The notes below the pieces were generated by a model. The model did not search any database. It was not told the DNA's origin and saw only the letters and a list, made by a program, of their open reading frames with translations. Below, piece after piece: positions 1-37,082 of a stretch of DNA of 37,082 nt (position 1 is the first letter of the stretch; every line of letters begins with the position of its first letter). Where the stretch lies: NCBI GenBank assembly GCA_015488565.1, contig WFNQ01000231.1, positions 1-37,082 on the forward strand, in the 5' to 3' direction. Origin of the DNA: Thiomicrorhabdus sp. GTDB taxonomy: Bacteria; Pseudomonadota; Gammaproteobacteria; Thiomicrospirales; Thiomicrospiraceae. Both the position numbers and the translations under genes were made by a program.

Positions 1-104
1 AAACAAAACGAATATCCAAAAACTTAAATCGATTTTTAACTCACGTTAAAACTCACTTAACAATTTAATCTTTAAACAACTTAGCTTTAAAAAGGGATAA
101 TAAA

Positions 105-1910
105 ATGAAAATTCTAAAACATTTAATCGCTTTTGCCTTCATATTAGGCATAAGCTCAATGGCATCGGCCGCTATACCGCCGCCGCCAGTAAACCAAAAC
201 TTGGGTATTCCTGATACCTCATTCTCAAACTTTGATCAAACGCTTTGTCAAGCCTGTCACTGGGCTTCCTATAGAGGCATTCCTACATTAAGTGGTGCAC
301 CTGTTAAAAAGGGATACAACCCAAACAGACACCATTTAGCAGTCGGCACTGAAATTGATGGAAAACCTGAGTTTCCTCCCTTTCGTGATTCTGATGGAGA
401 TGGTCAAAATGATACACATTTTAACTGCTTAAACTGTCATATCGTTGTTACTGAAGGTGTTGATATCGAAACAGCCATCCTTTCCGATGTTATTGTATAC
501 AACTACCGTAACTGCTTAAACTGCCACTCAAGAGACGCAGGACCGCTTACCGTTCACCATGCAACAGACCTAGCTCAAACAGGTTTTTGTTTCCGCTGTC
601 ACGGTGGATTAGTGCGTGGTATTGATGTTGATACCGTAACAGGTAAAAAGCCAGATCCAGATAATGTTGGTGAAACCGTTCCTGTAGACATACCAACCTA
701 CTCTCCCAGCATAATCACCCCTTGGCGTAGTGCCAAGCCGAATGGTGATGGTTCTCAAAAAAACCATGCTAACACATCACCTGGAAACTGTAATTTCTGT
801 CATAACACCGCAGAAGGTGCGCCAGACGGAGGCAACGGTGCAGGAACGATTCTTGGTGATGAAGGAGGTACGATGCAAGTTGTTAACCTACCTGATGGCA
901 GTACCTTCAATGCACCTATCTTGACGAACGCACAAAACCACCACAACACTGGTTTCTTTGAAGATAACAGATGTACATGGTGTCACATCATTGATGGTTC
1001 ATTTCAAACTGGTGGATATGCGATTCGTGCATGTCAGCGTTGTCATGATAGAACCACTCTTCACAACATTGAGTTTGATAAAGATGGTGATGGTGTAGTC
1101 GCTGGTGGCGAAGAAGCTTATTACGGTCACATTGGTAACCAAAAGAACTGTTGGGGTTGTCACGGTAACAACAAAAAAGTACAAGACGAAAATGGTGACT
1201 GGGTTGATGCCAGAGATACTCTAGGCGTTGATATCTACAGCCAAGGTGTTGTTGTTTCGGATGAAGACAATGCTCGAATATCTTCTGTGGTTAAAGCACT
1301 CATTCCAACTATTAATTCGTTAAGTACGCAAACTGTTTCTTCTGGTGTTGAAGCTACCATCACGATTGATGGAATGAACATGGTTAACTCCAGCTTAAGC
1401 AAAGAGTACGAATATGGTGAAGATGGAGCAATCCTTCTTGATGAAAATAGAAAACCTATTTCTCAAACGATTACAAATACCTGGACTTCAGAAGTTGTAG
1501 TAACGGATAAAAACAACAATAATGTTGTTATTGTTCCTGATTACCAAGATACCAATAAACTAGAGTTTACACTTCCAGCAACCTTGGCTCCTGGATTCTA
1601 TCAAGTTTCATTGAAAAAAGAAGGGCATGTTTCTAACCCGATTGGTCTGACAGTTACTCCTGCAATAGCAGTTCGACAAGCAGTTGTTTTTACTCCTTAT
1701 GGCGGTCTTGTAATTATGTCTGGATTAAACTTCATGGATGCTCTTCCTAATGGAATGACTTATAAACTTATTGATCAAGATGGAAACGCTCCAAAGCGCA
1801 TCTATCTATGGAGAGATGACTTTATTATTGCTCTATTTGACAACATCCCTGAAAGCGTCACTGTTGACAACCTTTACAATGAAAAAACAATACCTTTAAC
1901 ACGGTATTAA
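105..1910 (+). CDS. Secreted octahaem c-type cytochrome with C-terminal beta (IPT/TIG-like) region
   Basis: The protein has 601 residues, starting with a Sec signal peptide (basic MKILKH, hydrophobic stretch, ASAA cleavage site near residue 23). Eight CxxCH haem-binding motifs begin at C48, C108, C137, C162, C229, C290, C310 and C349. Outside these motifs there are ten histidines before residue 345 (H76, H77, H105, H151, H152, H221, H279, H280, H320, H342), enough for bis-His ligation of all eight haems; this suggests electron transfer rather than catalysis. Residues 95-103 and 325-336 are acidic DxDGDG loops, the second a full EF-hand-type loop. From about residue 400 there is no cysteine motif, and the sequence looks like two beta-sandwich repeats of IPT/TIG type. 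An AAGGG element precedes the ATG. No membrane anchor is seen after the signal peptide, so a periplasmic or extracellular site is inferred. The electron donor and acceptor are unknown. The next genes encode a prolyl isomerase, a PEP-CTERM protein and a smaller related cytochrome. Confidence 0.9.
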   Translation: MKILKHLIAFAFILGISSMASAAIPPPPVNQNLGIPDTSFSNFDQTLCQACHWASYRGIPTLSGAPVKKGYNPNRHHLAVGTEIDGKPEFPPFRDSDGDGQNDTHFNCLNCHIVVTEGVDIETAILSDVIVYNYRNCLNCHSRDAGPLTVHHATDLAQTGFCFRCHGGLVRGIDVDTVTGKKPDPDNVGETVPVDIPTYSPSIITPWRSAKPNGDGSQKNHANTSPGNCNFCHNTAEGAPDGGNGAGTILGDEGGTMQVVNLPDGSTFNAPILTNAQNHHNTGFFEDNRCTWCHIIDGSFQTGGYAIRACQRCHDRTTLHNIEFDKDGDGVVAGGEEAYYGHIGNQKNCWGCHGNNKKVQDENGDWVDARDTLGVDIYSQGVVVSDEDNARISSVVKALIPTINSLSTQTVSSGVEATITIDGMNMVNSSLSKEYEYGEDGAILLDENRKPISQTITNTWTSEVVVTDKNNNNVVIVPDYQDTNKLEFTLPATLAPGFYQVSLKKEGHVSNPIGLTVTPAIAVRQAVVFTPYGGLVIMSGLNFMDALPNGMTYKLIDQDGNAPKRIYLWRDDFIIALFDNIPESVTVDNLYNEKTIPLTRY

Positions 1911-1918
1911 TTAAAAAA

Positions 1919-1946
1919 ACAGATACGCACTAAACCACGTATCTGT
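1919..1946. repeat. Perfect 9-bp inverted repeat after the octahaem cytochrome
   Basis: The arms ACAGATACG (1919-1927) and CGTATCTGT (1938-1946) are separated by 10 bases. The hairpin starts 9 bases after the stop codon and is preceded by A7. It has no T-run on the plus strand, but the A-run would give a U-run on the minus strand. It probably acts as 3'-end protection together with the stronger terminator just downstream. Confidence 0.6.
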
Positions 1947-1953
1947 TCATATT

Positions 1954-1990
1954 AAAAAAGCGGAACTCACTCTGTGGCTTCCGCTTTTTT
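1954..1990 (+). terminator. Rho-independent terminator, bidirectional
   Basis: A perfect 12-bp stem is formed by AAAAAAGCGGAA (1954-1965) and TTCCGCTTTTTT (1979-1990), with a 13-base loop. It ends in T6 and can work on both strands. It separates the octahaem cytochrome from the prolyl isomerase gene. Confidence 0.85.
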
Positions 1991-2054
1991 AATACATAAA
2001 TTTTAGTAACAACCCAATGTGGTTATAAATATGATTAAAAAAGAGCTAAATATC

Positions 2055-3008
2055 ATGAAGCTATATAAAAAAACACTAGCAACAACCCTTATCATTGCCA
2101 GTACAGCATTCTCCATTCAATCAACAGCCTCTACCTCAAATACAAATACTCAAACAAAAGAGCAGCCCCCCTCTTCTAAAATTATGTTAGCCAAAGTCAA
2201 CGACCACCCCATTTACCTATACCAACTAGAATCACAAATCCAAGCTGAGCTCAAAAAATATCAAAAACTAACTTCTAAAAAACTCTCTTCAGAACTAAAA
2301 TCTAGAGCCAGAACTAAAATTTTACAGCAATACATTAATGCAGAGCTAATCCTTCAAGACAGCCAAAAACACCCTGTTAACAACATTGAAGAAAAAGTTA
2401 CACAATACATAGAAAAAGCAAAAGAAAACAACCTCCCTATTAAAGATGAAACCTCCATAAAGCGCCAGATTCACATTAATGAATACCTTAAAGCACACGA
2501 CTTAACCTCACCTCAACCATCAGAGGCCGATATTAAGGCCTTTTATGAACAAGGAAAAAAACAATTTATTTCCACCGAAGATAAAGTTCATGTTCAGCAT
2601 ATCTTTGTAACAAAAGAGAATAAAGAGCAAATAAACAAAGCAAAAAAATTACTTGAAAATGGACAATCTTTTGAAAACGTTGCAAAGGAGTATTCTGAAG
2701 ATGAAAACACCAAAGAGAAAAGCGGTGATTTAGGTTTTATTATCAAAGACTACATGCCAAAAGAATTTGAAAACATTGCTTTTACGATTCAAAAGGCAAC
2801 GCTCAGCGACATTATAGAAACAGAAGAAGGTTACCATATCCTAAAAGTACTTGAAGCCAAGCCTGCTGGAACCCCCATACCGTATGAAAAAATGAAGGAT
2901 TTTTTAGCTCGTGGACTCGCCTCAAAAATCAAGGAAGAAAAAATAAAAGCTCACCTAAAAAAATTACAAAATAACGCTAAAATTGAAATTTTTAACCTTC
3001 AAAAATAA
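2055..3008 (+). CDS. Secreted parvulin-type (PpiC/SurA-like) peptidyl-prolyl cis-trans isomerase
   Basis: The protein catalyses cis-trans isomerisation of proline peptide bonds and helps fold exported proteins. From the chosen start it has 317 residues: a signal peptide (MKLYKKT, hydrophobic core, STAS near residue 26), an alpha-helical SurA_N-like chaperone segment (about 40-160), and a parvulin domain (about 176-268) with the family features VQHIFV, SGDLGF, EFE..AF and GYHILKV. The open frame extends upstream to GTG 2019 and ATG 2031. ATG 2055 is preferred because the signal peptide begins there and AAGAG lies 9 bases before it. It is rich in Lys and Glu, with an AT-rich codon bias like its cytochrome neighbours. 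Its position between two multihaem cytochrome genes suggests a folding helper for these or for the PEP-CTERM protein; that role is inferred. It is much shorter than SurA (about 430 residues, two parvulin domains). Confidence 0.88.
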   Translation: MKLYKKTLATTLIIASTAFSIQSTASTSNTNTQTKEQPPSSKIMLAKVNDHPIYLYQLESQIQAELKKYQKLTSKKLSSELKSRARTKILQQYINAELILQDSQKHPVNNIEEKVTQYIEKAKENNLPIKDETSIKRQIHINEYLKAHDLTSPQPSEADIKAFYEQGKKQFISTEDKVHVQHIFVTKENKEQINKAKKLLENGQSFENVAKEYSEDENTKEKSGDLGFIIKDYMPKEFENIAFTIQKATLSDIIETEEGYHILKVLEAKPAGTPIPYEKMKDFLARGLASKIKEEKIKAHLKKLQNNAKIEIFNLQK

Positions 3009-3111
3009 CTAAGCATAAGCTAAAAATAGCGTTTTTACTTAATAAAAGGTATAATCCTGAGTTAAGTTTTTACAAGAAGCTTAATCTGTAAAATAAACAC
3101 AACGTCTGCTT

Positions 3112-3143
3112 GTTGATTTTTGAATACAAATTTAAAAATCAAC
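3112..3143. repeat. 10-bp perfect inverted repeat upstream of the PEP-CTERM gene
   Basis: The arms GTTGATTTTT (3112-3121) and AAAAATCAAC (3134-3143) flank a 12-base spacer. No T-run follows, so it is not a classical terminator. It could be a weak 3' end for the isomerase gene, an operator, or a leader hairpin of the PEP-CTERM gene 80 bases downstream. Confidence 0.5.
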
Positions 3144-3222
3144 TTAAGATTGCACTAGTTAATCTTTTTAAGTCCTTGGGGGAGGAGCTAGGTAGACACT
3201 CTCAAAACTGGAGTACTAAAAA

Positions 3223-3870
3223 ATGAATTACCAAAAACAACTTATTGCTACTGTGTTGCTAGCCATTGCAACGTCTTCAGCACAAGCACTTGAAACCACA
3301 ATTGACTTTGAAAATCAAACATCTACTGGAGTACTCAACAATGTGCCAAACTTAACAATAGGGGATGTTACCTTTGATGCGAGCGGTGGTGACTCTACTT
3401 TATTTATTGATAATTTAGGTAGCGATTTAGGTGGTGACTTCTCTGGCAACTATATAACAAACGGATTTTTAGGATTTTCAACATTAACTTTCTCATTTGC
3501 GACTCCTGTAAGCCAGTTTTCATTTAACCTTGGTAATAACCAAAATGATTGGGAACTAACCGCTTTTGATACTTCAGATATGACAATAGGCGACTCTTTA
3601 CTCATTAATAGAATCCCCCCAAATTCTTCTAACAATGGTGCACTATTTGGCATATCGTCAACTAATTATGATATATCTTACGCCACTTTAGTAATGGGTT
3701 CAGGACCTCCAAGCCCATTTCCTATAACAGATGAAATTGAGTTTGACAACCTTAAATACACAACGGCAGTCTCACCAGTCCCTGAACCTTCTACCTATGC
3801 TCTAATGTTAGGTGGACTAGGCATGGTTGCTTTTATGGCGTATCGTCGACGTAAAACAGAAAATTCTTAA
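3223..3870 (+). CDS. PEP-CTERM sorting-domain secreted protein
   Basis: The 215-residue protein has a signal peptide (MNYQKQLIATVLLAIATSS, cleavage after AQA near residue 22) and a Gly/Asn/Asp/Ser-rich beta-type body with almost no charge. It ends in the classic PEP-CTERM tripartite tail: VPEPSTYAL, a hydrophobic segment (LGGLGMVAFMAY) and the basic RRRK. In known systems this tail is cut by an exosortase (XrtA/EpsH family), releasing the protein into the exopolysaccharide or cell-surface layer. No exosortase is in the window. GGAG lies about 9 bases before ATG. The body is not assignable to a named enzyme; an adhesin or matrix role is inference. The gene stands alone between an inverted repeat and a terminator. 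Confidence 0.88.
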   Translation: MNYQKQLIATVLLAIATSSAQALETTIDFENQTSTGVLNNVPNLTIGDVTFDASGGDSTLFIDNLGSDLGGDFSGNYITNGFLGFSTLTFSFATPVSQFSFNLGNNQNDWELTAFDTSDMTIGDSLLINRIPPNSSNNGALFGISSTNYDISYATLVMGSGPPSPFPITDEIEFDNLKYTTAVSPVPEPSTYALMLGGLGMVAFMAYRRRKTENS

Positions 3871-3898
3871 TATTCAGATTGCATTATGTTAAGTAAAT

Positions 3899-3926
3899 AA
3901 AAAGGCAACATTGGTTGCCTTTTTTT
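3899..3926 (+). terminator. Rho-independent terminator after the PEP-CTERM gene
   Basis: AAAAGGCAAC (3900-3909), a 4-base loop ATTG, and GTTGCCTTTT (3914-3923) form a perfect 10-bp stem running into a T-tract. Confidence 0.88.
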
Positions 3927-4071
3927 ATGCCTAAAACTCACGGACAAAATAAAGTATAATACTATTCTCAAGAGTACTTCAATGATTTCTTAATAGTCTG
4001 CGTGTAATTAAGAACGACTGCTTCTAACCCAAACACATTAATAACACAATGTATAAAAAAGGACCTTATTT

Positions 4072-4623
4072 ATGAAACACCTTAAAAAGAGCTTATTTAT
4101 ACTCTATATACTTACCCTGGCAAGCATTACAACAACCACTCACAGTAGAGGAATGAAAATATTCGATGGTCCGCCTACCGCTCCCCAATGCCGTAACTGC
4201 CATTACGACTTAGAACGATTTCCCTTACTTGGGCTCTACTTAGGGTTAAGAAATCCAGATCGACACCATCTTTTAATCGGAACAACCATTCCCCCTAGAT
4301 CTCGCTCAAAGGCGCCCGATGCGATAGGCGCGACAAATGAAGGGGGACGTTATAACTGTTTTTCATGCCATTTAATGATGCCAGAAAAAGCCGCCCCCCT
4401 TGAAGAAAATTTTAACATTGTCGAGCCCTTTAGAGACTGTCTACAATGCCATCCTGCCTGGATTGTAACGGGACCACCGGGTGGAATGGGAGGCCGTCGT
4501 GGAAGTAGCACTGAAAGTGAAATAAGCAACGTACACATGACCAGCGAATCCACGCTATTTAACCAACGTCAATGTCGTGCTTGCCATACTGGTGGAATGG
4601 GTGGAGGTGGAATGGGTAGATGA
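4072..4623 (+). CDS. Small secreted tetrahaem c-type cytochrome
   Basis: The 183-residue protein has an N-terminal signal sequence (MKHLKKS followed by a hydrophobic stretch) and four CxxCH motifs starting at C40, C96, C123 and C168. The block from C40 to C168 parallels residues 48-166 of the octahaem cytochrome at 105-1910: both have CxxCH, then P(N/D)RHHL..GT, then (F/Y)NC..CH, then CL.CH, then VH(H/M) before a further CxxCH. Only three histidines outside haem motifs lie clearly in the mature part (H65, H66, H155), so the fourth haem may use methionine, a histidine of another subunit, or H24 if it is kept. The C-terminus is Gly/Met-rich (GGMGGGGMGR). AAGGA stands 8 bases before ATG. It is followed by a strong terminator and is probably its own transcript. 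An electron-transfer role is well supported; the partner is unknown. Confidence 0.87.
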   Translation: MKHLKKSLFILYILTLASITTTTHSRGMKIFDGPPTAPQCRNCHYDLERFPLLGLYLGLRNPDRHHLLIGTTIPPRSRSKAPDAIGATNEGGRYNCFSCHLMMPEKAAPLEENFNIVEPFRDCLQCHPAWIVTGPPGGMGGRRGSSTESEISNVHMTSESTLFNQRQCRACHTGGMGGGGMGR

Positions 4624-4670
4624 TAACCTTCTTCTACTTAATGCCAATCTTTACTCGCTCTTAGCTCAAA

Positions 4671-4708
4671 AATAAATTAAGCCCCTGAAAAAAGGGGCTT
4701 AATTTATT
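4671..4708. terminator. Strong bidirectional rho-independent terminator
   Basis: A perfect 16-bp stem runs from 4671-4686 to 4693-4708 around a 6-base loop, with core AAGCCCCT/AGGGGCTT and AT-rich flanks (AATAAATT/AATTTATT). It lies between the convergent tetrahaem cytochrome gene and the lipoprotein gene and can serve both. Confidence 0.88.
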
Positions 4709-4744
4709 AAAATATTTATTTGAAAATAAACATCAAGCTCTAAC

Positions 4745-4800
4745 CCCCTATTAGAAACACGAATTAGAGTGTAAGTAATTGACGGACTTTCTATTAGGGG
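4745..4800. repeat. Imperfect palindromic element related to the 33994 repeat
   Basis: The arms CCCCTATTAGAAA (4745-4757) and TTTCTATTAGGGG (4788-4800) pair with one mismatch around a 30-base loop. The stretch TAGAAACACGAAT (4752-4764) is identical to 34010-34022, inside the large palindrome upstream of a receiver-domain gene. Confidence 0.5.
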
Positions 4801-4818
4801 ATTAGGGCAATAAAAAAA

Positions 4819-5193
4819 TTACTGAGCACGATCAGCTTCAATTTTTTGAAACACATTTTTTAAGTCTTGTTCCAGCTTTACGGCTTCTTCTTTCGACATA
4901 TCTGAGTTTTCAGAGATTTTTGCAACCAACCCTTTTACTTCAGAATCCAGTTTTTCAGGTGGAATCCCTTCTGCAGAACTCAGAGCCTCTTTAATGGCCG
5001 TTTTTTGCTCAGGCGTTTGAACTCTTTCAATCGCTCCTTTTACTTTTTCGACTGTTTTAATCTCTTCCGTTTGAACTTCTGATGCGGTAGCCGCATCAGA
5101 AGCCACTTTATTATTCGACTCTTGCTCTGACTCACTACAGCCAGCTGAAAAAACCGTCATTACTGCAACCAAACTCATCCACTTCATATTCAT
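4819..5193 (-). CDS. Small putative lipoprotein, Glu/Lys/Ala-rich
   Basis: The 124-residue protein begins with MNMKWMSLVAVMTVFSAGC: a short positive region, a hydrophobic stretch and a lipobox-like SAGC with C19 as the likely lipidated residue. The -3 residue is Ser rather than the usual Leu, so the assignment is good but not perfect. The mature part is highly charged (many Glu, Lys, Gln, Ala) and likely alpha-helical or coiled-coil, with no recognised domain. AAAGAG lies 8 bases before the ATG at 5193 and decides the start; M3 is an alternative. It is not tightly coupled to priA, which is transcribed in the same direction upstream (103-base gap). The function is unknown. Confidence 0.72.
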   Translation of the reverse strand: MNMKWMSLVAVMTVFSAGCSESEQESNNKVASDAATASEVQTEEIKTVEKVKGAIERVQTPEQKTAIKEALSSAEGIPPEKLDSEVKGLVAKISENSDMSKEEAVKLEQDLKNVFQKIEADRAQ

Positions 5194-5296
5194 AATGTTT
5201 ACTCTTTATTCCATTAAAAAAAATAATATTAAATATTATTGCCCCCCTTTTAAATGGGTATTTTACCTTATTAAAAAGCGAGTCACCACATACGAT

Positions 5297-7585
5297 TTAC
5301 ATCATTTCTTGCGGGTCGATATCCATACTCCATCGTACCTTACGTGACAACGGACTTTTATAGATATAAGGCACCATTTCAGCCATTAATTGATGCAAGA
5401 CCTTTCGCTTAGTTGCTTGAATCAATAACTGAAAACGATAGCGCCCTTGGCGACGTAACATGGGGGCCGATACAGGCCCCCAAAACTCAATTTGGGCTTT
5501 ATTATCCTGCATTTTACTCAGCGTGTGGCTTATTTTTTGTAGATTTAATTCTAAGCCTGCTTTAAGGGAAAGCAAGAAGTCCATGGCATCTTGTGCATTA
5601 TTGGCTTCCGCTCGAATGAGGATTTGATAACAGAGGGGGGGTAAATTTGCCTCAATGCGCTCTTGTAAGGTTTTTTGTGCAAAGGCATCATACCCTTGCA
5701 TAATCAACTGGGTAAAAAGTGGGTGGTCAGGTTGATGGGTTTGAATCAGTACTTGACCTTTTTTTTCGGCTCGTCCTGCTCGTCCTGCCACTTGCATAAT
5801 AAGTTGCGCCATGCGCTCAGGCGCTCGGTAATCGGCACTGAATAGCCCTTGGTCAATGTCTAAAATGCCGACTAATGTGACATTGGGGAAGTGATGTCCT
5901 TTGGCCAGCATTTGTGTGCCTATTAAAATATCGGCTTCTCCGCGTTGCGCCTTGCTGGTTAATTCGGCCATTTGGCCTTTTAAACGCGTGGTATCGCGAT
6001 CAATTCTTAACACCGAGTGATTAGGAAACCAGTTTTGTATGGCTTCATGCAATCGCTCAGTGCCTTGGCCGACGTTAATAAACGCTTCTTGATGACCACA
6101 ACTTGGACAACATTTGGGTTCTGGTTGTTGTTCTCCACAGTGGTGACATTGTAAGTAGTGGTAATTTTTTCCTGAATGCAGTGTCATATTCGCATCGCAA
6201 CTTGGGCAGCTCGCTTGCCAACCACACTCATGGCACATTAAAATGGGCGCAAAGCCACGGCGATTTAAGAACAATAAAATTTGCCCCCCCTGCTCCAAAC
6301 TGGCTTCCATAGCCTTTTTTAAAAGGCGTGATACGCCTTCTTGAATTTTCTCCCCCCTTATATCCAACAATTTTATACTGGGTAACGTGGCATTGCCCGC
6401 ACGTTGTTTTAATTGCAGAAGGTGATAGCGCCCTTCATTGACGTTGTATAAACTCTCTAACGATGGGGTTGCAGACCCCAACACCACGGGAATACCCTCT
6501 TGATAAGCACGTTGCACCAAGACATCTCGCGCAGAGTAACGAAACCCCTCTTGTTGTTTATAAGAGAGATCGTGCTCTTCGTCAATAATACACAACCCTA
6601 AATTTTGAAACGGGGTAAACACCGCCGACCGTGTGCCAAGCAATACCTTTACCTGCCCTGTGCGAATTGAGTGCCAAGCACAATGACGCTCCGAATCATT
6701 TAAACCCGAATGCAAACAGGCGACTTGAATTTGCAGTTGCGCTTCAAATCGCGCCACCATTTGGGGGGTTAAGCCAATTTCGGGCACCAGCACCAGTACC
6801 TGTTTTCCTTGAGCAATTGCGGCCTCAATCATCCCAAGATAGACTTCGGTTTTACCACTGCCGGTAATGCCTTGCAGCAAAAAGGCTTCAAACAAGGCTG
6901 GCTGCTGCAAACTGCTTACCACTCGATCAACGGCCAGCTGCTGTTCTTCATTTAAACAGTGATTAGGGGGGGGGGAAAATTTCGATTGTCGAAAACAGCT
7001 CCCCTCTTTTTCTTCAATCCAACCCAGCTGAATCAATTTTTTGAGCGCAGGTCGCCAACCTTCAAGCGCACTGGATAGCTCTGTCGCACAGAGTGCGTTC
7101 TGCTCGGTTAAACGTGCCTGTACAAAAAACTCAAACACCGCATGTTGCCGAGAAGCATTTTTAGCCAAGCTATCAACTGAGGCGTGTTGCCCTAGCTCGG
7201 TCAACGACCAATAGGGTACGCCTGTTACACGCGCTGGTTCACCCTGCCTTAATCGTTTAGGCAGTACCGCAGCAATCACCTCACCAATCGGTTCATGATA
7301 ATATTGACTCGCCCAGTGAAACAATCTCATTTGAGCCTTGCTAAACAGTGGTTCGCTGTCAATAACTTCCTCAATAGGCTTAATTTTTGTGCTCTCAAAA
7401 TCCGAAGCATCGCTCAAGCCCATCACCAACCCCACTATTTTTTTAGTGCGAAACGGCACCCAAACACGACCGCCCACCACAGGGCGTTGCTCAGATTCAA
7501 TATAGCCGTAATCTAATGGCGATAAAAAAGGCCCGGGAACTGCGACGTTGACAATACATAACTGGGACAAAATAAATCCATTCAC
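5297..7585 (-). CDS. priA: Primosomal protein N' (PriA), replication-restart helicase
   Basis: PriA is the superfamily 2 3'-5' DNA helicase that binds stalled forks and reloads the replisome. Residues 10-100 match the PriA DNA-binding domain (VNVAVPGP..., RVWVPF, YYHEPIGEV..LP..LRQG). Walker A GITGSGKT is at 239-246, the DEEH box at 335-338, and SAT and LIGTQMLAKGHHFP helicase motifs follow. The zinc-binding insertion uses cysteines near 451, 454, 460, 463, 480, 483, 493 and 496. The length of 762 residues is slightly above E. coli PriA (732). The frame starts with GTG at 7585; no better ATG exists in frame close to the conserved N-terminus. The gene contains several C/G homopolymers, including a G10 tract (6966-6975) encoding PPP, and divergently faces dctQ. 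Confidence 0.96.
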   Translation of the reverse strand: MNGFILSQLCIVNVAVPGPFLSPLDYGYIESEQRPVVGGRVWVPFRTKKIVGLVMGLSDASDFESTKIKPIEEVIDSEPLFSKAQMRLFHWASQYYHEPIGEVIAAVLPKRLRQGEPARVTGVPYWSLTELGQHASVDSLAKNASRQHAVFEFFVQARLTEQNALCATELSSALEGWRPALKKLIQLGWIEEKEGSCFRQSKFSPPPNHCLNEEQQLAVDRVVSSLQQPALFEAFLLQGITGSGKTEVYLGMIEAAIAQGKQVLVLVPEIGLTPQMVARFEAQLQIQVACLHSGLNDSERHCAWHSIRTGQVKVLLGTRSAVFTPFQNLGLCIIDEEHDLSYKQQEGFRYSARDVLVQRAYQEGIPVVLGSATPSLESLYNVNEGRYHLLQLKQRAGNATLPSIKLLDIRGEKIQEGVSRLLKKAMEASLEQGGQILLFLNRRGFAPILMCHECGWQASCPSCDANMTLHSGKNYHYLQCHHCGEQQPEPKCCPSCGHQEAFINVGQGTERLHEAIQNWFPNHSVLRIDRDTTRLKGQMAELTSKAQRGEADILIGTQMLAKGHHFPNVTLVGILDIDQGLFSADYRAPERMAQLIMQVAGRAGRAEKKGQVLIQTHQPDHPLFTQLIMQGYDAFAQKTLQERIEANLPPLCYQILIRAEANNAQDAMDFLLSLKAGLELNLQKISHTLSKMQDNKAQIEFWGPVSAPMLRRQGRYRFQLLIQATKRKVLHQLMAEMVPYIYKSPLSRKVRWSMDIDPQEMM
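6966..6982 (-). repeat. G10 homopolymer with AAAATTT flank inside priA
   Basis: On the minus strand it reads AAATTTT followed by ten C. It encodes Lys-Phe-Ser-Pro-Pro-Pro of PriA. It is one of the AAATTT-C(n) elements described in the findings, and a length change would frameshift PriA. Confidence 0.7.
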
Positions 7586-7602
7586 TTTTTTAAGTTAAGT
7601 AA

Positions 7603-7620
7603 GGGGGGGGGAGAAAATTT
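7603..7620 (-). repeat. G9 homopolymer with AAATTT flank between priA and dctQ
   Basis: On the minus strand it reads AAATTTTCT followed by nine C. It lies in the 99-base divergent region between priA and dctQ, 18 bases from the priA GTG start, so tract length could affect expression of priA or the transporter. Confidence 0.7.
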
Positions 7621-7684
7621 AAAAACAAAATTAAAACACGTTAAAATAGCGGGTTAATCTCCTAACAAACCATAAATACAAAAC

Positions 7685-8245
7685 ATGCCTTTCACAACGT
7701 TATTAAGCCATTTTATTCGCACTCAAAACCACCTACAAAACCAAATTGGTCATAGTATCGCATGGGCAAGCCTATTATTGGTCGGCATTACCGCACTGGT
7801 GGTTATGCTACGCTATGGCTTTGATACTGGCTCCATTGCATTGCAAGAAAGTATTATGTATGCCCATGCGTTTCTTTTTATGCTGGGCATGGCTTACACT
7901 TACCAGCAAGACAAGCACGTTCGTGTGGATGTATTTTACACGCATTATTCCATCAAAAAACGCGCTTGGGTCAATTTATTAGGCACGCTATTCATGACGT
8001 TGCCCACCATGGTTTTTATTCTTTGGGTAAGCTGGGACTACGTTGCCATTAGCTGGAAAATAGGCGAAACCTCTGCGGAATCAAACGGTATCGCTTATCT
8101 GTACCTGTTAAAAAGTTTAATTCTCGTTATGGCGGTATTGATGCTCTCTCAAGCACTCTCTGTCGCGGCACAATCTTGGTTAACCATTTCAACTAACGAA
8201 AATAACCTACCCGAAGAGAATGATCACCTTGAGGGCAAGCTCTAA
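7685..8245 (+). CDS. dctQ: TRAP transporter small membrane subunit (DctQ family)
   Basis: TRAP transporters take up dicarboxylates or other organic acids using an ion gradient. The 186-residue protein has the four-helix DctQ pattern (segments around 27-47, 57-75, 100-125 and 150-170) and family features: W followed by a long hydrophobic helix, RYGFDTGSIALQE near 37-49 and a conserved central D..VRVDV..Y (about 80-87). Its stop overlaps the ATG of dctM by one base (TAATG), so the two are translationally coupled. No substrate-binding protein gene (DctP) is in the window, so the substrate cannot be deduced. No clear Shine-Dalgarno precedes the ATG. Confidence 0.88.
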   Translation: MPFTTLLSHFIRTQNHLQNQIGHSIAWASLLLVGITALVVMLRYGFDTGSIALQESIMYAHAFLFMLGMAYTYQQDKHVRVDVFYTHYSIKKRAWVNLLGTLFMTLPTMVFILWVSWDYVAISWKIGETSAESNGIAYLYLLKSLILVMAVLMLSQALSVAAQSWLTISTNENNLPEENDHLEGKL

Positions 8246-9609
8246 TGGAATGGTTAGCCTTAGTTTTATTCGCCGTTATCTTTATCGCCTTATTAATTGG
8301 CTTTCCCGTTGCGCTTACCCTAGCAGGCACATCCCTATTATTTGCACTCATCGCCAATGCCTTTGGTGCATTCGACATGGCCTTTTTGCACAGCATACCC
8401 AGCCGAATTTTTGGCATAATGAGCAATGAAATATTGATTGCCGTACCGCTGTTTATTTTTATGGGCGTGATGCTCGAAAAATCTAAAATCGCCGAAAACC
8501 TACTGCACACCATGGACGAAGTCATGCGTGGCATTAAAGGTGGATTAGGCATTGCCGTAATTATTGTTGGCATGTTACTCGCCGCCAGCACGGGCATTGT
8601 GGGCGCGACCGTGGTTACAATGGGGTTATTGGCATTGCCCACCATGCTCAAACAAGGCTACTGCCCTAAAATCGCGAGTGGAACGATTTGTGCCTCGGGC
8701 ACGCTTGGACAAATTATCCCCCCCTCCATTGTGCTGATTTTGCTAGGTGATGTGCTCTCATCGTCTTATCAGCAAGCCCAATTGAATCAAGGTATTTTCT
8801 CGCCCGAAGCCCTCTCCGTTGGCGACCTATTTATTGGTGCGCTGCTGCCAGGAATGATTTTAGTGGTTCTGTACATGCTCTATATTTTTTATAAGGCCAT
8901 GACCCAACCCGATCTCATCCCCAATAATATTGGTGAACCCGTTGCGCCAGGCCTGGCTAAAAGAGTATTAACCAGTTTACTCCCCCCCTTGGCTCTGATT
9001 TTATTGGTACTCGGCTCTATTTTAGGCGGCTTTGCGACCCCTACCGAAGCCGCCTCATTAGGCGCATTAGGTGCTTTGCTGTTGGCAACCATAAATAAAC
9101 AACTCTCTTTTGCCACCTTAAATCACGTCATGCGTAACACCTTGCAAGTGACCAGTATGATCTTTTTAATTTTCATAGGCGCCGCTTTCTTTGCGCTGGT
9201 TTTTAAAGGCCTTGGCGGAGATGACCTCATCACAGAACTGCTTACCGACTTACCGGGCGGTGTATTTACCGCAATGCTCATCGTGATGGCACTCTTATTT
9301 ATTCTTGGCTTTTTCTTAGACTTTATTGAAATCACCTATGTGGTGGTTCCCGTTGTTGCCCCTGTACTATTAATGATGGGCGTTGACCCCATTTGGCTTG
9401 GTATTATGATTGCCATTAACTTACAAACGGCTTTTTTAACCCCCCCCTTTGGCTTTGCACTATTTTATTTAAAGGGTATCGCAAGCCACTTAAAAACCAC
9501 CGATTTATATAAAGGGGTCATCCCCTTTATTATGATTCAGCTCAGCGTACTGGTGCTCATTGCTATTTTTCCTGAACTGGTCACATGGCTACCTAGCTTA
9601 ATTTATTAG
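8245..9609 (+). CDS. dctM: TRAP transporter large permease subunit (DctM family)
   Basis: The 454-residue integral membrane protein has about 12 hydrophobic segments and carries the substrate/ion translocation path of a TRAP transporter. Family signatures are FPVALTLAGTSLLFAL near the N-terminus, the central ASGTLGQIIPPSIVLILLG, the PTEAASLGALGAL block and the C-terminal LQTAFLTPPFGFALFYLKG. It overlaps dctQ by one base. It contains C7, C7 and C8 tracts (8718-8724, 8982-8988, 9440-9447), each across a Pro-Pro pair in a conserved helix break. The gene order Q-M without P suggests that the binding protein is encoded elsewhere. Confidence 0.93.
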   Translation: MEWLALVLFAVIFIALLIGFPVALTLAGTSLLFALIANAFGAFDMAFLHSIPSRIFGIMSNEILIAVPLFIFMGVMLEKSKIAENLLHTMDEVMRGIKGGLGIAVIIVGMLLAASTGIVGATVVTMGLLALPTMLKQGYCPKIASGTICASGTLGQIIPPSIVLILLGDVLSSSYQQAQLNQGIFSPEALSVGDLFIGALLPGMILVVLYMLYIFYKAMTQPDLIPNNIGEPVAPGLAKRVLTSLLPPLALILLVLGSILGGFATPTEAASLGALGALLLATINKQLSFATLNHVMRNTLQVTSMIFLIFIGAAFFALVFKGLGGDDLITELLTDLPGGVFTAMLIVMALLFILGFFLDFIEITYVVVPVVAPVLLMMGVDPIWLGIMIAINLQTAFLTPPFGFALFYLKGIASHLKTTDLYKGVIPFIMIQLSVLVLIAIFPELVTWLPSLIY

Positions 9610-9750
9610 CCTACTAACAACCCAAAAACCTAAGAGAAAACACTTACCCCCTCTTACTTAAAGGCAAGAGTAATACGATTTTCTACTCTTTGAACTGATT
9701 TTCATTTACTGTATTATCAGTATCAATTGATTTAATAGAAAAGAAGTCAA

Positions 9751-11922
9751 GTGACTCCCATTCATTTTAAACACCGCCTGCCCACGGCAGACTTTACTTG
9801 TTCACACCAACAAATTGCGGATCACAGCAATGATGGTTTGATCGTGCTGTCTGCAACATTAGAGCCTCTGTTAATCAACCAAATCGCTCGCCAATATCTT
9901 GGGGAAGCGGAGTTACCAAATGATATTTTTAAACGCCTACTGATTTACACTCAAAAACGGAAACATATTCAATTTAATTTAAAAGAGTGGGTTCAATCAA
10001 ACACCCCTATAATCCAAAATGCACCGATACAAACGGAACTACTTTGGATGAAAACGGAACAACAAAAATCCCTTATTCCAGTTATTTTTCAGCTATCCAA
10101 TATAAACAGTTCATCCCGCCAAACAATTAACACTCTCCTGCTCATTCAAGACCAATCCTCTAAAATTGAAGCTGAAGCCAAAGTCTGTCTGATGAAAACC
10201 AGTGATGCAGGGCAGTTTATTACCGATTCGCTTGGACTCATTACCGAACCGAATCCAGCGTTTATTCAACACACGCATCTGTCAGCACTCAAACTTAAAA
10301 AAATGACCTATATTGACTGGCTTAAAGCACAAGTTGTTTTTAAAGTACCATTTGACTTAGTCATGGAGTCACTATTAAAAATAGGAAACTGGAGTGGAGA
10401 AATACAATTAACCGTTCCTCAGAAAAAAGCCATGCCAGCCATCTTAACCCTCTCGATGCTGACCGATGAAAACCGCAATATAGAACATTTTGTTGGCGTC
10501 ATTCAAGACTTGTCTGAAATTCATGATGCGCACCATAAAATAGAACAGCTGGCTTATTATGACTCCTTAACTGGTCTGGCTAACCGTACTTTACTACACA
10601 ACCATCTTGAGCAGCTGTTAATCAAATACCAACAAAAACCCTGCTATTCAGCACTCATTTTGCTCGATTTAGACAACTTCAAAATAATAAATGATACTCT
10701 TGGCTATCCCGTAGGGGATGAGCTACTCATTTTAGTCGCTCAAAAACTGCAGTGCCTTGCCCACTCAAATGACGTAGTTATTCGAATGGAAGGGGATGAG
10801 TTTGCTCTGCTCTATCAAGACATCAGCCAAGATACCAGTGAAGCACTGACCCAAGCCCTTGGCCTAGCGTATAAAATACAAGATGCTCTGGATGACCGAT
10901 ATACTTTAGAAAACCGCTCTCTGCATTGCAGTGCCAGTGTGGGCGTTTATCTCTTTAGCAAACCGCCTCAAGAGGGCTATTCAGATGAACTGATTCGCTA
11001 TGCCAATATGGCCATGCATGAAGCCAAAAAATTAGGTGGAAACCAAGTTTATCTCTTTGAAGATCGATTGTGTAATCTTGCAAAACAACGACTGGAAATG
11101 CTACAAGCCTTAAACCATTCTGAACTGGATGATGAATTTCAACTCTACTTTCAGGCTCAAATTAATGCTCAAGGCCAAATTGTATCCGCAGAAACCCTCC
11201 TTCGCTGGTTTCATCCAACCTTGGGGCTTGTTCCCCCCAATGAATTTATTCCCGTCGCCGAAGAGGGACGACAAATCATCAAAATTGGACTTTGGGTGAT
11301 GCACAAAGCCTTTATCCAGGCCAAGGTCTGGCATAAAAAACATAAAAAATTACGTGTTGCCATTAATATTAGTCCCATTCAATTTCATGAACAAAGCTTT
11401 ATTGAGCTGGTTATTGGCCTCATTAAATTTACCCAAGTCAATCCAAATTACATTACCCTTGAACTCACCGAAGGTGTGCTCATTCGTAATACCACACTGG
11501 CCTTACAAAAAATACAGCACTTGGTTAGCTTAGGATTTCACATCTCAATTGATGACTTTGGTACAGGCTACTCCTCTTTAAGCTACTTACAAAAGCTACC
11601 CATCCACGAACTTAAAATTGATCGAAGCTTTATTCAACATATCCCAGACAATCAAGATGATGTCGCGATTGTGAATACCATCTTAAAACTCGCTGAAAAC
11701 AAGCAGCTTACGATTGTCGCTGAAGGCGTCGAAACCGAAAGACAAGCCAATTTCTTACGCCAGCAATCGGACTCTCTTCTCATACAAGGCTACTTCTTTA
11801 GTAAGCCTGTTCCCGCTGAGCAGTTTGAACAACAATTTTTAAATCCACCAGAGGCTTACCCTGAAAACAAACAAACGAATACCCTGTCTTCTCAAGCCCC
11901 AATATCCCTAACAACACATTAA
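9751..11922 (+). CDS. PAS-like/GGDEF/EAL c-di-GMP signalling protein
   Basis: The 723-residue protein has an N-terminal sensory part with two PAS-like segments (about 20-140 and 150-265), no membrane helix, a GGDEF domain (about 270-430) and an EAL domain (about 450-705). The GGDEF signature is EGDEF at 347-351, so its first glycine is glutamate and cyclase activity is doubtful. The EAL side looks intact: ETLLRW at 481-486 (ETL variant of EAL), NISPIQF, LELTEG, IDDFGTGYSSLSYL, KIDRSFI, AEGVE and QGYFFSKP. It is therefore likely a c-di-GMP phosphodiesterase with a regulatory GGDEF, in the cytoplasm. The start codon is GTG at 9751 with AAGAAG a few bases upstream; no closer ATG preserves the N-terminus. 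It is a single gene with a deaD promoter right after its stop. Confidence 0.9.
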   Translation: MTPIHFKHRLPTADFTCSHQQIADHSNDGLIVLSATLEPLLINQIARQYLGEAELPNDIFKRLLIYTQKRKHIQFNLKEWVQSNTPIIQNAPIQTELLWMKTEQQKSLIPVIFQLSNINSSSRQTINTLLLIQDQSSKIEAEAKVCLMKTSDAGQFITDSLGLITEPNPAFIQHTHLSALKLKKMTYIDWLKAQVVFKVPFDLVMESLLKIGNWSGEIQLTVPQKKAMPAILTLSMLTDENRNIEHFVGVIQDLSEIHDAHHKIEQLAYYDSLTGLANRTLLHNHLEQLLIKYQQKPCYSALILLDLDNFKIINDTLGYPVGDELLILVAQKLQCLAHSNDVVIRMEGDEFALLYQDISQDTSEALTQALGLAYKIQDALDDRYTLENRSLHCSASVGVYLFSKPPQEGYSDELIRYANMAMHEAKKLGGNQVYLFEDRLCNLAKQRLEMLQALNHSELDDEFQLYFQAQINAQGQIVSAETLLRWFHPTLGLVPPNEFIPVAEEGRQIIKIGLWVMHKAFIQAKVWHKKHKKLRVAINISPIQFHEQSFIELVIGLIKFTQVNPNYITLELTEGVLIRNTTLALQKIQHLVSLGFHISIDDFGTGYSSLSYLQKLPIHELKIDRSFIQHIPDNQDDVAIVNTILKLAENKQLTIVAEGVETERQANFLRQQSDSLLIQGYFFSKPVPAEQFEQQFLNPPEAYPENKQTNTLSSQAPISLTTH

Positions 11923-11934
11923 CAAAAACTACCC

Positions 11935-11963
11935 TTGCATAAAATGCATAACTCAAGTAAAAT
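11935..11963 (+). promoter_or_regulatory. Sigma70-type promoter for deaD
   Basis: TTGCAT (11935-11940) and TAAAAT (11958-11963) are separated by exactly 17 bases. The transcription start would be near 11970, about 350 bases before the deaD ATG. Few other places in the window fit both boxes and spacing this well. Confidence 0.6.
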
Positions 11964-11970
11964 CCGCACC

Positions 11971-12318
11971 CTGCAGAATTATTAACAGCGACGAATATCT
12001 TAATTTAACGTCGGACTATGACACGATTCTGCTTTTGCAGAGCCATTTGCGAACACATCAAAGAACCGTTTTATCTACTATTATTGTAACTAGATAATCT
12101 CTTCTACTTATTCTGATGCAAAGGTGCTCTAACTAAGAACACAATATTGCCCCAGAATAACGAATCCACTCTTTCGTTTAAACTCACCAAACTAAGAATC
12201 ACCTTCTTATTGATGAGCATCATTAAACGCATGTTGAGTACAGCATTGTCAAAAATACTGCTTATATTTTCATGTTATTCATGGGCACAACACCTCTCAC
12301 AATGAGAAAGGACCCAAA
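11971..12318 (+). promoter_or_regulatory. Long structured 5' leader of the DEAD-box helicase gene
   Basis: Nested repeats are visible: GCAGAAT (11973-11979) pairs with ATTCTGC (12026-12032), and inside them CGACG (11989-11993) pairs with CGTCG (12009-12013). The leader ends with AGAAAGGA about 7 bases before ATG. In E. coli the homologous deaD/csdA gene has a long, post-transcriptionally regulated leader; a similar cold or autoregulatory role here is inference. Confidence 0.45.
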
Positions 12319-14088
12319 ATGACAGTTGAAGTAACCTTCAAAGACCTAAAACTTTCCGAAGACGTATTAAAAGCCATTACCGATATTGGCTATGAAACCC
12401 CTTCACCAATCCAAGCCCAAGCGATTCCAGCCCTATTAGATGGCCAAGACATTTTAGGCATGGCGCAAACAGGAACGGGGAAAACCGCTGCGTTTGCCCT
12501 ACCTGCATTAAGTAATGCCGACTTTAAACAAAAAGATCCTCAAGTATTGGTGCTTGCGCCAACCCGTGAGCTTGCGATTCAAGTGGCCGAAGCCTTTCAA
12601 GGCTTTGCACACCACATGAAAGGCTTTCACGTACTGCCTATTTATGGTGGCGCTGATTACGGCACGCAAATCCGCGCCTTAAAACGTGGCGTTCACGTTG
12701 TGGTTGGTACACCTGGTCGCGTCATGGATCATATCCGTAAAGGCACACTTAAATTAGATGGCTTAAAACTGATGGTACTCGATGAAGCTGATGAAATGCT
12801 TCGTATGGGATTCATTGATGATGTTGAATGGATTTTAGAGCAAACCCCTAAAACACGCCAAATTGCACTGTTTTCGGCCACGATGCCAAAAGAAGTTCAC
12901 CGCATTGCCACACGCTATCTTAATAATCCAACCGAAGTGATTATTAAGCAAAAAACAGCCACAGCCACCACGATTAAACAAAAATACCTGATGGTCAGTG
13001 GTGGGCATAAACTGGATGCACTGACCCGAATTTTAGAAGCCGAAGAAAAAATGGATGGCTCTATTATTTTCGTACGCACCAAAACAGCCACGGTTGATTT
13101 AGCGGAACGTTTAGAAGCACGTGGCTACGCCGCTGCCGCTCTTAACGGAGACATTGCCCAAAACCAACGTGAACGTATTGTAGATCAATTGAAAAAAGGA
13201 AAAATTGATATTCTCGTGGCCACCGATGTGGTTGCACGTGGACTGGATGTTCCCCGTATTAGCCATGTATTTAACTACGATATTCCACAAGATAACGAAG
13301 CGTATGTACACCGTATTGGTCGTACAGGTCGCGCAGGACGTGAAGGAAACGCCATACTGTTTGTTACTCCTCGTGAACGTCGTCTATTAAGCTCCATTGA
13401 ACGCACAACGAAAAGTAAAATTCCTGAAATGCACTTGCCTTCAACGCAAGATATTAACAATAGCCGTGTTGATCGCTTTAAAGCACGTATTGTCGAAGCG
13501 ATGCAACAAGATGATACCGCCTTTTACCAAGGACTTATTGAGCAACTGGAAACCGAACAAAATATCCCAGCGGTTGAAATTGCGGCAGGGCTGGCACGTT
13601 TACTGCAAGGAGACATTCCTTTCTTTATGCCTGACAAACCAGTTCGTGAAGCACGTTCAGAGCGCAACAGCGGTAACGAAGGGCGTGGTCGTGAGCGCGG
13701 TGGAAGAGACCGTGGTGGACGCAATGAGCGCGGTGGCGAACGTGGCGGTAGAGACCGTAAACCACGTCGCAACCGTTCTGCAACGCCCGATGAAGGCATG
13801 ACCCGCTTTCGTATTGAAGTGGGGAACCAACACGGAGTAAGACCCGGTAACATCGTTGGTTGTATTGCAAACGAAGCAGGATTAGATAGCGAATTTATTC
13901 GCCAATTAAATATTGAGGATACTTTTAGTACCGTAGACCTGCCTGCTGATATGCCTAAAAAAGCCCAAGATGATTTACGTAAAGCGTGGGTCTGTGGTCA
14001 ACAACTTAAAATCAGTGAAGTGAAAGGCGGTGGCAGTGCACCACGCAAACGTCTTTCTCGCAACACGAGTTCCAAAGGCAAGTCATAA
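12319..14088 (+). CDS. deaD: DEAD-box ATP-dependent RNA helicase DeaD/CsdA
   Basis: DeaD unwinds structured RNA and acts in ribosome assembly and mRNA decay, especially in the cold. In order: Q motif (YETPSPIQAQAIP, about 24-36), AQTGTGKT (motif I), PTRELA, TPGR, DEAD (motif II), SAT (III), then the second RecA domain with ARGLDVPRI and HRIGRTGRAGR. A basic RG-rich linker follows (about 445-490, with repeats such as GRGRERGGRDRGG), then a DbpA-type RNA-binding domain (about 497-570: FRIEVGNQHGV.PGNIVGCI). The length of 589 residues is close to E. coli DeaD (629). The ATG has AAGGA at good spacing. It is transcribed from its own promoter behind a long leader and ended by a GC-rich terminator. 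Confidence 0.96.
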   Translation: MTVEVTFKDLKLSEDVLKAITDIGYETPSPIQAQAIPALLDGQDILGMAQTGTGKTAAFALPALSNADFKQKDPQVLVLAPTRELAIQVAEAFQGFAHHMKGFHVLPIYGGADYGTQIRALKRGVHVVVGTPGRVMDHIRKGTLKLDGLKLMVLDEADEMLRMGFIDDVEWILEQTPKTRQIALFSATMPKEVHRIATRYLNNPTEVIIKQKTATATTIKQKYLMVSGGHKLDALTRILEAEEKMDGSIIFVRTKTATVDLAERLEARGYAAAALNGDIAQNQRERIVDQLKKGKIDILVATDVVARGLDVPRISHVFNYDIPQDNEAYVHRIGRTGRAGREGNAILFVTPRERRLLSSIERTTKSKIPEMHLPSTQDINNSRVDRFKARIVEAMQQDDTAFYQGLIEQLETEQNIPAVEIAAGLARLLQGDIPFFMPDKPVREARSERNSGNEGRGRERGGRDRGGRNERGGERGGRDRKPRRNRSATPDEGMTRFRIEVGNQHGVRPGNIVGCIANEAGLDSEFIRQLNIEDTFSTVDLPADMPKKAQDDLRKAWVCGQQLKISEVKGGGSAPRKRLSRNTSSKGKS

Positions 14089-14114
14089 TATGTAAAAGTT
14101 AAGACTTGCTCTTT

Positions 14115-14154
14115 AGCCCCTCCCCTGACAAGGGGAGGGCTGGGGTTTCTTTTT
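14115..14154 (+). terminator. GC-rich terminator after deaD
   Basis: AGCCCCTCCCCT (14115-14126) pairs with AGGGGAGGGCT (14131-14141) with one bulged base and a 4-base loop. The T-rich stretch 14146-14154 follows. The convergent cyclase gene ends at 14191. Confidence 0.72.
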
Positions 14155-14190
14155 ACGAGTGAGACCCCTTTCCCTCTCTTTATCTCCTTT

Positions 14191-15435
14191 TTAAAACTCA
14201 GTCGATAACTGATTACGTCCTAACTCTTTTGAACGATACAACGCGGTATCGGCCTTAAACACGCCTTCTCCCAAAGACGCTCCAGAATACGTTAATCCTA
14301 AACTCACTGTAAAATCCACCCCCGTTTTATCGCCCGACATTGTCTCAATACACACTCTCAATGTTTCACACAATGCTTCAATTTCAGTCGCATCTTCTAC
14401 CTCGCCTAACACACAGAACTCTTCCCCGCCAAAGCGAGCCACTAAGTGCCCTGCAAATACGTCCTGTACTTGATGTGCTGCATACACGAGCGCTTCATCG
14501 CCTTTTTGGTGTCCATGAGTATCATTGACCTTTTTAAAGAAATCAATATCCACCATCACCACAAAAAAGTATTTTTGAGAAGCCATTAATTCAATAAATA
14601 ATTCCTCCCCCCTCTTAAAAAAATGACCACGGTTAAACAACCCCGTTAAGGCATCGGTTTGAGAAATACGCTCAATCTCTCTAAACGATTCCGCTTGCTC
14701 AATATTTTGATTGACTCGGGCATAAAATTCTTCTGCCGTAAAGCGTGTATTAAAAAAGTCATTCACCCCATATTTCATCAGCTTAATCGCCGACCCAATA
14801 TGCTCGCTTGACTCGCATGAAATAATAGGCAGTGAGTTTGCTGAAAACTCTTGGCGAACTTCATTCACAAAACCATAAAGTTCATGCTCTTCAAACAGCT
14901 CCGTACTGTCTAATAAAATCAGTTCGGGCGTTGACTGCTGCAATTCCATTTGTAACTCATGAAAATTTTCATACACCGCCACTTGATAACAGTGAATACG
15001 CAACAAGCCTTGCAATTTAGAAGCGTCTTTAGAGCCATGACTCAATATAAATACATGACGCTGTCTATTTTTATAGAGTTTATTCAGTGTTTGTACCGCA
15101 TATCGAATGGAGGCTGGCCCATCTTTAATCACATAATCGGCTACCTTTTGTTTGAACATCTCTTGTCGGGTTTTTTCATTATAAGATCCTGTTAAAACAA
15201 CCGTAGTAATATGCTGACGTTGAAGCAGTGCAACCGCCTCACCTCGTGGTGCATCGGGTAAAGTTAAATCGCTCAAACACGCCACAACATCCACGCCACT
15301 TTCTAAAAAAGCTTGCGTTTCAGCCAGTGATTGACACACATAAACAGGCAAATGAGTCAGCTTTTGCAGTTCATTTTGCAACAACAATCCCATGGATTTT
15401 TGGTCTTCAATGATTAAAAATGCTTCGTTTGACAT
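14191..15435 (-). CDS. Two-receiver diguanylate cyclase (REC-REC-GGDEF, PleD-like layout)
   Basis: The 414-residue soluble protein makes c-di-GMP in response to phosphorylation. The first receiver (about 1-120) keeps its acidic pair (IIEDQ), a phosphorylatable Asp in LSDLTLPD, a Thr in VVLTGS and a Lys in YVIKDG. The second receiver (about 127-245) has an Asp (LILLDS) but FNTRF in place of the usual conserved lysine, so it is probably a degenerate dimerisation module. The GGDEF domain (about 255-414) is intact: DALTGLFNR, DIDFFKKVND, ARFGGEEF. The inhibitory RxxD site before GGEEF is absent (Phe and His stand there), so product inhibition may be missing. No kinase gene is adjacent. A palindromic repeat element starts 37 bases upstream of its ATG. 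Confidence 0.92.
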   Translation of the reverse strand: MSNEAFLIIEDQKSMGLLLQNELQKLTHLPVYVCQSLAETQAFLESGVDVVACLSDLTLPDAPRGEAVALLQRQHITTVVLTGSYNEKTRQEMFKQKVADYVIKDGPASIRYAVQTLNKLYKNRQRHVFILSHGSKDASKLQGLLRIHCYQVAVYENFHELQMELQQSTPELILLDSTELFEEHELYGFVNEVRQEFSANSLPIISCESSEHIGSAIKLMKYGVNDFFNTRFTAEEFYARVNQNIEQAESFREIERISQTDALTGLFNRGHFFKRGEELFIELMASQKYFFVVMVDIDFFKKVNDTHGHQKGDEALVYAAHQVQDVFAGHLVARFGGEEFCVLGEVEDATEIEALCETLRVCIETMSGDKTGVDFTVSLGLTYSGASLGEGVFKADTALYRSKELGRNQLSTEF

Positions 15436-15471
15436 CGTGCCACAACCTTATGAAATGATTTAATTCTACCT

Positions 15472-15629
15472 AAATCCTTACATAGAAACGTAAAAAATAG
15501 TGCAAGTATTTGGAAAACCTAGGATTTTTAAATATGCAGTCGCACCCATAGATTCGGCGTAATGTTTTAAAACCCTAGGTTTTACAAAGGGTTGCGCTAG
15601 ATTCCTGTTTCTATGCAAGGATTTGGGTT
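15472..15629. repeat. MITE-like element with terminal inverted repeats
   Basis: The left end AAATCCTTACATAGAAAC (15472-15489) and right end GTTTCTATGCAAGGATTT (15607-15624) are inverted copies with one mismatch in 18. Inside, AAAACCTAGG (15514-15523) and CCTAGGTTTT (15574-15583) form a second inverted pair. The right end matches the palindrome at 33994-34041 over about 35 bases with few differences. No transposase is encoded, so it is either a non-autonomous mobile element or a large palindromic regulatory site. Confidence 0.65.
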
Positions 15630-15738
15630 CTATCAGTATACGCAATTCAACAAACCTCTGATTAGGGAATCTTTGAATATATGAAGTCTTTTAAAATTTC
15701 TCCCCCCCCTCCTACAACCTCCTTGAATCCCGTAATTT

Positions 15739-15747
15739 TGCTATAAT
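15739..15747 (+). promoter_or_regulatory. Extended -10 promoter for trmA
   Basis: TG at 15739-15740, one base, then TATAAT at 15742-15747 gives a perfect extended -10 box. No good -35 box is at the right distance. The start of transcription would be near 15754, giving a 5' leader of about 34 bases. Confidence 0.5.
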
Positions 15748-15787
15748 ACCTCACTTTTACCATACACCTTATTTGCTTGGATACCCT

Positions 15788-16876
15788 ATGCTCTGTCAAG
15801 TTTTTCCCGAACGCTATCAAGCGCAATTAGACGAAAAAGTTTCACGCTTACACCACTTGATACCCTCCCTTTCTGACTTAACCGTTTTTCCCTCCAGCCC
15901 AAAACACTACCGTGCACGTTCCGAATTTCGAATTTGGCACGAAGGTGATACCTCTGATTACATTATGTTTAATCAAGAAACCAAAGAAAAAGTTAAGATT
16001 AAACAGTGCCCTATGGCCTCCAAGAGCATTGATGAACTCATGCCAAAATTAATGGCTGAAATCATCCGCACACCCGAACTACGTCAACGACTATTTCAAA
16101 TCGATTTTCTTTCAACCCTAAGTGGTGAAATGTTGGTCACGCTCATCTACCGACGAAGCATTGAAGGCGATCAAACATGGTTAGATGCCGCAACACACAT
16201 AAAAACAATCTTACCCATCACTCATATTATTGGACGCGCACGCAAACAAAAGATTTGTTTAGACCAAGATTATGTAATGGAAAAATTACGCGTAGATAAC
16301 AAAACGTTTCACTATCAACAAATTGAGAACTCGTTTACCCAACCCAATGCCGAAGTAGCGCAAAAGATGTTGCATTGGGCGCGTAAGGTCTCGCACAAGG
16401 CGCAAGGCGATCTAATTGAACTCTACTGTGGCAACGGCCACTTTTCCATTGCCCTTGCTGAATTTTACCATCAAGTCTTAGCGACTGAGATTTCTAAAAC
16501 CTCGGTTAAGTCGGCACAGTTTAATATTGAAGCCAACCAAATTGACAATGTTACCGTGGTTAAAATGGCTGCAGAAGAGATCTCTCAAGCACTGCAAGGC
16601 CAATCGTTTAACCGCTTAAAAGACATTGACTTAACCGCTTACCAGTTCAATACTATTTTTGTTGATCCACCACGCTCAGGGCTGGATGATCTAACCCGTA
16701 AAATGGTCTGTGAATTTGAGCGCATTATCTATATTTCTTGCAATCCAGAGACCTTAGCCCGTGATTTAATTGAGATTGAAAAAACACACAATCTCATCGA
16801 ATCGGCCTTATTTGACCAATTCCCCTACACCCAACACATTGAAAGTGGTGTCTTTTTAGTTCGGAAGCCTGCATGA
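15788..16876 (+). CDS. trmA: tRNA (uracil-5-)-methyltransferase TrmA
   Basis: TrmA uses S-adenosylmethionine to make 5-methyluridine at position 54 of the tRNA T-loop. It is recognised along its whole length: [60 protein letters not shown], the AdoMet motif [13 protein letters not shown], the [10 protein letters not shown] motif and the catalytic-cysteine motif [11 protein letters not shown], ending with [18 protein letters not shown] 15788 gives 362 residues (E. coli TrmA has 366) and matches the family start; the frame is open up to a TTG at 15773, judged less likely. The stop overlaps the next ATG by four bases, so it is coupled to the TSUP gene. Confidence 0.96.
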
Positions 16877-17640
16877 TTTTAGCTTGGATAGGGGCCATTT
16901 TAATTGGTGTTACTCTTGGGCTATTAGGATCTGGTGGGTCGATATTAACCGTACCCATTCTAACCTACGTGGTAGGGCAAGAGACGAAATTAGCCATTGC
17001 CAGCTCACTGATTATTGTGAGCTTCATCAGCCTATTTTCAGCCCTATTTTATGCCTATAACAAACTGGTTAAATGGCGAACCGTGCTGTTATTTGGTCTC
17101 CCTGGCATCATCGGTGCCGTAACCGGTGCATGGAGTGCACACTTTGTAAGCGATGCATTTCAAATGCTCATTTTCTCAATACTGCTATTGATTGCCGCTT
17201 TTTTTCTATTTACCCCCCCTACCTTAAAAGAGGATAAGAGTGAACACGCTGAAAGAGCCATGCATCAAATCATTATTGATGGCTTTTTAGTCGGTCTGGT
17301 AACGGGCTTAGTCGGCGTAGGCGGTGGGTTTTTAATTATTCCTGCCTTGGTACTCTTAGGCGGGCTATCCATGCGTCTGGCCATTGGAACCAGTTTAGTC
17401 ATTGTCACCGTGCAATCTTTCGCTGGGTTTATTGGCTATATGCCTCTCTTAAATACATTAAGCTTAACCATCGACTGGTCTATTATTGCCCTGTTCTCCG
17501 TCCTTGGTATATTAGGCAGTTGGTTTGGGCATAAACTTGGAAAGAGAATACATCAACAACACCTAAAAAAAGGGTTTTCCATTCTGCTAGTGTTCATGGG
17601 CTTAATAATGTTGTATAAATATATGTCAACACTCATTTAG
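16873..17640 (+). CDS. TSUP (TauE/SafE) family anion exporter
   Basis: The 255-residue integral membrane protein has about eight hydrophobic segments and two copies of the TSUP glycine signature: [16 protein letters not shown] (about 16-31) and [20 protein letters not shown] (about 138-157). Members move sulfite, sulfoacetate or related organosulfur anions across the inner membrane; the specific substrate cannot be read from the sequence. It overlaps trmA by four bases (ATGA) and is 6 bases before the MOSC gene. In a sulfur-oxidising organism a sulfite or sulfonate role would be natural, but this is inference. Confidence 0.88.
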
Positions 17641-17646
17641 GACACG

Positions 17647-18309
17647 ATGAAGATGAAAATACTTTCCGTTAATATGGGACAAGTCATCACCTACCCTTGG
17701 CGTAACGGCACGCCCAGCGCCTTGCATAAAACGCCCTCAAAAGAGGCGGTTTTTATCAATACACTCGGCTTATCGGGCGATGAACAAGCCGATCGAAAAA
17801 ACCATGGGGGGGAAGATAAAGCAGTATTTATTCTACCCGCCAGTCATTATGAACGCTTTCAAATTCAACAACCCTTTGGTTTTTTAGGCGAAAATCTAAC
17901 CCTTTCAGGCTTGGATGAAAGTCAAATTTGCTTAGGTGATCGTTTGCAAATAGGCGATGTCCTCTTAGAAGTGACTCAACCCCGCTCTCCCTGTTGGAAA
18001 TTAGGGGAGCGTGCCAGCATTCAAGAGAACTGGACAATGGCCTCTTTTTTACAGGCTTACACCAAAGAGGGGTATGTTGGGTTTTACTGTCGAGTCATTC
18101 AATCAGGCTTTGTTCAGGCAGAGGATAGCGTTCATTGGTTGCCCGAAAAAAATGAACGTCACAAACTGACCATTCAAACGCTCTTTATCGCCAAACAATG
18201 CCATAAGACACCAGAACAGATCCAACAATTAAACATCGCAATAAAACACCCTGCGCTCTCCGATGCATGGAGAACAAGCATTCAAACACTACTCACACAA
18301 TACCAATAA
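17647..18309 (+). CDS. MOSC-domain protein (YiiM-like)
   Basis: MOSC domains bind molybdenum cofactor and transfer sulfur or detoxify N-hydroxylated compounds; YiiM of E. coli reduces N-hydroxylated base analogues. The 220-residue protein has the YiiM pattern: VNMG near the start, GLSGDEQADRKNHGGEDKAV (about 38-57), FGENLTLSGLDE, GD.LQIGDVLLEVTQPRSPCWKLGER with the likely cofactor-binding Cys (about 118), and GYVGFYCRVIQSG. A helical C-terminal YiiM-type tail follows. AGGA lies 5 bases before ATG 17647; ATG 17653 is a possible second start. It sits in the trmA-ttcA gene run. Confidence 0.87.
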   Translation: MKMKILSVNMGQVITYPWRNGTPSALHKTPSKEAVFINTLGLSGDEQADRKNHGGEDKAVFILPASHYERFQIQQPFGFLGENLTLSGLDESQICLGDRLQIGDVLLEVTQPRSPCWKLGERASIQENWTMASFLQAYTKEGYVGFYCRVIQSGFVQAEDSVHWLPEKNERHKLTIQTLFIAKQCHKTPEQIQQLNIAIKHPALSDAWRTSIQTLLTQYQ

Positions 18310-18333
18310 CACTCGCTGGAACCCGATAACACC

Positions 18334-19251
18334 ATGACACCAGAAACCACCAATAACGACACTTACCCCTTTAACAAACTCCGTAAAAAAATACGCGGAT
18401 GCGTCGGCAAAGCGGTCGCCGATTACAATATGATTGAAGAAGGTGATGTCATCATGGCTTGTGCCAGTGGCGGAAAAGACTCCCATGTGATGATTGACAT
18501 GTTGCTTCACCTACAAAAAACCGCTCCTATTACCTTTAAAGTCGTAGTGGTCAATCTTGACCAAAAACAGCCCGATTTTCCCGCTCATATTTTGCCCGAC
18601 TATTTTGAAGCCCTTGGTGTGCCTTACTACATCATCGACAAAGACACCTTTAGCGTAGTGCAAGCCAAAATACCTGAGGGCAAAACCACCTGTGGACTCT
18701 GCTCTCGCCTAAGAAGAGGGACGTTATACGCCTTTGCTGAAAAAATTGGTGCCACTAAAATTGCGTTAGGCCATCACATGGATGATATTGTTGAAACGCT
18801 TTTTTTAAGCCTATTTTTTAATGGCAAACTAAAAGCCATGCCACCCAAACTACTAAGCGATGATCAGCGTAACATTGTCATCCGACCACTTTCTTACTGC
18901 CGAGAGAAGGATATTTTGCAGTACGCGAATCTCAAAGAATACCCCATTATTCCCTGTAATCTCTGTGGCTCTCAAGAAAACCTACAACGGCAAAATATCA
19001 AAGCGATGCTCAACGAGTGGGACACCAACACCCCTGGCCGAGTTGAAAATATATTTAACGGACTGAAAGAAATTGCCCCCAGCCAATTGTGTGACGCCAA
19101 TCTCTTTAACTTTACCGACTTAGCCATAGATCGAACCAGTGAGGCCAAGCCCTACGCATTTGAAGCGGCTGAAATTTCTTCCACCAATCTCAATCAAGCG
19201 GTCGAAATTACCTTTGACCCCAACCCCTTTGTAAAAAACGATGTCGAATAA
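18334..19251 (+). CDS. ttcA: tRNA 2-thiocytidine(32) synthetase TtcA
   Basis: TtcA adenylates and thiolates cytidine 32 of certain tRNAs using ATP and an iron-sulfur cluster. Visible features are the PP-loop SGGKDSHVM (about 48-56), CGLC (about 124-127) and CNLC (about 209-212) with the partly conserved cluster cysteines, [18 protein letters not shown], and [10 protein letters not shown]. The length of 305 residues is normal (E. coli 311). The ATG is 24 bases after the MOSC gene and the 3' end overlaps the acyltransferase start by 11 bases, indicating co-transcription. Confidence 0.96.
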
Positions 19252-20170
19252 AAGCGTAAAAAAACACAAAATAAAAGAGCAGGTTTGGGCTGGACGTCTG
19301 CTAAAAAGTCTAATTATTCTCTTTAGCTGGATGCCCTATCGTCTTACGCAATGGGTGGGAGCGGGTATCGGTCGCCTACTCTTTTGGTTACCCAATAGCA
19401 ATAAACGCATTGTGCAAGCCAATCTAGCGGCTGTTTACCCAAATTTATCCCCCCCTGAACAACAACAAAAAGTAAAAAAAACACTCATCGAACTGGGAAA
19501 AGTCACCGCAGAACTAGGCGCCGCATGGTGCTGGCCTTATCAACGCCTTACCCCACTGTTAAAAGAAGTAAAAGGACAAGCACTGCTAGACAAAGCCAAT
19601 ACACAAAACAAAGGCATCATTTTTTTAGCCCCCCATATGGGAAATTGGGAACTGATTGGCCCCATTGTCTCGGCACAACACACCGCCACATTTTTATACC
19701 GCCCACCCAATGTACCTTCGGTAGAATCCTTTATGGTTCATGCTCGCGCACGATTTGGAGCCACCCTCGCTCCCACCAATATACGCGGGGTTCGTATCCT
19801 TATTAAAGCCCTTAAAAACCAAGAAGCCACCGTCATTTTACCCGATCAAGATCCCGGCGAATCAGGCGGTGTTTACGCCCCCTTTTATGGTCGTCCAGCA
19901 CGAACCATGACCCTTGTTAGCAAACTCATTCAAAAAACCGACTGCATCGCGCTATTTATCGTGCTTGAACGCCTACCCAATGCTCAAGGATTTTGCCTAC
20001 ACTACCTTCCTGCTAATCCCAAAATAGCCTCTACCAATGAACAAGAAGCCACCACCGCTTTAAATCAAGGAATTGAACAGTGCATTCAAATTGCACCCGA
20101 ACAATACCTGTGGGGCTATAAACGCTATCGTAAACCCCCTAAAAGCATGATTGATATTTATAAGTCTTAA
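19241..20170 (+). CDS. Lipid A biosynthesis acyltransferase (LpxL/HtrB family)
   Basis: The family transfers a secondary acyl chain to lipid A precursors on the inner membrane. The 309-residue protein has an N-terminal membrane-anchoring segment ([18 protein letters not shown]), the catalytic H-x4-E in [14 protein letters not shown] (about 128-141), and further blocks [49 protein letters not shown] and a late YLWGYKRYR. Which acyl position (LpxL-like or LpxM-like) is not decidable by eye. It is the last gene of the plus-strand run; its start overlaps ttcA. Confidence 0.9.
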
Positions 20171-20488
20171 ATTTTAAACAAAAAAAAGCACCATATTCAT
20201 CACGAATACGGTGCTAATCAACTTAGGGGTAATAAACTTTAAAACAACTTACAAAAGACTTTTGGGGAAAGTCTAACTTTAGATAAATAGGGGATTTATT
20301 TAAGTTGGTTCTAGTTTACGATGCTAAGCCGTATGGGTCAATTACCAAAGATTGAAGAAACCTTAAGACACAATTAAGATGTATTTTATTTGCATTTGCC
20401 TGTTTAACAATTCAACAAACCCCCTACAAATTCAAGTGGCGTATTAATCCTTATTCGCTTAATCCCAACATATTTCAGTCGTAATCGC
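20171..20488. other. 318-base convergent intergenic region
   Basis: Between the convergent acyltransferase and EamA genes it contains a minus-strand terminator hairpin (20187-20215) and two small hairpins with GGGG loops (20256-20274 and 20281-20301). No ORF was recognised; a small RNA is possible but unproven. Confidence 0.5.
20180..20215 (-). terminator. Terminator hairpin, minus-strand orientation
   Basis: AGCACCATATTC (20187-20198) pairs with GAATACGGTGCT (20204-20215) with one mismatched (wobble-type) position and a 5-base loop. The A-run before it becomes a U-run only on the minus strand. It would end transcripts of the long minus-strand operon, although 274 bases after the EamA stop. 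Confidence 0.65.
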
Positions 20489-21361
20489 CTACTTTTTAAA
20501 CATCAGCAACGCAACACCGCTAATAACCAGCGTCATACCAATGGCATGCCAATAAGTAAAAGCTTCATTAAGTACATAAATGGCCAGCCCCATGGTAACA
20601 ATGGGGCCTAAAATACCAACAATACCCGTTTGTGCGGGGCCAATTCTCGCAATAGCCTCACTAATCATAAAGCTGGGAATGACGGTACTGAAAATGGCTA
20701 ACAGCACCAACCATAACCACGCTAAAGGGGTAATGTGTAAGGTGCTAAAGTCTCCAATGATGGCAAAGTGCATTAACACAAAAATGCTGGAAATCGCCAT
20801 GGCAAGACTGGTAAACCATAGGCTTCCAACTTCATGAATCACTTTTTTGCCGAATAACACATAAAATGAAAAACTCAGAGCCGCTAAAAAAACGAAGAGC
20901 GTCCCTAAAAAAATCGGCTCTCCTGACACGCTCAATTCTTGGAAAAAAACCAGCCACAGTCCGCCATAAGAAATGATTAAGGCTAAAATAATTTTACGCG
21001 TTAATGGGGTTTTAAAAAACAGTGCGCCCAGTATCGCGACCAGAAAAGGGTAGGTAAACAAAGTAAGACGCTCTAGGGAAGCGCTGATCATTTCCAATCC
21101 TTTTAAATCCAGCCATGAGGAGAGGTAGTAACCAATAAAGCCTAAAAAGGTAATGTTAAGCAAACGATTTGATAAGATAGCCGGCCGTGTTTTATAACGC
21201 ATTAACCATGCTAAAATCACCAAATAAATCGGCAATGCAAGCGCCATCCGTAGCATGAGTACACTATCGGAATTGAGTCCTTCAATATACGCCAGTTTAA
21301 TAAAAATAGACTTAAGAGAAAAAAGAGCCGTACCAACAATAGCCAGTATAAACCCGATCAT
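20489..21361 (-). CDS. DMT-superfamily EamA-type permease
   Basis: This integral membrane protein has ten hydrophobic segments arranged as two EamA repeats, for example MIGFILAIVGTALFSLKSIFIK at the start, IGYYLSSWLDLKGLEMISASLERLTLF with the usual helix break, and GPAQTGIVGILGPIVTMGLAIYVLNEAF in the second repeat. It probably exports or imports a small metabolite; the substrate is unknown. The open frame reaches TTG 21412 and includes GTG 21388, which overlaps the upstream stop. ATG 21361 is chosen because it directly starts the first helix (291 residues), but the start is uncertain. It is the last gene of the minus-strand operon. Confidence 0.85.
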   Translation of the reverse strand: MIGFILAIVGTALFSLKSIFIKLAYIEGLNSDSVLMLRMALALPIYLVILAWLMRYKTRPAILSNRLLNITFLGFIGYYLSSWLDLKGLEMISASLERLTLFTYPFLVAILGALFFKTPLTRKIILALIISYGGLWLVFFQELSVSGEPIFLGTLFVFLAALSFSFYVLFGKKVIHEVGSLWFTSLAMAISSIFVLMHFAIIGDFSTLHITPLAWLWLVLLAIFSTVIPSFMISEAIARIGPAQTGIVGILGPIVTMGLAIYVLNEAFTYWHAIGMTLVISGVALLMFKK

Positions 21362-21387
21362 GGCCGGACTTAATTTGAGCGATCTCA

Positions 21388-21981
21388 CTAAGGTTTTCGA
21401 CCCACATACCAAGCGTAACGCTGTTTAAACTCAGGAGCATCCATCTCTTGATTTTCAGGTGCGAGCCACCCTTCGCCATACACCTCCGTGACCAAGCTTG
21501 GCCATGCCTGGTTCAGCTCGCCCGAGTGTACATAAAAGCTTGGATTTTGAGGGGAATTTTCATGAGGAGGGACTAAAAATGTTTGATAAAACAGTAAACC
21601 ATTTGGTTTTAACGCTTGTTCAATGCCTGCAAATAAATCACGATCTAAATAACGACTGATCACAATCACATCGTATTGTTGATAGGGCAAAATCATCTGT
21701 TCTAAATCGGTAATTAATGGCTCAATTGGCAACTGATTTAAATTCGCCCAATTATTTAATAAGGTCAACGCGGTATCTGAAATATCCCATGCATGGGTTT
21801 GCAAACCGCACTGAGCCAAAAATCGGGCATTGCCCCCCAAGCCACACGCTAGCTCTAACGCTTGACCATAAAAGGGCAGTAGATGACTGTGCTGTTTTAA
21901 GACATAGCAGGGATTTGCACGACTTTGTAAATTGGCTGTCTGGTATTTTTCATCCCACTTTTTTGCACTGTTATTCTTCAT
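21388..21981 (-). CDS. Class I SAM-dependent methyltransferase
   Basis: The 197-residue soluble protein has the Rossmann AdoMet motif I ALELACGLGGNARFLA (about 37-52), an acidic residue after the next strand (AWDISDTAL), motif IV-like YDVIVISRYLDRDLF and a post-motif (GLLFYQTFL). It resembles the TehB-like/DUF small methyltransferases; the substrate is unknown. It is 20 bases downstream of trkH and its stop overlaps or nearly touches the EamA start, so it belongs to the same transcript. Confidence 0.85.
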   Translation of the reverse strand: MKNNSAKKWDEKYQTANLQSRANPCYVLKQHSHLLPFYGQALELACGLGGNARFLAQCGLQTHAWDISDTALTLLNNWANLNQLPIEPLITDLEQMILPYQQYDVIVISRYLDRDLFAGIEQALKPNGLLFYQTFLVPPHENSPQNPSFYVHSGELNQAWPSLVTEVYGEGWLAPENQEMDAPEFKQRYAWYVGRKP

Positions 21982-22001
21982 TTTTTATCCAAAATTTCTC
22001 T

Positions 22002-23456
22002 TTATTTTCGCCAAAAGGCGGCTGTAAACAGCACCAATAAAGTGAAAATTTCTAGGCGTCCGAGCAACATCGCAAAGGTTAAAATCCATTTAACCGGGTC
22101 ACTCATAGACTGAAAGTTATCTGATACATCGCCCAATCCAGGGCCTAAATTATTCATCATCGCAGCCATGGAGGAAAAGGCCGTGACTTCATCCACCCCC
22201 AGTGCCATAATTGCTAACATTAACACAGTAAAGGTAAATACATACACGGCAAAGAAACCCCAAACGGCGGTCATCACTTTTTCAGGAATAGTTTTACCAC
22301 TGAGCTTAACGGGCAAAATGGCATTGGGGTGTAATAATCCTTTAATCTCCCTCATGCCTTGCTTAAAGAGCAGGACAAAACGAATCATTTTCATCCCCCC
22401 TGCTGTTGACCCTGCACACCCACCAATAAAACTCATAAAAATCAGCATAAAGGGTAAAAAAGCAGGCCAAGCAGAAAAATCAGCATTGGCAAACCCTGTT
22501 GTGGTGGCAATAGAAACCGTTTGAAACACGCCATAACGCACCGCCTCTTCAAACGTGGGGTACACCTGTTGATAATACAAATACAGCGTGACGATTAATA
22601 TGCCTGCAAGCAAAATGCCTAAATACGCCTTAAACTCGGGGTCTCGAAAATAAGCAAAGCCATTCATTTGCCTAAATGCACTGAAATGTAAGGCAAAATT
22701 GATGCCGGCTAAAAACATAAAAAAGATCGCTACCCCTTCAATTGCCACACTATCAAAGTAACCAATGCTACTATCATGTGTGGAAAAACCACCAATGGCC
22801 ACGGTTGAAAAACTATGGCCAAAAGCATCAAACCAGTCCATTCCTGCCACCCAATAGGCCGCCGCACAGGCCAGTGTTAATCCCGCATAGATATACCAAA
22901 GCGCTTTGGCGGTTTCGGATATTCGAGGAGCAATTTTAGAGTCTTTCATCGGGCCAGGGGTTTCGGCTCGGTAGAGCTGCATTCCTCCAACCCCCAGCAT
23001 AGGTAAGATAGCAACGGCCAATACAATAATCCCCATACCGCCCATCCATTGCAGTTGCTGGCGATACCACAAGATAGCATGAGGCAAACTATCGAGTCCT
23101 GTAATAACGGTCGCACCTGTCGTAGTCAACCCCGAAAAAGACTCAAAAATGGCATCGGTTAAACTCAATGGCCCCAGCTCTTCTAATAGATAAAAAGGCA
23201 AAGCACCAACAAAGCCTAATACTGTCCAGAACATCACCACAATTAAAAAGCCATCTCGAATTTTTAAATCACGATTGTGATTATGAACGGGATACCAAAG
23301 CAGTAGCCCTAGAATAAGAACGGTAATTAACACCTTTAAAAACTCGGTTAACGCGCCATCTTGATAGATCAAAGCCACCAAAATAGGTGGCACAAGGCTT
23401 AAACTGAATAACATCAGCAATAAGCCCAATACTTTTAAAATCATTTTAGAGTGCAT
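22002..23456 (-). CDS. trkH: Trk potassium uptake channel subunit TrkH
   Basis: TrkH is the potassium-translocating membrane protein that works with TrkA. The 484-residue length equals the usual size (E. coli TrkH 483). Pore-loop signatures are visible: SLTDAIFESFSGLTTTGATVI (first), DAFGHSFSTVAIGGFSTHDSSIGYFDS (second), FQTVSIATTTGFANADFSAWP (third) and AFSSMAAMMNNLGPGLG (fourth), each with the filter glycine. IGGCAGSTAGGMKMIRFVLLFKQ follows the third loop. It lies 3 bases after trkA in the same operon, a natural functional pair. Confidence 0.96.
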   Translation of the reverse strand: MHSKMILKVLGLLLMLFSLSLVPPILVALIYQDGALTEFLKVLITVLILGLLLWYPVHNHNRDLKIRDGFLIVVMFWTVLGFVGALPFYLLEELGPLSLTDAIFESFSGLTTTGATVITGLDSLPHAILWYRQQLQWMGGMGIIVLAVAILPMLGVGGMQLYRAETPGPMKDSKIAPRISETAKALWYIYAGLTLACAAAYWVAGMDWFDAFGHSFSTVAIGGFSTHDSSIGYFDSVAIEGVAIFFMFLAGINFALHFSAFRQMNGFAYFRDPEFKAYLGILLAGILIVTLYLYYQQVYPTFEEAVRYGVFQTVSIATTTGFANADFSAWPAFLPFMLIFMSFIGGCAGSTAGGMKMIRFVLLFKQGMREIKGLLHPNAILPVKLSGKTIPEKVMTAVWGFFAVYVFTFTVLMLAIMALGVDEVTAFSSMAAMMNNLGPGLGDVSDNFQSMSDPVKWILTFAMLLGRLEIFTLLVLFTAAFWRK

Positions 23457-23459
23457 GAA

Positions 23460-24857
23460 TTAAAACCAACTTTTTTTCACTTCAGGGGAGAACATCGTTA
23501 ACACTTCAGCGGCACTGTCGGTGTTTGAAATAAAAATAATAGCGTGGTCTTCTGCTTCAATGATTAAATTTCGATGAGCAATCAGCACGTTACCTTCTCG
23601 AATAATGCAACCAATCGTAATGTCCTGAGGCCAAGGAATATCGCCAATTTTTTTCCCGATAATCTCAGAGCTATTTTCACTACCATGCGCAATCACCTCC
23701 ATCGCTTCGGCAGTACCACGGCGTAAGGTCGCCACCTTAACCGTATCCCCTTTTCGCATATAATGCAGTAAATGGCTGGTGGTAATACTGTCTGCTGAAA
23801 TGGCAATATCAATACTATTACGTTGAATCAATTCAACATACGACTGGTTATTCACCAACGCAATGACACGTTTTACACCGAGTTTTTTAGCCAACATGCC
23901 TGAAATAATATTGGCTTCATCGTTATTAGTGACTGCAATAAAAAGATCAATTTCATCAATATTCTCTTCCAGCAACAAATCTTTATCCGAAACGTCGCCA
24001 TGAATAATAATGGCTTTTTCTAAAATCTCTGCATTTTGTCGTGCCTGCTGAATACTGCGATCAATTAACTTTACTTGGTGATCTTTTTCAAGTGCCTGCG
24101 CCAAACTAAATCCAATATTACCCCCCCCTCCAATCATAATATTACGAGAAGGGCGGGCTTTTCGTTGTCTTAACTCCGACACAATGGTTGAAATATGCGC
24201 CGATTCTGCCAAGAAAAAGACCTCATCATCCTCTTTAATAATCACATCTGCGGTGGGCATCACAATTTCATTTTTACGATAGATGGCCACAATACGTGTT
24301 TTAATATTTTCAGGCAAATGCTCTTTAATTAGGCCTATCTTTTTATTCACCAAGAGGCCGCTCTCTTCTGCTCTAACAGCAACGAGTCGTACTTTTCCTT
24401 CGGCAAAGTTGATTACCTGCAATGAACCAGGGTATTCAATGAGTTGTAGAATATAGTCTTTTACTAAGCTTTCTGGGCTAATTAATACATCAATCGGCAC
24501 ACAGCCCGAATCCAAATCACGATTAAACAGCTCAGGATGATTTAAATACGATTGCGCTCGAACCCGTGCAATTTTAGTCACGGCTTTATGATTAATATGT
24601 GCAATTTGGCAAGCTAAGATATTGGTTTCATCATTTTGAGTCGCGGCAATCAATAAGTCAGCATCCTCTAGCCCTGTCTGCTCTAAAATATCTGGGTGTG
24701 AGGCATGGCCACAAATTGTTTGAATATCCAAACGGTCTTGCAGTCGCTGTAAACGTAGTCGATCTAAATCCACCACCGTGACACTATGATTTTCACACGC
24801 CAATAGCTCTGCTAAAGAAGAACCCACTTGCCCTGCGCCTAAAATAACAATATTCAT
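23460..24857 (-). CDS. trkA: Trk system potassium uptake regulatory protein TrkA
   Basis: TrkA is the cytoplasmic nucleotide-binding gating subunit of the Trk K+ channel. The 465-residue protein has two RCK units: an N-terminal Rossmann fold starting MNIVILGAGQVGSSLAELL with acidic VVDLD, a TrkA_C domain, a second Rossmann fold with IGGGGNIGFSLA (about 240-251) and LIDR, and a second TrkA_C domain. The length matches E. coli TrkA (458). The Gly-rich loop of the second fold is encoded by a C8 tract on the plus strand (24121-24128). The gene is 15 bases after ntrX and 3 bases before trkH. Confidence 0.96.
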   Translation of the reverse strand: MNIVILGAGQVGSSLAELLACENHSVTVVDLDRLRLQRLQDRLDIQTICGHASHPDILEQTGLEDADLLIAATQNDETNILACQIAHINHKAVTKIARVRAQSYLNHPELFNRDLDSGCVPIDVLISPESLVKDYILQLIEYPGSLQVINFAEGKVRLVAVRAEESGLLVNKKIGLIKEHLPENIKTRIVAIYRKNEIVMPTADVIIKEDDEVFFLAESAHISTIVSELRQRKARPSRNIMIGGGGNIGFSLAQALEKDHQVKLIDRSIQQARQNAEILEKAIIIHGDVSDKDLLLEENIDEIDLFIAVTNNDEANIISGMLAKKLGVKRVIALVNNQSYVELIQRNSIDIAISADSITTSHLLHYMRKGDTVKVATLRRGTAEAMEVIAHGSENSSEIIGKKIGDIPWPQDITIGCIIREGNVLIAHRNLIIEAEDHAIIFISNTDSAAEVLTMFSPEVKKSWF

Positions 24858-24872
24858 CCGTTTATGCTCTCA

Positions 24873-26216
24873 TTAAATCGGGTTTTTAGGATCAATCCCT
24901 AAGCTTTTTAATTTACGATATAAATTAGTACGATCCATCCCTGAACGTTTAGCCGTTTCGGATACATTACCGCCTGTTTCACGTAATAACTGACTTAAAT
25001 AAGAGGCTTCCAAGCGATCTTTAGCTTCTTTTAATAAGACAGAGGTATCAATTTCAGTCTCTTTTTTGGCCATTGGATTCATCGTTTTGACCAATATATT
25101 TTTAATTTCAATATCACTGACTTCACCGCTACCCAAAATCAAGAGTCGCTGAATTAGATTTTGTAACTCTTTTAAGTTACCTGGCCAACCATATTGCCGC
25201 AGTGCATTTTGTGCTGGAACAGAAAAGTGTCGGTATTCAAGTCCCTCACGCGTCACAAAATAATTCACAAAATAATCCACGAGTTCAGGAATATCTTCGG
25301 TGTGTTGGCGTAATGCCGGCACATCAATTGGCATCACTTTTAGACGCTGGTACAAATCCTCTCGAAACTGTCCATGTAGTACTTCATGCTCTAAAGCACC
25401 TTTGGAAAGTCCAATAAGACGAACGTCCATTAAAATTGGTTCTAATGTTGATGCTGGCTGATAGGTTTGGTGTTTAATTAAATCAGCCAATATCGTTTGT
25501 GATGCGACACTTAATTGTTCTAAATGAGACACCACCAATGTACCATTATCCACCTCTCGCATCAGCGTATTTAATTGAATAAAGTGCTTCTCTTGCACAT
25601 AACGATTGAAGTCAATTGCGGATATATCACGCAGTGTTAAGGCTTTTCGAGCACTGGTATGGTGTAGGGCTTTTGCAACGTGGTGTCGTCCACTACCAGA
25701 CTCGCCCGTAATCAATATTGGCATCGTAAATTTAGATAAGCGTTCAATGGTCTCTCTTAACTGTACCATCGCCTTACTTTTACCCACGGGTAAAATTTGG
25801 TCAGGCTGTTTTTGCTTCAGTTGACGATTCTCTTGGTGCAACCGTCCGTGTTCAATCGCTCGTTCTGCTGTCACAATCAATTTGGCTAACGAGAGCGGTT
25901 TCTCTAAAAAATCATACGCACCCAGTTTGGTCGCTTCAATCGCTGTTTCAATCGTACCATGACCCGACATCATTACGACTTTAGCGTGTTCCAGTACATG
26001 CTCTTTTTGCATCTCTTTTAGCAGAGTAATGCCATCAATATCTGGCATCCAAACATCCAAAAAAATCACATCGGGCTGTCGTTGTCGCCATGCTTTCTGT
26101 GCTTGTACGCCATTGGCTGCTGTTTCAACCTGATAACCTTCCTCTTCAAAAATTTCTTGCATTAAGTTTCGGATGTCTTTTTCATCATCCACAATGAGTA
26201 ACTTGCCTGGTTTCAT
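24873..26216 (-). CDS. ntrX: NtrX-like response regulator with degenerate sigma54 AAA+ domain
   Basis: The 447-residue protein has a receiver domain (1-120; D10, D11, phospho-acceptor D54 in IFLDVWMPDID, Lys in FLEKPLS), an AAA+ region (about 150-375) and a Fis-type helix-turn-helix (about 405-445: NVSETAKRSGMDRTNLYRKLKSLG). The AAA+ core is abnormal: Walker A reads GESGSGR (171-177), with Arg in place of the catalytic Lys; Walker B reads GTLVVSH, with S230 and H231 in place of the acidic pair; and the GAFTGA loop that contacts sigma54 is missing, with the segment about 15 residues short. FREDLYQRL is kept. It is therefore predicted to bind DNA and respond to phosphorylation but not to activate sigma54 by ATP hydrolysis. 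It overlaps ntrY by four bases. Confidence 0.9.
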   Translation of the reverse strand: MKPGKLLIVDDEKDIRNLMQEIFEEEGYQVETAANGVQAQKAWRQRQPDVIFLDVWMPDIDGITLLKEMQKEHVLEHAKVVMMSGHGTIETAIEATKLGAYDFLEKPLSLAKLIVTAERAIEHGRLHQENRQLKQKQPDQILPVGKSKAMVQLRETIERLSKFTMPILITGESGSGRHHVAKALHHTSARKALTLRDISAIDFNRYVQEKHFIQLNTLMREVDNGTLVVSHLEQLSVASQTILADLIKHQTYQPASTLEPILMDVRLIGLSKGALEHEVLHGQFREDLYQRLKVMPIDVPALRQHTEDIPELVDYFVNYFVTREGLEYRHFSVPAQNALRQYGWPGNLKELQNLIQRLLILGSGEVSDIEIKNILVKTMNPMAKKETEIDTSVLLKEAKDRLEASYLSQLLRETGGNVSETAKRSGMDRTNLYRKLKSLGIDPKNPI

Positions 26217-28414
26217 TCATGCGCCTTAGAAGAGGTTATATTATTTAGAATTGGAATTTTAATTATAAAGCAGGTATCCATTTCTGGCGATGACTTCAAT
26301 GAAATTTGCCCGTGATGCTCTTCAACAATTTTACGAACAATCGCCAAACCTAAGCCCGAACCTTTGGGTTTATCGCTCGCATAAGGTTCAAAAATCCAGT
26401 TTTGAGCCTCTTCGGCAATCCCAGGTCCATTATCCCGTATTTCTATCACAAATTGCTCCTGTTCATTACAATAGGTTCGAATTTGAATTTTAGGTAAAAT
26501 GGTATCTTCAGTCGCTTCAATCGCGTTTTTAACTAAATTATGAAACAGTTGTCGTAAGCGGGCCTTATCTGCCAAGACCACTGGGCAATCTTCCATCAAC
26601 GCCAACGTTAAATCCCATTTTGCCATGGGGTCTTGGTACATAACTGCAATATCAATAATCAACTGATTAATATCCGTCTCTTCTAATAAAACCTCAGGGG
26701 TATTTGCATAATCGGAAAACGCTTGCACCAAGGTTTTCATCGTTGTAACCTGTTCAATAATGGTATGGGTCATTCGATTTAATAGGGCTTTACTTTGTCC
26801 TCCCAGCTCTTTTTCTAGCTTAAACTGCAGACGCTCTGCAGAGAGCTGAATCGGCGTTAATGGATTTTTAATCTCATGCGCCAAACGACGTGCCACATCA
26901 CTCCACGCTGCATTTAACTGAGCTTGAACCAGTGCGGTAATATCATCAATTACAATGACATAGCCCCCTATTTTTTTATCCATACTCGGTAAAGTTGAGC
27001 CATGAATCATCAATATTTTTTGCCCATATTGGGAGGCAAATTCATATTGCAAATGCCACGGTTTTTCGCTCTGTTTTAGCAAGGGAGAAATGTGGGTAAA
27101 AAATTCAACCAGCTGCGGTAAATTATCATCTCGATACAATAAGTGCTCAAAGTGCTGTCCAATATAGTTCGAAAACTCCACATTAAAAATATTATTGGCC
27201 ACATCATTACTGGTTCGCAACCGTAAGTTCATATCCAGCGTCAACACGCCGCTGGTTAAGTTTTTAATAATCGCCTGTAAGTATAGTTTTTGAACTTCGG
27301 TTTGCTGATGCCCAAGCTTAATTTCATTACGAGCCTGTGCAATGCGCTGAATCATGTCATTAAAAGATTGGGTTAAATCACCAAACTCATCGTTCTCTTT
27401 AATGGGCATTTTAATACTGTAGTCCCCTTTTGAAACCGCTCGCGTTCCTCGTGCTAGGGTTCGAATGGGGGTGGTAAAGTTTTGGACGGCCTGAATCGTA
27501 AACAGCACCGCCGTCGCCAAGGTTAACAGCAAGACCATAGAGAGAATTAAAGTAAAACTGGTAATCAATGGACCTTTTAAATAGGACAACTCCTGATACT
27601 GTGCCGACGCGGCAGCAACAGACTCGGCCAATGCCGTCATAGATTGCGGAATCAAAAAGATGGCTTGCAATGCATAAGTGCCTGAAACCCCAAAATCAGA
27701 AAAAGGAATAATGACTCGAATAAATTGATCATCCGATGTTAACCCTGGACGGGTTTCAACGGCGGCATAGGTCTTTTTTTGACGAATTTGTTGAAAAAGA
27801 TTGTCTCCAGGTGGCTCAGGTAAAATAGTGGTATTTTCTTGACTGCTGAAGGCAATCAACTGTTGGTTGGAGTGGTACAAAGCCAGCTCTTGCGCCCCCA
27901 ATAAACTGCGTAATCGATTAACTTCAATCACAGGTGACATCGCTAATAAACTTCCCTTTTCCTCCACAATCGCTTGTGTCAATTTCAAACGATCTCGCGT
28001 GCTGTTATCCAAAGACAACCGAACAAGTGCGGATGCATTTTCTAATGCCGTTTCAGTTTTTACATCAAACCACTGGTTGATTCCTTGTTGAATAAACATT
28101 AATGAAAAGTAAAAAATAATCGCTGTTGGGATGCCTATCATCAGCGTTGAAGCCAGTGTTAAACGAATGGTGATTTTAATGCCAGGGGTTCTTTTTTTAT
28201 ACTGTACTCGAAGCATCCAAAGTGCTTTAAGTAAGACAAACAGTACCACCCCGATCCCAGCCAAAGTGAAAAACAATAATGAAGAGTAAGTATCAGCAAA
28301 GCTCGATGCGTTTTGCAAAATCTGGCTCATAATCACCAAAGAGAGCATTAATACACTCGAAATCAGTGTAATCCAACCGTATTGCTTCAAAAATGTCCAA
28401 AAACCAGAATACAT
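26213..28414 (-). CDS. ntrY: NtrY-like sensor histidine kinase
   Basis: The 733-residue inner-membrane kinase is predicted to phosphorylate the adjacent NtrX. It has two or three N-terminal membrane helices (about 12-35, 42-68, 83-110), an extracytoplasmic sensing region, a further helix (about 285-310), a HAMP domain (about 312-365: PIRTLARGTRAVSKGDY), a PAS domain (about 370-490), a HisKA domain with H513 in RRLAHEIKNPLTPIQLSAERL, and a HATPase domain with NLVKNAIEA, DNGPGIAEEA and KGSGLGLAIVRKIVEEHHG. The layout is that of NtrY proteins. It is three bases downstream of the DUF4390 gene. Confidence 0.93.
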   Translation of the reverse strand: MYSGFWTFLKQYGWITLISSVLMLSLVIMSQILQNASSFADTYSSLLFFTLAGIGVVLFVLLKALWMLRVQYKKRTPGIKITIRLTLASTLMIGIPTAIIFYFSLMFIQQGINQWFDVKTETALENASALVRLSLDNSTRDRLKLTQAIVEEKGSLLAMSPVIEVNRLRSLLGAQELALYHSNQQLIAFSSQENTTILPEPPGDNLFQQIRQKKTYAAVETRPGLTSDDQFIRVIIPFSDFGVSGTYALQAIFLIPQSMTALAESVAAASAQYQELSYLKGPLITSFTLILSMVLLLTLATAVLFTIQAVQNFTTPIRTLARGTRAVSKGDYSIKMPIKENDEFGDLTQSFNDMIQRIAQARNEIKLGHQQTEVQKLYLQAIIKNLTSGVLTLDMNLRLRTSNDVANNIFNVEFSNYIGQHFEHLLYRDDNLPQLVEFFTHISPLLKQSEKPWHLQYEFASQYGQKILMIHGSTLPSMDKKIGGYVIVIDDITALVQAQLNAAWSDVARRLAHEIKNPLTPIQLSAERLQFKLEKELGGQSKALLNRMTHTIIEQVTTMKTLVQAFSDYANTPEVLLEETDINQLIIDIAVMYQDPMAKWDLTLALMEDCPVVLADKARLRQLFHNLVKNAIEATEDTILPKIQIRTYCNEQEQFVIEIRDNGPGIAEEAQNWIFEPYASDKPKGSGLGLAIVRKIVEEHHGQISLKSSPEMDTCFIIKIPILNNITSSKAHE

Positions 28415-28417
28415 AAT

Positions 28418-29026
28418 TTATCGCCAACTTTTTGGGGTGCGAATTTTAAATGACTGCCAACCACTGTCTAACTGCCAGTAAGGCTCAAGCAAGGAGTCAA
28501 TCAATAATGGTGGCGGAAGTCGCCATTTATTCAATGAAACTCGTATTTTCAAAAAATACGTCTGCTCTGGGTGTAACTCCACCAAATTTATCAGCGGAAG
28601 TGCTTGTAATGTGCCTAATGTCTGTAGTGCTTCTTTTAAGGTTTGAAATGTTTGGCGTTTATGATTTCGATGGTTATAAAGCACATAGTAACGATTTACG
28701 CCATACGCATACAGTTCAGTGTGATACTCAATGGATTTTCGAACCCGCTCAAAAGTCATGCCTAATAATGGCTTCTCTTCAAGCAAGATAATTTCCGTTT
28801 TAAATAGAATTGAAATATCATGATGAATCGCCGAGACAACTTCCTCTGGAAGCGTAAAATCAATCTCCGCATTCAGCACCAATTTTTGATCTTGAATAAC
28901 CTCTTTTAGCTCAGAAAAATGAATCGCTCCCTTTGCCCAAACAAGACTGGTTTGAGCGCAGAAAAAAAGAAACATCAATAAGAAAAAACGCAATGAGAGT
29001 AAGAAGCTATCCTGCGTTTTTTTCAC
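28418..29026 (-). CDS. DUF4390 secreted/anchored protein
   Basis: This is a DUF4390-family protein of unknown function, commonly found between rsmB and ntrY in gammaproteobacteria. The long frame reaches into rsmB, but GTG 29026 is preferred: it follows the rsmB stop, has GAGAAG 8 bases upstream, and begins a normal signal sequence (MKKTQDSFLLSLRFFLLMFLFF, cleavage near VWAKG). This gives 203 residues. The mature part is beta-rich with an E/D-rich N-terminal segment (LVLNAEIDFTLPEEVVSAI), an R/Y block (NRYYVLYNHRN) and a C-terminal ..W.LDSGWQSFKIR. It is probably periplasmic. The position suggests a link with NtrY sensing, but no function is proven. Confidence 0.8.
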   Translation of the reverse strand: MKKTQDSFLLSLRFFLLMFLFFCAQTSLVWAKGAIHFSELKEVIQDQKLVLNAEIDFTLPEEVVSAIHHDISILFKTEIILLEEKPLLGMTFERVRKSIEYHTELYAYGVNRYYVLYNHRNHKRQTFQTLKEALQTLGTLQALPLINLVELHPEQTYFLKIRVSLNKWRLPPPLLIDSLLEPYWQLDSGWQSFKIRTPKSWR

Positions 29027-29027
29027 C

Positions 29028-30359
29028 TTAACGCTTCTCAAGTAGGCCGTAAAAAAAACCGTCCATGCCATCCGTATTCGGTAAAATTTGTCGGCCTGAA
29101 CCATCAAAACTTGCTCCCCACTTCGCATCAATCACAATCTCTTTCGCACTGGGTTCAGAATCTAAAAAGTGCTTTATTTGCATTCGGTTCTCTTGAGGCA
29201 GCACAGAGCATGTTGCATATAATAAGCGCCCCCCCTGTTTTAATAAGGGCCAAAGTGCTTCTAAAATTTCTCTCTGAATCAAGACCAGTTCATCAATATC
29301 CTCTTCGGTTCGATGCCACTTAATATCAGGATGACGACGAATAATTCCCGTTGCTGAACAGGGTGCATCCAATAAAATTTTATCAAACAACTCACCATCC
29401 CACCATGAATTGGGTTGCGAAGCATCACCCACCTGATACTCCGCATCCAAATCCAAGCGATATAAGTTTTCAGCAAGTCGCTCCAAGCGTTCTGGCTCTT
29501 TTTCAAGTGCAAACACCCGTGCTTGGTTATTCGAATATTCCAGCAAATGCGTGGTTTTTCCGCCGGGCGCAGCACAGGCATCTAAAATACGCTCTTCTGG
29601 CAAAGGGGCTAATATCGTTGCCGCCAACTGTGCGGCTGGGTCCTGTACACTAAAGCCCCCTTCGTTATAAGTAGGCAAGCTGGTCACATCAACACTCTGT
29701 TGCAACACAATTCCTTGTGGTGCAATCGGGTGTGGCACGGCTTGAATATCCGCTTGAGCTAATTTGTCCAGTAAGGTGTCGCGTGTTTGTTGCAGTACAT
29801 TCACTCGTAATGTTAGGGAAGCAATTTGATTATTCGCAGCCAGTACCGCTTCCCAATCATTCGGGTATCCTTTGCGTAACAACCGAACCATCCATTGAGG
29901 ATGCGCATAACGATAGGCTGGCTTTAAATCGACCTCAGCACAAATGGCCTCTTTTTTACGTAAGAAATTACGTAACACGCCATTGACCAACCCCTTTGCC
30001 CAAGGTTTTTTCAATTTAGGTAAGACGGCAACGGTTTCCGAAACGGCCGCATGTTCTGGTGTTTCCATATACAAAATCTGATACAAACCCAATAAAATTA
30101 ACTGGTTAATGTCTTCATCTTTCGCTTTCAGTTTCTTTTTAAGCAATTGTGCTCGAATGGCTTCTAAACGCACTTGCCAACGTAACGTGCCTAACACCAT
30201 GTTTTGGGTAAAATTGCGTTCACGACGATCAGAAAACTGTGCTAGCCCTTCGGGCAAGGCTTGGCTCAATGAGCGTCCCTTTTCAATCACGGTTAAACAG
30301 ATTTTAAGTGCAATAAAGCGCGTGTTTAAAAGGGATGGCTGAGCTGAAGAGCCACTCAT
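29028..30359 (-). CDS. rsmB: 16S rRNA (cytosine967-C5)-methyltransferase RsmB
   Basis: RsmB (Sun, Fmu) methylates C967 of 16S rRNA with AdoMet. The 443-residue protein has an N-terminal NusB-like RNA-binding domain (about 10-140) and a C-terminal methyltransferase domain with the AdoMet motif LDACAAPGGKTTHLLE, DAPCSATGIIRRHPDIKW (motif IV Cys) and LLYATCSVLPQEN (motif VI catalytic Cys). The length matches E. coli RsmB (429). Its ATG overlaps the fmt stop by four bases (ATGA), so the two are translationally coupled. Confidence 0.95.
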   Translation of the reverse strand: MSGSSAQPSLLNTRFIALKICLTVIEKGRSLSQALPEGLAQFSDRRERNFTQNMVLGTLRWQVRLEAIRAQLLKKKLKAKDEDINQLILLGLYQILYMETPEHAAVSETVAVLPKLKKPWAKGLVNGVLRNFLRKKEAICAEVDLKPAYRYAHPQWMVRLLRKGYPNDWEAVLAANNQIASLTLRVNVLQQTRDTLLDKLAQADIQAVPHPIAPQGIVLQQSVDVTSLPTYNEGGFSVQDPAAQLAATILAPLPEERILDACAAPGGKTTHLLEYSNNQARVFALEKEPERLERLAENLYRLDLDAEYQVGDASQPNSWWDGELFDKILLDAPCSATGIIRRHPDIKWHRTEEDIDELVLIQREILEALWPLLKQGGRLLYATCSVLPQENRMQIKHFLDSEPSAKEIVIDAKWGASFDGSGRQILPNTDGMDGFFYGLLEKR

Positions 30360-31330
30360 AAAAACCGGTGTCCAAGTAACTGTCTTGATTGTGCGAAATC
30401 GTACGCTGACATCATTTTTTTACCTGAAGGTTGTACCTGCTGAATCAAAATGGGCATGCTACCTGTCACAACCACCATCCCTGATTTTTCAATCGCCAAC
30501 ACCGTTCCAAAATTTCTCCCCCCCCCTTGATACGCTTGAGCCTCTTCTGCTGAAAGTAATCGAGCCTGCCCTACACGCAGTGGTTTCTCTTGAAAATGGG
30601 TAAAAGCAACCGGCCATGGATTAAAGGCTTGTATTTTTCGTACCAAACGCTCGGCTGACTCACTCCATTGAATTTCAGCTTCTGCTTTGCTCAATTTTTT
30701 TGCATAAGTCGCTAGCGCGTTATCTTGTTGTTCAGGCTTAAGTTGCTGTGCTTGTAATTGTGTTAAGGTTGCCGTTAAGGCCGTCGCCCCCAACAGGCTT
30801 AAACGATCATGCAAGCTACCACTATTGTCCTCTACGGTAATGGTGGTATTGACTTTATTCAGCATATCACCGGTATCCAAACCAATGTCCATCTGCATAA
30901 TGGTCACACCCGTTTCAGCGTCTCCAGCTTCAATCGCTCGCTGAATCGGGGCGGCACCACGCCAACGTGGCAACAAAGAGGCATGAATATTTAAGCAACC
31001 ATAAGTAGGCGCATCCAACACGGCTTTGGGCAATAACAAACCATAAGCCACCACAACCATTAAATCGGCTTTTAAATCCACTAGCGTTTTCTGTGCCTCC
31101 GCGGTCTTTAAACTATCTGGTTGAAAAACAGGCAAATCATGCGCTAAAGCTAGCGTTTTAACAGGACTGGCCGTTAATTTTCGCCCACGCCCTGCTGGGC
31201 GATCTGGCTGTGTATAAACGGCAATCACCTCATGCTCTGAATCCAACAAGGCCTGTAAAGCAGGTACAGAAAACTCAGGTGTACCCGCAAAAATAATTCG
31301 TAACGAAGGGGGGGGGGATTTTTTTGACAT
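30356..31330 (-). CDS. fmt: Methionyl-tRNA formyltransferase Fmt
   Basis: Fmt formylates the initiator Met-tRNA using 10-formyl-tetrahydrofolate. Signatures are RIIFAGTPEFSVPAL, AVYTQPDRPAGRGRKLTASPVK, and the catalytic block LNIHASLLPRWRGAAPIQRAIEAGD with the conserved Asn and His, then GVTIMQMDIGLDTGDML with the conserved Asp; a C-terminal OB-type domain follows. ATG 31330 gives 324 residues; the TTG just before it is unlikely. It is 6 bases after def. Two long G tracts (G10 at 31308-31317 near the start, coding for Ser-Pro-Pro-Pro-Ser, and 9 bases at 30518-30526 coding for Gly-Gly-Gly) make the frame vulnerable to slippage. Confidence 0.96.
   Translation of the reverse strand: MSKKSPPPSLRIIFAGTPEFSVPALQALLDSEHEVIAVYTQPDRPAGRGRKLTASPVKTLALAHDLPVFQPDSLKTAEAQKTLVDLKADLMVVVAYGLLLPKAVLDAPTYGCLNIHASLLPRWRGAAPIQRAIEAGDAETGVTIMQMDIGLDTGDMLNKVNTTITVEDNSGSLHDRLSLLGATALTATLTQLQAQQLKPEQQDNALATYAKKLSKAEAEIQWSESAERLVRKIQAFNPWPVAFTHFQEKPLRVGQARLLSAEEAQAYQGGGRNFGTVLAIEKSGMVVVTGSMPILIQQVQPSGKKMMSAYDFAQSRQLLGHRFL
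30509..30526 (+). repeat. AAAATTT-CT-C9 homopolymer element inside fmt
   Basis: AAAATTT (30509-30515), CT and nine C (30518-30526) lie on the strand opposite to fmt, where they encode Gly-Gly-Gly-Arg-Asn-Phe. The layout is the same as at 15693-15709 in non-coding DNA. Confidence 0.7.
31308..31317 (+). repeat. G10 tract near the fmt start
   Basis: Ten consecutive G (C on the coding strand) begin 13 bases inside fmt. The tract lies before the conserved first strand of the enzyme, so slippage would abolish the protein. Confidence 0.7.
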
Positions 31331-31336
31331 CAAATC

Positions 31337-31843
31337 TTAAGACTCTTTTTGTTCCATCAATTTACGAAACTGTTGCAAGGCACGAGTGCGCTTTAATCCT
31401 GATAGATGATCAATAAACATTTTGCCATCTAAGTGATCAATTTCATGCTGAATACATACCGCCAATAACTCATTGGCTTCAAACTCAATCTGCTTACCAT
31501 CACGATCCATGCCTCGTACTAAAATATCACTAGGACGCTTAATGGTCGCATAGATACCCGGCATAGACAGACACCCCTCTTCCCAGCTGATTTTACCAGC
31601 ACTTTGTACGATTTCAGGGTTCATTAATATAATCGGTTGATCGCCCTTTTCAGAGACGTCCAACACAATTAAACGTTGTTGAACCGCCACTTGCGGTGCC
31701 GCCAAACCAATGCCTGGTGCGTCATACATGGTATACAGCATGTCATCAATTAATTTATCCAATGCGTCATTCATCTCAGGAATGGGCGCACACACTTCTC
31801 TTAATCCCGCTTCGGGGTAGAGAACAATATCGAGTTTTTCCAT
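31337..31843 (-). CDS. def: Peptide deformylase Def
   Basis: Def removes the formyl group from the N-terminal methionine of new proteins. The 168-residue protein (E. coli 169) has all three motifs: GIGLAAPQV, EEGCLSMPG (metal-ligand Cys) and QHEIDHLDG (two ligand His and catalytic Glu). It is the first gene of the long minus-strand run and shares a 59-base divergent promoter region with dprA. Confidence 0.97.
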   Translation of the reverse strand: MEKLDIVLYPEAGLREVCAPIPEMNDALDKLIDDMLYTMYDAPGIGLAAPQVAVQQRLIVLDVSEKGDQPIILMNPEIVQSAGKISWEEGCLSMPGIYATIKRPSDILVRGMDRDGKQIEFEANELLAVCIQHEIDHLDGKMFIDHLSGLKRTRALQQFRKLMEQKES

Positions 31844-31888
31844 AGTTATTTTTATGCTTCAGTTATACTTAATCTAATCAATTTTTTA

Positions 31889-31894
31889 TATTAT
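31889..31894 (+). promoter_or_regulatory. Possible -10 box of dprA
   Basis: TATTAT at 31889-31894 lies so close to the dprA ATG at 31903 that the mRNA would start at, or within a few bases of, the start codon. There is no Shine-Dalgarno before that ATG. The -35 is weak. Confidence 0.3.
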
Positions 31895-31902
31895 AGCGAA
31901 CT

Positions 31903-33042
31903 ATGTCTATTTTTTCTGATTTACCCAGCCTACTAGCACTGCATGTAAACCATATTCCCTTAAAACAGGCGCTAGAACTGCAAGCCCATTTTGGTAGCCT
32001 TAAAAACACCTTACAAGCCTCTCAAAAAGCACTTGCTGACACTCAAATACTCAAACCCTCTCAACTTGCCCGACTGCTTGATAAAAAAGAAACGCAACAA
32101 CAAGTGGCGCAAGCGATCCGTTGGGGTGAACAAGAGAATCAAAATTGGTTGCCCTTTGGCAGTGAACACTACCCCGATTTACTGCAAAGTATCGACGATG
32201 CGCCTCTACTGCTCGCAACCCGAGGTCGATTCGAGCTTTTACAAGACCCGCAACTGGCGATTGTGGGCAGTCGACATGCCTCAAAACAAGGCCTCATGAT
32301 TGCCAAAGATTTTGCACAACACCTATCCAGCCAGGGCTTAGGTATTACCAGTGGTCTGGCACTTGGAATTGATGCTGCCGCCCACCAAGGCGGACTTCAA
32401 GGCATGGGTAAGACCATCGCGGTCGTCGCAACGGGACTGGATAGAATCTACCCTGCGGCCAATCAGGCCCTAGGCCGTCAAATTGCCGAAGAGGGTGTGA
32501 TGGTGTCTGAATTTCCATTAGGAACGAAGCCATTAACCTATCACTTTCCGAAACGAAATCGAATCATAAGCGGACTCAGTGTTGGCACCTTAGTCGTGGA
32601 AGCCGCACTAAAAAGTGGGTCATTAATCACCGCAAAAACGGCAATGAATCAAGGAAGAGAGGTGTTTGCTGTACCAGGTTCTATTAATAACCCGCAAGCG
32701 AAAGGATGTCATCAACTGATTAAACAAGGCGCAAAACTAGTAGAGTCTGGACAAGATATTTTAGAGGAACTTTCTGCGTTACTGCAACACGCTTTAACCC
32801 CTCAAGCCGATGACCTCTTTGCCACTGAAGCGTCACCAAAATCAACTGACAAAAATTTTTCTCCCCCCTCTTCTCACCAACCGGCTATTTTAGAACACAT
32901 TGGTTACGAACCCATAGGCATGGATGAACTGATCGTATTAAGCAAAAGTCCTGTTTATGATATTCAAAGTCAATTAATGCTATTGGAGCTATCTGGAGAG
33001 GTAGAGAAGCTGTCAGCAGGACGCTGGCGTAGACTTAATTAA
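31903..33042 (+). CDS. dprA: DNA processing protein DprA/Smf
   Basis: DprA loads RecA on single-stranded DNA during natural transformation. The 379-residue protein has an N-terminal helical part (SAM-like, 1-90), the Rossmann-type core (about 110-290: LAIVGSRHASKQGL, GLGITSGLALGIDAAAHQGGL, TIAVVATGLDRIYPAAN, HFPKRNRIISGLS, LVVEAALKSGSLITAKTA, REVFAVPGSI) and a C-terminal winged-helix domain (about 320-379). The length is usual for the family. It is divergent from def, as in many gammaproteobacteria. It suggests the organism may be naturally competent, though dprA is also found in non-competent species. Confidence 0.95.
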   Translation: MSIFSDLPSLLALHVNHIPLKQALELQAHFGSLKNTLQASQKALADTQILKPSQLARLLDKKETQQQVAQAIRWGEQENQNWLPFGSEHYPDLLQSIDDAPLLLATRGRFELLQDPQLAIVGSRHASKQGLMIAKDFAQHLSSQGLGITSGLALGIDAAAHQGGLQGMGKTIAVVATGLDRIYPAANQALGRQIAEEGVMVSEFPLGTKPLTYHFPKRNRIISGLSVGTLVVEAALKSGSLITAKTAMNQGREVFAVPGSINNPQAKGCHQLIKQGAKLVESGQDILEELSALLQHALTPQADDLFATEASPKSTDKNFSPPSSHQPAILEHIGYEPIGMDELIVLSKSPVYDIQSQLMLLELSGEVEKLSAGRWRRLN

Positions 33043-33964
33043 AAACACGGCCAATCGCAGTACGACCGTTATCTTCATAATGCAAGGAGTCAAAACTCAG
33101 TTTATTGGCAATCATCACCCCGCGGCCATGACTGTGCATTGCTCGTTCTGGCGAAAAATCTAAATATGAGGCATAGTTAAAACCTTGCCCCATATCCCGA
33201 ATGGTAAACTGCAATTCCTTTGGCTTACGTTCAAACTCAATTGAGACTAATTTATCCCTATTTTCAGGGAGTTTTTGACGGTATTCAATCTCAGCTTGAA
33301 GTTGATCGGTCAAAATAAGCGTCGTTTTTTCTTCATAGGTAATGTTTAAATTGCCATGCTCAATCGCATTGGTCATCAATTCAAACAACCCAATAACAAC
33401 CTCTTGAGGCTTAGGGGTAATAAACGCTAAAGCACACGCCAAATTTCTCGCGTCCTCAATCGTTTTAATTTGAAAGTGCGCCACTTGAAGCTTAGACTCT
33501 AATCGTGCTGACTGATCCTTGACAGCAATTAAGCTCTGACTCAACACTTGCTGATGATCAAAACCAATAACGGCGGCCTTTAATACCGAGAGTAATAATG
33601 TTTGAGTATAAGGTTTGACCAGATAAAAATAGACACCGTGCTGTAGACTCTGCTCAATTTTATCTGGCTCTTCTAAATCCGCCTGAAAAATAACAGGGAC
33701 TACCGAGTACTGTCCATTTTTTTTAAGCGCTTTTAATAAAGCTAAATTTTCAACATAACGATCATTGTTATCAAATAAATACGCGTCATAAAGGGAAGAA
33801 ACATCTTGAAGAATGCACTGCTTTGCCTCATAAACGTTGTCCACAAAGGTAAGTTTAACAGGTTGACCAGCTAACTTTGCACGCAAGGCACGCTCTGAGC
33901 TATCATTTGCACCAATGATCAGCACTGAAATCGATTGCATACTAACATTATGAGAACTAAGCAC
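33035..33964 (-). CDS. Receiver domain fused to an RsbW-type HATPase
   Basis: The protein combines a response-regulator receiver (about 10-135 from the chosen start; D in AYLFDNND, Lys in YLVKPYT) with a short linker helix and an anti-sigma/serine-kinase type HATPase_c domain (about 185-309: ELMTNAIEHGNLNI, DMGQGFNY, HSHGRGVMIANKLSFDSLHY). Such fusions usually act on an anti-sigma antagonist (STAS) partner; no partner is encoded nearby. The open frame extends to GTG 34018, but that start falls inside a palindromic repeat. GTG 33964 has AAGGA 5 bases upstream and gives 309 residues; ATG 33940 is a further alternative. The gene is on the minus strand between dprA, which it overlaps by 8 bases at the 3' end, and topA. 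Confidence 0.85.
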   Translation of the reverse strand: MLSSHNVSMQSISVLIIGANDSSERALRAKLAGQPVKLTFVDNVYEAKQCILQDVSSLYDAYLFDNNDRYVENLALLKALKKNGQYSVVPVIFQADLEEPDKIEQSLQHGVYFYLVKPYTQTLLLSVLKAAVIGFDHQQVLSQSLIAVKDQSARLESKLQVAHFQIKTIEDARNLACALAFITPKPQEVVIGLFELMTNAIEHGNLNITYEEKTTLILTDQLQAEIEYRQKLPENRDKLVSIEFERKPKELQFTIRDMGQGFNYASYLDFSPERAMHSHGRGVMIANKLSFDSLHYEDNGRTAIGRVFN

Positions 33965-33993
33965 ACGCTTCCTTATTTTTATAACATCTCTTA

Positions 33994-34041
33994 AACCCAA
34001 ATCCTTACCTAGAAACACGAATCTAGGTAAGGATTTGGGTT
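33994..34041. repeat. Large perfect palindrome (20-bp arms)
   Basis: The arms 33994-34013 and 34022-34041 are perfect inverted copies around the 8-base loop AACACGAA. The arm core is AAATCCTTACCTAGA. Both arms resemble the ends of the element at 15472-15629, and the centre TAGAAACACGAAT also occurs at 4752-4764. It lies 29 bases upstream of the receiver/HATPase gene. Confidence 0.75.
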
Positions 34042-34248
34042 AAATATCTACTTCTGGAAGTGAAAACCTTCTGTCTCTTTCTCAGACGGGCTCACTAGTG
34101 GGTATTCTACCGACAACACGCATGCAGTTTAATCTAAAATAAGTCTTAACGTTAGTACTTATAGGTAAAAATATAAAATAAATACGTAATTACATTGGTT
34201 TTAATCGACTTAAAATACTTTTTAAGAAAAAAATGCATTAAGTATTTG

Positions 34249-34284
34249 CAAAATACAAAAAAATTTTGCACCCTTAAAAAAGGG
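34249..34284 (+). other. Two hairpin-forming repeats in the topA leader
   Basis: TGCAAAAT (34249-34256) pairs with ATTTTGCA (34263-34270). Next to it ACCCTT (34270-34275) pairs with AAGGGT (34280-34285), and a T7 run comes about six bases later. The second looks like a weak terminator or attenuator, 50 bases before topA. Confidence 0.35.
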
Positions 34285-34339
34285 TCGAACTTTTTTTCAG
34301 CCATTCCAAACAAATTAAATTAAGCAAGGCAAAACACCT

Positions 34340-36892
34340 ATGACAAACTTGGTAATCGTGGAGTCTCCAGCAAAAGCTAAGACCATTGAAAAATATTTAG
34401 GCAAGGACTTTACCGTATTATCCAGTTATGGCCATATTCGGGATATGCAAAAAAAAGGCATGGGCATTGATTTAGCCAATCGCTTTGAACCCACTTACGA
34501 AATATCGCCCGATAAAAAGAAAACCGTGGCAGAACTAAGAAAAGTAGCCAAAACTGCCGAGGCCGTATGGTTGGCAACGGATGAGGATCGCGAGGGAGAA
34601 GCCATTGCATGGCATCTTGCTGAAGCCTTAAAATTAGACATTAAAACCACCAAACGCATCGTATTTCACGAGATTACCAAACCTGCCATTCAAAAAGCCG
34701 TTGCCGAACCCCGTACCGTCAATATGGACGTAGTAGATGCCCAACAAGCCCGCCGTGTACTTGATCGAATTGTTGGGTTTGAACTCTCCCCTATTTTATG
34801 GAAAAAGATTCGTTCAGGCCTTTCTGCTGGGCGTGTACAGTCGGTTGCAGTTCGTTTGATTGTTGAGCGTGAACGCGAAGTCGATGCCTTTGAATCCAAT
34901 TTTGTTTTTCGAGTCCAAGGTATATTAAACTTACTGGATAAGACTCAAAAAACTGTCGGAAAACTGGATGTAAAGCGCACCGCAACCTTTAAAACTGAAG
35001 AAGAGGCCACCGCCTTTTTAGACGCCGTTGCCAAAGCCAATTTATCCGTTATTTCTCTGGAAGAAAAGCCAGCAAAAAGAAGCCCAAAAGCACCCTTTAC
35101 TACCTCAACACTACAACAAGAAGCGGCGTCAAAATTAGGGTTTTCAGTCAAGCAAACCATGGTGGTTGCTCAACGCTTATACGAAGCTGGAAAAATCACC
35201 TACATGCGAACAGACTCTCTCAACTTGTCTGAAACCGCCATCGAGCAAGCCAAACAAACTATTATCAAAAACTACGGTTCAGAATTCAGTCACGTTCAGC
35301 GTTACAAAACCAAAAAAGCCGATGCACAAGAAGCGCATGAAGCGATTCGCCCAACCGACTTTAATGTCGATCAAGTCACGGGGGAGCGTAATGAACAACG
35401 CCTATACCAACTGATTTGGCGCAGAGCCATTGCCTCACAAATGTCCGATGCCCAATTAAAACGCACCACGGTAGATATTGGCATTGACACGCTCCCCAAC
35501 GATAAATTCACCGCGAAAGGCGAAGTGGTTACCTTTGAAGGTTTTCTAAAAGTCTACAACTTTGGTTCTGGAGATGATTCAGGCTTACTGCCACCCATGA
35601 CCGTAGGCCAAGCACTCAGTGTAGAGCAACTCAGCGCCCGACAAAGCTTTAGCCGTGCGCCAGCCCGTTACAATGAAGCCAGCCTAGTACGTACCCTAGA
35701 AGAGATGGGCATTGGCCGTCCCTCCACCTACGCCCCGACCATTGATACCGTGCAACAGCGAGGTTACGTTGTCAAAGAGGACCGCGAAGGAAAGCCACGT
35801 GAGTATCGTCAAATCACCTTAGAAAATGGCACGGTTGCTGCCGAAAGCTTGACTGAGATGGCTGGCAGTGAAAAAAACAAACTATTCCCAACCGATATTG
35901 CAGGCATTGTCACCAACTTTTTAACCAAACACTTTGGCGATGTACTTGACTATCAATTTACCGCCAAAGTAGAAGAAAAATTTGATGTCATTGCCCAAGG
36001 AAAATTGCAATGGCAAGACATGCTCGATGAATTTTATACAAAATTCCACCCAAAAGTCGAAGCCGCCGAAGAAGTCTCTCGTGAAGAAGCAGGGCAATCC
36101 CGACTATTGGGCAACCACCCTGAAAGTGGCAAACCGATGTTTGTTAAAATTGGACGATTTGGCCCCTATGTGCAAGCAGGTGATGGTGAAAACGATGAAA
36201 AGCCCGTTTTTGCCAGCCTCATGCCTGGGCAAAAAATGGACTTACTCAAATTAGAAGATGCATTAGAGTTGTTCAAACTGCCTAGGGAAGTCGGTGAAAT
36301 GCCTGAATCCTTTAAAGCCACCGCTGTAGACGGCTCCGTTTTTGAAGTCGAAAAAGGTCAAATCATCATTGCTAAGCAAGGGCCTTTTGGCCCCTACTTA
36401 GAATACGGCGTCAAAAAATACTGCCCTATGAAAGGCTTTAATCCACTCGAAATTACGATGGAAGAAGCAATAGCCCTCATTGAAGCCAAAATTCAGGCCG
36501 ATGCCGATAAAATCATCAAAACCTTTACAGGCACCGATGTCAAAATTCTAAAAGGTCGCTGGGGGCCTTATATCACCGACATTACCACCAAAAAGAATGC
36601 CAAAATTGCCAAAGACGAAGAGGCGTTAGAACTCAGTCTTGAAGAGTGTCAAAAGCGCCTAGACGAAGCGCCTGAGCCTAAGAAACGCGGGCGAGCTGGT
36701 GCGAAGAAAAAAGCCCCTGCTAAGAAGGCGACGGCGAAAAAAGCCATCACTAAGAAAAAGACAACAAAAAAAGCACCCGTAAAAAAGGCCTCGACCAAAA
36801 AAACCACGGTCAAGAAGCCTGCGGCAAAAAAGAAAGTCGTTAAAAAACCCGCCGCTAAAAAAGTAACGACCACGGCTAAGAAAAAAAGCTAA
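34340..36892 (+). CDS. topA: DNA topoisomerase I TopA, lysine-tail type
   Basis: TopA relaxes negative supercoils. The 850-residue protein has a Toprim domain (1-120: LVIVESPAKAKTIEKYLG, TDEDREGEAIAWHL), the type IA core and the active-site tyrosine Y288 in ITYMRTDSLNLS. Further blocks are QEAHEAIRPTDF, GIGRPSTYAPTI and YQFTAKVEEKFD. The C-terminal part (about 590-775) has repeats with GRFGPYV, GPFGPYLEYG and GRWGPYITD rather than Cys4 zinc fingers; only one cysteine (CPMKG) is seen there. It ends in a tail of about 70 residues made of KKAPAKK-like repeats. E. coli TopA (865 residues) has zinc fingers instead, so this is a different C-terminal architecture. No clear Shine-Dalgarno: AAGCAAGGC stands about 10 bases upstream of ATG. 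Confidence 0.96.
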   Translation: MTNLVIVESPAKAKTIEKYLGKDFTVLSSYGHIRDMQKKGMGIDLANRFEPTYEISPDKKKTVAELRKVAKTAEAVWLATDEDREGEAIAWHLAEALKLDIKTTKRIVFHEITKPAIQKAVAEPRTVNMDVVDAQQARRVLDRIVGFELSPILWKKIRSGLSAGRVQSVAVRLIVEREREVDAFESNFVFRVQGILNLLDKTQKTVGKLDVKRTATFKTEEEATAFLDAVAKANLSVISLEEKPAKRSPKAPFTTSTLQQEAASKLGFSVKQTMVVAQRLYEAGKITYMRTDSLNLSETAIEQAKQTIIKNYGSEFSHVQRYKTKKADAQEAHEAIRPTDFNVDQVTGERNEQRLYQLIWRRAIASQMSDAQLKRTTVDIGIDTLPNDKFTAKGEVVTFEGFLKVYNFGSGDDSGLLPPMTVGQALSVEQLSARQSFSRAPARYNEASLVRTLEEMGIGRPSTYAPTIDTVQQRGYVVKEDREGKPREYRQITLENGTVAAESLTEMAGSEKNKLFPTDIAGIVTNFLTKHFGDVLDYQFTAKVEEKFDVIAQGKLQWQDMLDEFYTKFHPKVEAAEEVSREEAGQSRLLGNHPESGKPMFVKIGRFGPYVQAGDGENDEKPVFASLMPGQKMDLLKLEDALELFKLPREVGEMPESFKATAVDGSVFEVEKGQIIIAKQGPFGPYLEYGVKKYCPMKGFNPLEITMEEAIALIEAKIQADADKIIKTFTGTDVKILKGRWGPYITDITTKKNAKIAKDEEALELSLEECQKRLDEAPEPKKRGRAGAKKKAPAKKATAKKAITKKKTTKKAPVKKASTKKTTVKKPAAKKKVVKKPAAKKVTTTAKKKS

Positions 36893-36979
36893 CATGAAGA
36901 GAAGAAAAAGAGGGGGGTAAAAACCGGAGTGTTAAGCCCTTCATAACGAACAAGATTGCAACCGTTTGCATCATTTCGT

Positions 36980-37082
36980 TTAAAAATGTGCCACCAACGC
37001 TTCTTTATCCGCTTTAAGCATCTTTTTAATTACTGCTTCACGTTTTGCGGCATCACTTCGGGTTTGGGTGGTTTCAGAGTAG
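36980..37082 (-). CDS. C-terminal fragment of an unidentified protein, cut by the window edge
   Basis: On the minus strand an open frame enters from the right edge and ends at a TAA at 36980-36982. It codes for about 33 residues, charged and probably helical (..SDAAKREAVIKKMLKADKEALVAHF). The codon usage looks coding, but the fragment is too short to name. It is convergent with topA. Confidence 0.4.
   Translation of the reverse strand, partial: YSETTQTRSDAAKREAVIKKMLKADKEALVAHF

Follow-up and report, generated by a model that had tools for sequence, protein, structure and literature searches.

The cytochrome OmcZ of Geobacter sulfurreducens (GSU2076) carries eight c-type haems, and homologues in Geobacter, Methanoperedens and Borgs are encoded together with the subtilase OzpA and a prolyl isomerase (PMC11208441, PMC10874420), a combination that has been published as a nanowire assembly cluster (PMC11208441). 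Geobacter deficient in OzpA forms no OmcZ nanowires (PMC12307469). The CX14CH loop of OmcZ sits at the filament interface in Geobacter (PMC9473688) and is missing from a subset of Borg OmcZ proteins (PMC11208441), and is therefore not taken here as defining the family. Extracellular wires are also formed by OmcS and OmcE, which have six or four haems, one histidine coming from the adjacent subunit (PMC9473688).

Enrichments from hydrothermal-vent samples have shown Thiomicrorhabdus to grow electrosynthetically, an ability attributed to a cluster of multihaem genes (PMC9751133, PMC13293256). The anatomy of this MHCR cluster, a putative cluster for extracellular electron uptake (EEU), comprises multihaem cytochromes with up to 11 haems, Ccm/Ccs maturation genes, six-bladed propellers and a COX1-like protein (PMC9751133, PMC13293256). 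Thiomicrorhabdus carrying such an MHCR/EEU cluster are enriched on cathodes (PMC9751133, PMC13293256), and CO2 fixation was demonstrated in one of the two studies (PMC13293256). For the MAG ISEC-1, an aerobic, autotrophic way of life with cbb3 as the sole oxidase is described (PMC9751133 / PMC13293256). Passages of PMC9751133 and PMC13293256 and word searches in both turned up neither OmcZ nor octaheme nor nanowire, and the passages mention no extracellular wire.

The window analysed here, a stretch of 37,082 nucleotides from the sulfur-oxidizing bacterium Thiomicrorhabdus sp., begins at the end of its contig (G000:C231), and its first part holds the following features.

105..1910, + strand: octahaem cytochrome assigned to the OmcZ family; ORF of 601 aa with 8 CxxCH motifs, a predicted signal peptide and, at the C-terminus (about residues 400-601), a tandem Ig/IPT region
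2055..3008, + strand: secreted parvulin (PPIC rotamase with a SurA-like N-domain); ORF of 317 aa
3223..3870, + strand: PEP-CTERM (exosortase-type) surface protein; ORF of 215 aa
4072..4623, + strand: tetrahaem cytochrome, classed as a 'half OmcZ'; ORF of 183 aa with 4 CxxCH motifs
4819..5193, - strand: small gene for a lipoprotein-like, Cys-containing product, convergent with the cassette
5297..7585, - strand: gene which we take, by resemblance, to be priA; borders the cassette site on the chromosome and is conserved there

An earlier note on this DNA had described four consecutive genes for secreted proteins between 105 and 4623, and the ORFs, Pfam and the CxxCH motifs agree with this description; the signal peptides that it had assigned to all four are consistent with the basic start and hydrophobic core that can be read at each N-terminus. 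For the parvulin ORF, an alternative GTG start is possible upstream, at 2019. The lipoprotein-like gene accompanies the cassette in five of the six copies of the locus, and is at most a putative part of the system. In relatives, the other flank of the cassette, on the side facing position 105 here, is a bioC-like gene. Hairpins followed by T runs, which visual inspection places at roughly 1955-1991 and 3899-3924, separate genes of the cassette, so that a single operon is doubtful; the automatic promoter/terminator and sigma-54 scans stayed at shuffle level. Rfam gave nothing above threshold in the first 7.6 kb of the window or in five related loci, and thus no known riboswitch upstream.

In the octahaem protein, Pfam detects haem domains and a TIG domain, the latter above the cut-off. 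The cysteines of its CxxCH motifs start at C48, 108, 137, 162, 229, 290, 310 and 349, and the distal histidines lie at positions 76, 77, 151, 152, 279, 280, 320 and 342. When its profile was run against the PDB with hmmsearch at an E cut-off of 0.01, only 8d9m (E 4.6e-28) and 7lq5 (E 7.2e-19) were found, which are named as OmcZ in PMC12954529 and PMC11208441, respectively. The octahaem protein and OmcZ share 36% identity over 250 aligned columns, in which all 16 haem-ligating histidines are paired one to one, and the eight CxxCH motifs and eight further histidines are invariant in 29 out of 29 relatives, so the haem pattern is not a product of chance. Judged by its sequence, the octahaem protein is a member of the OmcZ family, and all eight of its haems are predicted to be bis-His, with ligands from its own chain. 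In addition to the eight c-haems and the identical 8+8 histidine pattern, it shares with G. sulfurreducens OmcZ the N-terminal signature AxPPPPVNQxLGIxDTxF and a C-terminal Ig region. It differs from it in having a canonical CxxCH in place of CX14CH, A89 of OmcZ being aligned with C108 of the plain motif, in a longer linker after haem 8, in the lack of an adjoining OzpA protease, and in its neighbours, the half-OmcZ tetrahaem and the PEP-CTERM protein.

The analogy to filaments of the OmcS/OmcE type, drawn in the earlier note, has to be replaced by OmcZ: although all of these are multihaem c-type cytochromes, kinship with OmcS/OmcE was rejected, as PDB searches with P0001, P0004, A1 and A2 gave no sequence match to them. 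Its more general proposal, a bis-His multihaem conduit of the nanowire type with a prolyl isomerase as partner, is supported. It is very improbable that the cytochromes act in the periplasm, as a multihaem enzyme or an electron shuttle, with no connection to surface transfer, given that OmcZ is the sole PDB family below the cut-off and that all 16 histidine ligands are kept, leaving no free axial site by alignment; what NCBIfam offers in favour of such a role are weak, sub-cut-off matches to other multihaem families, and no soluble periplasmic enzyme family, the outcome that the earlier note had set against its own idea, matches the cytochromes.

The AlphaFold model of the octahaem protein, calculated without haem, has a pLDDT of 55; it is poor in the haem domain, most of which stays under 50, and models residues 400-601 confidently as beta domains. 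In the 50 rows listed by Foldseek for this model, only the Ig/IPT part was matched, to many Ig-like domains, which is uninformative. Two other loci, L041 and L025, encode the octahaem as a fusion with a large surface protein of the Ig/cadherin kind.

The neighbouring parvulin contains a PPIC rotamase domain (Pfam, E 5.8e-20) and SurA_N. A prolyl isomerase lies beside the cytochrome in all six cassettes, adjoining the octahaem gene in most of them, and is probably a folding factor for the octahaem protein. The locus thus has an OmcZ homologue and a prolyl isomerase in common with the cluster of Geobacter, Methanoperedens and Borgs (PMC11208441, PMC10874420), whereas the subtilase has been lost here and the gene order varies by species. 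None of the six cassettes has an OzpA-type subtilase adjoining the cytochrome (none between octahaem and parvulin), and four of the five cassette genomes contain no OzpA-like match at E 1e-10; two other S8 proteins are encoded in the genome of the window. Outside the genus, where 22 octahaem loci with at least 2 kb of downstream sequence were compared, an OzpA-type subtilase followed by a parvulin was found in 12, a frameshifted parvulin without subtilase in one, and neither gene in nine.

The absence of the protease opens a different reading, the main rival, possible but on balance doubtful, in which the octahaem protein stays uncleaved, keeps its Ig/IPT domains and transfers electrons as a lone protein at the surface (or in the periplasm) without forming a filament, the loss of ozpA marking the change. 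It would agree with the missing OzpA between octahaem and parvulin in six out of six cassettes, with the need of Geobacter filaments for OzpA (PMC12307469), with the C-terminal region that is kept in all six octahaem copies, with the nine of 22 other octahaem genes that also stand alone, without a protease, and with the Ig/cadherin fusions of L041 and L025, a use that need not mean filaments. However, another protease could make the cut, the two other S8 proteins of the genome being available, and all ligands, and with them the implied chain geometry, are kept.

For the tetrahaem protein, Pfam gave only sub-threshold multihaem matches, but its comparison with the octahaem profiles reached a probability of 99.7%, spanning haems 1-4 of that protein, and the tetrahaem is accordingly a homologue of this first half, a 'half OmcZ'. 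Its tail is rich in Gly/Arg/Met, and the VHH of the octahaem reads VHM in the tetrahaem, where a His/Met haem is possible. The protein encoded at 3223-3870 carries a PEP-CTERM domain (Pfam E 1.9e-8; PF07589, 34.5 bits with a cut-off of 20.7; TIGR02595, 26.8 bits with a cut-off of 16), and its family (A4) occurs only in the Thiomicrorhabdus cassettes among the loci examined. No exosortase was matched in the genome of the window, which is 79.87% complete; exosortases were found in two of the five cassette genomes and in six of the 32 genus genomes. The tie to the matrix that the earlier note proposed for this protein is hypothetical.

The cassette is present in five of the 32 genomes of the genus, and all four genes occur together in each of the six locus copies of these genomes, so that the lack of co-occurrence in relatives, which the earlier note had named as a refutation, is not what is observed. 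One copy, on contig C115, was considered as a second, paralogous cassette of the same genome; this was dropped, because the end of C115 consists of the final 165 bp of that same priA (97% DNA identity). The likelier reading is that C115 derives from a variant strain and shows the same locus, binned together with it, and it is counted as one version of the locus among the six copies.

The MHCR-type beta-propeller marker was found in the same five of 32 genomes. The five genomes may form one clade, and the co-occurrence may therefore be a single event. A second MHCR probe, COX1-like, matched four of the 32, namely three with the cassette and G029, where the cassette is absent, and missed the cassette genomes G011 and G022. 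In the genome of the window, fragments of a multihaem, cytochrome-maturation and beta-propeller cluster are found on contigs C33, C236 and C264, and the rest of the electron path is probably encoded there. The anatomy of these fragments agrees with that of MHCR, the comparison being one of published anatomy, not sequence. 'Ca. Thiomicrorhabdus electrophagus' ISEC-1/SREC-4 (PMC9751133, PMC13293256) shares with the cassette genomes the genus and an anatomically matching cluster; unlike its MHCR cluster, the cassette occupies a separate chromosomal site, between bioC and priA.

Taken together, with a probability of roughly 55% for the reading as a whole, the cassette is best explained as an OmcZ-type surface electron conduit that feeds the MHCR-type pathway of vent Thiomicrorhabdus, in line with the surface conduit proposed earlier. 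The OmcZ homology, the full ligand set, the half-OmcZ tetrahaem and the co-occurrences count in its favour, and the absence of an OzpA-type protease, the plain CxxCH in place of CX14CH, the poor model of the haem domain, the mismatch of the COX1-like probe and the possibility of a single event behind the co-occurrence count against it. The octahaem protein would be exported, acquire eight bis-His c-haems, fold with the aid of the neighbouring parvulin and link the cell electrically to an electrode or a conductive mineral; for this it would most likely polymerise or form a short stack, as OmcZ does. The tetrahaem would be its partner, docking at the end of the chain or handing electrons to the envelope, and the PEP-CTERM protein may be a companion at the surface or in the matrix. 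Electrons would most likely flow inward, into the MHCR-type pathway encoded elsewhere in the same genomes.

The same conduit could also work outward, dumping electrons from sulfur oxidation on partners or minerals under oxygen shortage, as known OmcZ works outward in Geobacter; Methanoperedens expresses such proteins on anodes (PMC9473688, PMC10874420). This direction is unlikely, since it was on cathodes, and not on anodes, that members of the genus with an MHCR-type cluster became enriched, and the MAG ISEC-1 is the aerobic autotroph described above.

The OmcZ family and its protease/isomerase cluster are known; the lack of an adjoining OzpA and the half-OmcZ and PEP-CTERM neighbours mark this locus as a variant. 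For the preferred inward conduit, a nanowire-family cytochrome that is found in the genus only in genomes with the MHCR-type marker is a candidate for the outermost step, and natural OmcZ relatives without OzpA bear on whether cleavage is always needed. The half-OmcZ protein may be specialised to form the end of a cytochrome filament. A more specific version, tentative and rather speculative, is that OmcZ-type wires form the outermost part of the Thiomicrorhabdus uptake chain, mature without OzpA, have as their end, or as their link to the envelope, a dedicated half-OmcZ tetrahaem with haems 1-4 only, in which one haem has changed from His/His to His/Met in some species, and are used inward by an aerobic autotroph. 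If true, the system would amount to a nanowire that brings along a terminator or adapter subunit and is run inward by such an organism.

Outside the genus, eight out of 14 genomes with an octahaem were matched by the COX1-like probe. The four neighbourhoods that were inspected (L106-L109) resemble oxidase assembly regions or are mixed, and none shows an MHCR-like array of cytochromes; these matches were therefore dropped as a sign of an MHCR cluster. ResB (PF05140) was likewise dropped as an MHCR marker, being present in 29 of the 32 genus genomes. The PF14537 search of the genome of the window gave one sub-threshold match, the pentahaem of C33, and the PF05140 search led to a divergent ResB on C236.

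The four-gene cassette is an OmcZ-family conduit cassette of new composition, which lacks the subtilase OzpA and in which the octahaem cytochrome is partnered by a half-OmcZ cytochrome and a PEP-CTERM protein. Its genes, called from open reading frames and Pfam/NCBIfam scans, are:

105-1910, + strand, octahaem cytochrome
2055-3008, + strand, parvulin
3223-3870, + strand, PEP-CTERM protein
4072-4623, + strand, tetrahaem cytochrome

Their identities and order at 105-4623 are those claimed by the earlier note, and the signal peptides it assigned to all four are consistent with basic N-termini followed by a hydrophobic segment (4/4). The window is the entire contig C231 of the draft genome G000 (1.79 Mb, 79.87% complete).

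The likeness to OmcS/OmcE-type cytochromes suggested at first does not hold for the octahaem protein, whose PDB profile search gives OmcZ entries alone. The top matches, both by phmmer and by a six-sequence profile, are 8d9m (profile E 4.6e-28), named as OmcZ in PMC12954529, and 7lq5 (E 7.2e-19), so named in an excerpt of PMC11208441, and the profile retrieves no other PDB entry at an E cut-off of 0.01. When mapped onto OmcZ residues 19-421, all eight CxxCH histidines align with OmcZ histidines, as do eight of eight further ones (76, 77, 151, 152, 279, 280, 320 and 342), and this OmcZ segment contains a single histidine (146) beyond those 16. Identity amounts to 90 of 250 aligned columns, and the 16 histidines are invariant in 29/29 octahaem sequences (the window, L014-L033 and L035-L041, with two from L035; the truncated copy L034 was left out). 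According to extracts of PMC9473688, the haem ligands of OmcZ are histidines of the same subunit, unlike those of OmcS/OmcE, and OmcZ homologues are already known to occur widely across bacteria and archaea. In the AlphaFold model, the last 200 residues of the octahaem protein fold confidently as a beta region, and they match TIG in Pfam, which is what the OmcZ precursor leads one to expect. The octahaem protein's membership of the OmcZ family is near certain. In two loci outside the genus, Pfam shows giant Ig/cadherin surface proteins that end in an OmcZ-like octahaem domain (L041:1826-8695, 2289 aa; L025:2623-7107, 1494 aa). The one from L041 has, in addition, a prolyl isomerase domain of the cyclophilin type, so that an isomerase and a nanowire-family cytochrome are naturally fused in it.

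In place of the CX14CH motif of Geobacter sulfurreducens OmcZ, the octahaem protein of the window carries an ordinary CxxCH, a feature common to all 29 aligned relatives; CX14CH is also absent from a subset of Borg OmcZ (PMC11208441, in part). Outside the genus, 25 octahaem genes were found in 24 loci (L018-L041), and for 22 of these genes the sequence extends 2 kb or more downstream. The octahaem gene is followed by a subtilase and directly afterwards a parvulin in 12/22, by a frameshifted parvulin without subtilase in one (L035), and by neither in nine; Peptidase_S8 and I9 propeptide domains were confirmed by Pfam for three of these subtilases. The Thiomicrorhabdus copies have the parvulin in 6/6 and the subtilase in 0/6. 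G000, at 79.87% completeness, encodes two other S8 proteins and has no OzpA-like match at E 1e-10; among the five cassette genomes such a match occurs in G016 only, as a 916-codon frame on a separate contig. The strongest counterpoint to a filament is that OzpA, needed for OmcZ filaments in Geobacter (PMC12307469, in part), is missing from the cassette.

The tetrahaem profile aligns to the octahaem family across haems 1-4 (probability 99.7%, E 2.8e-27), and the protein stops after haem 4, followed by a Gly-rich tail. Its gene occurs together with the octahaem gene in 6/6 Thiomicrorhabdus copies and in 4/22 evaluable loci elsewhere (L018, L033, L036, L037). At the position of OmcZ's second HH pair, five of ten distinct tetrahaem sequences (window, C115, G022, G028, L018) read HM and the other five keep HH; judged from sequence, the HM variant plausibly gives a His/Met haem. 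Such a half-fold could dock at one end of a chain and terminate it.

Among the 58 genomes searched as relatives, the cassette is found in five (5/32 in the genus, confirmed by the octahaem profile; 0/26 others), and all four genes that the earlier note grouped are present in 5/5, with varying gene order and, in one genome, two PEP-CTERM genes. In relatives it sits between a bioC-like gene and priA; in G028 the bioC-like flank is present, but a different gene lies on the far side. Contig C115 (L005), binned with the window in G000, carries a second version, rearranged and strongly diverged from window 1-5400. It runs into the 3' end of the window's priA (165 bp, 97% identical at the DNA level), but the octahaem protein it encodes has only 54% identity to the window's. 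Most likely C115 is a strain variant of the locus in which the cassette has been exchanged, a tandem copy being less likely; the shared priA end beside a diverged cassette suggests whole-cassette exchange between close strains.

The cassette probably belongs to the electron-exchange apparatus of Thiomicrorhabdus. According to excerpts of PMC9751133, a cathode placed at a deep-sea vent enriched a Thiomicrorhabdus that carries a 30-gene multihaem (MHCR) cluster with Ccm and CcsXAB genes and six-bladed propellers, with Cox I in the pathway figure; parts of PMC13293256 describe electrosynthetic CO2 fixation by a related Thiomicrorhabdus and place the cluster-bearing genomes in one clade from vent fields, a statement from which the label 'vent' derives, rather than from this genome's record. 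In G000, C33 encodes a pentahaem cytochrome, a propeller protein and an ABC ATPase, and C236 COX1-like, CcsA-like and ResB-like proteins and a propeller end; these fragments match MHCR by anatomy. Across 32 genus genomes, the C33 propeller protein matches exactly G000, G011, G016, G022 and G028, the five cassette-bearing ones. Assuming independent genomes, this exact overlap has a chance of 5e-6, but the genomes are not independent. Larger stretches of G028 and G022 hold cytochromes of 5, 4, 3, 3, 3 and 1 haems, that of G028 also CcmF, propellers and a parvulin, and in G016 an 11-haem protein adjoins a COX1-like gene (Pfam was run on G028 and G016 proteins only). That parvulin of the MHCR-like cluster in G028 (L114:7973-8926) is 29% identical over 164 aa to the window's, and its positional counterpart in G022, an ORF at L110:11758-12729, appears similar. 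A COX1-like probe matches G000, G016, G028 and G029 in the genus, with no match in the drafts of G011 and G022; the cassette-less G029 thus has part of such a cluster. Outside the genus it matched 8/14 octahaem-bearing genomes, and none of four neighbourhoods opened was MHCR-like. The octahaem protein is likely an extracellular conduit cooperating with the multihaem pathway.

No paper on OmcZ in Thiomicrorhabdus is among the matches listed, where both names appear together in one review only, in unrelated passages; as supplements and most subscription papers lay outside the search, this is weak evidence of novelty.

Next to the cassette, a small Cys-containing lipoprotein-like gene (4819-5193, - strand), which has no Pfam family above its cut-off, adjoins it in 5/6 locus copies and is kept among them. 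Beside priA lies what we take, by resemblance, to be a two-gene TRAP-type transporter (7685-8245 and 8245-9609), and 9751-11922 presumably encodes a PAS/GGDEF/EAL-like signalling protein. A G-rich element (CCCA..GGGGA.GG) without an Rfam match occurs in the octahaem leader of G022, G016 and G011 (L010, L012, L013), and by eye a similar G-rich stretch lies 5' of the PEP-CTERM gene at 3170-3190.
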